Of a stretch of DNA of 64,000 bases, positions 1 to 64,000 are shown piece by piece; within the stretch, counting starts at the first letter, position 1; each line of letters begins with the position of its first letter. Under the pieces are notes generated by a model. That model searched no databases. It was not told the DNA's origin and worked only from the letters and a program-made list of their open reading frames with translations. The stretch is from Stigmatella erecta (GTDB taxonomy: Bacteria > Myxococcota > Myxococcia > Myxococcales > Myxococcaceae). The translations under genes and the position numbers were made by a program. Where the stretch lies: NCBI RefSeq assembly GCF_900111745.1, contig NZ_FOIJ01000005.1, positions 372,001 through 436,000 of the forward strand. The letters run 5' to 3'.

Positions 1-179
1 AGGGCTGTGCGGCGCTCGGTGTCGACCTGCAGAACTGCGGCGTGGAGTATGAGCTGGTGAAGGTGGTGGACGACACGCTGCTGGTCGGCGCCCGTCCGGC
101 GGATGGCAGCGGCCCCTGCACGGCCGCGAAGCGCACCTCGACGGAGAGCTTCCAGCCGGCGCTGAAGAAGGCCGACTGA
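1..179 (+). CDS. C-terminal end of an unidentified protein (partial)
   Basis: The window opens inside a plus-strand reading frame whose last 58 codons can be read, ending at TGA 177-179. Third positions are mostly G or C, as in the neighbouring genes, so the frame looks genuine. The visible tail contains two cysteines about 30 residues apart (in LQNCGVEYE and GSGPCTAAK) and ends in a lysine-rich stretch. It converges on rlmH with a 27-bp gap. The family is not recognisable from this fragment. Confidence 0.6.
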   Translation, partial: GCAALGVDLQNCGVEYELVKVVDDTLLVGARPADGSGPCTAAKRTSTESFQPALKKAD

Positions 180-206
180 TCGCTCACGCCGTCCCCAGGG
201 GCGGGC

Positions 207-671
207 TCACTTGTGGTAGGGCTCGCCCTTGAGCAGGGTGAAGGCGCGGTAGATCTGCTCGATGAGCACCAGCCGCGCCAGCCGGTGCGGCAGCGTCATC
301 CGGGACAGGGAGAGCGTCAGGTGCGCCGCCTGGCGCACCGAGTCCTCCAGCCCCTCGTCCCCGCCAATCACAAACAGCAGGTCCTTGGCGCCCGTCTGGG
401 CCTTGCCCAGGTAGCGGCTGAACTCCACCGAGTCCAGGGACTTGCCCCGCTCGTCCAGCGCCACCAGCCAGTCCTGGGGCTTGCGCCGGGAGAGGATGGC
501 CTCCGCCTCGGCGGCCTTCGCGTCCCCCGGCTTCAGCTTGCGGCCACTCGCCTCGGCCAGCTCCACCAGCTCGAAGCGGGTGTAGTGCTCCAGGCGCGAG
601 GCGTACTCCTGCACGCCGGGCTCGAACAGGCCCGAGCGGTCCTTGCCGATGGAGAGCAGCCGGACTTTCAG
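207..671 (-). CDS. rlmH: 23S rRNA pseudouridine-1915 N3-methyltransferase RlmH
   Basis: This is a SPOUT-class methyltransferase that methylates pseudouridine 1915 in helix 69 of 23S rRNA using S-adenosylmethionine. The frame shows the N-terminal [13 protein letters not shown], the central [11 protein letters not shown] glycine-rich SAM-knot region and the family C-terminus EPYHK. The first ATG or GTG in frame gives only about 135 residues and would drop the conserved first strand. Starting at the CTG codon at 671-669, which overlaps the rsfS stop as CTGA, gives 154 residues, the usual RlmH length. The CTG start is therefore preferred, although a non-standard codon is an inference. It is the last gene of proA-rsfS-rlmH. 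Confidence 0.9.
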
Positions 672-1189
672 GCCAGCTTCTCCCGCGGCGCGTCGGCCCA
701 GAGGCCTTCGAGATCATAGAAGGAGCGCACCTCGCCCAGGAACAGGTGCACCACCACCTCGCTGTAGTCGAGGAGCACCCACTGGCCCGTCTCCGTGCCC
801 TCCGTGCCCGTGGCGCGCAGGCCGTCCTCTTCCTTGAGCTTGAGGTGGACGTTCTCGGCCATGGCGCTCACCTGCCGGTCGCTCTCGCCGGAGGCCACGA
901 CGATGTAGTCCGTGTAGGACGTCTTGCCGCGCACATCGAGCACGAGCACGTCCGTGGCCTTCTTGTCCACGAGCAGCTTGGCCGCCTTGTGCGCCAGCGC
1001 CTTGGCGCGCGGGTTCTCCGCGGGCGCCTCGGCCTTGTCCGCCCGGGGCGGGGCCTTCTTGCGGATCGTCTTGGGCAGTGCGCCCTTCTTGCGCGCCGCG
1101 GGCTTCTTCGCCGCCGCCGTCTTCTTGCGCGCCGCGGGCGCCTTGCCGCCAGTCTTCGCCTTCGAGGAAGTCTTCTTCTTTATTGCCAT
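668..1189 (-). CDS. rsfS: Ribosome silencing factor RsfS (Iojap family)
   Basis: RsfS binds ribosomal protein uL14 on the large subunit and blocks subunit joining when translation is turned down. The C-terminal part, from about residue 60 ([17 protein letters not shown]) through the [10 protein letters not shown] and [16 protein letters not shown] motifs, is the complete Iojap domain. About 55 residues of Lys/Ala/Pro-rich sequence (repeats such as KKPAARKKG) precede it and resemble histone-H1-like tails. At 173 aa the protein is longer than the usual 105-120. It starts 12 bp after proA and overlaps the rlmH start by 4 nt, so the three genes are probably co-transcribed and coupled. Confidence 0.92.
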
Positions 1190-1201
1190 GTGGGGCCCAC
1201 C

Positions 1202-2470
1202 CTAGCGCACCTGGCCTTGGCCGTGGACGATGTACTTCTGGCTCGTCAACTCTCGCAGCCCCATCGGTCCAAAGGCGTGCAGACGGCTGGTGGAGATGCC
1301 GATCTCCGCCCCCAGCCCCAGCTCCCCCCCGTCGTTGAAGCGGGTGGAGGCGTTCCAGAGGACGGCGCTGGCCTGCACCTCCCGGGTGAAGCGGGAGGCC
1401 GCCTGGGCATCCCCGGTGACGATGGCCTCGGTGTGCTCGCTGCCGTAGCGCCCGATGTGGGCCAGCGCCGCGTCGAGATCCTTCACCACCCGGACGGCCA
1501 GGATGAGATCCAGGAATTCCCGGCCGTAGTCGTCCTCCGCCGCGGGCTTCACGGGCACCCCGGCGCGCGTGAGCACCCCCACCGTCGTGGGGCAGCCGCG
1601 CAGCTCCACCCCCTGGTCCGCGAGCGCCCGCCCCACCTCGGGCAGGAAGTGCTCGGCGATGGCCCGGTCCACCAGCAGGCACTCGGCCGCGTTGCACACC
1701 CCCGGGCGGCTCGCCTTGGCGTTGAGGGTGATGCGCGTGGCCATCTCCAGGTCCGCGTCCGCGTGGGCGTAGACGTGGCAGACGCCCTGGTAGTGCTTCA
1801 CCACGGGGATGCGGGCGTTCTCCACCACGAAGCGGATGAGCCCCTCGCCGCCGCGGGGAATGCACAGGTCGATGAGCCCCTCCAGCTTGAGCAGCTCCAG
1901 CAGCGACTCCCGCTCCCCGGCGGGGACGAGCTGGAGGGCGTGCTCGGGCAGCCCGGCCTCCCTCAGGGCCTGGGTGAGGGCGTGGGCGATGGCCGCGTTG
2001 GTGCGCGCCGCCTCGCTGCCGCCCCGGAGCAGCGCCGCGTTGCCGCTCTTGAGGCACAGCGCGGCCGCGTCGCTCGTCACGTTGGGGCGCGCCTCGTAGA
2101 TCATCAGCACCACGCCCAGGGGCAGGCGGACCTTGCGCACCTGGAGCCCGTTGGGGCGCTTCCACGTCTCCGTCACCTCGCCCACCGGGTCCTTCAGGCT
2201 GGCCAGGGCCTCCACGGCGCGGGCCATGGCCTCCAGACGGGGGGCATCCAGCAGGAGCCGGTCCAGGAAGGCGGCGTTCTTGCCGGCCTTGCGCGCGGCG
2301 GCCCCGTCCTCGGCGCTGGCGGCCAGGATGGCGGGGGCGGCGGCCCGCAGGTGGCGCGCCATGCCGCGCAGGGCCTCGTCCTTCTGGGGGGTGGGGGCGT
2401 TGGCGAGCACGCGGGAGGCGGCCCGGGCCCTCTCCGCCAGGGGACGCACGTCTTGCTTGGCAACCGTCAT
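1202..2470 (-). CDS. proA: Gamma-glutamyl phosphate reductase
   Basis: ProA reduces gamma-glutamyl phosphate to glutamate-5-semialdehyde with NADPH, the second step of proline synthesis, in the cytoplasm. The 422-aa length fits the family. The aldehyde-dehydrogenase-fold landmarks are present, including [15 protein letters not shown] near residue 140, [13 protein letters not shown], and the catalytic cysteine in [13 protein letters not shown]. It heads the proA-rsfS-rlmH transcription unit. Its start lies only 22 bp from the divergent TPR gene, so the two share a very compact promoter region. No proB is seen in the window. Confidence 0.96.
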
Positions 2471-2492
2471 GCCTCTCCTCTATCACCCCTCC

Positions 2493-2807
2493 ATGAGCGA
2501 TGCCCGGTTGCAGCAGTTTCAGCAGATGGTGGCCGAGTTTCCCGACTCGCCCATGAGCCACTTCTCCCTCGGCAAGCTGTACCTGGAGCGCCGCGAGTAC
2601 GCCGAGGCGGTGAAGAGCCTGGAGGCGGCCACCCGGTTGGATCCCACCTACGCGGCGGCCCTGGTGTCGCTGGGGGATGCCCACGCGGGGGCGGGGCAGG
2701 TGGCCCCGGCGCGCGAGGCGCTCCTGCGCGCCCGCCAGGTGGCGCTGGACCAGAAGCACCCCAGCCTCGCCGAGGAGATCGACGAGCGCCTCGCGGATCT
2801 GGGGTAA
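2493..2807 (+). CDS. Small tetratricopeptide-repeat protein
   Basis: This 104-aa soluble protein contains two to three TPR helices: SHFSLGKLYLERREYAEAVK, then AALVSLGDAHAGAGQVAPAR and a final LLRARQVALDQ segment. TPRs usually mediate protein-protein contacts. There is no signal peptide. The start at ATG 2493 (MSDARLQQF) is chosen because the open frame further upstream runs through the proA coding region on the other strand. It is divergent from proA and converges with the Clp-N/HEAT gene. The precise partner is unknown. Confidence 0.8.
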   Translation: MSDARLQQFQQMVAEFPDSPMSHFSLGKLYLERREYAEAVKSLEAATRLDPTYAAALVSLGDAHAGAGQVAPAREALLRARQVALDQKHPSLAEEIDERLADLG

Positions 2808-2832
2808 GGGGTTCCTTCGCGGCGCGGCGGCC

Positions 2833-4035
2833 TCAGCGCGGCCAGCCCTTGATGGGCAGGGCGCCCTGGGCCTCGCTGCGGATGAAGTCGGCGCGGTGGC
2901 GGATGTACACGTCCGGGTGGGCGGCGGCCGCCTTCAGCACCTCGCGCATCTGGCCCTGGAGGCCCGCGTCCATGGTGGACCAGGCGATGCCGGCCAGGTT
3001 GGAGATGGCGCTGCGCCGCACGTCGAGGTCCGTCTCGCGCAGGAACGCCTCCAGCAGCCCGCGCGCCACCTCGCGGCCCGCCGCCGCGTCGGGCGGGGAG
3101 CACCAGTAGAGCGCGCGCATGGCGCCCGCCTTCTCGGCCTCGTCGCCCAGGCGCATGTAGCCCAGCAGCCGCTCGAAGACGGAGGCGTTGCCCACCGCGC
3201 GCACCGCCGCCTCCACGAAGTGGCGGTTGCGGTTCGCGTCCTGCTCGAAGAGGGCCGCGCACAGGAGCGGCTCCAGCAGCGCCGGGGGCAGGGACTCCGT
3301 CATGCGCACCAGCCGCACGACGAACCACTTCTTCTGCCCGTCATAGAGGGCGTGGCTGAGCCAGCGCAGGTCTTCCGGCGAGGCCTGCAGGTAGTGCAGC
3401 GCCATGGCGGGCAGGCGCGCGGCCTCGTCGCGCACCGGGGCGGGAATCTCCTGGCCGTGCCTGCGGCCCTGGGCGTCCGTGCAGGCCAGGTGGAAGCGGC
3501 TCAGGCGCAGGTAGGCCTCGCAGCGCGCGTCCCACGCGCGGGTGTCCGGGTGCGTCTGGGCCACGGCCTCCAGCACGGCGCGCCGCAGGCCGGCGCGCTC
3601 GATGCCCAGCATCTCCAGGACGAGCTCCCCATGGCCCGGCGAGGCCAGGGCCACGCCCGGCGCCGCGGGCAGTCCCCGCCGGTCCAGCCGCAGCGCGAGC
3701 AGGAGGGCGCCGGAGGTCTGCAACCCCAGCATGTCGCCCTCGTCCTGGGTGTGGAAGAGCACCTCGGAGGCGGGGGCGGACAGGGCCGGGGCCTGGGCGG
3801 CGGGGGGCTCGGGGCTCACGGCGAGCTCCTCGAGCGGCCGTTCGATGCGGCCGGGGCCCAGCCCCAGCGCCGTGCACGCCATGCCCGCGGGGCCGGGGTC
3901 CCTCACCAGGGACTGCAAGAGGTCCCCCGTCGTCAGGTACGGGCCGCGCGAGGCCCTGGCGGCGCGGACCAGGACTTCTCCCAGCTCGCGGCCGAATCCC
4001 TGTTCCTGCGCGTAGGCGGACCAGTCCGACGTCAT
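2833..4035 (-). CDS. Clp-N-like / HEAT-like repeat protein
   Basis: This 400-aa cytoplasmic protein has no enzyme motif that I can see. Residues about 12-70 (LGEVLVRAARASRG, then TTGDLLQSLVRDPG and ALGLGPGRIERPLEEL) and about 90-160 (VLFHTQDEGDMLGLQ, ALLLALRLD, LEMLGIERAGLRRAVLEAV) each look like one repeat of the Clp N-terminal domain that recruits adaptors and substrates in ClpA/ClpC. The AAA+ modules are absent. The rest is helical with HEAT-like pairs, for example VRRSAISNLAGIA and HPDVYIRHRADFI. ATG 4035 is chosen because an AGGAG lies just upstream, although the frame stays open for 12 more codons. The domain assignment is by eye. Confidence 0.65.
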   Translation of the reverse strand: MTSDWSAYAQEQGFGRELGEVLVRAARASRGPYLTTGDLLQSLVRDPGPAGMACTALGLGPGRIERPLEELAVSPEPPAAQAPALSAPASEVLFHTQDEGDMLGLQTSGALLLALRLDRRGLPAAPGVALASPGHGELVLEMLGIERAGLRRAVLEAVAQTHPDTRAWDARCEAYLRLSRFHLACTDAQGRRHGQEIPAPVRDEAARLPAMALHYLQASPEDLRWLSHALYDGQKKWFVVRLVRMTESLPPALLEPLLCAALFEQDANRNRHFVEAAVRAVGNASVFERLLGYMRLGDEAEKAGAMRALYWCSPPDAAAGREVARGLLEAFLRETDLDVRRSAISNLAGIAWSTMDAGLQGQMREVLKAAAAHPDVYIRHRADFIRSEAQGALPIKGWPR

Positions 4036-4079
4036 CTTCGTCTCCTCGAGGCGGGAAGTGCGGTGCAACAATTTACCGT

Positions 4080-4102
4080 GAGCAGAGGGCCCTGTTCTGC
4101 TC
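4080..4102. repeat. Inverted repeat, 7-bp arms
   Basis: GAGCAGA and TCTGCTC flank a 9-nt spacer between the stop of the beta-barrel gene and the start of the Clp-N/HEAT gene, both on the minus strand. It could fold in RNA as a weak terminator or act as an operator for the downstream gene. No T-run follows on the minus strand, so a classical intrinsic terminator is unlikely. Confidence 0.35.
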
Positions 4103-4183
4103 TGGAACGTAAGGCACGGCCGCGCGATGCGGGAGCATGGCCCGTGCGTTCTGCCGGGCAGGTGTTGGTTGAAGATAGGGTGC

Positions 4184-5233
4184 TCACAGCCGCCAGGTGA
4201 GGCCCCCTCCCGCCACCTGCCGGAAATAGGACAGCCCGTTCTGCGGCAGGCGCGTGCCGTACAGCGCGTAGGACAGCTCCACGTCCAGGTGCCCGCTCAC
4301 GGGCCGCACGAGCTTCAAGGAGAGGGAATTCTGCGCCTCGTCCTCCTCCACCAGGAGGATCTCGGGAGACAGGAAGATTCCATCCGGGTAGCTGTTGAGG
4401 CCGGCCGCCCCCTGGGCCAGGAGCGTGAGGCGCCACGGCAGCCGCACCCCCGCGCTGCCGCTCAGCCGGTGCCGCAGCACGGTCTCCCCCCGGCTGTTGG
4501 AGCTGAGCTCCTGGTAGGTGTACGTCAAGCCCAGCGCCACGGGGCCCCGGTACGTGTAGCCCATACCCACCATCAGCGAGGAGTCCTCCCGGCGGACGGG
4601 TTCGGGGTCCTCCCGCCCCGGGTAGGGCGTGGCCTGCACGCGGTAGTCCCGGGCGCCGTACTCGCCGAAGGCGGTGAGCGTGTGGCGGTGGTCGAGGCGG
4701 TAGCGCGCCTGGACGCCCAGCTCGGGCCCGCCGAAGTTGGCCTGGGGCGCGGGGCGGTACACGAAGCGGTGGGCCCCGGCGCGCACCCGCAGCGCGAGCC
4801 GCACATCCGGGGCATACTCGGCGAAGGCGTTGGCCCCCAGGTCCGAGTAGGCCCGGCTGCCGCCCCGCCGGTCCTTGACGCGGCCCTCCACGCCCAGCCC
4901 CCACCGGGTGCCCAGGGCCACCGAGCCCTCGGCGGCCGCGGCCTGCACCAGCAGGTCCTCCTCGCCCCGGTCCAGGAACTTGCGGCCGCCCAGCTCGTAG
5001 CGGCCCACCAGCTGCGCGCGCTCCCCGGTGAGGCTGCCCTCGCCCACCGCCAGGAGGCTCAGGACGGCGTCCGGCTGGGGCGCCGGGCTCTGCGCGTCGG
5101 AGAAGTCCCGGAGGGGGTTGGAGTCCAGGGAGAGCCGGCCCGTGAGCCGCAGCGAGCCCCTCTTGTCGGCCGCGTGGCCGCGGGAGGCGGCCAGGAGCAG
5201 GAGCAGGAGGGGAGCGAGCAGAAGGCGGGGCAC
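4184..5233 (-). CDS. Predicted outer-membrane beta-barrel protein
   Basis: The 349-aa product begins with a Sec signal peptide (MPRLLLAPLLLLLLAA, cleavage expected after SRGHA). The remainder alternates hydrophobic and polar residues in short strands separated by polar turns, such as GSVALGTRWGLGVEGRV, PVALGLTYTYQELSS and HLDVELSYALYG, and ends in an aromatic/hydrophobic strand (GGGLTWRL). This is the pattern of a 14- to 18-strand outer-membrane barrel. The start is GTG 5233 with no obvious Shine-Dalgarno sequence. It diverges from a lipoprotein gene 81 bp away. Substrate and family are not recognised; a porin or a surface-assembly protein is possible. Confidence 0.7.
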   Translation of the reverse strand: MPRLLLAPLLLLLLAASRGHAADKRGSLRLTGRLSLDSNPLRDFSDAQSPAPQPDAVLSLLAVGEGSLTGERAQLVGRYELGGRKFLDRGEEDLLVQAAAAEGSVALGTRWGLGVEGRVKDRRGGSRAYSDLGANAFAEYAPDVRLALRVRAGAHRFVYRPAPQANFGGPELGVQARYRLDHRHTLTAFGEYGARDYRVQATPYPGREDPEPVRREDSSLMVGMGYTYRGPVALGLTYTYQELSSNSRGETVLRHRLSGSAGVRLPWRLTLLAQGAAGLNSYPDGIFLSPEILLVEEDEAQNSLSLKLVRPVSGHLDVELSYALYGTRLPQNGLSYFRQVAGGGLTWRL

Positions 5234-5314
5234 GTGCGCGCACCATACCGTGTGCCTTGCCCTCGCGCGCGCCCCACCCGTGACGCGGCGGGGGGCGCTC
5301 GTTACAGTCGCCCC

Positions 5315-5857
5315 ATGCGCCGCCGTGTGTTGCTGTCCTGGATGGGGGCCTGTCCCCTGCTCGCCGCCTGCGGCCCCTCCTCCTTCAAGACGGAGCTGCG
5401 CGGGGAGACGGCCGTCCCGGCGGGCGTGCCCGGCACCCTCATGCGGCTCAACGCCTTTCCGGCCATTGGCAGCTTCGCGGCGCTCGACTTCGACGCGAAC
5501 CAGGACTTCAAGAACCAGGATGTCTCCAAGGACGAGGTGGACTCCGTGCGGCTCCAGTCCCTGGAGGTCCGGCTGCTGAGCCCGGGCGGCGCGGACTTCG
5601 GCTTCCTGGACACGCTGGAGTTCTTCGCCAAGGCGGGGGACCTGGAGGTGCGCATCGCGCGCCGGCGGGGCATTGCCCAGCTGGGGCTGCAGGCCCCCTA
5701 CCCGGTGCTGCGCATGGAGCTGGAGGATGAGGAGCTGCAGCCCTTCATCGCCGCGCCCTCCATGAGCCTTCTGGTGCGCGGCCGGGGCTGGCAGCCCGAG
5801 CAGGAGATCCGCCTCCAGGCGGTGGTGGTGCTGGGGGTGGAGGTGGGCTTCTTTTAA
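5315..5857 (+). CDS. Hypothetical lipoprotein
   Basis: The 180-aa product starts with MRRRVLLSWMG followed by a lipobox (PLLAAC, Cys 19), so it should be lipidated and membrane-attached. The mature part is rich in beta-strand propensity (LQSLEVRLLSPGG, LEVRIARRRG, MSLLVRGRG, LQAVVVLGVEVGFF) and resembles a beta-sandwich of the type found in small myxobacterial envelope lipoproteins. No catalytic motif is visible. It diverges from the barrel gene and converges with the coiled-coil gene 16 bp downstream. The function is unknown. Confidence 0.7.
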   Translation: MRRRVLLSWMGACPLLAACGPSSFKTELRGETAVPAGVPGTLMRLNAFPAIGSFAALDFDANQDFKNQDVSKDEVDSVRLQSLEVRLLSPGGADFGFLDTLEFFAKAGDLEVRIARRRGIAQLGLQAPYPVLRMELEDEELQPFIAAPSMSLLVRGRGWQPEQEIRLQAVVVLGVEVGFF

Positions 5858-5873
5858 GGCCCGCCCCCGGGGC

Positions 5874-6956
5874 TCACTCCAGCTCGCGCACCTTGCGCTC
5901 CAGGGCGCTCGCGCGGGAGTCCAGCTCGCGGGCCAGCGACTCCAGCCGCTTCGCCTCGGCCTCCATCGCGGCCAGGTTCTCGAAGTCCCCTGCGGCCAGC
6001 TCCTGGGCGCGCACCCCTTGCACCTGGGGCCGGTGGTCCCGGGCCTGCACCGGAACGGGGGCCGTGGCGGGGGGCGCCGTGGGCCCCGGAACCCCGCCCA
6101 CCTCGGGCAGGGGCAGGGGAGGTTCCCCGCCGCCCGGGGAGGTATCCACCGGGGTGTCCGCGGGGGGCGGCGCGGAGGGGGGGGGCCCCGCCGCCACCCC
6201 TTCGGTGTTCCCGTCCCGCGCGTCGAGCTGGGGCGAGAGGCCCGTGGCGCTCAGGCGCAGCCGCATGTTCCGGTCTTGCTCGTCGAACATGCGCTCCTCG
6301 CCGAGGAAGTCGCTCATCCGGCGCTCCAGCTCGCGCTCCTCGCGGACCTCGGTGATGCGGGACTTCAGGGCCGTGAGCCGCTGGCGCACCTTGTCGCCGG
6401 AGTCCCGCAGCGCGTCGGCCTGCTCCAGCAGGTCCGTGGGGTCATCGCTCGCCTCGGCGCGGCCCAGGGCCGGCACCCGCGAGGCGGGCAGCGCCGCGCG
6501 GACCGCTTCGCGCTCGGCCCGCAGCTCGCGCATGCGGGTCAGCAGGGTGGCGCGCCGGTTCCTGTCGCTGGTGGCATCCCACGCGGCGCGCGCCTGCTCC
6601 AGCGCCTCGGACAGCGCCGCGTGCAGCGCCAGGTGCGCCCGCTCCGACTCGCCCTCCGCGCCGGCCACCGCCTGCGCCAGCCCCGTCAGCTCGCCGCTCA
6701 GCTCCTGCGAGCGCCGCAGCGCCTGCTCCAGCTCGGGCCCCGCGGTGAGCCGCCCCTGCCGCTGCGCCTTGAGCGTCTCGATGCGCCCGGCCAGCCCGTT
6801 GAGCTCCTGGCGCAGGGCCTGCTGCCGCTCGCGCAGGGTGCGAACCGCCGTGCGCGCCTGCTGCGCCGTGCCGCGGCTGGCCTCCAGCCCCGTGGCGGCC
6901 CACGCGGGCGCCCCCAGCAGCAGGCACAGCAGCAGGCTTGGCAGGCGGAGCATCAT
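5874..6956 (-). CDS. Exported coiled-coil protein
   Basis: The 360-aa product has a signal peptide (MMLRLPSLLLCLLLGAPAWA) and then long charged heptad-type helices (residues about 20-215, and again at the C-terminus from about 310). A Pro/Gly-rich linker with runs such as PPPSAPPPADTP separates them. The start at ATG 6956, or the adjacent ATG 6953, is favoured by AGGTGGAG upstream; the frame is open for 51 further codons without a signal. It lies downstream of, and on the same strand as, the sigma54 regulator. A periplasmic structural or tethering role is possible but not shown. Confidence 0.7.
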   Translation of the reverse strand: MMLRLPSLLLCLLLGAPAWAATGLEASRGTAQQARTAVRTLRERQQALRQELNGLAGRIETLKAQRQGRLTAGPELEQALRRSQELSGELTGLAQAVAGAEGESERAHLALHAALSEALEQARAAWDATSDRNRRATLLTRMRELRAEREAVRAALPASRVPALGRAEASDDPTDLLEQADALRDSGDKVRQRLTALKSRITEVREERELERRMSDFLGEERMFDEQDRNMRLRLSATGLSPQLDARDGNTEGVAAGPPPSAPPPADTPVDTSPGGGEPPLPLPEVGGVPGPTAPPATAPVPVQARDHRPQVQGVRAQELAAGDFENLAAMEAEAKRLESLARELDSRASALERKVRELE

Positions 6957-7050
6957 CAAGGGGCTCCACCTAGCAAGGAGGGTGCCACGGGAAACCCCGT
7001 CCAGCACCTTCCGTTGAGGGCAGAAGCCCAGCCGTTCCGGGGGCTTCGGG

Positions 7051-7070
7051 GCCCGGCCGGGGGGCCGGGC
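7051..7070. repeat. GC-rich perfect inverted repeat
   Basis: GCCCGGCC and GGCCGGGC surround a GGGG loop in the gap between the response-regulator gene and the coiled-coil gene, both on the minus strand. The RNA hairpin would be very stable. It lacks a T-tract, so it may stabilise an mRNA end or attenuate read-through. Confidence 0.4.
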
Positions 7071-7131
7071 AGGGGGGGCACATGGTGGAAAGTCATGGGC
7101 GCGGGCCACGGGACGATGGATTTTCGAGGGA

Positions 7132-8541
7132 TCAGCCGTCCTCGGGCCGCTCCCCCTTGGAGATGAAGCCGTATTTCTCCAGCTTGTAATACAGGGCGGA
7201 GGTCTTGATGCCCAGGAGCCGGGCCGTCTCCGTCTTCACCTTGCCCGCTTTTTCATAGGCGCGGGCGATGAGCTGGCGCTCCAGGTCCTCGAGGATGTCC
7301 GGCAGGGGACGGTCGCCCTGGAGCACGGGCAGCCCGGTGGCATCCGTGCGCGACTGGGGGCTGCCCAGGTAGGCCGGCAGGTCCGCCTCGGTGAGCTGCT
7401 CGCCCTCGGCGAAGACGAGCGCCTGCTCCACGGCGTTCTCCAGCTCGCGCACGTTGCCGGGCCAGGCATGGCGGGTGAGCGCGCGCAGGGCGCCGTCGTC
7501 CAGGCCCGTCACGCGCCGGTTCACCCGGAGCGCATGCTTGGCCACGAAGTGGCGCGCCAGCGTCCCGATGTCCTCGGGGCGCTCGCGCAGCGGGGGCAGC
7601 AGCAGCGGGACGATGTGCAGCCGGTAGTAGAGGTCCTCCCGGAAGCGGCCCGCCTTCACCTCGGCCTGCAAGTCGCGGTGGGTGGCGCTCACCACGCGCA
7701 CGTCCACCTTGAGCGTCTCCTCGCCGCCCACGCGCTGGATCTCCTTCTCCTGGAGCACGCGCAGGAGCTTCGTCTGCACGGAGGCGGGAATCTCCCCAAT
7801 CTCGTCCAGGAAGAGGGTGCCCCCGTCGGCCAGCTCGAAGCGGCCGAGCTTGCGCTTCACCGCGCCGGTGAAGGCGCCGCGCTCGTGGCCGAACAGCTCG
7901 CTCTCCAGCAGCGTCTCGGCCAGGGCCGCGCAGTGCACCACCACGAAGGGGCCGTCCTTGCGCGGGGAGTGCTGGTGGAGCATGCGCGCCACGAGCTCCT
8001 TGCCCGTGCCGCTCTCGCCGCGCACCAGCACCGTGGCGTCGCTGGCGGCCGCCTTGCGCACCTGGGTGAGCAGCCGCTGCACCGGCTCGCTGTCGCCCAC
8101 CAGGTGGCCGTGGGTGAGGGCCGCGTCCGCCTCGTGCGCCGCGGTGCGCGCCGTCAGCCGCTCCACCTGCCGGCGCGTGCTGGCCAGCTCCAGCCCCTTG
8201 TCCACCTTGGCGCGCAGCACCTCGGGGGCGAATGGCTTGGTGATGAAGTCGTAGGCGCCCTCCTGCATGGCCCGCACCGCCGTCTCGATGGTGCCGAAGG
8301 CCGTCACCACCATCACCACCACGGCGGGGTTCAGCGCCTTGAGCGCCTGCGTCACGGCGATGCCGTCCATGCCGTCCATCTTCAGGTCCGTGACGACCAG
8401 CTCGAAGGGCGTCTTCTTGTAGGCGGCCAGGCCGTCGGCGCCGGAGCGCACGGCGGAGACGGTGTGGCCAGAGCGCGTGAGGGTGAGGGTCATCCCCTCG
8501 CGCAGGGTGTCGTGGTCATCGATGATGAGGACGTGGGCCAT
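7132..8541 (-). CDS. NtrC-family sigma54-dependent response regulator
   Basis: This 469-aa regulator has three parts. The receiver (residues 1-120) has the acidic pocket IIDDHD and phospho-acceptor Asp52 in VVTDLKMDG. The AAA+ domain has Walker A GESGTGKE, the sigma54-contacting GAFTGA loop, and Walker B LFLDEIGE. The C-terminal Fis-type helix-turn-helix includes [20 protein letters not shown]. It activates RpoN-dependent promoters after phosphorylation. The start at ATG 8541 (MAHVLIIDD) places the first strand correctly; the frame is open 14 codons further. No cognate kinase is adjacent, so the partner is unknown; the kinase at 20.2-21.8 kb is one candidate within the window. Confidence 0.93.
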
Positions 8542-8687
8542 GGGCAGGGGGCCTTCTCTTCCACTGAACAGCGGGCGCGCCACTAGAGCACACCCTCATT
8601 GGCTACCGGACATGCAGGGGACGTACCGGGCTGAGACCAGAAGGCACTGGCCAGGAAGGCGCCCGTGCGCTTTATCCCTGCCCCCAT

Positions 8688-9257
8688 ATGTCCGACACCG
8701 CCGCTTCCCTGGAAGAGCTGCTCGCGCGCCACGTCCCCGCGGATGCCAAGGAGCGCGAGGACCTCGAGCGCATGCGCGCCCTGGCCGCCTCCCTGGCCCA
8801 ACCGTTCTCCCGGGCCCAGGCCCCGGCGCACTTCACCGCCAGCGCGGTGGTGGTGGACCCCACCGGGACGCGGGTGGTGCTGGTGCACCACGGCAAGCTG
8901 AAGCGCTGGCTCCAGCCCGGGGGCCACGCGGAGGCGGTGGACGGGCAGAAGCTGGAGGCCACCGCGCTGCGCGAGGCCCGCGAGGAGACGGGGTGCCAGG
9001 TGCGGCTGCACCCCTCGGCGCCCCGCCCCCTGGACGTGGACGTGCACGGCATTCCGGCCCGCAAGGACGAGCCCGGGCACCTGCACCTGGACGTGCGCTA
9101 CCTGGTGGTCGGCGAGAACCCCGAGGCGCTCGCGCATGACCCCGCCGAGTCCCTGGGCGCGCGCTGGATGGGGTGGGACGAGGCCCTGGCGCTGGCGGAC
9201 GAGGCGCCCCTGCGGCGCATGCTGGAGAAGGCTCGTACCGCGGTAGGGGCTGACTGA
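8688..9257 (+). CDS. Nudix hydrolase
   Basis: The 189-aa protein carries a Nudix core: VVVDPTGTRVVLVHHGKLKR, WLQPGGHAEAVDG, and the helix ATALREAREETGC holding the REXXEEXG metal-binding motif. Members cleave nucleoside diphosphates linked to another moiety. The first half of the Nudix box departs from GX5EX7: the glutamate expected eight residues before REAREE is Gln, although a nearby Glu (in KLEATAL) may substitute. An N-terminal helical extension of about 45 residues precedes the domain. It is divergent from the sigma54 regulator. The substrate cannot be predicted. Confidence 0.88.
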   Translation: MSDTAASLEELLARHVPADAKEREDLERMRALAASLAQPFSRAQAPAHFTASAVVVDPTGTRVVLVHHGKLKRWLQPGGHAEAVDGQKLEATALREAREETGCQVRLHPSAPRPLDVDVHGIPARKDEPGHLHLDVRYLVVGENPEALAHDPAESLGARWMGWDEALALADEAPLRRMLEKARTAVGAD

Positions 9258-9458
9258 AGCTCAGGGAGCCCCCAACCTGGAGTTCGATATCACTTTATGA
9301 GACTTCACTAACGGTTAAAATTTCCTGTGTAGTTTAAAACACCACATGGCAGCTTGACGCCTTATTCCAGCGTGAATAAAACATTTCCCATCGCTCGGCT
9401 GCCTACCGAAAGGTCGGACAGCAGCCGCCGCCTCTCGCGATGATGACCAGGAGTGAAA
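9258..9458. promoter_or_regulatory. AT-rich upstream region of the metal-oxidase gene
   Basis: This 201-bp gap is strikingly AT-rich for the window between about 9285 and 9395, with stretches such as ggttaaaatttcctg and agtttaaaacacc. An AGGAG at 9449-9453 lies 5 nt before the ATG at 9459 and decides that start over the in-frame GTG at 9453. The AT-richness suggests a strong or regulated promoter. I could not pick a convincing -35/-10 or -24/-12 pair. Confidence 0.5.
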
Positions 9459-10271
9459 ATGTCGCCCGTTGTTCAGAACACCGAGCTCTTGACGAAGACC
9501 CCGCCACCGTCCGTGGTGGCCCGTCCAGCCAATGAGGTGGTGGCCCGGCGCTACAGTCCTCCTGCCCTCAAGCCCAGCCCACACCCGGAGTGGATGCAGG
9601 GGATGCTGACCTCGCTGCAGCCGGAATGGGAGGCTGCCTGCTGGCCGAGCATCTTCAGGGACACGGCCGCCGGGAAGCACCCGCCGCTGGTTCACTGGCA
9701 GCGTGTGCTGTCGAACTTCTTCTTCATCGTCGAGAGCTTCCCCAAGTACATGGGGCTGTCACTGGCGAAGACGACCTATGGCCAGCGCCCCGGCGACGCG
9801 AGCTCCCGCCGCTGGCTGCTGCAGAACCTGGGCGTCGAGGCGCGTCATGCCGAGTGGTACCTGGACTGGATGGTGGCCATCGGCGTGAACCCCGAGCAGG
9901 TGTTCACCGCCCAGCCCCTGCCGGAAATCGTCGCCCTGCACGAGCACCTGCTGGAGATGTGCACCCGGGGCACCCTGGCGGAAGGGGTGGCCGCCTCCAA
10001 CTGGGCCATCGAGGGCGTGACGGGGGTGTGGACGGAGAAGTGCGAGAAGCCGTTCCGGGAGTATGCCCGGGACGGGGTCCGCATCGACGGCGTGTCGATG
10101 ATGTGGCTCAAGGCGCACGCCCGGTATGATGACGCGCACCCCGAGGAGGCGCTGGAGATCATCAAGTCCGCGGTGGAGCCGGGCAGCCCGGAGTGCGAGC
10201 GCGTGGTGGCCGCGGCCCGCAAGTCGCTGACGCTGTACACGGCGGCCATCGAGGCTTGCTGCGCGATTTGA
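9459..10271 (+). CDS. Heme-oxygenase-like metal-dependent oxidase/oxygenase candidate
   Basis: The 270-aa protein is all-helical and resembles the TenA/PqqC/heme-oxygenase-like fold. Candidate metal ligands fall in the order seen in heme-oxygenase-like diiron oxidases (HDOs such as UndA and CADD): Glu92 in FFFIVESF, Glu127 and His130 in GVEARHAEW, Glu185 in NWAIEG, and His220, Asp224, His227 in KAHARYDDAH, which has the HxxxDxxH spacing. The first 40 residues are Pro-rich and probably disordered. There is no signal peptide. Known HDOs desaturate, decarboxylate or N-oxygenate fatty acids and amino acids. It stands alone, with a chemoreceptor downstream, so the substrate is unknown. A TenA-type non-redox enzyme is the main alternative. 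Confidence 0.72.
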   Translation: MSPVVQNTELLTKTPPPSVVARPANEVVARRYSPPALKPSPHPEWMQGMLTSLQPEWEAACWPSIFRDTAAGKHPPLVHWQRVLSNFFFIVESFPKYMGLSLAKTTYGQRPGDASSRRWLLQNLGVEARHAEWYLDWMVAIGVNPEQVFTAQPLPEIVALHEHLLEMCTRGTLAEGVAASNWAIEGVTGVWTEKCEKPFREYARDGVRIDGVSMMWLKAHARYDDAHPEEALEIIKSAVEPGSPECERVVAAARKSLTLYTAAIEACCAI

Positions 10272-10397
10272 AGCGATGTGAGAGGGTCCGGGGTGGTTTC
10301 CCCCGCAGTGGCTCTTGCCGCCTGACGGTGTAGTGTTGGGACGGCTCGAAGCCGCGCGCTCGCCTTGCGGTGCGCACCCCAGGGGGACTGGGTGGTC

Positions 10398-12191
10398 ATG
10401 GATACCTCTGACGCGAAGTTCGTAGGCTCTCTTTCCCGGCGCGGCCTGGGCATCTTCATGAGCCGGGTGCTGCCCGCGGCGCCCATCGCCGCCTACCTCA
10501 ACGGCATGACCGTCGGGGTGGCTGGCCAGGACGGGCTGCTGGCCGTGGGGGCCGTGCTGCCCTTCATCATCCTGGGCCTGGGCATCGCCTACCCCTACCT
10601 GGTGCTGCGCTTCCTGATGCGCTCGGCCCTGCTGCCGCGCCAGGATGACCGGCCGGGGGACCGCCTGGCGCGCATCCTGCGCCTGCCCTGGCGCGGGGCG
10701 TTCTACTCCTCGGTGTTCGCCTGGACGATGGGCGGCTTCGCCTTCGCCCTGCCGGTGTGCCTGTACTTCGACAAGCCCCTGAACCGGGTGGTGATTGGCA
10801 CCATCGTCGGGGTGTGCTGCGGCGTGGTGCTGATGTTCCCCATCGGCCTGGGGCTGGAGAAGCTCCTGTTCCCGGTGGCCCTGCAGGAGCGCAAGGCCCA
10901 CCCCAATGCCCTGCTGGCGGGCGGCGGGGTGTTCTGGCCGCGGCAGTCCTGGTTCCTGCCCTTCACGTTCGTGGCCTCGCTGCTGGCCACGGTGATGCTG
11001 GGCAGCAGCGTGGTGGCCGTCAAGCTGATGAACTACCGCGAGGCGCTGCGCGCGGAGATCACCGCCGACGGCGGGGGCCACTCCGCCGCGAAGCTCCAGG
11101 AGCTGGGCAGCACGCTGTTCACGGAGCTGGCCTTCGCGCTGCCGTGGGTGTGCGGCCTGGTGCTCATCCTGCCGGGCATCACCGCGTGGCTGTTGGCGCG
11201 GCGGCAGGCCGAAGGGGCCGCGGCGGTGCGCGTGGCCATCGAGGGGCTGGCCGCGGGGCGCATCACCGCGCCCGAGTGGGTGTCCACCGACGAGATTGGC
11301 GAGCTGTCCGCCCAGCTCAACAACCTGCTGTCCCGGCTGCGGCAGATCCCCGAGACGCTGCACTCGTCGGCCACGCGGCTCGTGGCGGCCGGCAAGGATT
11401 TGACGGACGCCAACTCCGAGCAGGAGCAGAGCCTCAACCAGCAGGCGGCGGCCATCCAGGAGACGCAAGTCACCTCGCAGGAAATCAAGCAGACCTCGCA
11501 GATGACGGCCGAGCGGGCCGAGGCGATGCTCCGGGTGGCCAAGCGCGCCGAGGAGCTGGGCCACGAGGGCGAGGCCGCCATCGAGCAGAGCATGGTGGGG
11601 CTGTCGGCCTTCCAGCAGTTCGTGGAGGCCATGCAGGAGAAGCTCAACCGCCTGGCCGAGAGCGCCTCGCAGATCGGCGACATCACCGAGGCGGTGAAGG
11701 ACATGGCGGACCAGTCCAACCTGCTGGCCGTGAACGCCGCCATCGAGGCGGCGCGCGCCGGCGAGGAGGGCAAGGGCTTCGCGGTGCTCGCCCGCGAGGT
11801 GCGCGCGCTGGCGGACCAGTCCGTCAAGAGCACCACGCGCATCCGCAACATCCTCAATGAAGTCATCGAGGCCATCGAGGCGGCGGCGACCATGGCGGCC
11901 CAGGGCTCGCGCGACATCGCCGACGGGCTGGATCAGATGCGCGCCTCCAGCAACAGCCTGCGCGAGCTGTCGCGCCTGTCCCAGGAGAACTCGGCGGCGA
12001 TGCGGCAGATCGTCGCGGCGGTGAGCCAGCAGAACGCGGGCATCTCCCAGATTTTCGGGGCCATCGCGGACCTGTCGCAGATCATGGACTCCACGCTCAA
12101 GCGCCTGGAGTCCACGCAGCAGGCCACCGGCACGCTCCACGCGGTCTCGACCGAGGTGAGCGAGATGGCGCGCCGCTTCACGGTGAACTGA
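10398..12191 (+). CDS. Methyl-accepting chemotaxis protein with polytopic N-terminus
   Basis: The 597-aa receptor has about six predicted membrane helices in residues 25-275 (for example [61 protein letters not shown]) instead of a single periplasmic domain. A HAMP-like segment follows ([30 protein letters not shown]), then a full cytoplasmic signalling coil. The conserved tip includes [19 protein letters not shown] and [16 protein letters not shown], which bind CheW and CheA. No che genes are adjacent, so it is an orphan receptor. The membrane-embedded input suggests sensing within the bilayer or via another membrane protein. ATG 10398 is chosen as the first Met before the membrane region. 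Confidence 0.93.
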
Positions 12192-12327
12192 GCCGGGCAG
12201 GCAGGCATCCAGGCGGCTGGGGGCCGCATGGCTGGGCAGAGGGCACGCGGCCCCTGCCCGGTGGCCCGGACGGGGCCCGTGTGGGCCCTGCCAGACTGTT
12301 GAGCCGTGCACATGGTGGGGAGGACGC

Positions 12328-13935
12328 ATGGGTGCGCCCATGCAGGAGTCCCTGCCCATGGCTTCGCCTTCCTCGACGGTGGTTCTGTCCCGGCACGCGC
12401 TGGACGCGGTGCTGTTCGATCTCGATGGGGTGGTGACGCGCACCGCGCGGGTGCACGCCGCCGCGTGGAAGCGGCTCTTCGATGCGTACCTGAAGGAGCA
12501 CGCGCGGCGCACGGAGAGCCCCTTCCAGCCCTTCACGGACGAGGACTACCAGCGCTTCGTGGATGGCAGGCCCCGGCTGGAGGGCATCCGCTGCTTCCTG
12601 GAGGGCCGGGGCCTGTCGCTGCCCGAGGGGACGCCCGGGGACGGCCCGGAGGCGGACACGGTCCACGGCTTCGGGGCGCGCAAGAACGCCTACTTCCACG
12701 AGGCCCTGGAGCGCCAGGGCGTGGAGGTCTACCCGCCCGCGGTGCGGCTGCTGGAGCAGGTCCGGGCCGCGGGGTTCCGCACCGCGGTGGTGACCTCCAG
12801 CCGCAACGGCGAGGCGGTGCTGAAGGCCGCGGGGCTGGAGCACCTGTTCGACGCGCGGGTGGATGGGGTGGAGGCCGGGAGGCTGGAGTTGCCCGGCAAG
12901 CCCGCCCCGGACACGTTCCTGGAGGGGGCGCGGCGGCTGGGGGTGGCGCCCGGGCGCGCCGCGGTGCTGGAGGATGCCCGCTCCGGGGTGCAGGCGGGGA
13001 AGCGGGGAGGCTTCGGCTGCGTCATCGGCGTGCGCCGGTCCGGAAGCGAGGGGGCGCTGGTGAAGGCGGGAGCGGATGTGGAAGTGACGGAACTGTCGTC
13101 CGTGGCGGTGGAGGCGGATGTGGAAACGCGGCCCATGCAGGAGGTTCCCCTGGCGCTGGAGCGGCGCGAGGAGTGGATGCGGCGGATGACGGGCCGGGTG
13201 GCCGTCTTCCTGGACTACGACGGGACGTTGACACCCATCGTCCCGGTGCCGGAGGAGGCCCACCTCGGCGATGCGATGCGCGGCACGCTGGAGCAACTGG
13301 CCCGGCGGATTCCGGTGGCGGTGGTGAGCGGCCGGGACTTGCCCACGCTGAAGGGGTTCGTGCAGCTCCAGGGCCTGTACTTCGCCGGCAGCCACGGCTT
13401 CGACATCGAAGGGCCCGGGGGGCGCACCTTCCAGCAAGAGGAGGGCAAGGCCCTGCTGCCCGAGCTGGACGCGGCGGAGCGGGAGCTGAAGGCGGGGCTC
13501 GAGGGCATTCCGGGCGCGGGGGTGGAGCGCAAGCGCTTCAGCGTGGCGGTGCACTGGCGGCACGTGGAGGCCGCGCGGGTGCCCGAGGTGGAGCAGGCGG
13601 TGGCCGGGGTCCACGCGCGCCACCCGAAGCTGAGCCGGTCCGGCGGCAAGAAGGTGTTCGAGCTGCGGCCCGGCATCGACTGGCACAAGGGGCGGGCCGT
13701 GGAGTGGCTGCTGCACGCGCTGGGCCTGGAGGGCCAGGACGTGCTGCCGGTGTTCATCGGCGATGACCTCACGGACGAGGACGCGTTCCAGACGCTGAAG
13801 GGGCGGGGGCTGGGGCTGGTGGTGCGGGGAGACGAGGAGCGGCCCACGGCGGCGGACTACGCGCTGAGGGACGTGGAGGAGGTGCGAAGCTTCCTGGAGC
13901 TGCTCCTGGCCCACGCGGGGGGCACCGCGCGATGA
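12328..13935 (+). CDS. HAD mutase-like / trehalose-6-phosphate phosphatase fusion
   Basis: This 535-aa protein joins two HAD domains. Residues about 20-250 match beta-phosphoglucomutase-type HADs ([19 protein letters not shown], a cap, [16 protein letters not shown] and [12 protein letters not shown]). Residues about 285-530 are an OtsB-type trehalose-6-phosphatase ([33 protein letters not shown], and [14 protein letters not shown]). The first would interconvert beta-glucose-1-P and glucose-6-P; the second releases trehalose from trehalose-6-P. GGGGAGGA precedes ATG 12328. The stop overlaps the GH65 start in ATGA, so the two proteins are translationally coupled. Activity of the first domain is inferred from family membership. 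Confidence 0.9.
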
Positions 13936-16388
13936 TGCCCGAGCATTGGCTGTTCGCCTACGAGGGCTTCGAGCCCGGGCAGGAGAAGCTGCGCGAGGCG
14001 CTGTGCACGCTGGGCAATGGGTACTTCGCCACGCGCGGGGCCGCGCCCGAGGCCGTCGCGGACGAGGTTCATTACCCCGGGACGTACCTCGCGGGCGGCT
14101 ACAACCGGCTGAAGACGGAGCTGGCCGGGCGGGTGGTGGAGAACGAGGACCTGGTCAACCAGCCCAACTGGTTGCCGCTCACGTTCCGCATCGGGGATGG
14201 GGACTGGTTCAACGTGAGCACCGTGAAGGTGCGGGCGTACCGGCAGGTGCTGGACATGGCCCGGGGGCTGCTGCTGCGCACGGTGTCCTTCGAGGATGCC
14301 CAGGGCCGGCGCACGCGGCTCGAGCAGCGGCGCTTCGTGCACATGCGCCACAAGCACCTGGCGGGCCAGGAACTGGTGCTGGTGCCCGAGAACTGGAGCG
14401 GGCCGGTGCAGGTGCGCTCCGCGCTGGACGGGCGGGTCGTCAATGGCGGGGTGGCGCGCTATCAGCAGCTCGGCAACCGGCACCTCCGGGTGTTGATGGC
14501 GAAGGAAGTGGACGCCGAGACGCTGCTGCTGGAGGTGGAGACGGTGCAGTCGCGCCTGGGGGTGGCGGAGGCGGCGCGCACCCGGCTGTACCTCGACGGG
14601 CACCGCGCGGAGGCGCAGGGCCGGTTCGTCCAGGACGAGGGCTACCTCGCGCACGAGTTCACCGTGGAGGTGGAGGCGCGCCAGCGGCTCTCGGTGGAGA
14701 AGGTGGTGGCGCTGTACACGTCCAAGGATCCGGCCGTGTCCGAGGCCGCGATGGAGGCGCGCCACGAGGTGCAGCGCGCGCCCGGGCGCTTCGAGGAGAT
14801 GGTGGCCACGCACGTCCAGGCGTGGGAGCACCTGTGGAACCGGAGTGATTTGGACCTGGAGCTGGCGAAGCCCAACGGCACCCACCGGGCGCTGCGGCTG
14901 CACATCTTCCACCTGCTGCAGACGGTGTCGCCGCACACGCTGGACCAGGACGCGGGGGTGCCCGCGCGGGGCTGGCACGGGGAGGCCTACCGGGGGCACA
15001 TCTTCTGGGATGAGCTGTTCATCTTCCCCTTCCTCAACCTGCGGCTGCCGGCGCTGACGCGCGCGCTCTTGCGCTACCGCTACCGGCGGCTGGGGCGGGC
15101 GCGCGAGGCGGCGCACGAGGCGGGCTTCCAGGGGGCGATGTTTCCCTGGCAGAGCGGCAGCGACGGCAGCGAGGAGAGCCCCCGGCTGCACCTCAATCCG
15201 CGCTCGGGGCGCTGGCTGCCGGACGAGACGTGGCTGCAGCGGCACATCAACGCCGCCGTGGCGTACAACGTCTGGCAGTACTACCAGGCCACGGCGGACT
15301 CCGAGTTCCTGTACTTCCACGGGGCGGAGCTGCTGCTGGAGCTGGCGCGCTTCTGGGCGAGCGTGGCCGCGTGGAACCCCCAGCTGCGGCGCTACGAAAT
15401 CAAGAAGGTGATGGGGCCGGACGAGTACCACACGGGGTATCCGGATCAGCCCGAGCCCGGGCTGAACAACAACTCCTATACCAACCTCATGGCGGTCTGG
15501 GTGCTGTGCAAGGGGTTGGAGGTGTTGAGTCTCCTGCCGGAGGAGCGGCGCGAGGAGCTGAAGGAAGTCCTGCGGCTGGAGCCCGCGGAACTGGCCCACT
15601 GGGAGGACGTGAGCCGGAAGATGCGGCTGGTGTTCCACGAGGACGGGGTGCTCAGCCAGTTCGAGGGCTACGAGCAGCTCCAGGAGTTCGACTGGGAGGG
15701 CTACCGCGCCCGCTACCGGGACATCCAGCGGCTGGACCGCATCCTGGAGGCGGAAGGGGACTCCCCCAACCGCTACAAGCTGTCGAAGCAGGCGGATGTG
15801 CTGATGCTGTTCTACCTGCTGTCCTCGGAGGAACTGCAGGAGCTCTTCGCGCGGCTCGGGTACCCGTTCGGCCAGGAGATGATTCCGAAGACGGTCGACT
15901 ACTACCTGCAGCGCACCTCGCATGGCTCGACGCTGAGCGGGGTGGTGCACGCGTGGGTGCTGGCGCGCAGTGACCGGCCGCGCTCATGGCAGCTCTTCAC
16001 CGAGGCGCTGCAGAGCGACATCTCGGATGTGCAGGGCGGGACGACCCAGGAGGGGATTCACCTGGGGGCCATGGCCGGCACGGTGGACCTCATGCAGCGG
16101 GCCTACACGGGCATCGAGGTGCGCGGGGACATGCTGCACTTCAACCCCCACCTGCCGGAGGGCATGCGGCGGCTGAAGTTCTCGCTGCGCTACCGCAAGC
16201 ACCTGATGGACGTGGAGATTTCTCCCGGGGCGCTGGTGCTCACCAGCCGGTGGCGGTTCCAGGCGCCCCTCAAGGTGGCCGTGAGGGGCGCGTGCCACCT
16301 GCTCCAGCCCTCCGAGACGCGCCGGTTCCCCCTCGCGCAGGAGCCCTCCAGGGAGGACGCGCGCGAGGGCGAAGGGGCCAGCCCGTAG
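13932..16388 (+). CDS. Glycoside hydrolase family 65 phosphorylase
   Basis: The 818-aa protein has the GH65 architecture: an N-terminal beta-sandwich (EGFEPGQEKLREALCTLGNG), an (alpha/alpha)6 barrel and a C-terminal jelly roll. The general acid is expected at Glu in KKVMGPDEYHTG, and the phosphate site in KQADVLM and RTSHGSTLSG. Family members phosphorolyse trehalose, maltose or kojibiose to glucose plus beta-glucose-1-P. Coupling to a beta-phosphoglucomutase-like/OtsB protein favours a trehalose- or related disaccharide-active enzyme. The last 25 residues are a charged tail outside the fold. Start is ATG 13932, or ATG 13935. Exact substrate specificity cannot be read from the sequence. Confidence 0.9.
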   Translation: MMPEHWLFAYEGFEPGQEKLREALCTLGNGYFATRGAAPEAVADEVHYPGTYLAGGYNRLKTELAGRVVENEDLVNQPNWLPLTFRIGDGDWFNVSTVKVRAYRQVLDMARGLLLRTVSFEDAQGRRTRLEQRRFVHMRHKHLAGQELVLVPENWSGPVQVRSALDGRVVNGGVARYQQLGNRHLRVLMAKEVDAETLLLEVETVQSRLGVAEAARTRLYLDGHRAEAQGRFVQDEGYLAHEFTVEVEARQRLSVEKVVALYTSKDPAVSEAAMEARHEVQRAPGRFEEMVATHVQAWEHLWNRSDLDLELAKPNGTHRALRLHIFHLLQTVSPHTLDQDAGVPARGWHGEAYRGHIFWDELFIFPFLNLRLPALTRALLRYRYRRLGRAREAAHEAGFQGAMFPWQSGSDGSEESPRLHLNPRSGRWLPDETWLQRHINAAVAYNVWQYYQATADSEFLYFHGAELLLELARFWASVAAWNPQLRRYEIKKVMGPDEYHTGYPDQPEPGLNNNSYTNLMAVWVLCKGLEVLSLLPEERREELKEVLRLEPAELAHWEDVSRKMRLVFHEDGVLSQFEGYEQLQEFDWEGYRARYRDIQRLDRILEAEGDSPNRYKLSKQADVLMLFYLLSSEELQELFARLGYPFGQEMIPKTVDYYLQRTSHGSTLSGVVHAWVLARSDRPRSWQLFTEALQSDISDVQGGTTQEGIHLGAMAGTVDLMQRAYTGIEVRGDMLHFNPHLPEGMRRLKFSLRYRKHLMDVEISPGALVLTSRWRFQAPLKVAVRGACHLLQPSETRRFPLAQEPSREDAREGEGASP

Positions 16389-16403
16389 GGCGGCAGACGG
16401 GCT

Positions 16404-16625
16404 TCAGGACTTCTTGGCGGCCTCCTCCATCTTCTTGCGGAGGCTCAGGGGGCGCATGTCCGTCCACACCTCCTTGATGTACGCGAGGCACTCGTCCTTG
16501 GTGCCCGACTTGCCCGCGTCCTTCCAGCCCAGGGCGTTCTCGCGGTCCGCCGGCCAGATGGAGTACTGCTCCTCGTGATTGACCACCACCTTGTAGACGG
16601 TGGTGTCTTCCCGTTCGTCGCTCAT
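16404..16625 (-). CDS. MbtH-like protein
   Basis: This 73-aa protein carries the MbtH signature: [42 protein letters not shown]. MbtH proteins bind the adenylation domains of nonribosomal peptide synthetases and are often needed for their solubility or activity. The usual Pro before the GW motif is replaced, giving ENALGW. ATG 16625 is chosen because it begins the family's conserved length; the frame stays open upstream. No NRPS gene lies in this window, so it must serve a synthetase encoded elsewhere. It converges with the GH65 gene. Confidence 0.9.
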
Positions 16626-16656
16626 GGGGGCATTGCACCCCAGGACCTGGCCCGAT

Positions 16657-17688
16657 TCAACCCGTCTGTTGCTTGGGCGCGCCATTCCACTTGAGCAGCA
16701 GCAGCCCCACGGGAAGGGGAAGCCAGAGCGTGAAGCCGCGCAGGAGCAGCACCCCCGCGAGCGCGGCCTCCACCGGAACGTGGAAGAGGCTCAGCATGCC
16801 CACGGCGGCGGGCTCGAAGGTGCCCACCCCGCCGGGCAGGATGGACACCGTCTCGGCCACGGAGGCGATGAGGTAGCTGACCATGGCGCTGTCGAGCGGA
16901 ATGGACTGGCCAATCGCCCGGAGGGTGGCGGCGAGCGTGCCGGCATCGAGCAGGAAGACCCCCAGGGTGCACACGGTGGCCTCCGCGAGCACGCGGGGGT
17001 TGCGCAGGAGCCCCGGGGGCACCTCGGCGAGGGCCCGCAGCAGCGCCTCCAGCCCGGGCACGCGCCGCGTCCACGGGCCCAGGGGCCGCTTCCGGGGGCG
17101 CGTCAGCAGCAGGAGCGCCACGGGGACGATGGCGAGCACGGCGGCGAAGGCGATGACGAGCCAGCGCACCAGCTCCGTCACCTGGTTGCGGGACCAGAGA
17201 AAGAGCATGCTGAGGCCCAGCGCGAGCGCCTGGGCCGCGTAGAGGCTCAAGGTGGCCACGAGCACGGAGGCCGCCGCGGCCCCGGCGGACGCGCCCCGCT
17301 TGCGCAGCCCCCGGGCCACCACCAGCGAGCCTCCGATGCCGCCGCTCGGCACGAGCTGGTCGAACGCCAGCTTCATCAGCGCCAGCCGGGCCAGGGTGAG
17401 CACCGGCGGGTGGAGGCCCGTGCGCATCAGCACGCGCTTCCAGAGGAAGGCCGTGCACAGGTATGTGCTCACCTGAAGCCCCAGCGCCACCAGCAGCCAC
17501 GCGGGCCGCGCCTGGAGAAAGAGCTGTCCGAGCTGGCGCTCCTCCGAGGGGCGCTTGAGCACGAAGAGGAGGAAGGCCGCCAGCAGCAGCACGCCCGGCA
17601 CCCAGCGCCACCGCTTCCGGCCCGAGAGCGGTGGCGGCGCCGGCAACTCCTCCTTCGGGGGCGTCTCCAGCGCGGCGCCAGTCCTCAC
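16657..17688 (-). CDS. Lysylphosphatidylglycerol-synthase-type flippase membrane protein
   Basis: The 343-aa protein has 8-9 membrane helices, for example [50 protein letters not shown] and [16 protein letters not shown]. It also has motifs of the LPG_synthase_TM/UPF0104 family such as [15 protein letters not shown] and [11 protein letters not shown]. In MprF this domain moves lipids across the membrane, but here the aminoacyl-transferase domain is missing, so a general lipid or undecaprenyl-glycan translocation role is only inferred. The start is GTG 17688, preceded by GGAGGAGG; the frame is open far upstream without coding character. It is divergent from the cold-shock gene. Confidence 0.82.
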
Positions 17689-17996
17689 CCGGTGCTCCTC
17701 CTCCCACGTGGCGTGTCCCGCGGGGGAATCTGGCCTCGCGCGGCCCGCCGCGCACCGAGGCACGGGGCGTCGAGCGGGCCCAGCGGCTGGCTGGCTGCAC
17801 GCCAACCATTCACCCGGAACACACCATGACGCGCCGGGTCGTATGCCCATGGACCATCCGACCGGTCGGTTGGTCCAGTTCAAAGCACTTTCACTGGCAG
17901 ATTGCTTCAAACTGTGCGATATGGGGGGAGAACCACGTCTGTGAAGGATGTGGCCCGCGGCCCAATTCATGCGGCCGGCAAGAAAGAAGAAGAGTA
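17689..17996. promoter_or_regulatory. Divergent promoter region and cold-shock leader
   Basis: This 308-bp gene-free stretch separates the flippase-like gene from the cold-shock gene. It probably contains both promoters and a long 5' untranslated leader, which is typical of cspA-type mRNAs. It includes a 26-bp palindrome at 17851-17876 and an A/G-rich run (agaaagaagaagag) directly before the cold-shock ATG that can serve as ribosome binding site. No tRNA or other RNA gene was recognised. Confidence 0.6.
17851..17876. repeat. 26-bp near-perfect palindrome upstream of the cold-shock gene
   Basis: GGACCA and TGGTCC flank the perfect palindrome CCGACCGGTCGG with one T:T mismatch on each side. 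In RNA this folds as an 11-bp stem with a CCGG tetraloop about 120 nt before the cold-shock start codon. As DNA it could be a dimeric operator for either divergent gene. Confidence 0.6.
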
Positions 17997-18200
17997 ATGG
18001 CAACTGGTACCGTGAAGTGGTTCAACGACGCGAAGGGCTTTGGGTTCATCACGCAGGACGGCGGCGGCGAGGATCTCTTCTGCCACCACACTGCGATTCA
18101 GACCCAGGGCTTCCGCAGCCTGCAGGAGGGCCAGAAGGTGGAGTTCGACGTGGCCCGCGGCCCCAAGGGCCTTCAGGCGCAGAACGTTCGCCCGATCTGA
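17997..18200 (+). CDS. Cold-shock domain protein (CspA family)
   Basis: The 67-aa single-domain OB-fold protein has RNP1 as KGFGFI and RNP2 as DLFCHHTAI, where the usual VFVH becomes LFCH. It begins with [11 protein letters not shown]. CspA-type proteins bind single-stranded RNA and DNA and melt secondary structure, at low temperature or during rapid growth. It has a long leader and is followed 27 bp after the stop by a clear intrinsic terminator, so it is probably a monocistronic, leader-controlled gene. Cysteine within RNP2 is unusual but occurs in some relatives. Confidence 0.96.
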
Positions 18201-18227
18201 TCGCATCGCGCTCGTTCGACTCAATTC

Positions 18228-18261
18228 AAGGCTCGGTCCCTCTTGGGGGCCGGGCTTTTTT
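18228..18261 (+). terminator. Intrinsic terminator of the cold-shock gene
   Basis: The RNA AGGCUCGGUCCC pairs with GGGGGCCGGGCUU, using a few G-U pairs, around a short UCUU loop. A run of at least six U (18255-18261) follows. This is the clearest rho-independent terminator in the window. Confidence 0.85.
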
Positions 18262-18362
18262 CATTTGCGCGAGCATGCGGGCAAGCGGGGCGGGGAGACT
18301 GGAGCGCGCGCGGGGGAACTCCCACCTTTCAGGGGTCAGGCCGTTTGCCCCATGGAGGTGCC

Positions 18363-18932
18363 ATGTTCCGTCCTCGCCAGGCGCTCGTTCCCCTGTTGGT
18401 GCTGCTGCTCTCCGCCTGCGCGGGCATTGAAACCCGCACGGATTACGATCCGGGCGCCGTGGAGAGGCTGAACGGCTACCGCACGTATGCCTGGGAGTCC
18501 GTGCCTCAAACGCAAAACTCGTCCGTCTACAACCCCATCGTCGAGTCCCGCGTCCGGGCCGCCGTGGACAAACAACTCCAAGCACAGGGCTACCAGCAGG
18601 TGTCTCAGAACCCAGACTTCCGGATTGGATGGCATGGCGCCATTGATCAGAAGTTGGATGTGCAGACGGTGGACCACTACTACGGCTATGCCTGGGACCC
18701 CTGGTACTCGCCGTTCTACCTGACGCCCTCGGTGCCGGAGACGCGCGTCCGGGAGTACCAGGAGGGGACGCTCATCCTCGACTTCATCGATGCGGCCAGC
18801 AAGAAGCTGGTGTGGCGCGGCACGGCGCAGGCCGAGCTGAAGCAGTCGGCCTCCGCCAGCAAGCGTCAGGAGCGGCTCGAAGAGGCCGTTCGCGGCATCC
18901 TCAAGGACTTTCCACCCAAGCCGAAGAAGTAG
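18363..18932 (+). CDS. DUF4136 lipoprotein
   Basis: The 189-aa product has a lipobox (LLVLLLSACAG, Cys 19) and the DUF4136 pattern: TDYDPGAVERLNGYRTYAWE at the mature N-terminus, VDKQLQAQGYQQVSQNPDF, and EGTLILDFIDAASKKLVWRG near the C-terminus. The family is exported and common in Gram-negative bacteria, but its biochemical role is not established. A GGAGGTG precedes ATG 18363. The last 32 nt overlap the 3' end of the convergent cytochrome P450 gene, so transcription of one could affect the other. Confidence 0.9.
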   Translation: MFRPRQALVPLLVLLLSACAGIETRTDYDPGAVERLNGYRTYAWESVPQTQNSSVYNPIVESRVRAAVDKQLQAQGYQQVSQNPDFRIGWHGAIDQKLDVQTVDHYYGYAWDPWYSPFYLTPSVPETRVREYQEGTLILDFIDAASKKLVWRGTAQAELKQSASASKRQERLEEAVRGILKDFPPKPKK

Positions 18933-20124
18933 CCCCCTGGCCCGCGGGCGTGAGCGCCAGCGGCAGAGCATGGGGGCCTCGCACCGTGAGCGCCTTGTTC
19001 CAGCTCAGGTCCGCCGGGAGCGCGGCAAAGCCCTCGAAGCGGGCGAGCAGCGCCTCCAGTCCCACGCGGGCCTGGAGGTTCGCCAGCGAGGCCACGGGAC
19101 AGGTGGGGTGCCCCCAGCCGGCGGGGGGCGAGGGTTGTTCGCGGTGGAGGATGAAGCGATCGGGCTCGGCGTAGTGGCGCTCGTCCCGGCCCGCGGAGGC
19201 CGTCAGGGCCAGCACCACGGCGCCCTCGGGCACCGTCACCCCGGAGAGCGTCACCGGCTCCCGCGCGGTGCGCAGGATGCCGTGGGTGGGCGGATCATAG
19301 CGCAGCAACTCCTCGATGAACGCGGGCAGCAGGCTCCGGTCCGCGCGCAGCTGTGCGAGCAATGCCGGCTGCCCGGCCAGCAGGAGCAGGGCATTGGCCA
19401 GCAGCGGCACGGTGGTCTCCAGCCCGGTGACGAGCAGGAACGTCCACAGCTCCACCCCCTCCCGGAGGCTCATCGTCCCCGCTTGGAGCTCGGCGCGGAG
19501 CAGGCCGCGGAGCCCCTCCGCGGGCGGCGCCGTGCGCTCCTGCTCGAGGAGCTGCGTCAGCTGCGCCGTCAGGTGCGTCACGGTGTTGCGGATGCGAAGG
19601 GCATCGTCCGAGGGCACCTTGGGAAGGACACAGGCGAAGTCATCCGACGCGTTCTTGAGCTGCCGGCCGTCCGCCGCGCTCAACCCCAACAGCTCCCCGA
19701 GCACGAGGGTGGGCAGGGGCAGGGCGAAGGAGGCGATGAAGTCCGTGTGCTTCTGGGCAACCAGCTCGTCCGCGAGCGCGTTCGCGAACTGCCGGATGCG
19801 AGGCTCCAGCTGTTGCAGGGCCCGGGGCCCCAGGGCCTGCTTCATCCACTCCTGACGCGGGTGGGCCGCGGCGCCCTCCAGCAGGACCGTGGCGTGGGCC
19901 AGGGGGTTGTAGCCCAGCCAGGCAGGCTCCCAGACCGTCTGGAGGCCCTCGGGCGAGAAGCGCTGGGGCGTGTTGAGGACGAAGGCCACGTCCTCGTACC
20001 GGGAGACGGCCCAGAGCCCCGCCGGTTCAACTTGTGTGACGGGGCGGTTCCGGCGCAGCTCGGCATAGCCAGGATAGGGATTGGCCCGGAAGTCATCCGA
20101 TAAAAGATTTACGCGTCGCGTCAT
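18901..20124 (-). CDS. Cytochrome P450 with atypical heme-binding loop
   Basis: The 407-aa protein has the bacterial class I P450 layout. The I-helix oxygen-activation motif is GLETT (234-238), ExxR is E272-LL-R275, and the meander has GRDERHYAEPDRF. The heme ligand is Cys342 in AGWGHPTCPVASLANLQ. The loop differs from the usual FGxGxHxCxG: Phe becomes Ala, the His sits one residue early (Pro is at the -2 position), and the +2 Gly is Val. Heme binding is therefore likely but altered. P450s hydroxylate or epoxidise small molecules using ferredoxin-supplied electrons; no redox partner is adjacent. It overlaps the DUF4136 gene by 32 nt at the 3' end. Confidence 0.9.
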   Translation of the reverse strand: MTRRVNLLSDDFRANPYPGYAELRRNRPVTQVEPAGLWAVSRYEDVAFVLNTPQRFSPEGLQTVWEPAWLGYNPLAHATVLLEGAAAHPRQEWMKQALGPRALQQLEPRIRQFANALADELVAQKHTDFIASFALPLPTLVLGELLGLSAADGRQLKNASDDFACVLPKVPSDDALRIRNTVTHLTAQLTQLLEQERTAPPAEGLRGLLRAELQAGTMSLREGVELWTFLLVTGLETTVPLLANALLLLAGQPALLAQLRADRSLLPAFIEELLRYDPPTHGILRTAREPVTLSGVTVPEGAVVLALTASAGRDERHYAEPDRFILHREQPSPPAGWGHPTCPVASLANLQARVGLEALLARFEGFAALPADLSWNKALTVRGPHALPLALTPAGQGATSSAWVESP

Positions 20125-20248
20125 CGCTCATTCCTGCCCCTCCGTGTCTGCACAGAGGGGAGGGGGCTTCAGGGTGGGGAAGAGCCCCTGCCGCCGGGAG
20201 GGCAGGCGGAGAAGGCGAATTCAACGCGCAAAAGCCCTTCGTGTGGGG

Positions 20249-21751
<1,503 letters not shown>

Positions 21752-21761
21752 GGCGCGGGGC

Positions 21762-23537
21762 TCACGGAGACTTCCGGGCGTCCTGCTCGAAGAGGCTCTC
21801 CAGCTCCTTGCGGGCCTGGACCGCCAGCTCGGTCAGCTTCTTCTCGTCCCGGTGGTACGGGGCGGTGGCCGCGAGCAGGTTCTCGTCGTTCTCGCGGAAC
21901 CGCTCCAGCGCCGAGCGGCTCTCCGAGTAGGTGAGCCCCAGCGCCTCCAGGATGCCGCCGCCCATCTCCAGGCTGGAGGCCCACGTCTCGCGCATGATGT
22001 TTTTGATGCCCAGGTTCATCAGCTGGTAGGCGTGCTGGCGGTTGCGCGCGCGCGCGAAGACCGTCAGGTGGGGGAAGTGCTGGAGCACCGTCTCGGCGGT
22101 GCGCAGGGAGGCCTGGATGTCGTCGATGGCGAGCACGAACACCCGGGCCTTGTCGGCCCGCGCGGCCCGCAGCAGGTCCAGCCGGGACGCGTCGCCATAG
22201 TGGACGACGTTGTTGCCGAAGCGCTTGAGGAACTCGATGTTCTCGGAGCTGATGTCCAGCGCGGTGAAGCCGATGCGCTTGGCCCGCAGGAGGCGGCCCA
22301 CCACCTGGCCCACCCGCCCGAAGCCCGCGATGAGCACCGGGTGGTCCTCCTGGGGGGAGACGTCGAAGGCGCGGGGGGCCTGGTGCCGCAGGCGGGGCCG
22401 CAGCCAGCGCGTGTAGGCCGCGAACAGCACGGGCGTGACGGCCATGGACAGGCTCACCGTCACCACCATCAGGTCCGCCAGGGACTGCTCCATCACGTGG
22501 AGCCCCACCGCCAGGCTGAACAGCACGAAGGCGAACTCGCCCCCCTGGGAGATGATGAGCGCCAGGCTCCAGGCGGACTCGGTGCTGCCCAGGCGCCAGC
22601 GGCCCAGGCCCCAGAGCACCAGCGCCTTGAGGCCCACCAGGCCCACCACCCACAGGAGGACCTTCAGCGGGGCGGAGGCGATGAGCCCGAGGTTCACCGA
22701 CATGCCCACCGCGATGAAGAACAGCCCCAGCAGCAGCCCCTTGAAGGGCTCGATGTCGGCCTCCAGCTCGTGGCGGAACTCCGAGTCCGCCAGCAGCACC
22801 CCCGCCAGGAAGGAGCCCAGCGCCATGGACAGCCCCGCCGCGTTGACCAGCACCGCGGTGCCGATGACGAGCAGCAGGGCGGAGGCGGTGAATAGCTCCT
22901 GGCTGTGGGCCGCCGCCACGCGCTGGAAGAGGGGGCGCACCAGGTAGCGCCCCGCGCCGATGACCACCGCCAGCACGCCCAGCCCCTTGAGCGCGGCCAT
23001 CCACCCCGGCTCCGAGGAGGGCGCCTCCCCGCTGCCCAGCAGGGGCAGCAGGGCGAGCAGGGGGATGACGGCGAGATCCTGGAACAGGAGGATGCCGAAG
23101 GCGGCCTGCCCGTGGGGGGTGGGCAGCTCGTTCTTCTCGGAGAGGAGCTGGAGCGCGAACGCGGTGGAGGACAGGGACAGCCCCAGCCCCGCGACGGCGG
23201 CGGTGGCGGGCCGCATGCCCGTGGCGATGCCCACCCCGGCGAGCAGCGCCCCCGTGAGGGCCACCTGGGCCCCGCCCAGGCCGAACACCGTGCGGCGCAG
23301 CGCCCAGAGCCGGGCGGGCTCCAGCTCCAGGCCAATGAGGAACAGCAGGAGCACCACGCCGAACTCGGAGAAGTGAAGGATGCTCTGCACATCCGGCACG
23401 GCCCCGAGGCCCCAGGGGCCAATGACGACCCCCGCCGCCAGGTAGCCCAGGACGGAGCCCAGCCCGAGCTTCTTGAAGAGCGTGACCGCGACGACGGCGG
23501 CCGCCAGGAAGACGAGGGCCTGCTGCAGAAGGGACAT
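21762..23537 (-). CDS. Kef-type CPA2 cation/proton antiporter with TrkA-N domain
   Basis: The 591-aa protein has 12-13 membrane helices with CPA2 landmarks (VLGYLAAGVVIGPWGLG, LLLFLIGLELEP, GLSLSSTAFALQLL, LLFQDLAVIP). A Rossmann RCK/TrkA-N domain (HPVLIAGFGRVGQVVGRLL, NVVHYGDASRLDLL) and a charged tail follow. Kef systems exchange K+ for H+ under electrophilic stress, gated by glutathione conjugates and NAD(H). ATG 23537 is preceded by GAGGGGGG. It is followed by a histidine kinase gene and is divergent from a CPA1 antiporter. In this organism the gating thiol may be bacillithiol rather than glutathione, which is speculation. Confidence 0.92.
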   Translation of the reverse strand: MSLLQQALVFLAAAVVAVTLFKKLGLGSVLGYLAAGVVIGPWGLGAVPDVQSILHFSEFGVVLLLFLIGLELEPARLWALRRTVFGLGGAQVALTGALLAGVGIATGMRPATAAVAGLGLSLSSTAFALQLLSEKNELPTPHGQAAFGILLFQDLAVIPLLALLPLLGSGEAPSSEPGWMAALKGLGVLAVVIGAGRYLVRPLFQRVAAAHSQELFTASALLLVIGTAVLVNAAGLSMALGSFLAGVLLADSEFRHELEADIEPFKGLLLGLFFIAVGMSVNLGLIASAPLKVLLWVVGLVGLKALVLWGLGRWRLGSTESAWSLALIISQGGEFAFVLFSLAVGLHVMEQSLADLMVVTVSLSMAVTPVLFAAYTRWLRPRLRHQAPRAFDVSPQEDHPVLIAGFGRVGQVVGRLLRAKRIGFTALDISSENIEFLKRFGNNVVHYGDASRLDLLRAARADKARVFVLAIDDIQASLRTAETVLQHFPHLTVFARARNRQHAYQLMNLGIKNIMRETWASSLEMGGGILEALGLTYSESRSALERFRENDENLLAATAPYHRDEKKLTELAVQARKELESLFEQDARKSP

Positions 23538-23583
23538 GCCCCCCTCATGGCACAGGCCCCCGCTCCGCGACAATTCCCTCACC

Positions 23584-23597
23584 GCGGGTGTACCCGC
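23584..23597. repeat. Palindrome between divergent antiporter genes
   Basis: GCGGGT and ACCCGC, separated by GT, form a perfect 14-bp dyad in the 91-bp gap between the Kef-type gene and the CPA1 gene. Its position would suit an operator controlling both. GC-rich dyads arise easily by chance here, so confidence is low. Confidence 0.3.
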
Positions 23598-23628
23598 CGG
23601 CAGGGGGGCTGGATAGAGTCCGCCGGCG

Positions 23629-25110
23629 ATGCCCTCGGCCGAACCCCTTCCTACCGCGTTCCTGCTGGTGCTCTCGGGCGTGCTGATGGCGGTGAGCGTG
23701 CTGTTCAGCCGCGCCTCGGGCCGGTTCGGGGTGCCGGTGGCCCTGCTGTTCCTGGGCATTGGCATGGCTGCCGGCTCGGAGGGGCCGGGCGGCATCGCCT
23801 TCGAGGACTACGGCTTCTCCTTCCGCATGGGCACGGTGGCCCTGGTGCTCATCCTCTTCGATGGAGGCCTCAACACGCCCCTGGTCGCCCTGCGCACCGC
23901 GCTGCGCCCGGCGGCGGCGCTCGCCACGCTGGGGGTGGTGGCCACCGCGGCCGTGGTGGGCCTGGCCGCCTACGCGCTGTTCGGCTTCGGCTGGACGGAG
24001 GCCTTCCTGCTGGGGGCCATCGTCTCCTCCACGGACGCGGCGGCGGTGTTCGCCGTGCTGCGGGGCAGTGGCCTGCACCTCAAGCGCCGGGTGGGCACCA
24101 CGCTGGAGCTGGAGTCGGGCCTCAACGATCCGATGGCCATCATCCTCACCATCGCGCTCACCGAGAGCCTGTCCCGGGGCACCCAGCCCGGCTGGGGGCT
24201 GGCCGTGCACGCCGCGGTGCAGATGGCCGTGGGCGGTGGCATGGGGGTGGCGATTGGCTGGGCGGGCCGGCACCTGCTCAAGCGCCTGCGCCTGCATGCC
24301 GCGGGGCTCTACCCGGTGTTGACGCTGGCGCTGGCGTTCCTGGCCTTCGGGCTGCCCACGCTGCTGGAGGGCAGTGGGTTCCTGGCGGTGTACACGGTGG
24401 GCGTCATGCTGGGCAATGAGACGCTGCGCTACCGCACCGGGCTGCTCCGGGTGCACGACGCGCTGGCGTGGCTCTCCCAGGTGGCCATGTTCCTGCTCCT
24501 GGGGCTGCTCGTGTTCCCCTCGCAGCTCTTCGGCGTGGCGGGGGTGGGGCTGGGGTTGAGCCTCGTGCTGGCGCTGGTGGCCCGGCCGCTGGCGGCGCTG
24601 CTGTGCCTGCTGCCCTTCCGCTTCCCGGCGGGGGAGATTCTCTTCACCGGCTGGGTGGGGCTGCGCGGCGCGGTGCCCGTCATCCTCGCCACCTACCCGG
24701 TGCTGCACGGGGCGCCCGGGGCGCAGCACATCTTCAATGTCGTCTTCTTCATCGTGGTGGTGAACGGCGTGCTCCCCGGGGCCACCGTGCCCTGGGTGAC
24801 GCGCAAGCTGGGGCTGGCGGCCAACGTGCCCGAGGCCCCGCAGGCGGTGCTGGAGATCGCCTCCACGCAGCTGCTCAACGGCGAGGTGAGCTCCTTCTAT
24901 ATCGATGTGGCCTCGGCCGCGGCGGGAGCCCGCATCTCCGAGCTGCCGTTTCCTGCCGCCTCCGCCGCCATGCTCATCGTCCGGGGGCAGGAGCTGCTGG
25001 CCCCCAAGGGCGACACCGTGCTGCAGCGGGGGGACCACGTCTATGTCTTCTCCCACTCGGAGGACGTCCCGTTCCTGAGGCTGATGTTCGGCCAGAGTGA
25101 GGACGAGTAA
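23629..25110 (+). CDS. CPA1-family K+(Na+)/H+ antiporter, NhaP2-like
   Basis: The 493-aa protein has about 12 membrane helices with CPA1 motifs (LFLGIGMAAGSEGPGG, LVLILFDGGLNTP, SSTDAAAVFAVLRG, and the ion-binding ESGLNDPMAI). The cytoplasmic C-terminus is a TrkA-C-like domain (GARISELPFP, MLIVRGQELLAPKGDTVLQ, GDHVYVFSH) that may sense nucleotide or ion state. NhaP2/CvrA proteins expel K+ or Na+ in exchange for protons. It is divergent from the Kef-type antiporter and sits upstream of a small lipoprotein and a third antiporter. Confidence 0.93.
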   Translation: MPSAEPLPTAFLLVLSGVLMAVSVLFSRASGRFGVPVALLFLGIGMAAGSEGPGGIAFEDYGFSFRMGTVALVLILFDGGLNTPLVALRTALRPAAALATLGVVATAAVVGLAAYALFGFGWTEAFLLGAIVSSTDAAAVFAVLRGSGLHLKRRVGTTLELESGLNDPMAIILTIALTESLSRGTQPGWGLAVHAAVQMAVGGGMGVAIGWAGRHLLKRLRLHAAGLYPVLTLALAFLAFGLPTLLEGSGFLAVYTVGVMLGNETLRYRTGLLRVHDALAWLSQVAMFLLLGLLVFPSQLFGVAGVGLGLSLVLALVARPLAALLCLLPFRFPAGEILFTGWVGLRGAVPVILATYPVLHGAPGAQHIFNVVFFIVVVNGVLPGATVPWVTRKLGLAANVPEAPQAVLEIASTQLLNGEVSSFYIDVASAAAGARISELPFPAASAAMLIVRGQELLAPKGDTVLQRGDHVYVFSHSEDVPFLRLMFGQSEDE

Positions 25111-25234
25111 GGGGCCAGGCTTCGTTCCGGCACACCCGCGGCGAAGGGGGCTTTACTGGCGGATCTGTGCGTAGTACTGGCTTTGTGTGCGCCCCCTCCA
25201 CCTCACAGCACGGCATGCAGGGTGTGGGCACCGG

Positions 25235-25666
25235 GTGCTCCGGGTCCTCGTGTGCCTCGGGGGCTGGAGCGCGGCGCTGCTCCTGGGCGTCTTCCTCTGC
25301 GGGACCGTGGGCTGCACGCGCCTGGAGGCCGGGCTCGAGGCCCTCGCGGTGGCCGAGGAATTCACGGATTCGAGCCTGCCGGTCACGAAGCTGCCGAAGG
25401 CGGCGAGCGACGCGCTGGCGGCGGGGGCGAGCGAGACGCCCCGGGTTCAGCTGCACCGCTCCCTGCAGATGTCCTGGCGGGAGCGCCCGGGCTTTCCGCT
25501 GAACGCGCAGGCGGTGCAGCGAGCGCTACGGGCCCGGCAAGAGGCCCTCTGCGCGGCGCTGGCCTGCCGGTTCCAGCACCCGCTGGCCGCGGTGGCCCTG
25601 GGCCATCACGCGGACCGGCCCACGCTGCGCACCCAGTCCCTGCGCGGCCCGCCCGCGTTCGGTTGA
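25235..25666 (+). CDS. Small putative lipoprotein
   Basis: The frame has the strong third-position G/C of real genes here and encodes about 143 aa from GTG 25235 (an ATG at 25187 is also in frame). The N-terminus VLRVLVCLGGWSAALLLG followed by CGTVGC looks like a signal peptide with a lipobox ending at the second Cys. The mature part is short and has no recognised motif. It lies between two antiporter genes on the same strand. The upstream 120 bp contain no convincing promoter. Confidence 0.55.
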   Translation: MLRVLVCLGGWSAALLLGVFLCGTVGCTRLEAGLEALAVAEEFTDSSLPVTKLPKAASDALAAGASETPRVQLHRSLQMSWRERPGFPLNAQAVQRALRARQEALCAALACRFQHPLAAVALGHHADRPTLRTQSLRGPPAFG

Positions 25667-25852
25667 GTCGAGCCCCAGGCGCCGGCCCGCGAGCGCGGCC
25701 AGGTGCCGGGGCGTCCCGCCTGCCCCGGGTGTGTCCCGGGGCTCCCGAATCCCGAAGCGTCCGCGCGTCCTGACGGGCGGCCGCTTCCCTGTCCTTCCGC
25801 GCGGGGGTGCGAACCCCGCGCCTCCATTCGCACTTCTTTGGCGAGGTGATTG

Positions 25853-27949
25853 ATGCACGGCGCACACGAATTCCTGAAGGCCCTCACGCTCGTGCTGTGT
25901 GTGGCCGCGGTGACCACGGTCCTGTTCCAGCGGCTGCGCCAGCCGGTGGTGCTGGGCTACATCATCGCGGGGCTCATCATCGGCCCCTATGTGGCCTTTC
26001 CGCTCTTCGCGGATCCGGGCACGGTCCAGACGCTGTCGGAGCTGGGCGTCATCCTGCTGATGTTCTCGCTCGGGCTGGAGTTCAGCCTGCGCAAGCTGTT
26101 CTCGGTGGGGCCCACCGCGGGGCTCACCGCCGTCATCCAGTGCAGCCTGATGATCTGGCTGGGCTTCGTCGTGGGCCGGGCCTTTGGGTGGACGCCGCGC
26201 GAGAGCTTCTTCACGGGGGCGCTCCTGGCCATCTCGAGCACGACCATCATCGCCAAGGCCTTCGACGAGCAGGGCATCCGCGGCCGGCTGCGCGAGTTCG
26301 TCGTCGGCGTGCTCATCGTGGAGGACCTCATCGCGGTGCTGCTCATGGCGACGCTCACGGCCATCTCCTCGGGGGCGGGGCTCTCGGCGGGGCAGCTGGC
26401 GCTCACCTCGGGCCGCCTCGTGGCGTTCCTGGTGGGGCTGGTGGTGGTGGGGCTGCTCGTGGTGCCCCGGGCCATGCGCGCGGTGGTGCGGCTCAACCGC
26501 CCGGAGACGACGCTCGTGGCGAGCGTGGGCCTGTGCTTCGCCGTGGCGCTGCTGGCCCAGTCGTTCGGCTACTCGGTGGCGCTGGGCGCCTTCCTGGCGG
26601 GCTCGCTGGTGGCCGAGTCGGGGGAGGAGAAGGTGGTGGAGCACCTGGTGCTGCCCGTGAAGGACATGTTCGCGGCCATCTTCTTCGTGTCGGTGGGCAT
26701 GCTCATCGATCCGAAGCTCATCGCCGAGCACTGGGTGGCCATCGCGGTGCTCACCGTGGTGGTCATCGTGGGCAAAATCGTCGGCGTCTCGCTGGGGGCT
26801 TTCCTCACCGGCAACGGCACGCGCACCTCCGTCCAGTCGGGCATGAGCCTGGCGCAGATCGGCGAGTTCTCGTTCATCATCGCCGGGCTGGGGCTGTCCC
26901 TGAAGGCGACGGGGGAGTTCCTCTACCCGGTCGCCGTGGCCGTCTCCGCCATCACCACGCTCACCACGCCGCTGCTCATCCGCGTCTCGGGGCCGGTGGC
27001 GAACTTCGTCGACCGGAAGCTGCCCAAGCCCCTGCAGACGTTCGTGGCCCTCTACGGCAGCTGGGTGGAGGGGCTGCGCACCGCCCCCCGGCAGAAGACG
27101 CTGGGCACCACCGTGCGGCGGCTCATCGGGCTGTTGCTGCTCGACATGGCCCTGCTCATCGGCCTCATCATCGGCACGTCCCTCACCCTGGCGCGGCTCA
27201 CCCCCATCATCGCGCAGAAGACGGGCCTGAGCGGCTCGCTCGCCGAGGCGCTCGTCATCGCCGGGGCCGTGGTGCTGGCGCTGCCGTTCCTCGTGGGGAT
27301 TGCCCGGCTGGCGAGCCGGCTGGGGGCGACGCTGGCCGAGGTGGCGCTGCCCCGCCGTCCGGACCGGAAGGTAGACCTCGCGGCGGCCCCCCGGCGGGCG
27401 CTCACCGTGACGATTCAGGTCATCGTCGCCCTGCTGCTGGGCGCCCCGCTCATCGCCATCACCCAGCCCTTCCTGAGCGGCTTCACCGGGGCGCTGCTCG
27501 TGCTGGTGCTGCTGGTGTTGCTGGGCGTGGCCTTCTGGCGCAGCGCCACGAACCTGCAGGGCCACGTCCGGGCGGGCGCCCAGCTCATCGTGGAGGCGCT
27601 CGCGGCCCAGTCCCGCTCGAAGGAGCCGGGGGCCGAGCCCCAGCCCCTGGAGCAGGTCCACGGCATGCTGCCCGGGCTGGGAGAGCCCACCCCCGTGCGG
27701 CTGGGGGAGCGCAGCCCAGCCCTCGGCCGCACCCTGGCGGAGCTGAACCTCCGCGGCCAGACGGGGGCCACGGTGCTCGCCATCCAGCGGGGCGAGGAGG
27801 GCATCTCCTTCCCCACGGCCAAGGAGGTGCTCCGCCTGGGAGATGTGCTCGCCCTGGCGGGCACCCACGAGGCGGTGGAGGCCGCCCGGCTCCTCCTGAT
27901 GCCGGAGGCCGTGGTGCCCCCGCCGGAGGGCACCCAGCTCCCCGCCTGA
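25853..27949 (+). CDS. CPA2 cation/proton antiporter with TrkA-C domain
   Basis: The 698-aa protein has a 12-helix CPA2 exchanger (VVLGYIIAGLIIGPYVAFP, LLMFSLGLEFSLRKL, ISSTTIIAKAFDEQG, VLIVEDLIAVLLM, GMSLAQIGEFSFIIAG). A second hydrophobic section of about four helices (residues 420-560) comes next, and the protein ends in a TrkA-C domain (PVRLGERSPALGRTLAEL, RGEEGISFPTAKEVLRLGD). Proteins of this type exchange Na+ or K+ for H+. The extra helices make it longer than standard Kef proteins. ATG 25853 follows a GAGGTGAT ribosome binding site. It converges with the hybrid kinase gene 7 bp away. Confidence 0.9.
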   Translation: MHGAHEFLKALTLVLCVAAVTTVLFQRLRQPVVLGYIIAGLIIGPYVAFPLFADPGTVQTLSELGVILLMFSLGLEFSLRKLFSVGPTAGLTAVIQCSLMIWLGFVVGRAFGWTPRESFFTGALLAISSTTIIAKAFDEQGIRGRLREFVVGVLIVEDLIAVLLMATLTAISSGAGLSAGQLALTSGRLVAFLVGLVVVGLLVVPRAMRAVVRLNRPETTLVASVGLCFAVALLAQSFGYSVALGAFLAGSLVAESGEEKVVEHLVLPVKDMFAAIFFVSVGMLIDPKLIAEHWVAIAVLTVVVIVGKIVGVSLGAFLTGNGTRTSVQSGMSLAQIGEFSFIIAGLGLSLKATGEFLYPVAVAVSAITTLTTPLLIRVSGPVANFVDRKLPKPLQTFVALYGSWVEGLRTAPRQKTLGTTVRRLIGLLLLDMALLIGLIIGTSLTLARLTPIIAQKTGLSGSLAEALVIAGAVVLALPFLVGIARLASRLGATLAEVALPRRPDRKVDLAAAPRRALTVTIQVIVALLLGAPLIAITQPFLSGFTGALLVLVLLVLLGVAFWRSATNLQGHVRAGAQLIVEALAAQSRSKEPGAEPQPLEQVHGMLPGLGEPTPVRLGERSPALGRTLAELNLRGQTGATVLAIQRGEEGISFPTAKEVLRLGDVLALAGTHEAVEAARLLLMPEAVVPPPEGTQLPA

Positions 27950-27956
27950 GGTGGCC

Positions 27957-30518
27957 TCAGCCCGGGGCCTTGGGCGGCGTGTGGCGGGGCAGGCGCACGC
28001 GGAAGGTGGTGCCCGCCTCCGCCGTGGACTCCATGGCCACGGTGCCGCCATGGGCCCGGGCGATGCTCTCCACGATGTAGAGGCCCAGCCCCACGCTGCG
28101 CCCCTGCTTGTCCCACTGGCTGGTGGCGCGCTGCAGGGGCTGGAACAGCAGGGCCTGCGCCGCCGCCGGGATGGGCGCTCCCCCGTTGTGGACCTCCAGG
28201 GTGACGGCGTCCGGCTCGCCCACGGTCCTCACCGTGACGGGGCTCTGGGCGGGGCTGTACTTGAGCGCGTTGGTCAGCAGGTTCACCACCAGCTGGGTGA
28301 TGCGGTCGGGATCCCACTCGCCCTCGCCGTCGCCCTCCGCGAGGATGTGCACTTCACGCTCGGGGGTGCTGAGCCCCACCTCCTCGGCCACCTGCCGCAC
28401 GAACGCATGCATGTCGAGCCGGCCCGGCTGGATGGGCAGGCCGCGCCCCACGCGCGCCTGGGTGAAGTCCAGCAAGTCCCTCACCATGCGCGAGGCCAGC
28501 TCCGCGCTGTTGCGGATGCGCGTGATGGACTTGAGCATCCGGCCGTCCAGCTCATCCTGGCGCAGCAGCACCTGGGCGCTCATGAGGATGACGCCCAGGG
28601 GGTTGCGCAGGTCGTGGCTGACGATGCCGGCCAGGTACTGCTCGAACTCGCGCGCCTTCTCCGCGTCCCGGCGCGCGGCCATCTCGGCCACGAGCAGGGC
28701 CTGCGTCCGCTGGTGGAGCTTCTCCGCCTCCCGCGTCAGCCGCTCGCGCTCCTTCTCCATTGTCTTGCGCATGCTGATGTCCTCGAAGGACACCACCGCC
28801 CCGATGACCTGCTGGTCCCGCATCAACGGGTTGGCCTGGTAGCGCACGTGCAGGCGCTGGCCGTCCTTGCGGCAGAGGGTCTCGTTGTCCATGCCCACGT
28901 GGTGCCCGGTGGCGAGCGCGATGAGGATGCCGCACGTCTCCGGGGTGCACGGGGTGCCATCGGCCCGGGTGTGGCGCGTCAGGGCATGGATGTCGTGGCC
29001 GAGAATCTCCTCCACGGAGGAGTACCCGAGCAGGCGCAGGCACGCGGGGTTGGCGAAGATGCAGCGGCCATCCGCGTCCATGCCCCAGAGCCCCTCGGCG
29101 GTGGCGTCCAGCAGGCCCCGGAACAGCTCCTCGCGCTCGCGCAGCGCCTCGAGCGAGCGGCGCTGGGCGGTCGTGTCCTGCATGGCGCCCACCATGCGCA
29201 CCGCGTTGCGCACCGCGTCCCGGACGACGAACCCCCGGTCCTTCACGAAGGCATGGGTGCCATCGGCGCGCAGGTACCGGTACTCGGCGTACCAGTTCTG
29301 GCTGTGCGGGGAGCTGATGACGGCCTGGAGGCTGTGGAGGACCCGCTGCTGGTCATCCGGGTGAATGTGCCGCAGGCGCCACGCCGCATCGGAGCCCACG
29401 TCCCGGGCGGCGTAGCCAAAGAGGCTGGAGATGCCCGGGTTCCAGCTCACCGTGTTCGTCACCAGGTTCCAGTCCCAGATGGCATCCTGGGTGGCCCGGA
29501 ACGCCAGCGCGAAGCGCTCCTCGGAGGCGCTCAGGGCCGCGTTGGCCTCCCGCGTCTCCTCGAGCGACTTCTCGGCGAACTCCCGGGCCGTGCGCGCATC
29601 GTCGAGCGCCAGGGTGCGCTCGGTCTCCGCCAGCTTCTTGTCGCTGATGTCCCGGAAGACGAGCACCACGCCCATCAGCGTGCCCTTGGTGTCCCGGATG
29701 GGCGCCGCGCTGTCGTCGATGGGCACCTCGCTGCCGTCCTTGCGGATGAGCAGCGTGTGGTTGGCCAGCCCCACCACGTGCCCCTCGCGCAGCACGCGCT
29801 CCACGGGGTTCTCCACCGGCAGGCGCGTGTACTCGTTGACGATGCGGAAGATGCTGGCGAGTGGACGGCCGCGGACCTCCTCCCAGCTCCAGCCCGTCAC
29901 GGAGACCGCCACGGGGTTGAGGAAGGTGATGCAGCCGGCCGCGTCCGTGGCGATGACGGCATCCCCGATGCTGTGCAGCGTGGTGGAGAACCACTCCTCG
30001 CGCACGCGCAGCGCCTCGGCCTGCTGATGGATGCGCACCAGCGTCCGCACCCGGGCGAGCAGCTCCGCGTCGTCATAGGGCTTGGCCACGTAGTCGTTGG
30101 CCCCCGCCGCCAGCCCCTCGACGAGGTCCGTGCGCGCGCCGCGCACCGTCAGCATGAGGATGGGCAGGGCCGTCTCGCCGTGCAGCTGGCGGACGAAGCG
30201 GCAGACCTCCAGGCCGGAGGTACCCGGCAACTGCCAGTCGAGCAGCAGGGTGTCCGGCGGGGGAGAGGCCTGGGCCAGCGCCTCCAGCATGGAGTCGCCA
30301 TCCGTGAACGTCTCCACGCGGTAGTGCGGCTCCAGCAGGCCGCGCGCATGCGCGGCCTGGGCGGGACTGTCCTCCAGTAACCAGACCCGTCCCTGCTGGG
30401 GGAACTCACTGCTCCCGCCCATCTCCCAGGGATGCCGGCTTCCAAAAACATTGGCTTCGGACCCTTGCCGCACGTGCTGCGAGGTGCGTCCAGGCGGCCC
30501 TTTGCTCTCTTGAGACAT
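27957..30518 (-). CDS. Hybrid sensor histidine kinase, receiver-PAS-PAS-PAS-kinase
   Basis: The 853-aa soluble protein begins with a receiver domain (VWLLEDSPAQAAHARGLL, phospho-acceptor in LLLDWQLPG, KPYDDAELL). Three PAS domains follow (around WFSTTLHSIGDAVIATD; RFALAFRATQDAIWDWN with a PAC motif; LFRGLLDATAEGLWGMD). The last part is HisKA with His in GIVSHDLRNPLG, and a HATPase (NLLTNALKYSP, SVGLGLYIVESI). The receiver at the N-terminus means that another kinase may control it. There are no membrane helices, so signals are cytoplasmic. ATG 30518 is chosen for the AGGAC just upstream; ATG 30542 is an alternative. Confidence 0.92.
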   Translation of the reverse strand: MSQESKGPPGRTSQHVRQGSEANVFGSRHPWEMGGSSEFPQQGRVWLLEDSPAQAAHARGLLEPHYRVETFTDGDSMLEALAQASPPPDTLLLDWQLPGTSGLEVCRFVRQLHGETALPILMLTVRGARTDLVEGLAAGANDYVAKPYDDAELLARVRTLVRIHQQAEALRVREEWFSTTLHSIGDAVIATDAAGCITFLNPVAVSVTGWSWEEVRGRPLASIFRIVNEYTRLPVENPVERVLREGHVVGLANHTLLIRKDGSEVPIDDSAAPIRDTKGTLMGVVLVFRDISDKKLAETERTLALDDARTAREFAEKSLEETREANAALSASEERFALAFRATQDAIWDWNLVTNTVSWNPGISSLFGYAARDVGSDAAWRLRHIHPDDQQRVLHSLQAVISSPHSQNWYAEYRYLRADGTHAFVKDRGFVVRDAVRNAVRMVGAMQDTTAQRRSLEALREREELFRGLLDATAEGLWGMDADGRCIFANPACLRLLGYSSVEEILGHDIHALTRHTRADGTPCTPETCGILIALATGHHVGMDNETLCRKDGQRLHVRYQANPLMRDQQVIGAVVSFEDISMRKTMEKERERLTREAEKLHQRTQALLVAEMAARRDAEKAREFEQYLAGIVSHDLRNPLGVILMSAQVLLRQDELDGRMLKSITRIRNSAELASRMVRDLLDFTQARVGRGLPIQPGRLDMHAFVRQVAEEVGLSTPEREVHILAEGDGEGEWDPDRITQLVVNLLTNALKYSPAQSPVTVRTVGEPDAVTLEVHNGGAPIPAAAQALLFQPLQRATSQWDKQGRSVGLGLYIVESIARAHGGTVAMESTAEAGTTFRVRLPRHTPPKAPG

Positions 30519-30561
30519 CGTCCTGGAGGGTGGGCCCTTCATCCTGCCCGGGCAACCCCTC

Positions 30562-31923
30562 TTAGTCGAACATGGCGCTCAAGGCCTCGCCGAGTGTCTC
30601 CACGCCCACCACCTTGAGCTTCGTCTCCTCCAGGCGCCGGGCGCTGCCCGAGGGGAGCACCACGCGCTGGAAGCCCATCTTCGCCGCCTCGGCCAGCCGG
30701 GGCTCCACCTGCCCCACGGCGCGCACCTCGCCTGCCAGTCCCACCTCGCCCAGCACCAGGGTGTGGGGATCCAACGGCCGGTTCTGGAGGCTGGAGACGA
30801 GCGCCGCGCAGACGGCGAGATCGCACGCGGGCTCGGACAGCTGCATGCCCCCGGCCACGTTGACGAAGAGGTCGCAGCCCACCAGGGGAATGTCCTCCTT
30901 CTTTTCCAGCACCGCGGCCAGCAGCGCCACGCGGTTGCCATCCACGCCGATCGCCGTGCGGCGGGCGGTGCCGTAGCCCGTGGGGGCCACGAGCGCCTGC
31001 ACCTCCACCAGCAGCGGCCGGGTGCCGTTGAGCGTGGAGGTGACGACGCTGCCGGCCTTGCCCGCGGGGCGCTCCGCGAGGAAGAGGGCAGAGGGGTCCG
31101 GCACCTCCACCAGCCCCAGCCCCTTCATCTCGAAGACGCCGATCTCGTTGGTGGAGCCGAAGCGGTTCTTGTGGGCCCGGAGGATGCGGAAGGGGTGGCC
31201 GCGCTCGCCCTCGAAGTAGAGGACGGTGTCCACCATGTGCTCCAGCACGCGGGGGCCCGCGATGGAGCCCTCCTTCGTCACGTGGCCCACGAGGAAGGTG
31301 GGCACCCCGGTCCGCTTGGCGTAGGCCATCAGCCGCCCGGCCACCTCCCGCACCTGGGTGATGCTGCCCGGCGCGCTGCCCAGCTCCGGCAGGTACATCG
31401 TCTGGATGGAGTCCACCACCAGCGCCAGGGGCTTGAGCGCCTCGGCGGCGCTCAGCACCCGGTCCGCGTCCGTCTCCGCGAACAGGTGGATGGCCTGGCC
31501 CTCCACGCGCAGCCGCTCGGCGCGCATCTTCGTCTGCCGCAGGCTCTCCTCGCCGGAGACGTAGAGCACCGGCCCGTGGCGGGCCAGCCGGTCCAGCGCG
31601 GCCAGCAGCAGGGTGGACTTGCCGATGCCCGGGTCTCCGCCCAGGAGCACGAGCGAGCCGCTCACCACGCCGCCGCCCAGCACCCGGTCGAACTCGGCGA
31701 TGCCGGTGCGCCGCCGCGCCTCCACCTCGCCGCTCACGTCCTTGAGGAGCACCGGCTTGGCGGCCCCGCCAGAGGCGCCCCACGCCGGGCGCTTGTCGTC
31801 CGGCTTGGCCTCGGTCTCCTCCATGAGCGAGCTCCACGCGCCACAGTCGGGGCACTTGCCGAGCCACTTCGCCGACTGATACCCGCACGCCTGGCAGGAG
31901 TAGTGTGTCTTTGCCTTCGCCAT
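30562..31923 (-). CDS. radA: DNA repair protein RadA
   Basis: RadA is a RecA-like, DnaB-type branch-migration ATPase that helps process recombination intermediates. The 453-aa protein has the N-terminal four-cysteine zinc finger (YSCQACGYQSAKWLGKCPDC), Walker A GGDPGIGKST, the family-specific KNRFGSTNE motif, and a C-terminal Lon-protease-like domain (DLAVCAALVSSL, GEVGLAGEVRAVGQVEPRL). It lies 43 bp upstream of the hybrid kinase on the same strand. The length and all motifs are normal. Confidence 0.97.
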   Translation of the reverse strand: MAKAKTHYSCQACGYQSAKWLGKCPDCGAWSSLMEETEAKPDDKRPAWGASGGAAKPVLLKDVSGEVEARRRTGIAEFDRVLGGGVVSGSLVLLGGDPGIGKSTLLLAALDRLARHGPVLYVSGEESLRQTKMRAERLRVEGQAIHLFAETDADRVLSAAEALKPLALVVDSIQTMYLPELGSAPGSITQVREVAGRLMAYAKRTGVPTFLVGHVTKEGSIAGPRVLEHMVDTVLYFEGERGHPFRILRAHKNRFGSTNEIGVFEMKGLGLVEVPDPSALFLAERPAGKAGSVVTSTLNGTRPLLVEVQALVAPTGYGTARRTAIGVDGNRVALLAAVLEKKEDIPLVGCDLFVNVAGGMQLSEPACDLAVCAALVSSLQNRPLDPHTLVLGEVGLAGEVRAVGQVEPRLAEAAKMGFQRVVLPSGSARRLEETKLKVVGVETLGEALSAMFD

Positions 31924-32064
31924 GAGGCGGTTCTCTAGCGTGTCCGGCTGACGTTTCCCGCCTTATTTGGCGGCGCGCGCCGGGCGGGGAGCCCCCGGGG
32001 TACCCGGTGCCGCCTGGAGAGCAAGCAGCCAGGCAGCCCCTCCACGGGGGGGGAATGATCGCAA

Positions 32065-32086
32065 GTTGCCCTTTGGTGGGGGCAAC
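32065..32086. repeat. Inverted repeat in the GlsB leader
   Basis: GTTGCCC and GGGCAAC are separated by 8 nt, 67 bp before the small stress-type membrane protein gene and in the gap shared with radA. It could act as an operator or a leader hairpin. There is no other support. Confidence 0.35.
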
Positions 32087-32153
32087 CTCACTTTGCCTCC
32101 ATCAACGAACGGCGCCGCGCAGCCGCGGTGCTCCTCTGATGGGAGATTCACTC

Positions 32154-32423
32154 ATGAGTATTATCGCGTTTCTGGTGATCGGTCTTCTGGCGGGGTTGAT
32201 TGCGCGTGCGCTCATGCCGGGCAATCAGTCCATGGGGCTCCTGGCCACCACGCTGCTCGGTATCGCGGGCTCCTTCGTGGGCGGCTTCATCGGCTCCTTC
32301 TTCAACAGCGATGGCCGCGTGATGGACCTGCACCCCTCGGGGCTCATCTTCTCGGTGATTGGCGCCATGCTGGTGCTGTTGCTGGTGAGCTTCGCGGGCC
32401 GCAGCAGGCGTGTGCGCGTCTGA
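32154..32423 (+). CDS. GlsB/YeaQ/YmgE-type small membrane protein
   Basis: The 89-aa protein has three membrane helices with Gly-rich turns (FLVIGLLAGLIARALMPG, TTLLGIAGSFVGGFIG, SGLIFSVIGAMLVLLLVSF), matching the transglycosylase-associated/GlsB family. Members are often induced by general stress, but the mechanism is unclear. ATG 32154 is chosen because GGGAG lies 8 nt upstream; an in-frame ATG at 32139 lacks a ribosome binding site. A strong terminator follows 31 nt after the stop, so the gene is probably monocistronic. Confidence 0.88.
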   Translation: MSIIAFLVIGLLAGLIARALMPGNQSMGLLATTLLGIAGSFVGGFIGSFFNSDGRVMDLHPSGLIFSVIGAMLVLLLVSFAGRSRRVRV

Positions 32424-32454
32424 CGCGGTGTGACGCCTGACTAAAAAGGGCGTC

Positions 32455-32498
32455 GAGGGCCGGGTTCCCAGGTGTCTGGGCCCGGCCCTCTGGCTTTT
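32455..32498 (+). terminator. Intrinsic terminator after the GlsB-type gene
   Basis: GAGGGCCGGG-TT-CCCAG pairs with CTGGGCCCGGCCCTC (15 bp with a 2-nt bulge), followed by a short T-run in TGGCTTTT. It isolates the small membrane-protein gene from bioB. Confidence 0.75.
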
Positions 32499-32606
32499 CG
32501 GCGCACCGGGAGGGGTTGACACCCGTCAACCTGGTGCCGTCCCGGCGTTGACAACTTCCCGGCGTCCGCGTCAGGTTGGGCCCCTCTTCCGCCTTTCGAG
32601 GAGCCT

Positions 32607-33632
32607 ATGTCCGACGCCGCCGAGTCCTTCCACGGCCACGCCCACTTCGCCGCCCCGCCCGCGGGCCTCTCCGTCCGCCACGACTGGACGCTGGAGGAGG
32701 TGCGCGCCCTCTACACGCTGCCGCTGCTGGAGCTGGTCCACAAGGCGCAGACCGTCCACCGGGCGGTGTTCCAGGACAACAAGGTGCAGCTCTGCTCGCT
32801 GCTGTCCATCAAGACGGGCGGCTGCTCCGAGGACTGCTCGTATTGCCCCCAGGCCGCGCGCTACAAGACGGGCGTCAAGGCCGAGAAGCTGATGGCGGTG
32901 CAAGAGGTGCTGACGGCGGCCGGCAAGGCCCGCGCCGCGGGGGCCACGCGCTTCTGCATGGGCGCCGCCTGGCGCGAGGTGAAGGACGGGCCCCAGTTCG
33001 ACAGCGTCCTGGAGATGGTGAAGGGCGTGAAGGCCCTGGGCATGGAGGCGTGCGCCACGCTGGGCATGCTCACCGAGAGCCAGGCCCAGCGCCTGCGCGC
33101 CGCGGGCCTGTCCGCCTACAACCACAACCTGGACACCTCCGCCGAGCACTACGGGGACATCATCTCCACGCGCACCTACGAGGACCGGCTCAACACCCTG
33201 GAGCGGGTGCGCCAGGCGGGCATCTCCGTGTGCTCGGGGGGCATCATCGGCCTGGGCGAGTCCGTGGAGGACCGCTGCAAGCTGCTGCTCACCCTGGCCA
33301 ACCAGGAGGTGCACCCCGAGTCGGTGCCCATCAACGCGCTCGTCCCGGTGGAGGGCACGCCGCTGGCCGGGCAGAAGCGCGTGGAGACCGTGGACATGGT
33401 GCGCACCATCGCCACCGCGCGCCTGCTCATGCCCCAGGCCATGGTGCGCCTGTCGGCGGGCCGCCAGCAGATGAACGAGGAGGCGCAGCTGCTGTGCATG
33501 CTCGCGGGCGCCAACTCGCTCTTCTTCGGGGAGAAGCTGCTCACCACCGGCAACCCCGAGTACACCCAGGACATGGCCCTGCTGGAGAAGGCGGGCATCC
33601 AGCCCCTGGCCCCCAACGTGTCGCGCGAGTGA
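32607..33632 (+). CDS. bioB: Biotin synthase
   Basis: BioB inserts sulfur into dethiobiotin using two AdoMet-derived radicals, a [4Fe-4S] cluster and an auxiliary [2Fe-2S] cluster. The 341-aa protein has the radical-SAM cluster motif in [12 protein letters not shown], the YNHNLDTS segment, the [11 protein letters not shown] loop and RLSAGRQQM near the end. A GAGGAG precedes ATG 32607. Its stop overlaps the bioF start in GTGA, making a tightly coupled bioB-bioF-bioD order. No bioA or bioC lies in the window. Confidence 0.97.
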
Positions 33633-34837
33633 GCCGGGCGTCCGAATCCGCGCCCCGGCCCGAAGGGGAGGGGACGGCCACCGCCTGGGCCCGGCAGGAG
33701 CTGGAGTCCCTGTTGGCCCGGGGGCTGCGCCGCTCGCTGGAGCCGCTGGAGTCCCCCCAGGGGCCCCTGGTGCGCGTGGGCGGCGAGGTGCTCATCAACT
33801 TCGCCTCCAACGACTACCTGGGCCTGGCCGCGTCCCCCACGCTGCGCGCCGCCGCCGCCGCCGCCCTGGAGCAGTACGGCGTGGGCACCGGGGCCAGCCG
33901 CCTGGTGGTGGGCGACACCAGGGCCCATCAGCGCCTGGAGGCCCGGCTGGCCGCCTTCGAGCGCGCCGAGGCCGTCCTCCTGTTCAACACCGGCTTCGCC
34001 GCCAACACCGGCATCCTCCCGGCCCTGGTGGGCGCGGGGGACGCCGTCTTCTCCGACGCGCTCAACCACGCCTCGCTCGTGGACGGCTGCCGTCTGTCCC
34101 GCGCCCGCACCGTCGTCTACCCGCACGCGGACGCCGGGGCCCTGGCCCGCGCGCTGAAGGAGACGCCCGCGCGCCGCAAGCTCGTCGTCACCGACACCGT
34201 CTTCTCCATGGACGGAGACCACGCCCCGCTGGCCGAGCTGGTGGCCGTCTGCCGGGAGGAGGGGGCCGCACTCCTGGTGGATGAAGCCCACGCCACGGGT
34301 GTATTGGGGCCCCGGGGGGCTGGGCTCTGCGAGGAGCTGGGCCTGAGCGGGCAGGTGGACCTGCGCATGGGCACGCTGAGCAAGGCCTTCGGGGCCCTGG
34401 GGGCCTATGTGGCCACCTCGCGCCCCGTGGTGGAGCTGCTCCTCAACCGGGCCCGTCCCTTCGTCTTCTCCACCTCGCTGCCGGCGGCCCTCTGCGCCGC
34501 CGCCGAGGCGGCCGTGGACATGGTGGAGGGGGACGTGCCCCTGCGCGAGAAGCTCTGGCGCAACATCCGCCGCTTCTCGGAAGGGCTGCGCGCCCTGGGG
34601 TTTCCCGCCGAGCCGCGCAGCGCCATCTTCCCCGTCCTCCTGGGCGAGCCGGAGCACGCGCTGGCGGCCGCCCGGCACTGCCGGGAGCGGGGCCTCTTGG
34701 TGAAGGCCATCCGCCCGCCCACCGTGCCCGAGGGCACCAGCCGCCTGCGCTTCTGCCTCTCCGCCGCGCACACCGAGGGGCACATCGACGCGGCGCTGGA
34801 CGTTCTGCGCGGCCTGCGAGGAAGCATCCATGGCTAA
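33629..34837 (+). CDS. bioF: 8-amino-7-oxononanoate synthase
   Basis: BioF is a PLP enzyme that condenses pimeloyl thioester with L-alanine, the first ring-forming precursor step of biotin. The 402-aa protein has the alpha-oxoamine synthase features: [10 protein letters not shown] near the N-terminus, [11 protein letters not shown], the [11 protein letters not shown] active-site loop and the PLP lysine in [10 protein letters not shown]. The start is GTG 33629, overlapping the bioB stop by 4 nt. About 20 N-terminal residues ([14 protein letters not shown]) are a low-complexity extension. It overlaps bioD by 8 nt. Confidence 0.95.
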
Positions 34838-35522
34838 ACCCTTTCAGCTCTTCGTGACGGGGACGGACACCGGCGTGGGGAAGACGCAGGCCTCGTGCGC
34901 GCTGCTGTCGCTGCTGGCCGACGCGGGGCTGGCGCCCCAGGGCTTCAAGCCCTACGAGAGCGGCTGCGCGCGCCTGGCCGAGCCGGCCGACACGCTCGCC
35001 ATGCGCGCGGCGGCCCGGAGCCAGCTGCCCGTGGAGGCGCTCTGTCCGCACCGGTTCCGGGCGCCGCTCGCCCCCGGCATCGCCGCGCACCGCCTGGGCC
35101 GGGAGCCGGACTGGAACACCACCCTGGCGGCCTGGGAGCGCCTGCGCCACGGCGCCGCCATCGTCGAGGGGGCGGGCGGTCTTTTTGTTCCCATCGACTC
35201 CCAACGCGACATCATGGACCTGATCGCCGCGCTGGGGCTGCCCGTGTTGCTCGTGGCCCGGGCGGGCCTGGGCACCCTCAACCATACAGCCCTGTCGCTG
35301 CGGGCCCTGGCCGGGCGCGGCGTGACGGTGAGCGCGGTGCTGCTCAGCCGGAGCACGCCCGCGAAGGACTCCTCCGAGCGTGACAACCGCCAGTGGCTGG
35401 AGGCGCGCCACGGTGTCCGGGTGCTGGGTCCGGTGCCCTACCTGAAGGATCCGCGGCGGCGCCACGCGGCTTTCCGCGAGGCCCTGGGTCCGTTGGTGCC
35501 CCATCGCGCGCGAGGCCGGTAA
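34830..35522 (+). CDS. bioD: Dethiobiotin synthetase
   Basis: BioD closes the ureido ring of dethiobiotin from DAPA, CO2 and ATP. The 230-aa protein has the P-loop [10 protein letters not shown] at the N-terminus, the KPYESGC substrate loop, and [11 protein letters not shown]. The start ATG 34830 lies within the end of bioF, so the genes are translationally coupled. The C-terminus ([19 protein letters not shown]) is normal for the family. Confidence 0.95.
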
Positions 35523-35607
35523 ATCGGCCTCCGGCGCGTTTGGAGTGCTACAGGCCGCGCAAGTTTTCGGGTGACATGGCCGTGAAATGGACGGGTGTTT
35601 TGATCTG

Positions 35608-35626
35608 CGCGAGAACCCTTTTCGCG
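35608..35626. repeat. Inverted repeat directly before a start codon
   Basis: CGCGAGAA and TTTTCGCG (7 of 8 pairs, plus one G-T) flank CCC and end one base before the ATG at 35628. In RNA the hairpin would cover the region where a ribosome binding site should be; no Shine-Dalgarno sequence is visible there. It may be an operator or a translational control element. Confidence 0.4.
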
Positions 35627-35627
35627 A

Positions 35628-35906
35628 ATGGGCGACATCATCGACCTCACGCTCCTGGCCGACGTCAGGCGCTACTTTCAGAAACTCCTCGACGCGCGCG
35701 GGCTTCCTTACTTTCTCCAGAAGGAGAGCACGAAGCTCTTCCAGATCGAGCCTGCCCGGGTCGAGCTGGTCCTCCGGACCGCGCTGCGGTTGAGGGATCC
35801 TGAGTTGCCGAAGCCACCGCAGCAGGCGGTGGACTACTGCCGCCAGGAGATCCGCCGGGAGCTGATCCGCCGCGTCGCCAATGCGATGCTGCAGACGGGA
35901 CTGTGA
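35628..35906 (+). CDS. Conserved-looking hypothetical protein, 92 aa
   Basis: The short protein is mainly helical and charged (LLADVRRYFQKLLDARGLPYF, then RVELVLRTALRLRDPELP and YCRQEIRRELIRRVANAML). It has no signal peptide or membrane helix. It is separated from bioD by 105 bp and overlaps the aminotransferase start by 4 nt in GTGA, so it is coupled to that gene rather than to the biotin genes. I do not recognise the family; a small regulatory or partner protein of the aminotransferase is only a guess. Confidence 0.7.
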   Translation: MGDIIDLTLLADVRRYFQKLLDARGLPYFLQKESTKLFQIEPARVELVLRTALRLRDPELPKPPQQAVDYCRQEIRRELIRRVANAMLQTGL

Positions 35907-37078
35907 GCGGCTTCTCCGCGCGCACCGGCTTCTCCCGGACGTGGAATGCCCTGTCCCAGGCCCTGGCCGGACGCCAGGCCCGGGGGTTGCCCTGGGTGGA
36001 TCTCACCGGGAGCAACCCCACCCGCGTGGGCCTGCCCACGCTGGACCCGGGCCTGCTGGCCACGCCGGGGGCCTTCACCTACGCGCCCGACCCCCTGGGC
36101 CTGCGCTCCGCGCGCGAGGCCGTGGCGGCCCACCTGGCCCTCCGGGGCGCCCCCGTCCACGCCGGGCACGTGCTCTTGTCCGCGAGCACGAGCGAGGCCT
36201 ACGCGTGGCTCTTCAAGCTGCTGTGCGAGCCGGGGGACAACGTGCTCGTCCCGGCCCCCAGCTACCCCCTCTTCGAGCACCTGGCCCGCCTGGAAGGCGT
36301 GGAGGTGAGGCCCTACCGCCTGCCCCGCGCGCACGGCTTTGGCCTGGACGTGGGGGCGGTGGCCGCGGCCCGGGATGCGCGCAGCCGGGCGGTGCTCGTC
36401 GTCAACCCGGGCAACCCCACCGGCCACTACCTGCACGAGGGCGAGCTGGCGGCCCTCTCGGGGCTGTGCGCGGACGCGGGCCTGGCGCTGCTCAGTGACG
36501 AGGTGTTCTCGGACTACGCCTGGGCGCCCGGGCCGGACCGGGTGCCCACGGTGGCGGGGCGGACGCTGCCCATGCTCACCTTCAGCCTTTCGGGGCTCTC
36601 CAAGGTGGCGGGGCTGCCCGGCCTCAAGCTGGGCTGGACGCACGTGGGCGGGCCCGCGGAGGCCCGGGACGAGGCGCTGGCGAGGCTCGAATGGGTGGCG
36701 GACACCTTTCTGTCCGTGAGCACGCCGGTGCAGCAGGCCCTGCCCTCGCTCCTGGCGCACGTGCCCCGCTTCCAGGAGGCGCTGCGCGCGCGCCTGCGGG
36801 AGAACCGGCGGCGCCTGGTGGTGGCCCGGCCCCGGGGGGCGTCCTGGGACGTGGTGCCCGCGCAGGGCGGGTGGAGCGCGGTGCTGCGCATTCCCCTGGA
36901 GCCCGGGGAGGAGGCCACGTGCCTGGCGCTCCTCGAGGCGGGGGTGGGCGTCCAGCCGGGCTACTTCTACGACTTCGCGGGCGGGGCGTTCCTGGTGCTC
37001 TCGCTGCTGCCCCCGCCCGAGGTGTTCGCCTCCGCGCTGGGCCCGCTCGTCTCGGTGCTGGCCGCTCAGTCCTCGTAG
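35903..37078 (+). CDS. PLP-dependent class I/II aminotransferase
   Basis: The 391-aa protein has the fold-type I aminotransferase pattern: LTGSNPTRVGLP at the N-terminus, STSEAYAWLFKLL, VVNPGNPTGHYL, SDEVFSDYAW, and the PLP lysine in SGLSKVAGLPGLKLGW. It is not a class III BioA. The substrate is unknown; broad aromatic or branched amino acids are typical of the family. The start GTG 35903 overlaps the upstream 92-aa gene. The 3' end overlaps the convergent solute-binding lipoprotein gene by 13 nt. Confidence 0.9.
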   Translation: MSGFSARTGFSRTWNALSQALAGRQARGLPWVDLTGSNPTRVGLPTLDPGLLATPGAFTYAPDPLGLRSAREAVAAHLALRGAPVHAGHVLLSASTSEAYAWLFKLLCEPGDNVLVPAPSYPLFEHLARLEGVEVRPYRLPRAHGFGLDVGAVAAARDARSRAVLVVNPGNPTGHYLHEGELAALSGLCADAGLALLSDEVFSDYAWAPGPDRVPTVAGRTLPMLTFSLSGLSKVAGLPGLKLGWTHVGGPAEARDEALARLEWVADTFLSVSTPVQQALPSLLAHVPRFQEALRARLRENRRRLVVARPRGASWDVVPAQGGWSAVLRIPLEPGEEATCLALLEAGVGVQPGYFYDFAGGAFLVLSLLPPPEVFASALGPLVSVLAAQSS

Positions 37079-38442
37079 CGGACGGTGACGAATCCGCCGT
37101 TCTTCACCTGCCACAGCTCGATGGGGGAGGGGGCCTCGCCCGCCGCATCGAACTCGAGGCTGCCACTGGCGCCCTCCACGTTGAGGTTGATGCCACTGGC
37201 CAGCTTCCCGGACAGATCTCCGAAGGTGCTGGAGGTCATCTGGACGGAGGGCACCGGGCTCGACACTTTGGTGAGCGCCTCCGCCATTTTGACCCCCGTC
37301 ACCTGGCCGCCCTGTCCCTGGGCATAGGCCACCGCCAGGCCCAGCAGGTACATCGAGTCATAGCTGTGCGAGGTGAAGGAGTACTCGGACGGATCCTTCC
37401 CGTACTTGGAGCTGAACCGGGACTGGAACGCGGTGAAGGCCTGGCCCGCGCCCTGGGCGGGCGCCGTGCCGAAGGCGTTCTGGATGGCGGCCAGCACCAC
37501 GGCATCATCCAGGAGCGCCGCGTCCTTGACGCTGTCGGTGAAGAACCACTGGTGGCCGGTGCCCGGCTTGAGGTTGAGCGACTCCTGGGCGGTCTGGATG
37601 ATGCGGGAGACGTCGTCCTCGAAGCCCACCACCACGGTGAGATCCGGATTGAAGTTGTCGATCTGCGCCACCGGCGTGGCGATGTTCACGGCCTTGCGCG
37701 CGTAGGCGATGGCGCGCACATCCCTGCGCGTCCCCAGCTGCTCGGTGATGACGTTGAAGAGGCCCTGGCCGTACTGGTCGTCCAGGTAGAGGATGCCCAC
37801 CCGCCTCACGGCCGTGAACTCCGGGGCCGTCAGCAACAGGTTGGCGATGACCCGGCCCTGGATGGCGTCCGAGGGCGAGGTGCGCCACAGCAAGCCGGGC
37901 GAGGTGTTGGACTCCCGGGTGGTCAGCTCCGGCGAGGTGGCGGTGGAGCTCATGGTCAGCACGCCCTTGGGGAGCGTCACCTCCGCGGCGGCGAGCGTCT
38001 GGTTGCTGCCGGCGGTCAGCAGGGCGGCGATCTTCTTGTCGTTCACCAGCCAGTCGGTCTGCTGGCGCGTGCGGGGGAGGTCCGCGGCGGTGTCGCAGAC
38101 GTTGAGGGTGATGCGCCGGCCGGCGGCGCCCCGCTGGTTGATCTCCTCCAGGGCCAGGAGGATGGCGTTGAGCCCCTGCTCCTCGGACGCGTCCTTGCCC
38201 TGGCCCGGGTCCGTGGCCGAGAGGCTCAGGGGCAGCACCGCGCCGAGCTGCACGGCGGTGGGGTCATTCAGCTCGCCGTAGCGCGTCCCACAGCCGGTGG
38301 GCTGGGGCAGACAGAAGTGGTTCGTGCAGACTTGATCGCCGTTGCAGTCGGCGCTGGTCTCGCACTCGGAGAGCCCGCCGGCCGTGGTGAGGCTGCACCC
38401 GGAGAGCAGCGCGGTGAACAGGAAGAGTCTCGCGGCGCGCAT
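37066..38442 (-). CDS. ABC-type branched-chain amino-acid-like substrate-binding lipoprotein
   Basis: The 458-aa product has a lipobox (FTALLSGCS, Cys 16) and then a Cys-rich spacer of six cysteines (CETSADCNGDQVCTNHFC and a following TGCG), as in many myxobacterial surface lipoproteins. From about residue 65 it is a periplasmic-binding-protein type 6 fold (VQLGAVLPLSLSATDPGQG, LLTAGSNQTLAAAEV, GILYLDDQYGQGLFNV, TSHSYDSMYLLGLAVAYA). No permease or ATPase genes are adjacent, so it may act as a receptor rather than in transport. It follows the TPR gene with a one-base TGATG overlap. Confidence 0.88.
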   Translation of the reverse strand: MRAARLFLFTALLSGCSLTTAGGLSECETSADCNGDQVCTNHFCLPQPTGCGTRYGELNDPTAVQLGAVLPLSLSATDPGQGKDASEEQGLNAILLALEEINQRGAAGRRITLNVCDTAADLPRTRQQTDWLVNDKKIAALLTAGSNQTLAAAEVTLPKGVLTMSSTATSPELTTRESNTSPGLLWRTSPSDAIQGRVIANLLLTAPEFTAVRRVGILYLDDQYGQGLFNVITEQLGTRRDVRAIAYARKAVNIATPVAQIDNFNPDLTVVVGFEDDVSRIIQTAQESLNLKPGTGHQWFFTDSVKDAALLDDAVVLAAIQNAFGTAPAQGAGQAFTAFQSRFSSKYGKDPSEYSFTSHSYDSMYLLGLAVAYAQGQGGQVTGVKMAEALTKVSSPVPSVQMTSSTFGDLSGKLASGINLNVEGASGSLEFDAAGEAPSPIELWQVKNGGFVTVRYED

Positions 38443-39266
38443 CAGAAGCTCACCTCCATGCCGGCACCCAGGCCCCGGGGCGCGACGGTCATCCGCACCT
38501 CTCCCTGAGAGGGCGGGCCTTCCTTGGGGTAGAGGATGATGGCGCCGATGGCGGCGGCCAGCCCCACGCCGAAGCTGATGTCGGCCACCAGGGCCTTGCC
38601 CCGGGTGCTGTCCGCGGCGGACTCCTTGTCCTCCAGCCGGGTGGCCGCATCGAAGTCCTTCCGGGCGCTGCGGGCCTGCAGGCCGAAGAGGATGCCCGTG
38701 CCCACGCTGGCCACGGACACGCCGCCCAGGGCGAACGCGGCGATCCGGTTGCGCTGGTAGGCGGCCTGGGCCCGCTGGAGCTCGGCCTGCCGCTGGCGCT
38801 GGGAGGACTCCTCGGCGCGCCGGGCGGCCTCCTGCTCGGCCTCGGCCTGCTTGCGCGCGGCCTCGGCTTCGTCCTGGAGCCGCTTGCGCTCGGCCTCCAC
38901 GGCCACCTGCTGCTGCTCTTCCTTGTCGATGAGCAGCCGCAGCCGCTCCACCGCGGAGTGGGCGCGCTTGACGAGCAGCGGATCGGTGTCCCCGCCGGAG
39001 GTGTTGATGAACTGGTTGTAGGCGTTCATCGACTCGCGCAGGTCTCCCACCTGCTCGTACGCGCGGGCGATGTTGTAGAGGATGCGCGCATCGGGCGCGG
39101 CCTCATAGGCCTTCTTCAAGGTCTCCGCCGCCTCGCGGTACTTCCGGGCGTTGTAGAGCCGCTCGCCCTCCTTGACGAGCGCGGCCTGGCCCTTCGCCCC
39201 CCGTTGCGCGTGCGCGGGGGGGGGCGTGAGCAGCAGGACCATCGACAACAGGCAAACCCATTTCAT
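38442..39266 (-). CDS. Exported tetratricopeptide-repeat protein with C-terminal membrane segments
   Basis: The 274-aa product starts with a signal peptide (MKWVCLLSMVLLLTPPPAHA). Two TPRs follow (EGERLYNARKYREAAETLKK and ARILYNIARAYEQVGDLRES), then a long Gln/Glu/Arg coiled coil (residues about 115-170). Two hydrophobic segments (IAAFALGGVSVASVGTGILF and DISFGVGLAAAIGAIILY) come near the end. This arrangement is frequent in myxobacterial envelope proteins of unknown role. It shares a TGATG junction with the downstream binding protein, so the two probably work together. Confidence 0.8.
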   Translation of the reverse strand: MKWVCLLSMVLLLTPPPAHAQRGAKGQAALVKEGERLYNARKYREAAETLKKAYEAAPDARILYNIARAYEQVGDLRESMNAYNQFINTSGGDTDPLLVKRAHSAVERLRLLIDKEEQQQVAVEAERKRLQDEAEAARKQAEAEQEAARRAEESSQRQRQAELQRAQAAYQRNRIAAFALGGVSVASVGTGILFGLQARSARKDFDAATRLEDKESAADSTRGKALVADISFGVGLAAAIGAIILYPKEGPPSQGEVRMTVAPRGLGAGMEVSF

Positions 39267-39318
39267 GGGGCCCGAGCCTACTGCCGAACCCGCCATGGGG
39301 CGAAGGGCGGGAAGCCGT

Positions 39319-39337
39319 CCGGCCCCCGAGGGGCCGG
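39319..39337. repeat. GC-rich hairpin after pckG
   Basis: CCGGCCCC and GGGGCCGG enclose a CGA loop, 22 bp beyond the pckG stop on the minus strand. It may end or stabilise the pckG mRNA. A longer outer repeat, AAGCCGT at 39312 with ACGGCTT ending at 39359, surrounds it. No T-run is present. Confidence 0.5.
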
Positions 39338-39358
39338 GCGGGTCCAGGAAGAACGGCT

Positions 39359-41149
39359 TTAGCTGCCCAGGCGCGAGATGAGGAGCTTGCGCTGGAGCAT
39401 GAGGGCCTCGGGGGCCTTGGTGCCCAACTGCTCGAAGAAGACCTCCTGGCTCTTGAGCTCGGACTTCCACTCATCGGCCTTGATGGAGGTGGCCTCCGCG
39501 ATGGCGTCGGGCGGCAGGTCCAGCCCCTGGGTGGGGATGTCGCCCTGGCGCGGCACCCAGCCGAGCAGCGTCTCCTGCGTGGGCACGCGGCCGTGGACGC
39601 GGTTCACGATCCACTCCAGCACCCGCATGTTCTCGCCGTAGCCCGGCCACAGGTACTTGCCGTTCTTGTCCTGGCGGAACCAGTTCACCTGGAAGATTTT
39701 GGGCAGGTGGGTGATGGCCTTCTGCATGTCCAGCCAGTGCTGGAGGTAGTCGCCCATGTGGTAGCCGCAGAAGGGCAGCATGGCCATGGGGTCGCGCCGC
39801 ACCACGCCCACCTTGCCGGTGGCCGCGGCCGTCGTCTCGCTGCCCATGGTGGCGCCCAGGAACACCCCGTGCGTCCAGTTGAAGGCCTGGAGCACCAGCG
39901 GCACGGTGTTGGAGCGGCGCCCGCCGAAGATGATGGCGCTGATGGGCACCCCCTGCGGGTCATTCGCCTTGGGGCTGAGCGCGGGGTTGTTGGACATCGG
40001 CGCGGTGAAGCGGCTGTTGGGGTGCGCCGCCTTGTCGGGGCTGTTCTTCGTCCAGGGGCGGCCCTGCCAGTCGACGAGCTCCTCGGGCACCTCGCCGTCC
40101 TTGCCCTCCCACCACACGTCCCCATCCGCCGTCATGGCCACGTTGGTGAACAGCGTGTCCTTGGCGATGGTGGCCATGGCGTTGGGGTTGGTCTTGGTGT
40201 TGGTGCCGGGCACCACGCCGAAGTAGCCCGCCTCGGGGTTGATGGCGTACAGCCTGCCGTCGGGCCCCACGCGCATCCAGGCGATGTCATCGCCCACGGT
40301 CTCCACCTTCCAGCCCTGGTAGCTCTTGGGCGGAATCATCATCGCGAAGTTCGTCTTGCCGCAGGCGGACGGGAAGGCGGCGGCGACGTAGGTGGTCTGC
40401 CCCTTCGGGTCGGTGACGCCCAGGATGAGCATGTGCTCGGCGAGCCACCCCTCCTCGCGGCCCAGGTAGCTGCCGATGCGCAGCGCCAGGCACTTCTTGC
40501 CCAGGAGCACGTTGCCGCCGTAGCCCGAGCCGAAGCTCCAGATGGTGTTGTCCTGGGGGAAGTGGCAGATGTAGCGGCGGTCCGGGTTCACGTCGCCCGT
40601 GCTGTGCAGGCCGCGGTTGAAGTCGTCCGAGTCGCCCAGCATGTCCAGGGCGGCTTTGCCCATGCGCGTCATGATGCGCATGTTCAGCACGACGTAGATG
40701 CTGTCGGTCAGCTCCACGCCCACCTTCGTGGACGGGCCGCCCAGGGGGCCCATGGCGTAGGGCACCACGTACATTGTCCGGCCCTTCATGCACCCATCGA
40801 ACAGCAGCCCCAGCTTGGTATAGGCCTGCTCCGGATCCATCCAGTTGTTGGTGGGCCCGGCGTCGGTCTTGTTGGGCGTGCAGATGAAGGTGAGGTGCTC
40901 GACGCGCGCCACGTCGTTGGGGTTCGAGCGGTGCAGGTAGCACCCGGGGCGCTTCTCCTGGTTGAGCGGGAGGAGGATGCCCTCCTTCACCGCCTGCTCC
41001 GTCAGGCGCTTCTTCTCCGCCTCGGAGCCATCACACCAGACGATGCGGTCCGGCTGGGTCATCTGCGCGCAGCGGGCCACCCACGCCAGCAAAGCCGCGT
41101 TCTTGGTCGGAGCGTCACCATGGACGGTCGCCACCTGCGTTGAAGACAT
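39359..41149 (-). CDS. pckG: Phosphoenolpyruvate carboxykinase (GTP)
   Basis: This GTP-dependent PEPCK converts oxaloacetate to phosphoenolpyruvate, the entry step of gluconeogenesis. The 596-aa protein has the GTP-type motifs: the P-loop with the reactive cysteine in [50 protein letters not shown] and [16 protein letters not shown] 41149 is chosen because AGGGGAA precedes it and it gives the standard length; the frame is open 25 codons further. Gluconeogenesis is important for an organism living on amino acids and lipids from prey. A CRP-type site lies in the upstream gap. Confidence 0.97.
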
Positions 41150-41571
41150 GGAATTCCCCTCGTGCCGCCGCATGTGAACTGTCCCCCATCCCCGGCCCTG
41201 GCGTGGGGGTTTCAAACGTACCAAGCAGGCGAGGTATCAATTCTGAGAACCAGCCCATTAAAAGCAACACCCGTCCGGTGGTGAACCTGCCCTGCCGGGG
41301 GGCTTCGCTAATTTCACTTATCAGGGGGTGGGTTTTCAGGGGGTCTCGCTGCGATGCGTCGTGAATCCTGTCCATTCGCTGACGATGACGCAGGAAGACA
41401 CATGCGCTGTGTTCACACGGGATTTCACCCCGGGTTCCGCGAATCCCGGAAGGTGAGAAGGCCCTGAAGAGGTGTGATTTGCTTCACAGGGGGTTGTTTT
41501 TCCGTCCCGTTGAACCAGCCAGGCGGCTTCCCGTTCCGGCTCCCCCGGCAGACCGTCCTTAAGTTCGCCGG
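41150..41571. promoter_or_regulatory. Divergent regulatory region between pckG and the PEBP gene
   Basis: This 422-bp gene-free stretch contains the promoters of both flanking genes. It includes AT-richer patches (gtatcaattctgagaacc, gctaatttcacttatc), a perfect CRP/FNR-class dyad at 41473-41488, and an inverted repeat around cgggatttcaccccggg. No short coding frame with genuine codon bias was seen. Exact -35/-10 boxes could not be assigned. Confidence 0.6.
41473..41488. promoter_or_regulatory. CRP/FNR-type operator, TGTGA-N6-TCACA
   Basis: The 16-bp sequence TGTGATTTGCTTCACA matches the CRP consensus half-sites perfectly. It lies 84 bp before the PEBP start and 324 bp before pckG. A match of ten fixed bases in G/C-rich DNA is unlikely by chance at this location. 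Which of the many CRP-family regulators of myxobacteria would use it is unknown. Confidence 0.55.
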
Positions 41572-42162
41572 ATGAACTTGAACCACACGTTGCGAAGCCT
41601 CGTTCTGGGAATGCCCAAGATGCTGCGCGGACGTCCGGGGGAGCGGGCGGGAGAAGCGCGGCTCGCGCAGCACCGGCTCGGCCTGAGCCGCGTGGCCCCG
41701 CTGGTGGTGATGAGCCCCGCGTTCGTGAAGGGCGGCCGCATTCCCGTGCCCTACACGGAGGATGGTGGAGGGCTCAGTCCGCCGCTCCGGTGGGGCGCGG
41801 GCCCCGAGGGCACCCGCTCCTATGTGGTGTGGATGGAGGATCCCGACGCGCCCACGCCCGAGCCGTTCGTGCACTGGCTCGTCGCGGGGCTGGGCGCCGA
41901 GCGGGACGGGCTGCCCGAGGGCATTCCGGCGCTCGGCACGGATGTGGCGGTGCAGGGCCGCAACAGCTTCCTGCGCGAGGGCTACATCGGGTGTGCGCCG
42001 CCCCGGGGAGACCTTCCCCACCGCTACCATGTCCAGGTGCTGGCGCTCGACCGGGAGCTCGAGCTCGAGCCGGGCTTTGGACGCCAGGAGCTCTTCCGGG
42101 CCGTGCGGGGCCACGTGCTAGGGTTTGGCGAGACCGTGGGAATCTATTCGCGTCCCGGGTGA
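41572..42162 (+). CDS. PEBP-family protein (YbhB/YbcL type)
   Basis: The 196-aa protein has the phosphatidylethanolamine-binding-protein fold signature: FVKGGRIPVPYTEDGGGLSPP, the ligand-site YVVWMEDPDAP, HWLVAGL, and GYIGCAPPRGDLPHRYH. Bacterial members are cytoplasmic or periplasmic proteins of uncertain ligand. Here the N-terminus (MNLNHTLRSLVLGMPKMLRG) is basic and not a clear signal peptide. The ATG 41572 has a weak ribosome binding site; ATG 41611 is an alternative. It lies downstream of the CRP-type dyad. Confidence 0.9.
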   Translation: MNLNHTLRSLVLGMPKMLRGRPGERAGEARLAQHRLGLSRVAPLVVMSPAFVKGGRIPVPYTEDGGGLSPPLRWGAGPEGTRSYVVWMEDPDAPTPEPFVHWLVAGLGAERDGLPEGIPALGTDVAVQGRNSFLREGYIGCAPPRGDLPHRYHVQVLALDRELELEPGFGRQELFRAVRGHVLGFGETVGIYSRPG

Positions 42163-42240
42163 GCCGGTAAGGGTTGGGCGCTACCGGGAACCGGTCTATA
42201 GAGTCCGCCGTTCACCCTCCCTCTTCAGGGAAAGGACGAC

Positions 42241-43098
42241 GTGACGACGATGAAGACACTTCTCGGCTGCGCATGCGCTGTTCTGATGACCCTCGCCGCC
42301 TCGCCCGCGCTGGCGCAGCTCGCGCTGCCCCCCGCGAGCCCGTCGTCGAAGGTGACGCAGGTGGTGGGGCTGACCGAGATCTCGGTCGACTATGCGAGCC
42401 CCGCGGTCAAGGGGCGGAAGATCTGGGGCGGCCTGGTGCCCTGGGATCAGGTGTGGCGGACCGGGGCCAACGCAGCCACGAAGATCACCTTCGGCAACGA
42501 CGTGACGTTCGGCGGCAAGCCAGTGCCCGCGGGCACCTACGCGGTTGTCACCATTCCCACGGAGAAGGGCTGGACGGTCGTGCTGAACAAGGAGCTGGGC
42601 CTGTTCGGCGGCGGGAAGAGCTATGACGCCAAGGACGACGTCGTGCGCGTCTCCGCGACGGTCTCCGAGATTCCCGCCCGCGAGCGCCTGACGTTCCTCT
42701 TCTCCAACACCACCGATGACCAGACGTCGCTGGATCTGGAGTGGGAGAAGCTGCGCGTCTCGGTGCCCGTCCAGGTCAAGACGGCCGAGCTGGCCCAGCA
42801 GAACATCAAGGCCGCCGTGGAGAACTCGTGGCGCTCGCTGGCCAACGCGGGCCGCTACGTGGCCGACAGCTCCAAGGACTACCCCACGGCGCTCAAGTAC
42901 CTGGACAACTCGCTGGCCATCCAGTCGCACTGGTACAACAACTGGCTCAAGGCCGACGTCCTGGCCCGCTCGGGCAAGTACGCCGAGGCGCGCAAGTTCG
43001 CGCAGACCTCCTGGGACCTGGGCCAGAAGGACGGCGGGAACTTCTTCTTCAAGGACACGGTCGCCAAGGCGCTCGCGGACTGGAAGGGCAAGAAGTAG
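42241..43098 (+). CDS. Exported DUF2911 protein
   Basis: The 285-aa product has a signal peptide (MKTLLGCACAVLMTLAASPALA). Its DUF2911 domain starts at about residue 35, with VDYASPAVKGRKIWGGLVPW, the VWRTGANAATKITF motif and KPVPAGTYAVVTIP. The C-terminal 100 residues are helical with a TPR-like tail (ALKYLDNSLAIQSHWYNNW, KADVLARSGKYAEARKFA). The function of the family is unknown. GTG 42241 fits the AAGGA spacing better than ATG 42250. Its stop codon directly abuts the bshA stop with no intervening base. Confidence 0.92.
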   Translation: MTTMKTLLGCACAVLMTLAASPALAQLALPPASPSSKVTQVVGLTEISVDYASPAVKGRKIWGGLVPWDQVWRTGANAATKITFGNDVTFGGKPVPAGTYAVVTIPTEKGWTVVLNKELGLFGGGKSYDAKDDVVRVSATVSEIPARERLTFLFSNTTDDQTSLDLEWEKLRVSVPVQVKTAELAQQNIKAAVENSWRSLANAGRYVADSSKDYPTALKYLDNSLAIQSHWYNNWLKADVLARSGKYAEARKFAQTSWDLGQKDGGNFFFKDTVAKALADWKGKK

Positions 43099-44265
43099 TC
43101 AGCGGGGAGCGGCTCCCCCGGCCAGCCGACGGTAGATGGCCTCGTAGCGGTCGATGGCCGGGGCGAGCTGGAAGTGCTTGAGGACGTGCTGGCGGGCGTT
43201 GTGGGAGAAGCGGCCCCAGCGCTCCGGGTCGCGCACGAGCGCGAGGACATGGCCCGCCATGGCCTCCACGTTGCCCATCGGCGCCAGGTAGCCCCGCGCC
43301 CCGTGCTCGACCTGCTCGGGGATGCCGCCGATGTCGCTGGCGACCACCGGGATGCCGCAGCTCAGCGCCTCGAGCGCGGCGAGGCCGAAGCTCTCCTGCT
43401 CACTCGGCAGGAGGAAGACATCGGAGGCGGCGAGCACCTCGGCGAAGCTCTCCTGTTTGCCCAGGAAGGCCACCCGGTCCTCCAGGCCCAGCTCCCGCAC
43501 CCTGCGCTCGGCGGGGGAGCGCTCCGGACCATCCCCAATCATCACCAGCCGGCACGGGTGCTCGCGGTGGACGCGGGTGAAGACGGACACCACGTCGGCG
43601 ATGCGTTTGACGGGCCGGAAGTTCGAGACGTGGATGAGCACCGGCTCGCCGTCTGCCAAGCCGGGAAAGAGCGCGCGCACGTGGGCCCGGTCGCGCCGGG
43701 GCGCATAGCGCTCCGTGTCGACGAAGTTGGGGATGACCTCGATGGGCAAGGAGCCCGAGGGGATGCCGAAGCCCTCCCAGGTGGCGCGCCGCAGGAACAT
43801 CGAGGGCGTGGTGACCACGTCACTGCGCAGGATGGAGAAGCGGGTGATGGGCAGGTAGGTGGGGTCCGTCCCGACGAGCGTGGTGTCGGTGCCATGGAGC
43901 GTCGTGACGATGCGCGGCGCCTGGCTGCCGAGGACTTCGCGGGCCATCCAGGCCGCCGTGGCATGCGGCACGGCATAGTGGACGTGCAGGATGTCCAGGT
44001 GCTCGTAGCTGGCGACCTCGATCATCTTGGAGGCCAGCGCCAGCGGGTATGTCCCCGAGTGGGCGAGCGCCGGGTAGTCGCTCTCGGTGACCTCGTGGAA
44101 GATGACCTTCCGCGTCATGCCGTGGAGGCGGACCGGAAGGTCCCGGGCAATGAAGTGGACGCGGTGGCCGCGGTCGGCCATCGCCAGGCCGATCTCGGTC
44201 GCGACCATGCCGCTGCCTCCAAAGGTGGGAAAGCAGGTGATGGCCAGATTGAGGGGGGCGCTCAT
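43099..44265 (-). CDS. bshA: N-acetyl-alpha-D-glucosaminyl L-malate synthase BshA
   Basis: BshA is a GT4-family retaining glycosyltransferase that joins UDP-GlcNAc to L-malate, the first step of bacillithiol synthesis. The 388-aa protein shows the family start CFPTFGGSGMVATEIG, HVHYAVPHATAAW, TTLHGTDTTLVG, VSNFRPVKRIADV, and the C-terminal donor site SEQESFGLAALEALSCGIPV. It overlaps bshB by 4 nt and is the last gene of bshC-bshB-bshA. The identity is supported both by motifs and by the neighbouring bsh genes. Confidence 0.95.
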   Translation of the reverse strand: MSAPLNLAITCFPTFGGSGMVATEIGLAMADRGHRVHFIARDLPVRLHGMTRKVIFHEVTESDYPALAHSGTYPLALASKMIEVASYEHLDILHVHYAVPHATAAWMAREVLGSQAPRIVTTLHGTDTTLVGTDPTYLPITRFSILRSDVVTTPSMFLRRATWEGFGIPSGSLPIEVIPNFVDTERYAPRRDRAHVRALFPGLADGEPVLIHVSNFRPVKRIADVVSVFTRVHREHPCRLVMIGDGPERSPAERRVRELGLEDRVAFLGKQESFAEVLAASDVFLLPSEQESFGLAALEALSCGIPVVASDIGGIPEQVEHGARGYLAPMGNVEAMAGHVLALVRDPERWGRFSHNARQHVLKHFQLAPAIDRYEAIYRRLAGGAAPR

Positions 44266-45068
44266 CGGGGGGCGGGGAAGAACAGGGGCCGGGCGAAGGA
44301 ATTCCGGCGAAAATGCTCCACCGGATCGACGAGCCCCAGCGTCTCGCGCAGGACGTACGGCTCGCCGTGAGCGACGCCAATCTGGGCCCCGTAGAAGCGG
44401 TCCCGGGCCTCGAGCGAGGTGAGCGACAGCGGCGAGCCCACCAGCGTGGGAGGCCCCTCCGCGCGGGCTTCCACCTGGCTGGCGTAACACCGGACGGCCG
44501 CCATCTTCTGGCCGTGGACCGCCGTCACGTCGGCGACGAAGCTCGGCTCGGCCAGGTGGCGCATGGGGTAGTAGAGCACCTGCCTGGGCGTGAAGGGCGG
44601 GTGGACAGGCGCGGTCTCGAACTTGCGGACCGAGGCGAAGAACAGCGCCCGGGTCACCAGCTCGCTGGTGGCCTCGTGGTCCGGGTGGCGCTCCTGTTGC
44701 CAGGGGACGAGCACGAGCTCGGGGCGCAGGCGGCGCAGCACCTCGACGATTCGCGTGACGGGGGCGGTGCGGGCGCGCTCGGCCTCGGGCGCCTCGAAGC
44801 CTGCCCACGGGTCCACCCACCCATCGGGCAGGCCGAGGTTCTCGCGGACGGTGAGCCCCAGCACGCGGGAGGCCGCCTCGGTCTCGGCGGCGCGGGTCTC
44901 GGGGGTGCCGCGCGAGCTCTTCTCCCCGCGCGTCAGGTCCACGATGCCGGTGCGGTGGCCCAGGCGCGCCATCTGGGCCAGGAGTCCCCCACAGAAGAGC
45001 TCGACGTCGTCCGGGTGAGGCCCGAAGGCGAGGACTTCCAGTCCGTAGGCGGGCTCGGCGGCGCTCAT
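44262..45068 (-). CDS. bshB: Bacillithiol biosynthesis deacetylase BshB (BshB1-like)
   Basis: BshB removes the acetyl group from GlcNAc-malate to give GlcN-malate, using a zinc ion. The 268-aa PIG-L/LmbE-fold protein has the zinc motif [14 protein letters not shown], the [19 protein letters not shown] helix typical of BshB1, and [15 protein letters not shown] with the third metal ligand. It overlaps bshC upstream and bshA downstream by 4 nt each, so the three enzymes are translated as a coupled unit. Confidence 0.94.
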
Positions 45069-46693
45069 GGCTTCAGGTCCTTCAGGCCGCCGGAGAACGG
45101 CACGCACGCGTCGAGGACCTGGCGCGTGAAGGCGCCGCCGCCGAAGCGGCAAGCGTAGTAGGGCAAGCCGTGGATGCGTTCCTGCGGCGCACCGTCCGGG
45201 AACAGATAGGCCTGGAGGCGCTCCACGCGCCCGGAGGTGACCTGATCGCGCTGGGCCAGGGTGCGGCCGTAGCGCGCCACCAGGCGGGAGACGCCTCCGT
45301 GAACCGTCCTGCGGGTGCGTTCGAGGGCCCGGGCGAAGCCCGGCTCGAAGGCGGCCGTGCGCTCACCGAGGCGGGCGAGCTCGGCATCGAACGCGCCCAC
45401 GAGGCGTGCCTGGAGGGCCTCGGGCGGTTCGAAGGCCTCCACGGGATTCCGGGCGGCGAGGCGGGCCAGCAGCGCGTCCCGTGGGGTGGCCGCGTCATCG
45501 GGCGAGAGGCCCAGCGTCTCGAGCAGACGGCGCGCGCGGTCATCAATCACGCGGAACCGGGCGCGCGGGACGATGAGCGGCATGGGCAGCCCGGCGTGCG
45601 CATAGAGGGGGGCGAGCTGCGCGAAGTAGGCGATCTCTCCGGGGCCGCCGACGTAGGCCGCCGTGGGGAGCCAGGTGTCCTGAAGCATCGGACGCAAGAG
45701 GGCCGAGGTGGTGAAGCGGAGCGGCTCACGCTCCAGCCACGAGAGGAGCTCGGCCGTCGTCACGCAGGCGCCCTCCGGGTGGCCCACGAGGCTCCAGGTG
45801 CCCGGAGACGGGGCCGGGTCGAGGCGGTAGCGCGCGCCCTCGGGGCCACCGGGCGAGAAGAAGCCGAGGGGGGAGCCTGGGCGCAGGTGCACCTGCTCGG
45901 AGAAGCCCGCCTCGGCGAGCGCCCGGCCCCGCTCGGCGAGGCCGCTGGCGATGGCCGTGGCGGCCTCGATGGACCGGCGGTGGACCGGTGCGGCGAGGGG
46001 GGCGAGGCGGGGGTCGCGCGGATCGAGGAACAGGAGCCCCTCGTCCGCGAAGAGGGTGGAGAGGACCTCGGCGAAGGCGTCCGCCAGCGTGGCCTCGGGA
46101 CGGTAAGCGCGCTCCAGCAGCGCCAGGTGCTCGTCCGCGTGGGGCAGGCCGCCCAGCTCGGCGCGCAGCGCGGCGAGTGCCTCGGGGATGCCCCCTCCGA
46201 GCTGGCAGTGGGCCACCGGGATGCGCGAGCTGGCCGCGTCGGGTCTCCCGAGGGCCACCCGCAGCGGGTCCGCCGAGGCGCGCGGAACGAGGCAGTGGTC
46301 GATCTCCGGCAGGTCGTGGTCCTCGGTCTGCAACCAGAAGATGGGAACGCAGGGCCGTCCCGTCTCCTCGGCCAGGGCGCGAGCGGTGACGATGGCGGAG
46401 GCGGCCTTGTAGACCGTGAAGAGCGGACCGAGGAACAAGCCCACCTGCTGCCCGGTCACCACGGCCACCGTGCCGGGGCGGGCCAGCAGCGCCAGGTTCC
46501 GCTCCCGGGCGGGGCTCGGCGCGAGGCGTGCCTGGCGGGCCACCAGCGCCGCGTGGAGCGCGGGGGCGACGGTGCGCGAGGCCGCGGCGGCCACGGCCTC
46601 GGCGCGGGCGGACGGGTGCCGGTAGCGGTCCGGGAGAAATTCGAGCGCGCGCGGATCACCGCGCATCCAGGAAGCGGAAAACGAAGAGGCCAC
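45065..46693 (-). CDS. bshC: Putative cysteine-adding enzyme BshC
   Basis: BshC adds cysteine to GlcN-malate, completing bacillithiol. The 542-aa protein shows family motifs [53 protein letters not shown] and [16 protein letters not shown], with a C-terminal coiled coil and [13 protein letters not shown] at the end. The start is GTG 46693 (VASSFSASW); no clear Shine-Dalgarno sequence is seen, and a later Met (MRGDPRAL) is possible. It heads the operon and diverges from the large PIG-L gene over an 86-bp shared upstream region. Confidence 0.93.
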
Positions 46694-46779
46694 GGGCCGG
46701 TGATAGCAAGTCCGGTGTACCGGAGCGACCCCAAGGAGCCTCACACCCGCGCGGCCTCCTTCTGTTAGGGTCCGCGCCG

Positions 46780-49266
46780 ATGCGCACCTGGGTCATCTTT
46801 GGATTGGCAGTGGCCATGAGCCTTGGCGTCTCTTCGGTGGCACTTGGGCAGCCAGCCCGGCAACCCCACGCGGGGGAGATTGCCCTGGGCATCCGGCGCC
46901 TGGGGGTGACGGGCAGCGTGCTCTATGTGGCGGCCCACCCCGACGACGAGAACACCCGGCTGCTGGCCTGGTGGGCGGGCGGGAGGGGCCTGCGCGCGGG
47001 CTACCTCTCGATGACGCGCGGAGACGGGGGACAGAACCTCATCGGGACCGAGCAGGACGAGCTGCTCGGGCTCATCCGCACGAACGAGCTGCTCGCGGCG
47101 CGCCGCGTCGATGGCGCCGAGCAGATGTTCACGCGCGCGCGGGACTTCGGCTACTCGAAGAGCGCGGACGAGACGCTGCGCATCTGGGGCCATGACGAGG
47201 TGCTGGCCGATGTCGTGCTCGCCATCCGCCGCTTCCAGCCGGATGTCATCGTGACGCGCTTCACCCCGAAGCCGCCGAACCACGGGCACCACACCGCCTC
47301 GGCGCTCCTGGCCGCGGAGGCGTTCACCGCCGCGGCGGATCCTTCGCGGTTTCCCGAGCAGCTCGGGGAGCTGAAGCCGTGGAAGGCGGACCGGCTGCTG
47401 AACAACGTCTCGACCTGGAACCTGGCGCCGGGGGCCGACATGTCCGCCTACCTCAAGACCGATGCCGGGGGATACGAGCCGCTCCTGGGGCGCTCCTGGG
47501 GCGAGGTCTCGGCGGAGAGCCGCAGCCAGCACCGGAGCCAGGGCTTCGGGGTGGCCGCCGAGCGCGGGCCCCTGCTGGAGTACTTCGCCCCCCTCGCCGG
47601 GACGCGCCCGAAGGCAGAGCCCTTCGAGGGGCTCGACCTCACGTGGCGGCGGTGGGGCGGCACGGAGAAGGTCATCCAGGCCATCGATGCGGCGTCGGGC
47701 GGGTTCGACCCGCGCGCGCCCCACCTGAGCATCCCGGCGCTCCTGCGCGTCCACGAGGCGCTCTCGGCCCTGCCGGAGGGCCACCCGTGGAAGGCCCTCA
47801 AGCTGCGCGAGACCGAGGCGCTGGTGGCCGCGTGCGCGGGGCTGTTCCTGGAGGCCCGCGCGGCGGAGGCGTCGGCCGTGCCAGGCGGCCAGGTGACGTT
47901 GAACCTGGTGGCCCTGAACCGCTCGCCCGCCGCGCTCCGGCTGGTGAGCGTGACGCTGCCAGGCGGCGAGTCCGTGCAGGCCCGCGCGGAGCTGTCCGGA
48001 GACAAGCCCTTCACGCTCTCCCGGCCGGTGGCCATCCCCGCGGATGCGCGGATCTCGACGCCCTACTGGCTCCGGCAGCCCGTTGCCGGTGGCCTCTATG
48101 CCCTGGAGGCCCAGGACCGCGCGCTCACCGGCCGGCCCGAAGGCGAGCCGGCCCTGGCGGTGACGTTCGTTTACGAAACCGGCGGCAAGCGCTTCCAGGT
48201 GGTCCGCCCGGCCGTCTACGCCTGGACGGATCCGGTGCGCGGTGAGCTCTACCGGGCCTTCGAGATCGCCCCGGCCGTGACGGCGACGCTGGAGCGGGAA
48301 GTCCTCATGTTCCCCAACGGCCTGCCTCAGTCCGTGCAGGTGGTGCTGGCCGCGGGCCAGGCGGATGCGGCGGGCAAGGTCCGGCTCGAGGTGCCGTCCG
48401 GCTGGCGCGTGGAGCCGGCCGAGGTGCCCTTCCAGCTCGCCGCGCGCGGGGATGAGCGCACCGTCCGTTTCCAGCTCACCCCGCCCAAGGGGGCGAGTGA
48501 GCGGGCGCGGCTGCGCGCCGTCGTCGAGGGTGGCGGCCGTTCCGAGTCCTGGCGTGTGCGCACCGTGACGCATGAACACATCCCCCCGCAGGTGGTGCGC
48601 CAGCCCTCCGAGGCGGCCCTGGTGCCGGTGGCCCTCACCCCGAAGGTCCGGCGGGTGGGCTACATCCCCGGGCCGGGAGACCGGGTGGCCGAGAGCCTCG
48701 CGGCCGTCGGGTATGACGTGACGGTGCTTCCCGAGGAGCGCCTGGCGTCCGAGAAGCTCGAGCGGTTCGAGGCCATCCTGGTCGGGGTTCGCGCCTTCAA
48801 CGCCTCCCCCCGGCTCGCCCTCCACCGCGAGCGGTTGCTGCGGTACGTGGAGGGGGGAGGGCGGCTGGTGGTCCAGTACAACACCAACAGCCGGGTGGGG
48901 CCGCTCACCGCCTTCGTGGGGCCGTATCCGCTGGAGATCGGCCGAGAGCGCGTGACGGACGAGACCGCGGCGATGACGCCCGTGAACCCCCAGGAGCTGC
49001 TCCTGCGCTCCCCCAACCGCCTCGGCCCCGCGGACTTCGAGGGCTGGGTCCAGGAGCGTGGGCTCTACTTCGCTTCGACCTGGGATGACCACTACCAGCC
49101 CGTGTTCTCCATGAACGACCCGGGCGAGCCGCCGCTCCGGGGCGGCCTGCTGGTGGCCCGCCATGGCAAGGGCACCTTCATCTACACGGGCATCGCGTTC
49201 TTCCGTCAACTTCCCGCGGGCGTGCCCGGTGCGTACCGGCTGCTCGCGAACCTCCTCGCCCCATGA
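46780..49266 (+). CDS. Large exported PIG-L family deacetylase
   Basis: The 828-aa product has a signal peptide ([23 protein letters not shown]). A PIG-L deacetylase domain follows (zinc motif [27 protein letters not shown], and [15 protein letters not shown]). After about residue 350 come beta-rich regions ([29 protein letters not shown]), and the C-terminus has a flavodoxin/ThuA-like fold ([28 protein letters not shown]). The domain makes it a hydrolase of N-acetyl sugars, possibly GlcNAc conjugates related to bacillithiol. It overlaps the 56-aa gene by 4 nt. Substrate and localisation in the periplasm are inferred. Confidence 0.9.
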
Positions 49267-49433
49267 CCACCCCTTCGACTCCCCCTGAGCCGGGCGGGTC
49301 CCCTCCGCGGCGGCCCGAACTCGACGACGCGCCGCCCCTGCTCGGCTCCTGGCGCAACATCTACCTCTTCGTGCTGGGCGTCCTGGCCCTGCTCATCGCC
49401 CTGTTCTGGGCGCTCACCCGGGCCTACGCGTGA
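49263..49433 (+). CDS. 56-aa single-span membrane peptide
   Basis: This short gene starts at ATG 49263 in an ATGA overlap with the PIG-L stop and ends in GTGA shared with the symporter start. It encodes a Pro-rich cytoplasmic N-terminus ([20 protein letters not shown]) and one membrane helix (YLFVLGVLALLIALFWALTR). The tight overlaps on both sides and normal codon bias make it a real gene. It may be a subunit of, or stabilise, the SSS transporter. No family is recognised. Confidence 0.75.
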   Translation: MTTPSTPPEPGGSPPRRPELDDAPPLLGSWRNIYLFVLGVLALLIALFWALTRAYA

Positions 49434-51157
49434 CACTGCTCGACTGGCTGGTTCTCGTTGGCTCAACGGCGTTCATCGTGGGGTGGGGGCTCTGGCGGTC
49501 GCGCGGCGAGAGCCGCACCACGGAGGGCTTCCTGCGGGGAGGCCAGGATCTGCGCTGGCCCACCATTGGCCTGTCCGTCATGGCCACGCAGGCGAGCGCC
49601 ATCACCTTCCTCTCCGTCCCGGGCCAGGCCTACGAGGACGGGATGCGCTTCGTGCAGTTCTACTTCGGCTTGCCGATCGCGATGGTGATCATCAGCGCGG
49701 TCTTCGTGCCCATCTACTACCGGCTGAACGTCCTCACCGCCTACGAGTACCTGGAGTCGCGCTTCGACCTGAAGACCCGCCTGCTCGGCGCGCTGCTCTT
49801 CCTCATCCAGCGGGGACTGGCCTCCGGCATCACCCTCTACGCGCCGTCCATCATCCTCTCGGCGATCTTCGGCTGGCCGCTGGAGCCCACCATCCTGGTC
49901 ATGGGCGCCCTGGTCATTCTCTACACCGTGACGGGCGGCTCCAAGGCCGTCAGCCAGACGCAGAAGCAGCAGATGGTGGTCATGCTCGGGGGCATGGCGG
50001 TGGCGGCCCTCGTCATCGTGTGGCGGCTGCCCGGGCACGTCTCCTTCTCGCGGGCCGTCGACGTCGCGGGGGCCCTGGGCCGGATGAACGTGGTCAGCTT
50101 CGATTTCGACTTCCAGGACCGCTACAACATCTGGTCGGGCCTTACCGGCGGGCTGTTCCTGTCCCTGTCGTACTTTGGAACGGACCAGTCCCAGGTGGGC
50201 CGCTACCTGACGGGGCGCTCGGTGGCGGAGAGCCGCCTGGGGCTGCTCTTCAACGGCGTCCTGAAGATCCCGATGCAGTTTCTGATCCTCTTCGTCGGGC
50301 TCCTGGTCTTCGTGTTCTATCAATTCACCGCGCCGCCGCTGCTCTTCAACCAGCCCCTGCGCTCCCGGGTCCAGGCGACCGCGCAGGCGGGGGAGTTCGC
50401 CGCCCTGGAAGAGAAATGGCTCCAGGTGCAGGCACAGAAGCGCGCCGAGGCCGACCGGTACGTGGCGGCGCGTGACGCCGGGGACCCTGCCGCGGAGGCG
50501 GGCGCGCGCGAGCGGCTCCAGGCCGCCGCCCGGACGGCCGAGACGATCCGCAAGGAGGCCAAGGCCGTGGTCTCCCGGGCCCTGCCAGGCAGCGAGACGA
50601 AGGACTCGGACTACATCTTCATCTCCTTCGTGAGGGACTGGATGCCCAGCGGGCTCGTGGGGCTGCTCATCACCGTCATCCTGGCGGCGGCCATGAGCTC
50701 GATTGCCAGCGAGCTCAACGCCCTGGGCGCGACGACCACGGTCGACTTCTACCGGAGGCTCCTGCGCCGCGATGCGACCGACCGCCAGGTCCTGGTGGCC
50801 TCCAAGCTGTGTACCGTGCTCTGGGGGTTCGTCGCGGTCGCCTTCGCGAGCTTCGCCTCGCTGCTCGACAACCTCATCCAGGCGGTCAACATCCTCGGCT
50901 CGCTCTTCTACGGGACCGTGCTGGGCTTGTTCCTCGTGGCCTTCTTCCTCCGGCACGTGCGAGGCAATGCGGTCTTCGTCGCCGCACTCATCTCCCAGGG
51001 GATGGTGCTCGGCCTCTTCGTGTTCTCCTCCATTGGTTATCTCTGGTTCAACGTCATTGGTTGCGCGCTGACCGTCGTCCTGGGATTGATTCTCCAGGCC
51101 CTCTTGCCCCAGCCCCCCTCCGGGGCGAGCGGCGCGGCTGCCAGCCCCAGCTCCTAG
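49430..51157 (+). CDS. Sodium:solute symporter (SSS family)
   Basis: The 575-aa protein has about 13 membrane helices and SSS motifs: TTEGFLRGGQDLRWPTIGLS, ATQASAITFLSVPGQAYEDG, YTVTGGSKAVSQTQKQQ, and YFGTDQSQVGRYLTGRS. An additional charged helical insert (residues about 315-385, with LEEKWLQVQAQKRAEADRY) lies in a loop. Family members import sugars, sialic acid or other solutes with Na+. The start is GTG 49430, overlapping the small membrane-peptide gene. Its place beside a PIG-L enzyme suggests uptake of an amino-sugar product, which is an inference. Confidence 0.92.
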   Translation: MTLLDWLVLVGSTAFIVGWGLWRSRGESRTTEGFLRGGQDLRWPTIGLSVMATQASAITFLSVPGQAYEDGMRFVQFYFGLPIAMVIISAVFVPIYYRLNVLTAYEYLESRFDLKTRLLGALLFLIQRGLASGITLYAPSIILSAIFGWPLEPTILVMGALVILYTVTGGSKAVSQTQKQQMVVMLGGMAVAALVIVWRLPGHVSFSRAVDVAGALGRMNVVSFDFDFQDRYNIWSGLTGGLFLSLSYFGTDQSQVGRYLTGRSVAESRLGLLFNGVLKIPMQFLILFVGLLVFVFYQFTAPPLLFNQPLRSRVQATAQAGEFAALEEKWLQVQAQKRAEADRYVAARDAGDPAAEAGARERLQAAARTAETIRKEAKAVVSRALPGSETKDSDYIFISFVRDWMPSGLVGLLITVILAAAMSSIASELNALGATTTVDFYRRLLRRDATDRQVLVASKLCTVLWGFVAVAFASFASLLDNLIQAVNILGSLFYGTVLGLFLVAFFLRHVRGNAVFVAALISQGMVLGLFVFSSIGYLWFNVIGCALTVVLGLILQALLPQPPSGASGAAASPSS

Positions 51158-51271
51158 GAGCACCAAGTTGAGCACACTGCGTCAAGGAACATCCTGTTTC
51201 ACTCACAGGAGACAGTCCGCACCTTGAAGCCGTTTACACCCAGTGGGGAAGCGTCTAGATGACGCGGAAGA

Positions 51272-54202
51272 ATGACTGGGAACACGCGAGACGGATCAAA
51301 GGACAGTATTCAGAACGTGGCTCACCGGCTCATGCGCATCGGGAGCGTGTTGGGGCTTGCCGTCTGGCTCGCGGCCGCGCCAGCGCTGGCGCAGAGGACG
51401 ACGGCGGACATCCGGGTCGGCCTCCGCGAGCTTCGCGGACCGGCCACGGGCATCACCGTGCTCGCGGTGAACACCCAGAGCGGCTTCGCGGCGAAGGGAA
51501 TCGCCCGCTCGGATGGCTCGTTCTTCCTGACCGGCCTGCCGCCCGGCGAGTATGTCATCACCGTCACCCAGCCCGGCGGCAAGGAGGTGTACCGGACGGT
51601 CACCGTCCAGGTGGGCCAGACGGTGGACCTGAACATCAACGTCCAGGAGGAGTCCTCGCTGGATCTCGGCCAGGGCGAGACCGTGCTCGTTCAGGGCAAG
51701 GCCCCCGAGAGCTCCAGCTCCGAGGTCGCCACCAACGTGGGCCGCGAAGAGATCGCCAACCTGCCCCAGAACAACCGCAACTTTCTCAACTTCGCGGCCC
51801 TCGCGCCCGGCGTTCGCGTCTCCAACGATGAGTTCAACAAGAACTTCTCGTCTGGCGCGCTCGAGGCGCGCAGCACCAACGTGTTCGTGGACGGGGTGAG
51901 CCTCAAGAACAACGTCATCGAAGGCGGTCTGGTCGGCCAGGACGCGAGCCGTGGAAACCCCTTCCCGCAGCTCGCGGTCAGCGGGTTCCGCGTGATTACG
52001 CAGAACTACAAGGCCGAGTACGAGCAGGCCAACAGCGCCATCATCTCCGCCATCACCCGCTCGGGCGGCAACGACTTCCATGGCGACCTCTTCCTCACCT
52101 TCCAGAACCAGGCGCTGATCGCCAAGGACTACTTCCTGGCGGAGAGGCCCGAGCAGCTGCGTTCCCAGTTCGGGGCGGCGCTGGGAGGGCCGCTGGTGAA
52201 GGACAAGCTGCACTTCTTCGTGACGTACGAAGGCAACATCCAGGACCGCTCGAACCTGGTGGCGATTGGCAATCCGAACGAGGAGAACCTGAGCCGGTTC
52301 GACGCCTTCCAGGGCAACTTCGGCAGCCCCTTCCGGGAACACCTGGGCTTCGCGAAGCTGACGTGGCGGCCCGCGGACAACCAGACCCTGGATGTCAGCG
52401 CCAGCCTCCGGACCGAGACGGACATCCGCAACTTCGGGGGCCTGATCAGCGTCGAGAGCGCCGAGGACGTGCGCAACAACGTGCTCACCACCTCGGCCCG
52501 GCACCAGCTGCGGCTGGGGGCGCTGACGAACGAAGCCACCTTCCAGTTCCTAAACTCGAAGTTCAACCCGGTCGCCACGCGGCCGGGCGAGGTGGGGCGT
52601 GACTACGAGGGCGTCATCCGGATCGGTGGCCGCGACACCAGCCAGGACGTCCGCCAGCAAGCGTTCACGTTGCGCAACGACGTGACGTTCGCGGACTTCG
52701 ACTGGGCCGGCCAGCACGTGATGAAGGCCGGTGCCAAGCTCTCCTTCCAGCGGTACCAGATCGAGCGCACGCTCTTCGGCAACCCCGTGTTCCGCTTCCG
52801 CGAGGATGAAGGCAACGGCCTGAGCTATGACTTTCCGGCCGAGGCCTCCTATGGCGTTGGCGATCCGAAGGCGGCGTCCAACAACACGCAAGTGGGCCTG
52901 TACGTCCAGGACGACTGGGAGATCGCCAAGCGGCTGACGCTGAACGTGGGCCTCCGGTGGGATGTGGAGACCAACCCCCTGAACAACGGCTATGTGACGC
53001 CCGCGGAGGTCCGCGCGGCGGTGGAAGAGCTCGCGGCCATCGTCGCGCAGCGGAATGGGCCCGGCTTCTTCCCGGTCGAGAACTACCTGACCGACGGCAC
53101 CCAGCGTCCCGTCTTCCTGGGCGCGGTGCAGCCGCGGCTGGGCGCGGCCTTCGACGTGATGGGCAACGGCCGCACGGTCCTCTTCGCGGGCGCGGGGCGC
53201 TACTACGACCGCACCCTGTTCAACACCGGCGTGGATGAGCGGCTGCGGCTTCAGTACCAGGTCCGCACGTTCTACTTCTCGCGGGACGGCGCCCCCCGCT
53301 TCGGGCAACCGACCATCGCCTGGCGGCCCGAGTACCTGAGCCGGCAGGGGCTCGATGCGCTGATCGACAGCGGCGTGGCCCCCGCCCCGGAGATCTTCCT
53401 GCTGGAGAACGACACCCGGCCGCAGTACAGCGATCAGCTCAGCGCGGGGCTCCGGCAGCAGGCCGGGCCGTTCAACACCTCGCTGACGCTCACGCACATC
53501 CGCAGCAAGAACGGCGTGGGCTTCTATCCCGCCAACCGCGAGTCGACGGGCAACCGCGACTACATCCCCACGCCGGGCGGCTTCGGCAATGTCATCATCT
53601 CCGTGGACGACCGGACCTCCACCTACAGCAGCGTGCAGGTCTCGGCGGAGAAGCCTTTCTCGAGCGAGTTCTCGTCAGGGAGCATTCCGTGGGGAGCGTC
53701 CCTGGCCTACACGTTGGGCGTCGCCCGGGAGCGGGGTGCGGCCTACAACTTCGACTACCCGACCGTCAAAGACAGTCCCGTGACCCCCACGTCCACCGAC
53801 GAGCGCCACCGGCTCGTGCTCTCCGGCATCGTGGGGTTGCCGCTGGAGTTCAAGCTGTCCACGCTCATCACCCTGGGAAGCGGCTTGCCCTACACCATCT
53901 ACGACAATTCCAGGGGCACCGGTCCCACCGAGTTCGTGCTCCGCACCAACGGGGGCCGGGCGGACGGCTTCATCAATTTCAGCCAGGTGGATCTCCGGCT
54001 GGCCAAGGACTTCACCATCTCCAAGGGCCGCCGCATCAACGCCTTCGCCGAGTGCTTCAACCTCTTCAACGCCAGGAACTTCGGCGGATACGACGGGTAC
54101 CTCCCCCCGGAGACCGAGCCCGCGAATCCGAAATTCGGGGAGCCGACGAATCTGGTGGGGCCGCCGCGCAGCTTCCAGTTCGGCATGGGCTACAACTTCT
54201 GA
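51272..54202 (+). CDS. TonB-dependent receptor with carboxypeptidase-regulatory-like domain
   Basis: The 976-aa outer-membrane receptor has a signal peptide (RIGSVLGLAVWLAAAPALAQ). A beta-sandwich of the CarboxypepD_reg type follows (residues about 45-120: LRGPATGITVLAVN, GSFFLTGLPPGEYVITV), then a plug (EEIANLPQNNRNFLNFAALA) and a 22-strand barrel ending in FQFGMGYNF. The domain order matches Oar-like and SusC-like receptors. It probably imports a substrate connected with the PIG-L/SSS genes just upstream on the same strand. ATG 51272 follows a GGAAG; ATG 51332 right before the signal peptide is an alternative. Confidence 0.93.
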   Translation: MTGNTRDGSKDSIQNVAHRLMRIGSVLGLAVWLAAAPALAQRTTADIRVGLRELRGPATGITVLAVNTQSGFAAKGIARSDGSFFLTGLPPGEYVITVTQPGGKEVYRTVTVQVGQTVDLNINVQEESSLDLGQGETVLVQGKAPESSSSEVATNVGREEIANLPQNNRNFLNFAALAPGVRVSNDEFNKNFSSGALEARSTNVFVDGVSLKNNVIEGGLVGQDASRGNPFPQLAVSGFRVITQNYKAEYEQANSAIISAITRSGGNDFHGDLFLTFQNQALIAKDYFLAERPEQLRSQFGAALGGPLVKDKLHFFVTYEGNIQDRSNLVAIGNPNEENLSRFDAFQGNFGSPFREHLGFAKLTWRPADNQTLDVSASLRTETDIRNFGGLISVESAEDVRNNVLTTSARHQLRLGALTNEATFQFLNSKFNPVATRPGEVGRDYEGVIRIGGRDTSQDVRQQAFTLRNDVTFADFDWAGQHVMKAGAKLSFQRYQIERTLFGNPVFRFREDEGNGLSYDFPAEASYGVGDPKAASNNTQVGLYVQDDWEIAKRLTLNVGLRWDVETNPLNNGYVTPAEVRAAVEELAAIVAQRNGPGFFPVENYLTDGTQRPVFLGAVQPRLGAAFDVMGNGRTVLFAGAGRYYDRTLFNTGVDERLRLQYQVRTFYFSRDGAPRFGQPTIAWRPEYLSRQGLDALIDSGVAPAPEIFLLENDTRPQYSDQLSAGLRQQAGPFNTSLTLTHIRSKNGVGFYPANRESTGNRDYIPTPGGFGNVIISVDDRTSTYSSVQVSAEKPFSSEFSSGSIPWGASLAYTLGVARERGAAYNFDYPTVKDSPVTPTSTDERHRLVLSGIVGLPLEFKLSTLITLGSGLPYTIYDNSRGTGPTEFVLRTNGGRADGFINFSQVDLRLAKDFTISKGRRINAFAECFNLFNARNFGGYDGYLPPETEPANPKFGEPTNLVGPPRSFQFGMGYNF

Positions 54203-54213
54203 AAGCACAGGCA

Positions 54214-54238
54214 GCGGGTTCGATACCCGCCGCCTCCA
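54214..54238 (+). repeat. tRNA/tmRNA 3'-end-like sequence, copy A (possible att site)
   Basis: GCGGGTTCGATACCCGC folds as a T-arm and is followed by CGCCTCCA, the usual 3' acceptor strand of tmRNA and some tRNA genes. No matching 5' acceptor strand is present, so it is not a complete gene. It starts 11 nt after the TonB-dependent receptor stop, at the left edge of the accessory region. Confidence 0.6.
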
Positions 54239-54433
54239 CTTCTCTACTCTGTAGTGACGGATGGTTGGATGCTGGCTCCATCTGTGTCGCGAGTATGTCG
54301 CACGCCAGAGCAGAGGGCCGTCACGGACGTAAAGGTGTCCGCGAGCCGCCGTGATTGACGGGCCTGTCATGGTACTCCTGTAGTCTCGGGTGGTGCTCCC
54401 GGCGTGCGGGGGCCCTTGGCCAGGAGGCTCCTC

Positions 54434-55873
54434 ATGCCGCGCTCGACGCTCCTGCTGCTGATCGTGTTTCTCTCAGGGTGCAGCGCCTCCACGAGGGCCG
54501 TTGTCCGCCTAAACACAGGCCAGGGCGAACCTCTCGTCCACACTCCGCGCCGCGACGTGGAGCCAGAGGAGATGAGCGAAGAGGAGTTCAAGAAGGCCGT
54601 CGCGCAACATGCTCCCTCCGTGCCCTCCGTGAAGCGGCCCCTGGAGTACGCCGGGAAGCTATTCGGAGTGCCCGAGCGCAGCGGATGGCTCTGGTACGAG
54701 GGCCGCAGCCAGCGGCTCATGGCCTCGGAACCGGGCAGCCACCGCAACCTGCGCCTGCTACCCGAAGACGAGGAACTGAAGCGCCAATACCTGCAGTGGT
54801 GCGAGCAGACGTGGGGAGGCGGCGACTGCCTGCTCCTGCTGGTGGACAAGCCCTTTCTGGATGGAGACGCCAAGTATGCGTTGGCCATGGCCATTGCCCA
54901 GAGCAAGGTGCTGGGCGCCATGAAGGAAGAGCTCGCCGGGATGGTGAGCCCCCAGGCAGTGATGGCCACGGTTGTCGGTGGGCTGACCATGTACGCCATT
55001 TTGCTCGCGCTGCCCGAGCCGGTGAGTAAGGGCGTGGCGGCGCTGCTGACGCTGGGGGCCATGGCCTACCTGGGCTGGGACACAGTGTGGAAGCTGATTG
55101 ATGGGTGGCTGGTGCTGATGAAGGAAGTGGATAAAGCCACCACCTTCGACAGCATCTACGCCTTCGGAGAGAGGTTCGGGGAAACGATGGGGGAGAAGGC
55201 GGCGCGAGCCTTCGTGATGCTGGCCACGGTGGCGATGGGGAACACAGCGGCAGGCATGGCAACGACGCTGCCGACGCTGCCGGGAGCCGGGCAGGTGGCG
55301 GTGGTGGCTGAGACGCAGATGAACATTCGCTTCACTGCCCCAGCGCTGGCTCAAGTGGACTCGGTGGCCATCACTGCCGAGGGCGTCACCATCGCCCTGG
55401 CCCCCAACGCAGTCGCCATGGCGGCGCGCAACAGCTCAGGCGGCAAGGCGGGCGCGAAGGCTGCGCCGCCCAGTTCCGGTGGCCCGGGGGAATGGGTCAA
55501 GGCGAACGAGGCCATGACCGAACACTCACGCCGCTATCAGGCGCAGGTAACAGGAGCCCCCGGAGGCTACGTCTACCGCGTCAAGCTGGGGGACACGTAT
55601 GTGAAGTTCGACGGCTTCGATGAGGGAATTCTGCTCGAAACCAAGAGCACTGGGTACGCGCAGTGGGTCGATAAGAATCTGAACTTCTTCGGGATTTTTA
55701 AAGGGAGACTCCAGATGCTCGAGCAGGCGACACGTCAGGTAGAAGCCGCCGATGGAACGCCCATCCGGTGGATCGTCGCTGAAGAGAAGCTCGCGGGTGC
55801 ACTCAGGAAAATGTTCAAGGCAGAGCGCCTCGATATTGAGGTCGTTCATGTTCCCTCGATCCCTCTCCCTTAA
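54434..55873 (+). CDS. Lipoprotein toxin with restriction-endonuclease-fold C-terminus (SitA-like)
   Basis: The 479-aa product has a type II signal peptide (PRSTLLLLIVFLSGC, Cys 16) and a Pro/Glu-rich segment. Hydrophobic stretches follow (residues about 172-216 and 260-285). The C-terminal domain (about 350-479) has the PD-(D/E)XK pattern of Tox-REase-5: Asp393 in KFDGFDEG and Glu402/Lys404 in LLETKS, with KGRLQMLEQATRQV and IRWIVAEE after it. An immunity gene follows 14 bp later. A lipidated N-terminus joined to a nuclease fits SitA toxins, which are passed between myxobacterial cells by TraA/B outer-membrane exchange. AGGAGG precedes ATG 54434. Confidence 0.82.
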   Translation: MPRSTLLLLIVFLSGCSASTRAVVRLNTGQGEPLVHTPRRDVEPEEMSEEEFKKAVAQHAPSVPSVKRPLEYAGKLFGVPERSGWLWYEGRSQRLMASEPGSHRNLRLLPEDEELKRQYLQWCEQTWGGGDCLLLLVDKPFLDGDAKYALAMAIAQSKVLGAMKEELAGMVSPQAVMATVVGGLTMYAILLALPEPVSKGVAALLTLGAMAYLGWDTVWKLIDGWLVLMKEVDKATTFDSIYAFGERFGETMGEKAARAFVMLATVAMGNTAAGMATTLPTLPGAGQVAVVAETQMNIRFTAPALAQVDSVAITAEGVTIALAPNAVAMAARNSSGGKAGAKAAPPSSGGPGEWVKANEAMTEHSRRYQAQVTGAPGGYVYRVKLGDTYVKFDGFDEGILLETKSTGYAQWVDKNLNFFGIFKGRLQMLEQATRQVEAADGTPIRWIVAEEKLAGALRKMFKAERLDIEVVHVPSIPLP

Positions 55874-55887
55874 GGAGTAGCCATCCG

Positions 55888-56610
55888 ATGGTAGAAACTT
55901 ATTACGTTGGCTCCTATTGGCTCGCCCGGCATGAATCCGCCGAGGCTTGCGCACGCCGCACGGAGCACTTCTTCCACCGCCTCGGGCACTGCGACCCGGC
56001 GTGGACCCGTTGGTATGAGACGGCAGACTCCTTCGAGGAGGCGCGCAAACTCCACTTCACGCCAAACGCAGCGAGCTTCCAGAAGCTGTTCGCACGGAAG
56101 GAGAATCATTTCGGTGACCGTTTCTCTTACGGGCTGTGGACTGGCGACAACATTCAGGAGACCTCCACCGTTGACGGAAGGTGCGGTTCATCCTCGCTAC
56201 GGCTTCCGTCCTCCTGCGTCCTCAACCCCCATGCTGAAGGCCCCGTCGGTGAGCGAGTGCTGACCGCTCCCGTCATGACCGAGGTGTTGCGCGCCATGGC
56301 CCTGGCCTGGGACCCAGAGTGGGGAGTGGTCACCTCTCACCAATACGAAGAACTGCTTTCAGACAAGGTCATCCCCGCAGGCACCTCGGTGAGTTGGGTG
56401 GTGTACTTCTCACGGCTGCGCGGCACGGTGCCTCCACTGCCTGCCCCCGTGCGCATCGAGCCGGTGGAGGACAAGGGTACCCTCGTCATTCTGACTCCCG
56501 AGCGGTTCACCGCTTCCAACTCGGGGCACGTCACGCTGGCCGCTCGCGTCCACGAGATGCTGAACCGGGCAGGGCTGCTGCGACCGTTGCAGCCCTGGCT
56601 AGCAAGGTGA
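55888..56610 (+). CDS. Imm52-family immunity protein
   Basis: The 240-aa cytoplasmic protein lies 14 bp after the toxin gene with an AAGGAG 10 nt before ATG 55888. It has the pattern of the Imm52 family: MVETYYVGSYWLARHES and CARRTEHFFHRLGHCD at the start, then ETADSFEEARKL and VTSHQYEELLSDKV. Imm52 proteins are known partners of Tox-REase-5 toxins. It should bind the nuclease domain and protect the producer and its kin. The cysteine content and shorter G/C bias than core genes fit an acquired cassette. Confidence 0.82.
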   Translation: MVETYYVGSYWLARHESAEACARRTEHFFHRLGHCDPAWTRWYETADSFEEARKLHFTPNAASFQKLFARKENHFGDRFSYGLWTGDNIQETSTVDGRCGSSSLRLPSSCVLNPHAEGPVGERVLTAPVMTEVLRAMALAWDPEWGVVTSHQYEELLSDKVIPAGTSVSWVVYFSRLRGTVPPLPAPVRIEPVEDKGTLVILTPERFTASNSGHVTLAARVHEMLNRAGLLRPLQPWLAR

Positions 56611-57264
56611 CTGCATGGCCGTAGGTTGCTGCCTCGCACGAAACGGGCTCGGGCGGACGGAGCAAAGGCCGTGCAAGGGTCCGAGGTGCTCGCCTTCTGG
56701 TTGTTGCCGAAGTCGCGGGACGAAGGGGCCGCATGTGCCCCATTGGCGTGGGATCCGGCCTCCGCTCATGTTGCACGTATGTCGCAGGAGCCTGCGGAAT
56801 GGGATGGGGCAGAACGGGACCACACGGGACGCGGCGGGATAACGACTCCAAATCATTCCGGGCGGTTACGAGGTAAGGGCGCGATTCTGCTAGAGGTTTC
56901 GCACCCCCCAGCGCGGGTTCGATTCCCGCCGCTTCCTATCGAGGTTGCCCGCCGCCTTGAGTCGAATTCACTCCTAAAGAGGAGGCACGGCTCACATCAG
57001 GGGACCAGATCGGTCCTTGTCGGACCCAATTTGGACCAAATCCTCCAGCGTCTAGGCGGAATGGGGGCCGTGTTGAGGGAGAGGGCTGGAGCCGAGGGGG
57101 AGAGGAGGGCTGCTGACGGGGGCCACGCGGGCTGTGAGCCGCTCGCTCCCTCCTCACCTTGCAAAGATTGGGAGCGCCGAAGTCGCCGACGAAAATTCGC
57201 TGTTGCCCCAAATCGTCCACGTTTATATCGTGAATGATCTAATCAGGAGCGATTGGGTCAAGTG
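56611..57264. other. Non-coding stretch between the toxin cassette and the MarR gene
   Basis: This 654-bp gap has no gene I can support. A long plus-strand frame crosses it, but it has irregular composition and runs through the T-arm-like repeat at 56866-56936, so it is spurious. The part from about 56985 to 57060 (with ggaccagatcggtcc and cccaatttggaccaaatcc) has a lower G/C content. A ribosome binding site for the next gene, AGGAG at 57245-57249, lies at the right end. Confidence 0.6.
56866..56936 (+). repeat. T-arm-containing direct repeat, copy B (possible att site)
   Basis: This 70-bp element carries CGAGGTAAGGGCGCGA, a GCGA...TCGC hairpin, and GCGCGGGTTCGATTCCCGCCGC, followed by TTCC. 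It matches copy C at 59630-59700 at roughly 85-88% without gaps by eye. The T-arm part also matches copy A. It separates the toxin cassette from the MarR-oxidoreductase block. Confidence 0.7.
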
Positions 57265-57738
57265 ATGGGTAAACCAAAGCGTACAACAGATGATCGGCAG
57301 CGAGTCGGGTGGCAGCTATCGTTCGCGCTCTACAGCGCGTCGAACCGCGTCATCCGGCTTCACCGGCCGTTCCTCGACCCGCTCGGACTGACCTACCCGC
57401 AGTTCCTCGTGATGCTCGCGCTCTACGAGTCCGCCCCGCGGACCGTCGGCGCGTTGGGCGACGAACTCGGCATGGAGAACGGGACGTTGACGCCGCTCCT
57501 GAAGCGCCTCGAAGGCGCGGGGCTGGTGACCCGCACCCGCGACCGACAAGACGAGCGTCGCGTGCTGATCGACCTCACGGCGGCGGGCGAGGCGCTCCGC
57601 GAGACGGCGTGCTTGGTGCCGGAGAAGATCGAGACGGCCTGCCGCCTCACCGACCGCGACCTCGCCGAACTCCGCGACACCTTGAACGGGCTGGCCCTCC
57701 CCCGTTCGCCCCAAGCAGCGGACCTTGCGGCCGACTGA
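57265..57738 (+). CDS. MarR-family regulator, OhrR-like without the reactive cysteine
   Basis: The 157-aa winged-helix protein resembles OhrR strongly (WQLSFALYSASNRVIRLHRP, DPLGLTYPQFLVMLALYE, LTPLLKRLEGAGLVTR, DRQDERRVLIDLT). OhrR has a peroxide-reactive Cys in the QLCFALY motif; here that residue is Ser19. Cys116 and Cys126 remain further along. It is therefore likely a MarR repressor for a different ligand or with a different redox switch. ATG 57265 is used; TTG 57253 and GTG 57262 in the same frame are alternatives. It probably regulates the two oxidoreductase genes downstream. Confidence 0.88.
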   Translation: MGKPKRTTDDRQRVGWQLSFALYSASNRVIRLHRPFLDPLGLTYPQFLVMLALYESAPRTVGALGDELGMENGTLTPLLKRLEGAGLVTRTRDRQDERRVLIDLTAAGEALRETACLVPEKIETACRLTDRDLAELRDTLNGLALPRSPQAADLAAD

Positions 57739-57833
57739 CGCCGCCGCGTGCCGCTTCAGACCCTGAACGTCCCCGCACCGACCGTTCGGGCCGGGCCGTC
57801 ATGTACACGCTTTTCTCGAAGGACAGGCTGACC

Positions 57834-58601
57834 ATGAACGACACGAACAAGTTGAAGATCGGGATCCTCGGCGCGGGAACCATTGGCAAGACGCTGGCGA
57901 GGAAGCTGGCGGCGGCCGGCCACGACGTGAAGGTCGCCAACTCGCGCGGCCCGGAGACGATCGACGCAGAGACCGTGGCGACCGGCGCGAAGGCCGTCAC
58001 CGCCGCCGAGGCGGTGCAGGGCGTGGACGTGGTGATCCTATCGACGCCGCCTACGGCCTTGATCAAGATCGCCTCGCTGCTCGCCCCCTTGCCCGCCGAG
58101 ACGGTCGTCATGGACACGTCGAACTACCATCCGTTCCGGGATGGCAGGATCGCTGCGATCGACGCCGGTCAGGCCGAGAGCCTGTGGGTGGTCGAGCAGT
58201 TGGGCCGGCCGATCGTCAAGGCGTGGAACTCGCTCGTCACGGACTCCCTTGTGAACAAGGGCCTACCGGCGGGAAGCCCCGGCCGCATCGCGCTCCCCGT
58301 CGCGGCCGACCGTGAGCGGGATCGGAGGATCGGGATGCGGCTCGTTGAGGACACCGGCTTCGATGCGGTCGATGCGGGCACGCTCGCCGAGTCGTGGCGG
58401 CAACAGCCCGGCGCGCCCAGTTACTGCACCGACCTGACCCGCGAGGAACTGCCCGCCGCTTTGGCGAGCGCCGAGCGGGACCGTCTGGCGAAGCGGCGCA
58501 ATCTAGCCACCGAAGTCTTCCTCGAACGCTTCCCGAATCTGGGCCAGGAGATTCCGCCTGCTGACTTCGTCCTCCGCGTGCATCGCACATTGTTCATGTG
58601 A
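57834..58601 (+). CDS. NADPH-dependent F420-reductase-like oxidoreductase
   Basis: The 255-aa protein has an N-terminal Rossmann fold (KIGILGAGTIGKTLARKL, AGHDVKVANSRGPETI), then VVILSTPP and DTSNYHPFRDG, as in the F420 oxidoreductase/NAD(P)-binding family. The C-terminal half includes VVEQLGRPIVKAWNSL and RLVEDTGFDAVDAGTLAE. The substrate is unknown; F420 use should not be assumed. An AAGGACAGG precedes ATG 57834. It lies 95 bp after the MarR gene and 126 bp before the SDR gene, all on the plus strand. Confidence 0.85.
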   Translation: MNDTNKLKIGILGAGTIGKTLARKLAAAGHDVKVANSRGPETIDAETVATGAKAVTAAEAVQGVDVVILSTPPTALIKIASLLAPLPAETVVMDTSNYHPFRDGRIAAIDAGQAESLWVVEQLGRPIVKAWNSLVTDSLVNKGLPAGSPGRIALPVAADRERDRRIGMRLVEDTGFDAVDAGTLAESWRQQPGAPSYCTDLTREELPAALASAERDRLAKRRNLATEVFLERFPNLGQEIPPADFVLRVHRTLFM

Positions 58602-58727
58602 GCGGCCGCAGCGTCGCTTGCAACGTGTAACCGAAGTGCCGCCTTGGGTGATTTGCTGATGTTGACGCCGGTCCGGTTGCCGTCATCACTGCACGGCGAT
58701 CAAAAACGAAGACGGGAGGTAGAGACA

Positions 58728-59570
58728 ATGACGGGTCAGAAAGTGTGGTTCATTACGGGCGCGGGGCGTGGAATTGGCAGCGACCTCGTCACGGCCGCGC
58801 TGGAGGCGGGGCACAACGTCGTCGCCACGGCGCGTGACGACGTCGCGGTGACGGCCGAGGTAGGTGAGCACGAGAGGTTGCTCGCACTCGCCATGGACGT
58901 CACCGACCCCTCTGCTGTCGACGGTGCAGTTCGCAAGGCGCTAGACCGCTTCGGGTCTATTGACGTCCTGATCAACAACGCCGGCCGGTTCTACACTGGA
59001 TTTTTCGAGACGCTGTCGCCGGAGCAGGTGCGAGCGCAGATGGAGGTCAACTTCTTCGGGACCCTTCATGTCACCCGGGCGGTCCTGCCGGTTATGCGGG
59101 CTCAACGCCGAGGGCACGTGGTTACCGTAAGCGCTCTGGTTGGGATCGTGGGCGCTCCGTTCATCTCCATATTCGCGGCCTCGAAGTTTGCGCTGGAGGG
59201 TTGGATGGAGTCGATCACGCCCGAAGTAGCGCCATTCGGCATCACCACCACCATCGTCGAACCGGGGGCCTTCCGCACCAAGCCCCCGAAGGATCGCGGC
59301 CGAACCGTCTTCCCCGAGATCGCCATCGAGGACTACGCGGAAGCCACCAAAAAACACACCGAGAGCGTCAAGGGGTTCAACGGGAAAGAGCCGGGCCACC
59401 GCAAAAAGCTGGCGTCCGCGTTCATCTCCATCGTGGACATGAAGCAACCGCCCAAGCGTTGGGTCGCCGGCGACGACGCGGTCGAGGGGATCGTCGCCAA
59501 GGGCCGTCAACTCATCGCCGACGCCACTGCATTTTCCGAGCTGTCGACCAGACTCGCGCATGATGACTGA
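58728..59570 (+). CDS. Short-chain dehydrogenase/reductase lacking the catalytic tyrosine
   Basis: The 280-aa protein has the classical SDR fold: coenzyme motif TGAGRGIG (residues 10-17), NNAG (83-86), and a Ser in VTVSALVG (135). The catalytic YxxxK reads F149-A-A-S-K153, and the codon is TTC, so the Tyr is replaced by Phe. The Tyr normally acts as the proton donor, so the enzyme may be inactive as a dehydrogenase or may catalyse a different step. A GGGAGG lies upstream of ATG 58728. Use of ATA and other rarer codons suggests acquisition. Confidence 0.9.
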   Translation: MTGQKVWFITGAGRGIGSDLVTAALEAGHNVVATARDDVAVTAEVGEHERLLALAMDVTDPSAVDGAVRKALDRFGSIDVLINNAGRFYTGFFETLSPEQVRAQMEVNFFGTLHVTRAVLPVMRAQRRGHVVTVSALVGIVGAPFISIFAASKFALEGWMESITPEVAPFGITTTIVEPGAFRTKPPKDRGRTVFPEIAIEDYAEATKKHTESVKGFNGKEPGHRKKLASAFISIVDMKQPPKRWVAGDDAVEGIVAKGRQLIADATAFSELSTRLAHDD

Positions 59571-59629
59571 CGCGCAGGACCTTCGCGGTGGGTTTGGGAG
59601 TCACCCGGAGCCCGCGTTGTCACCCTGCA

Positions 59630-59700
59630 GTTGCGAGGTAAGGGCGCGAATCTGCTGAGGTTTTCGCACCGCCCGGCGCGGGTTCGAAACCCGCCGCCAG
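59630..59700 (+). repeat. T-arm-containing direct repeat, copy C (possible att site)
   Basis: This is the partner of the repeat at 56866-56936: CGAGGTAAGGGCGCGAA, a perfect GCGAA...TTCGC hairpin with a 12-nt loop, then GCGCGGGTTCGAAACCCGCCGCC. It lies 60 bp after the SDR stop and marks the right edge of the oxidoreductase block. No 5' tRNA half is present. Confidence 0.7.
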
Positions 59701-59857
59701 CCTCCCTACTTGCCGCAGGAGAACACAACCCCCAAACCCTCCTGCCCGCACGCCCCCCAGGCCCACGGCTTCGCGCCGGTGTCGTCCCTGGCAACCATGC
59801 ACATCGTGTTCGAAGTACGTGTGCGCGAGGAAAGAGCATCCGGGGGATGCGGTCACG

Positions 59858-61216
59858 ATGCGGAGGCATGTCGAAAGCAAGGCTGGAAACCGTCACGCCC
59901 TCATGGGCTGGCTCGTGGCCTTTCTTCTCCTCGCCGGCCTGCTGGTGCCCGCGCGTGCAGCTGCGCTGTCCGTCGTCGCCCGATGTGAGCTGGAGGGCGT
60001 GGTGGACGCGGGCTCGGGTGCGTACCTCGCGGACTGCGTGCGGCGCGCGGAGGCCCGAGGCGCCACGGCGTTGCTCGTGCGGCTGGATACACCTGGGGGC
60101 TCTCTGGAGGCCACGCGCTCCGTCGTCCGGGCGTTCCTGGGCTCGCGCGTGCCCGTGCTCGTCTGGGTGGGACCGTCCGGCGCGCATGCCGGCAGTGCAG
60201 GCGTGTTCATCGCGCTCGCGTCCAACGTCGCGGCCATGGCGCCTGGGACGAACATCGGCGCTGCGCATCCCGTACGTCTCGACGGTAAGGACGTGGAGGA
60301 CGCTGGCGGGGAACAACTGGCCCGGAAGATTGAAAACGACACCGTGGCCTTCGCGGAGGGCATCGCCCGGCAGCGGGGACGCAATGCCGCCTGGGCTGCG
60401 TCCGCCGTGCGCGCCAGCGCCAGCGTCCCCGCGGACCAGGCCGTCACGCTGCGCGTGGTGGAGTCCGTCGCGCCCACCGAGGCCGCGTTCCTCGCCTCCG
60501 TCGATGGACAGCGCGTGGAGGTGGCGGAGGGGAAGACGGTGACGCTCTCCACCCGCGACGTCCAGGTGGAGACGTTGGAGCCGGGGCTGTCACAGCGGGT
60601 GGTGCATGCGCTCGCGCAGCCCTCCATCGTCTACCTGCTGTTCCTGGCCGCGGCGCTGGGGCTGGTGATGGAACTGTCCCATCCAGGCGCGATTGTGCCG
60701 GGACTCATGGGCGGCGTCGCGCTGGTGCTGGCGTTGATGGCCTCGGCCACGTTGCCGGTGCGTTCGGGGGCGTTGGTGTGGATGCTCGTGGGCGTGGGGC
60801 TCATCATCGCGGAGCTGTTCGTCACCCATGGCCTCCTGGGCACGGCGGGCGTGGGGCTGATGCTGCTGGGAGGTGTGCTGCTGGTGGACCGCTTCGAGCC
60901 CGGCTGGTTCGTGGAGCCGTCCTTCCGGCTGTCCTGGGCCGTGATGCTGCCCACGGTGCTGGTGCTCGCGGGGACCACCGTGCTCATCGCGTACCGCGGC
61001 GCCCAGACGCGCAAGCTGCCACAGCGGGGCGGCGACGTGGGGCTCGTGGGGGAGGCGGGCAAGGCATTGGGGCCCGTCACGCCTTCGGGCGGCGAGGTGT
61101 TCGTCCACGGCGAGCGCTGGCGCGCCGTCTCCTTCACTCCCATCCGCGAGGGCGCCCGGGTCGTGGTGCGCGCCGTGGAAGGACTCACCCTCACCGTCGC
61201 GGAGGCGTTGCCATGA
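59858..61216 (+). CDS. nfeD: NfeD family membrane serine protease
   Basis: The 452-aa long-form NfeD has a signal/membrane segment ([19 protein letters not shown]), then a ClpP-like domain with the nucleophile Ser in [16 protein letters not shown]. The general base Lys is probably in [17 protein letters not shown]. Four to five membrane helices and a C-terminal OB-fold ([20 protein letters not shown]) follow. NfeD1b proteases cleave the C-terminus of their slipin partner. The slipin gene follows with an ATGA overlap. ATG 59858 is chosen; ATG 59903 also keeps the signal segment. Confidence 0.92.
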
Positions 61217-62043
61217 GCGAGCTGTTTGGTGCCCTGGGTTTCCTCGTTCCCCTGGCCGTGGTGTTCGTCCTCTTCGCCTCGGGTGTGCGCATCGTCAGCG
61301 AGTATCAGAACGGCGTCGTGTTCCGGCTGGGCCGCTACGTGGGTCTCAAGCGCGCGGGCTTCCGCTGGCTCATCCCGTTCATCGAACGCATGGTCATCAT
61401 CGACCTGCGCACGGTGGCGCGCGACGTGCCCCCGCAGGACGTCATCACCAAGGACAACGTCAGCGTGAAGGTGAACGCCGTCGTCTACTTTCGCGTCATC
61501 CAAGCGGACAAGGCCGTGCTCCAGGTGGAGGACTACCTCTACGCCACCAGCCAGATCGCCCAGACCACGCTGCGCGCCATCCTGGGCCAGGTGGAGCTGG
61601 ACGAGCTCTTGTCCGAGCGTGAGCGCATCAACCAAGAACTGCAACAGGTGCTGGACGCGCGGACCGGCCCTTGGGGCGTGAAGGTCTCCAACGTGGAGGT
61701 GAAGCACATCGACCTTCCCCTGGAGATGCAGCGGGCCATCGCGCGGCAGGCCGAGGCCGAACGCGAGCGCCGCGCGAAGATCATCGCCGCCGAGGGCGAA
61801 CACCAGGCCGCGGAGAAGCTGTCCCTGGCCGCGGATGTGCTCAGCCGCAACCCTGCGACGCTCCAGCTGCGCTACCTCCAGACGCTGGTGGAAATCACGG
61901 GCGGTGGGAACCACACCATCCTGCCCATTCCGCTGGAGCTGCTGCGCGCGTTCGGCGCCGTGCCCGTGCGGCCCTTCCGGCCAGAGGAGCCGCGCGAGGA
62001 TGAGCCCGAGGACGGCGAGGACGCGTCCCCGGGTCTGTCTTGA
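61213..62043 (+). CDS. Slipin (SPFH/stomatin family)
   Basis: The 276-aa membrane protein has one N-terminal hydrophobic helix ([18 protein letters not shown]) and the SPFH domain: [40 protein letters not shown], and [20 protein letters not shown]. Stomatin-like proteins form membrane microdomain rings. The start ATG 61213 overlaps the NfeD stop by 4 nt, which fits a protease-substrate pair that is made together. The acidic C-terminal tail ([13 protein letters not shown]) is variable between species. Confidence 0.94.
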
Positions 62044-62213
62044 GACGGCACCGTGCAAGGGAAGGCTTGAAGGCCTGTTGAGAGGTGGCGGACTGGACAG
62101 GCATCACCGCGGTGTATGTGGATCCAGGGAACATGCGGACTGCCGCACGAGCGAGGCTCGCCCGCTCGCTGCTGATGAAACATACAGGGCTGGCCCTGGA
62201 GCATGCCCCGGTG

Positions 62214-63095
62214 CTACCGGCCGGCGAGAGACTTCTCGAAAGCGGTCTCCAGCTTCTCGATGAAGGGCTTGAACTCGCTGGGGTTGATGAAGGGGTTGGG
62301 GGCCCCGTCCTTCTGCTTCGCGCGCTTGCCGGCCATGTCAAAGAACTCCGGGTGCGGGGCGAGGAAGACGTCGACCTTCATCGCCTTCGCTTTGGCGAAG
62401 GTCCTCCGGTAGTCCTCGACGATGCCGGGATACTGCAGCGGCGGGGTGATGCGGTTGGCGGCGACGGTGGCCGAGCAGAAGACCAGCAGCTCGTAGGGCT
62501 TGCCCTGGTGCTGCACCGTCTGGCCCCAGGACGTGCAGCCGCGGCTGTGGCCGGGCGTGAGGTAGGCCTTGAGCGTGACGCCGCCCAGGCTGACCGTATC
62601 GCCGTCACGGAGCACCTTGTCGACCTTCACGGGGGGCGTGTTCAGGGATTTGTCGCCCTCGCTGCCGAGATAGAAGCCGCCCTCGAGCGCCGAGACATCG
62701 CCCTCCATGGCATAGAGCTGGGCGCCGGTGTCCTTCTTCAACTGGGCCAGGCCGCCCGAGTGATCAAAATGGGCATGGCTGTTGAGGATGATCTTCACGT
62801 CCGAGAGCTTGAAGCCGAGCTTCTGGATGTTGGCTTCGATTCCGGGGACGGATTCCGGGAGCGCGGCGTCCAGGACGATCAGCCCCTCCTGGGTCTTGAA
62901 GAGGTACGAGGCGAGCCCAGCGGGGCCCACGGAGTAGACAGTGCCGATGACGTGGAAGGGCTCGGCCGGAGCGTTCCAGATCTCGCGCTGCGAGGGTGGC
63001 TTCGTGGCAGGTTTGGCGGGGAGCTTCTGCGCGAAGGCAGGAGCGCAGAGCAAAGCCCCCAGCGCGGCGGCGAGAAGCGGCGTCTTCCGTGTCAT
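62214..63095 (-). CDS. Subclass B3-type metallo-beta-lactamase / MBL-fold hydrolase
   Basis: The 293-aa product has a signal peptide (KTPLLAAALGALLCAPAFA) and an MBL fold with both zinc sites of B3 enzymes: HAHFDH in LNSHAHFDHSGG, the third His in TPGHSRGCTSW, and the final His in LAPHPEFFDM. The REIWN motif before the first strand and length are also as in B3 beta-lactamases. Activity on beta-lactams is likely but not certain. ATG 63095 gives a standard signal peptide; ATG 63104 is in frame. It converges with the slipin gene over a 170-bp gap. Confidence 0.88.
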   Translation of the reverse strand: MTRKTPLLAAALGALLCAPAFAQKLPAKPATKPPSQREIWNAPAEPFHVIGTVYSVGPAGLASYLFKTQEGLIVLDAALPESVPGIEANIQKLGFKLSDVKIILNSHAHFDHSGGLAQLKKDTGAQLYAMEGDVSALEGGFYLGSEGDKSLNTPPVKVDKVLRDGDTVSLGGVTLKAYLTPGHSRGCTSWGQTVQHQGKPYELLVFCSATVAANRITPPLQYPGIVEDYRRTFAKAKAMKVDVFLAPHPEFFDMAGKRAKQKDGAPNPFINPSEFKPFIEKLETAFEKSLAGR

Positions 63096-63136
63096 CCAGG
63101 TCATTCCTATGGCCAGCGAGGGGGCTCCAGCCGGCT

Positions 63137-63532
63137 TTATACTCCGTGCCCCGGGAGACACGCCCCGTCGCCTCCGCTCCCACCTGTCCCTTCCCAGCCA
63201 CACCGCCACGCGCCCACCGAGGCCAGCAGGGCGGCCCCCATGCCCAGCAACAATGCCAGCACGATGTTGTGCAGCGCTTCCTGCAAGCCGAACGCGAGGA
63301 GGGTGGGGTTCCGGGCCGCTTCCATCTCCGCATAGGCGTGCAGGCACACCATGAACCCGGTGATGAAGCCCAGCCCGCCCGCGATCAGCGTGAACAGTCC
63401 AAGCGCCACCATCAACGGGACGTACCGCTTCTCGGGCCTGCGGGCATACTGAAAGCTCGCGGCCAGCAGTCCCAGTCCACCCAACAGCGTGGGGTACATG
63501 CCCCAGCCGCCCGCGACGAAAAAGTCCAGCAA
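63137..63532 (-). CDS. Small polytopic membrane protein
   Basis: The 131-aa protein has about four membrane helices (LDFFVAGGWGMYPTLLGGLG, YVPLMVALGLFTLIAGGLG, FGLQEALHNIVLALLLG and GMGAALLASVGAW). The start is TTG 63532, supported by a strong GGGGAGGA 5 nt upstream. The GGWGMYPTLL start resembles the first helix of ExbB/MotA-type proteins, but the rest does not continue that match. The tail is Gly-rich. The gene lies 42 bp upstream of the MBL gene on the same strand. Its function is unknown. Confidence 0.7.
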   Translation of the reverse strand: MLDFFVAGGWGMYPTLLGGLGLLAASFQYARRPEKRYVPLMVALGLFTLIAGGLGFITGFMVCLHAYAEMEAARNPTLLAFGLQEALHNIVLALLLGMGAALLASVGAWRCGWEGTGGSGGDGACLPGHGV

Positions 63533-63695
63533 GGTGTCCTCCCCTCAAGGCGTTCGAATCCCTTGGACACCGTCGAGGCAATTCGGTTCCCAGCATCTGC
63601 TTCGCTCGCCACCACGGGCCCCCTGGGGCAGGAGGCGGCCGCATTGTCAGAGCCGCCCATACACTTGCGCGGGTCTTCTTCAGCGGAGAACACCC

Positions 63696-64000
63696 ATGCA
63701 CATCGTTCCGGCCATCGCTGCCTTGCTATCTCTCGGTCTTGCTTCTTCCACGGAGGCCGCGCCCCTCGAGGCGTTCGCCGTGGCCAACAGCTGCACCGCG
63801 CCGAGGGGGTCGCTCTTTCTCAACGGGGACGTCGGCACGCCTGAGAACGCCTATACCCGCGATTACATCCACCCGGGAGCAGACGTCATTCTCAACGGCA
63901 CGTGGAGCACCCATGTGTACTCCAGCACGAGCCGCGACTTCGTGAGGATCCACGTCACCCCCACCCTGGCCTCCCAGGGGCTTTGGTGGGACGTCGAGTT
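63696..64000 (+). CDS. Secreted protein, N-terminal part (cut by window end)
   Basis: A plus-strand frame starts at ATG 63696 after an AGCGGAGA ribosome binding site and remains open to the window end, giving about 101 residues. It opens with a signal peptide (MHIVPAIAALLSLGLASSTEA) and then a beta-rich mature part with Asn/Thr/Tyr residues (SLFLNGDVG, DVILNGTWSTHVYSST). No domain can be named from the fragment. Confidence 0.6.
   Translation, partial: MHIVPAIAALLSLGLASSTEAAPLEAFAVANSCTAPRGSLFLNGDVGTPENAYTRDYIHPGADVILNGTWSTHVYSSTSRDFVRIHVTPTLASQGLWWDVE

Follow-up and report, generated by a model that had tools for sequence, protein, structure and literature searches.

The genes transcribed divergently from the bacillithiol (bsh) operon of Stigmatella erecta appear to form an extracytoplasmic bacillithiol salvage unit, whose Na+:solute symporter (SSS) would recover GlcN-malate; we give this reading a probability of roughly 0.6. 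Judged from gene neighbors in other bacteria, bacillithiol is probably broken down outside the cytoplasm and its sugar-malate portion taken up again. The divergent arm very probably handles GlcN/GlcNAc-malate conjugates, and the substrate may be another amino-sugar conjugate. The relevant features of the window, by which we mean the whole 64,000-nucleotide stretch of DNA analyzed, are as follows.

42241..43098, + strand: DUF2911 protein (PF11138, 173.4 bits; cut-off 27)
43099..44265, - strand: bshA, GlcNAc-malate synthase (TIGR03999, 515.4 bits; cut-off 273.7)
44262..45068, - strand: bshB1, GlcNAc-malate deacetylase (TIGR04001, 276.3 bits; cut-off 182.5)
45065..46693, - strand: bshC, cysteine-adding enzyme (TIGR03998, 451.4 bits; cut-off 265.8)
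46694..46779, no strand: divergent intergenic region, 86 bp from bshC to the PIG-L start (46780)
46780..49266, + strand: LmbE/PIG-L hydrolase, 828 aa (PF02585, 53.9 bits; cut-off 28.2)
49263..49433, + strand: single-TM peptide, 56 aa (4-bp overlap with PIG-L and with SSS)
49430..51157, + strand: SSS symporter (PF00474, 138.3 bits, cut-off 22.8; TIGR00813, 234.3 bits, cut-off 184)
51272..54202, + strand: Oar-like outer-membrane receptor (PF25183, 204.8 bits, cut-off 30; CarboxypepD_reg, 48.5 bits, cut-off 32.3)

By sequence, the bacillithiol biosynthesis gene set is, as the original prediction had it, complete and overlapping in the window: the BshA, BshB and BshC orthologs all exceed curated NCBIfam cut-offs, and overlaps of 4 bp join bshC to bshB1 and bshB1 to bshA (the GTG start of bshC is our choice). 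Portions of PMC12719100 already place bsh pathways in Myxococcota and Acidobacteriota. The divergent arm described in that prediction, 86 bp away and consisting of the PIG-L hydrolase, the membrane peptide, the symporter and then the receptor, is also present with each gene in its predicted place, and the first three genes are coupled by start-stop overlaps. Its list of the unit named these genes correctly and overlooked the DUF2911 gene at 42241-43098, which is convergent with bshA and belongs to the conserved set. The DUF2911 protein has a leader, a beta domain and a TPR-like C terminus; a sequence search gave no match, and its predicted model (mean pLDDT 89.3) had no PDB match at E<=0.001, the best rows being mostly TPR proteins; in the literature searched, a single paper refers to DUF2911. 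The sequence TGTTAGGGTCCGC (46763-46775), which lies in the intergenic region, is unchanged across the 7/7 genomes aligned and could be the extended -10 element of a near-leaderless PIG-L mRNA; a sigma-70 consensus scan of the same region found no promoter-like site.

The first enzyme of the divergent arm belongs, on its PF02585 match and its His/Asp/His ligands H53, D56 and H171, to the LmbE/PIG-L superfamily. A hydrophobic leader, lacking in BshA and BshC, precedes a catalytic part (about residues 42-288), a beta-rich middle and a conserved C-terminal part (621-828) that has no Pfam match and is modeled with low confidence. Alignment leads us to propose H53, D56 and H171 as metal ligands, D55 as the base and R100 as a sugar contact; these positions and H168 are invariant in 109/109 aligned sequences. 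The predicted model matches MshB with a Z score of 21.1 (230 aligned residues, rmsd 3.2) and Bacillus subtilis BshB with a Z score of 18.2. PDB sequence searches gave no match to the single PIG-L query and weak MshB matches when the alignment was the query. Among NCBIfam models the best is the mycothiol conjugate amidase Mca (TIGR03446) at 35.1 bits, far under the cut-off of 277.15, by which the protein is not assigned to Mca; it is likewise under the cut-offs for BshB1 (TIGR04001, 19.4 versus 182.5 bits) and BshB2 (TIGR04000, 18.0 versus 195.25 bits). The MshB-like fold with invariant catalytic positions favors salvage, as does Mca being the top model, though far under cut-off, and we propose the protein as a candidate bacillithiol amide hydrolase. 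Like the mycothiol and bacillithiol S-conjugate amidases Mca and Bca, it has an LmbE catalytic core and would cleave the Cys-GlcN amide, with the sugar half recycled; whereas those enzymes are short, it adds a leader, the beta-rich middle and the C-terminal part, and is coupled to a symporter. It shares fold and catalytic residues with MshB and BshB but differs from both in its leader and extra domains.

The symporter is assigned to the SSS family by the PF00474 and TIGR00813 cut-offs, and we propose it as a candidate GlcN-malate importer. Its residues R128, S56 and Q76 are present in 84/84 aligned sequences. Compared with the Na+-coupled sialic-acid symporter SiaT (5nv9), another SSS protein, it retains equivalents of Ser60 and Thr63, which argues for the salvage reading, a Gln near the Gln82 position and a basic residue in TM3; however, R128 in the TM3 region aligns one helical turn away from SiaT Arg135, which counts against that reading. 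By tblastn, the 56-aa peptide lies between PIG-L and SSS in 5/17 loci of one set and 7/80 of another, and also in L181, L182, L184 and L187-L195. The receptor is classed as Oar-like and TonB-dependent by its CarboxypepD_reg and OMP_b-brl_4 domains, a pair also found in L186 beside SSS-PIG-L. Its predicted place in the unit holds for the window and the nearest relative, G003, and fails in the other myxobacterial loci read, and for the relatives read we rejected it as a core part. The receptor is an optional part, which recurs in five acidobacterial ROK-receptor-SSS-PIG-L-argininosuccinate-lyase clusters.

Among 98 genomes, the window's included and the counts uncorrected for phylogeny, PIG-L and DUF2911 occur in an identical 35 genomes, and bshC is found in 34 of these 35 and in 0/63 of the remainder. 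The single exception, G007, has bshA adjoining PIG-L. Gene order in the myxobacterial loci is rearranged with linkage kept. Co-occurrence and preserved linkage together indicate that the PIG-L/SSS/bsh association is more than chance, and both argue for salvage. In Myxococcota the bsh and PIG-L genes, being linked, are inherited together, which counts against co-occurrence as evidence. In Acidobacteriota (n=149), bshC is present in 62/64 PIG-L genomes versus 31/85 others, a further argument for salvage, and bshC and PIG-L lie mostly on separate contigs. The entire bsh and PIG-L set runs in one direction in two Acidobacteriota; the order is bshC>bshB1>bshA>PIG-L>TM>SSS in L181 and L182 and bshB1>bshA>PIG-L in L255 and L262, and the clustering of bsh genes with PIG-L in these four loci also favors salvage. 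The predicted action of the second arm on GlcNAc-malate-type conjugates is backed by the co-occurrence with bshC and by joint clusters in two phyla, and the PIG-L/SSS unit does accompany bsh genes. In a quick PIG-L tree L181/L182 are sister to the window's group, unlike the bshC tree, where their sister is L051/L052/L057 (support 87/90), and this difference counts against the salvage reading. So do the two acidobacterial PIG-L genomes, G411 and G460, that gave no bshC match, and the Bacteroidota result given below. In 14/20 lower-scoring acidobacterial loci, some on short contigs, there are no bsh, SSS or lyase neighbors, and some PIG-L homologs may therefore have another function.

The original prediction also placed a similar bsh/PIG-L/symporter association in Bacteroidota, which did not hold. 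The grouping that recurs there is PIG-L-SSS-DUF2911, almost never with adjacent bsh genes. Across 80 loci from several phyla, read up to 10 kb on each side (less where contigs were shorter), the bshC profile matched in three, two myxobacterial and one a Tenacibaculum MAG, and tblastn added one further myxobacterial locus; we accordingly rejected Bacteroidota neighborhoods as support for bsh linkage. Neighbor clustering of these 80 loci placed a Gfo/Idh/MocA-like family, named by eye, in 12. Of 247 Bacteroidota, 242 have bshC and 87 have PIG-L, which in 73 of these 87 matches with an E value under 1e-200; PIG-L is present in 0/5 genomes lacking bshC, which is not significant (p 0.11); since bshC is near universal in the phylum, we set its co-occurrence aside as uninformative. 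The separation of PIG-L/SSS from bsh genes in Bacteroidota, together with the breadth of the PIG-L and SSS families, would suit an unrelated amino-sugar scavenging unit with the bsh operon merely a neighbor. We consider this quite unlikely, as PIG-L tracks bsh genes in the relatives and PIG-L/bsh clusters occur in two phyla.

In alphaproteobacterial plasmid records, which are not independent (nine of the 21 are Aminobacter), the PIG-L homolog is accompanied by argininosuccinate-lyase, sugar ABC and ROK genes in 21/21 and by a sugar kinase in 18/21; the kinase is of the PfkB type in 16/21, and another ROK-family (kinase-like) gene with GlcN-6-P deaminase is found in 2/21. PIG-L N termini were read in two of the 21. 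One record labels a gene "cysteine dioxygenase family"; Pfam and NCBIfam gave nothing for it at 1e-5, and we attach no weight to the label. PIG-L, a fumarate-releasing lyase and a kinase would fit the dismantling of Cys-GlcN-malate, and these sets together with the acidobacterial lyase clusters point to a malyl amino-sugar substrate. The lyases also exceed the cut-off of the ArgH model and may be no more than ordinary ArgH, which counts against salvage.

Another explanation makes the long PIG-L a biosynthetic GlcNAc-malate deacetylase, in some lineages the sole BshB; it would act prior to its export, or else outside the membrane, in which case the symporter would return GlcN-malate. That several apparent bacillithiol producers are without BshB1 is a puzzle. 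In favor of this explanation, BshB1 is above cut-off in only 20/34 bshC-positive genomes, bshB1 is gone from between bshC and bshA in G002, G047 and G053, and no other PIG-L domain was found at E<=1e-6 in G007, G019, G068 and G082, although these four are drafts of 92-98% completeness; PIG-L leaders are short in several of these genomes. LmbE enzymes can also share substrates, as passages of PMC4101496 describe for Mca and MshB. We nevertheless regard this explanation as unlikely, because the window, L181 and L182 have BshB1 as well as PIG-L, and PIG-L has a leader, which is absent from BshA and BshC. The least probable alternative is that PIG-L acts mainly on exported bacillithiol S-conjugates outside the cytoplasm, in a mercapturic route like that of Mca and Bca, with the symporter recovering GlcN-malate. 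The gene evidence for it is identical to that for salvage, the top-scoring Mca model included, but no bacillithiol transferase or conjugate exporter was noticed within the cluster, and the alphaproteobacterial gene sets appear catabolic.

In the salvage model that we prefer, bacillithiol that the cell or its neighbors release, whether free, as the disulfide or as S-conjugates, would be met outside the cytoplasm by the exported LmbE hydrolase. Acting as a one-metal amidohydrolase, this would cleave the Cys-GlcN amide to give cysteine(-SR) and GlcN-malate. The Na+ symporter, with its invariant Arg, would take up the anionic GlcN-malate, and BshC of the divergent operon would rejoin cysteine to it. 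Relatives that possess an argininosuccinate-lyase-type enzyme would take another course and cleave GlcN-malate to GlcN and fumarate for catabolism. The genes and their order, the co-occurrence, the catalytic residues, the leader and the neighbors are observed; the substrate of the hydrolase, the direction of transport and the recycling are the inferred parts of the model, which gives no step to DUF2911, the membrane peptide or the C-terminal part of the hydrolase. In its broader form, to which we give even odds, the long LmbE hydrolases would be the first dedicated bacillithiol turnover system: producers would recycle the thiol outside the cytoplasm with the symporter and an optional receptor, and alphaproteobacteria would use their operon to take up the thiol or its GlcN-malate core as a nutrient. 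An argininosuccinate-lyase-type enzyme, with a malyl glycoside as its substrate, would there serve to break this down to cysteine, amino-sugar phosphate and fumarate.

Bacillithiol and its derivatives have been proposed as the most widespread bacterial small thiols (in part of PMC6282198). In our searches of the open-licence PMC literature we found neither enzymes for the fate of bacillithiol outside the cytoplasm nor the proposed salvage arm. In the gamma-glutamyltranspeptidase cycle, glutathione is degraded outside the cytoplasm and a piece is taken up again. The system proposed here is similar in that the cell's own thiol would be degraded outside the cytoplasm and a piece re-imported, but the enzyme is non-homologous and the thiol is not the same. 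If the model is correct, the salvage hydrolase and importer would constitute the bacillithiol counterpart of the glutathione cycle, and a large family of exported deacetylases would gain a function. Thiol turnover would become testable in Myxococcota, Acidobacteriota and Bacteroidota, and other bacteria would be predicted to use bacillithiol as a source of carbon, nitrogen and sulfur.

The original prediction of a bacillithiol (BSH) synthesis operon divergent from a hydrolase, symporter and receptor unit was right as to genes and layout. In the 9.2 Mb host genome (99.99% complete), bshC, bshB1 and bshA follow one another on the minus strand with 4-bp overlaps, and each is over its NCBIfam equivalog cut-off. 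An LmbE/PIG-L hydrolase (hereafter PIG-L; 828 amino acids, with a hydrophobic leader) lies 86 bp away on the plus strand and is followed by a 56-amino acid single-TM peptide and a Na+:solute symporter (SSS), all three genes being joined by 4-bp overlaps. The outer-membrane receptor gene (CarboxypepD_reg and OMP_b-brl_4 domains) begins 114 bp past SSS, and the DUF2911 gene is convergent with bshA. Among the matches listed, the best named match to PIG-L is from a Myxococcus (78%).

42241-43098, plus strand: DUF2911 gene, encoding an exported beta plus TPR-like protein
46763-46775: 13 conserved bases just 5' of the PIG-L start, identical in seven aligned genomes
46780-49266, plus strand: PIG-L
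49430-51157, plus strand: SSS
54404-55873: lipoprotein-like ORF carrying Tox-REase-5 (PF15648), beside the receptor gene
55888-56610: ORF after the Tox-REase-5 ORF

The 13 bases are possibly the extended -10 of a near-leaderless PIG-L transcript, and the last ORF could be an immunity protein for the Tox-REase-5 ORF.

We favor, at a probability of roughly 0.6, a salvage role in which exported PIG-L would cleave extracytoplasmic BSH or its conjugates and SSS would recover GlcN-malate, the sugar-malate half of BSH; substrate, transport direction and recycling are what we infer. Published work already reports BSH pathways from Myxococcota and Acidobacteriota (PMC12719100), a wide distribution of BSH that includes Proteobacteria (PMC6282198) and S-conjugate recycling by Mca/Bca (PMC4101496). 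No description of this PIG-L/symporter system was found among the open-licence PMC papers listed for bacillithiol, LmbE, export and myxobacteria.

Among 98 related genomes (genus to order level, the window's own counted), PIG-L is present in 35 (E ≤ 1e-20), DUF2911 in exactly those 35 (E ≤ 1e-10) and bshC in 34, all among the 35, with neither PIG-L nor bshC in the other 63; these counts ignore phylogeny and the genes concerned are linked. None of the 98 has bshC without PIG-L, and in the 35th PIG-L genome (G007), which has no bshC, bshA is immediately 5' of PIG-L, where the contig starts. Close relatives have the order DUF2911> <bshA <bshB1 <bshC PIG-L> TM> SSS>, and others DUF2911>bshC>bshA>PIG-L>SSS; because linkage persists through rearrangement, the PIG-L unit and the bsh genes appear functionally tied. 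Gene context gives good support to the original proposal that the divergent arm deals with amino-sugar-malate conjugates from outside the cell.

What the analysis shows of this arm is its genes, linkage, fold, residues and leader. In the AlphaFold model of PIG-L (mean pLDDT 78), residues 42-288 match MshB with Z 21.1 (rmsd 3.2, 230 aligned) and Bacillus subtilis BshB with Z 18.2 (rmsd 2.8, 193-195 aligned). H53, D55, D56, H168 and H171 align with catalytic residues of MshB, the roles being taken in part from PMC4101496. All 109 sequences compared keep these five and R100 unchanged, along with C-terminal residues including D634, R671 and R724. R128, S56 and Q76 of SSS are invariant in 84 sequences. 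In SiaT, Ser60 and Thr63 take part in substrate binding and Arg135 forms a salt bridge to the substrate carboxylate (PMC5931594); SSS R128 aligns one turn before Arg135, making an anionic sugar a plausible substrate.

The Bacteroidetes association fared less well: SSS and DUF2911 recur beside PIG-L, but bshC rarely lies there. A GTDB contig scan with PIG-L gave at least 481 confirmed relatives, of which the best 80 were used, the full-length ones from Bacteroidota, Ignavibacteria, Acidobacteria, Eisenbacteria and Myxococcota. By tblastn, with some contigs short, SSS was found at 57 and DUF2911 at 40 of these 80 loci, and bshC near PIG-L at four (three by profile). DUF2911 joins the PIG-L/SSS unit across several phyla (the window and 66 loci of other genomes). 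Anywhere in the genome, bshC was present in 49 of 50 genomes searched from this set, behind which stands a Bacteroidota base rate of 242/247; PIG-L is in 87 of those 247 (E ≤ 1e-50; 73 below 1e-200), and its overlap with bshC among them is not significant.

Acidobacteriota are informative here: 64 of 149 genomes have PIG-L (E ≤ 1e-80), 93 bshC and 62 both (Fisher p 7e-16, uncorrected), mostly on separate contigs; bshC is present in 21 of the 23 with PIG-L below 1e-200 (p 0.001). Two loci (L181, L182) read DUF2911-bshC-bshB1-bshA-PIG-L-TM-SSS, all codirectional, and L255 and L262 have bshB1-bshA and then a more distantly related PIG-L. In 56-row trees, the PIG-L one a quick version, bshC and PIG-L of L181/L182 both cluster with myxobacterial sequences, away from Bacteroidota. 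The set was likely shared as a unit, which is unproved because the sister groups disagree: L051/L052/L057 for bshC (support 87/90) and the window's group for PIG-L (99). L137, a MAG labelled Rickettsiales, clusters with Bacteroidota in both trees and is probably mislabelled.

SSS adjoins PIG-L in 15 of 16 higher-scoring acidobacterial loci. Five Acidobacteriota (L183, L186, L247, L251, L253) carry a codirectional ROK-receptor-SSS-PIG-L-argininosuccinate-lyase cluster, the L186 receptor sharing its domain pair with the window's receptor; the receptor's membership of the arm, as first proposed, is less supported and finds its recurrence in these clusters. Against operons naming the PIG-L substrate we count 14 of 20 lower-scoring loci with no bsh, SSS or lyase neighbour (some contigs short), among which were one receptor-like and one ROK match.

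PIG-L homologs also occur in 26 plasmid records (E ≤ 1e-12; at least 80% query coverage in 19), five of them actinobacterial partial matches and 21 alphaproteobacterial (L226-L246). Every one of the 21 alphaproteobacterial neighbourhoods combines the lyase and a ROK regulator with genes for an ABC sugar importer (UgpC-type ATPase, binding protein and two sugar permeases); 16 have a PfkB kinase, 16 an EamA-type transporter, and two a second ROK-family gene (glucokinase-like, under its cut-off) with a GlcN-6-phosphate deaminase. Three Aminobacter records show no kinase within the stretch read. Both alphaproteobacterial homologs with N-termini examined lack a leader; they are ~30% identical to the window PIG-L and share HPDDE, TRGxGGQN, RTxE, DFGxSK, GHH and ERGLYFA with it. 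Fumarate release from succinyl or malyl substrates is the established chemistry of the argininosuccinate-lyase superfamily. Together, an enzyme hydrolysing N-acyl-glucosamine, a lyase freeing fumarate and a kinase or deaminase for GlcN match the three parts of BSH: cysteine, glucosamine and malate. Alphaproteobacteria with this operon are not known to carry bsh genes; the set of ABC sugar importer, lyase, ROK and PIG-L, usually with a kinase, possibly serves to eat BSH or GlcN-malate.

BshB1 is over its cut-off in 20 of the 34 bshC-positive genomes and in the other 14 no match reaches it, and either exported PIG-L or another enzyme would take its step in the latter. In four genomes (G007, G019, G068, G082) a domain search found no PIG-L domain besides the exported one. 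The close relatives G002, G047 and G053 (loci L195, L194 and L193) lack bshB1 between bshC and bshA and have other PIG-L genes. The second PIG-L of G043, G024 and G011 is lipoprotein-like by eye, and that of G031 is homologous to it; G024 and G031 carry further PIG-L genes. A glutathione synthetase ATP-grasp domain also gives a strong match in the window's genome (PF02955, E 1.2e-65; G000:C16:46597-47118). Matches below 1e-50 in 28 of the 34 bshC-positive genomes suggest that two thiols may coexist in these bacteria.
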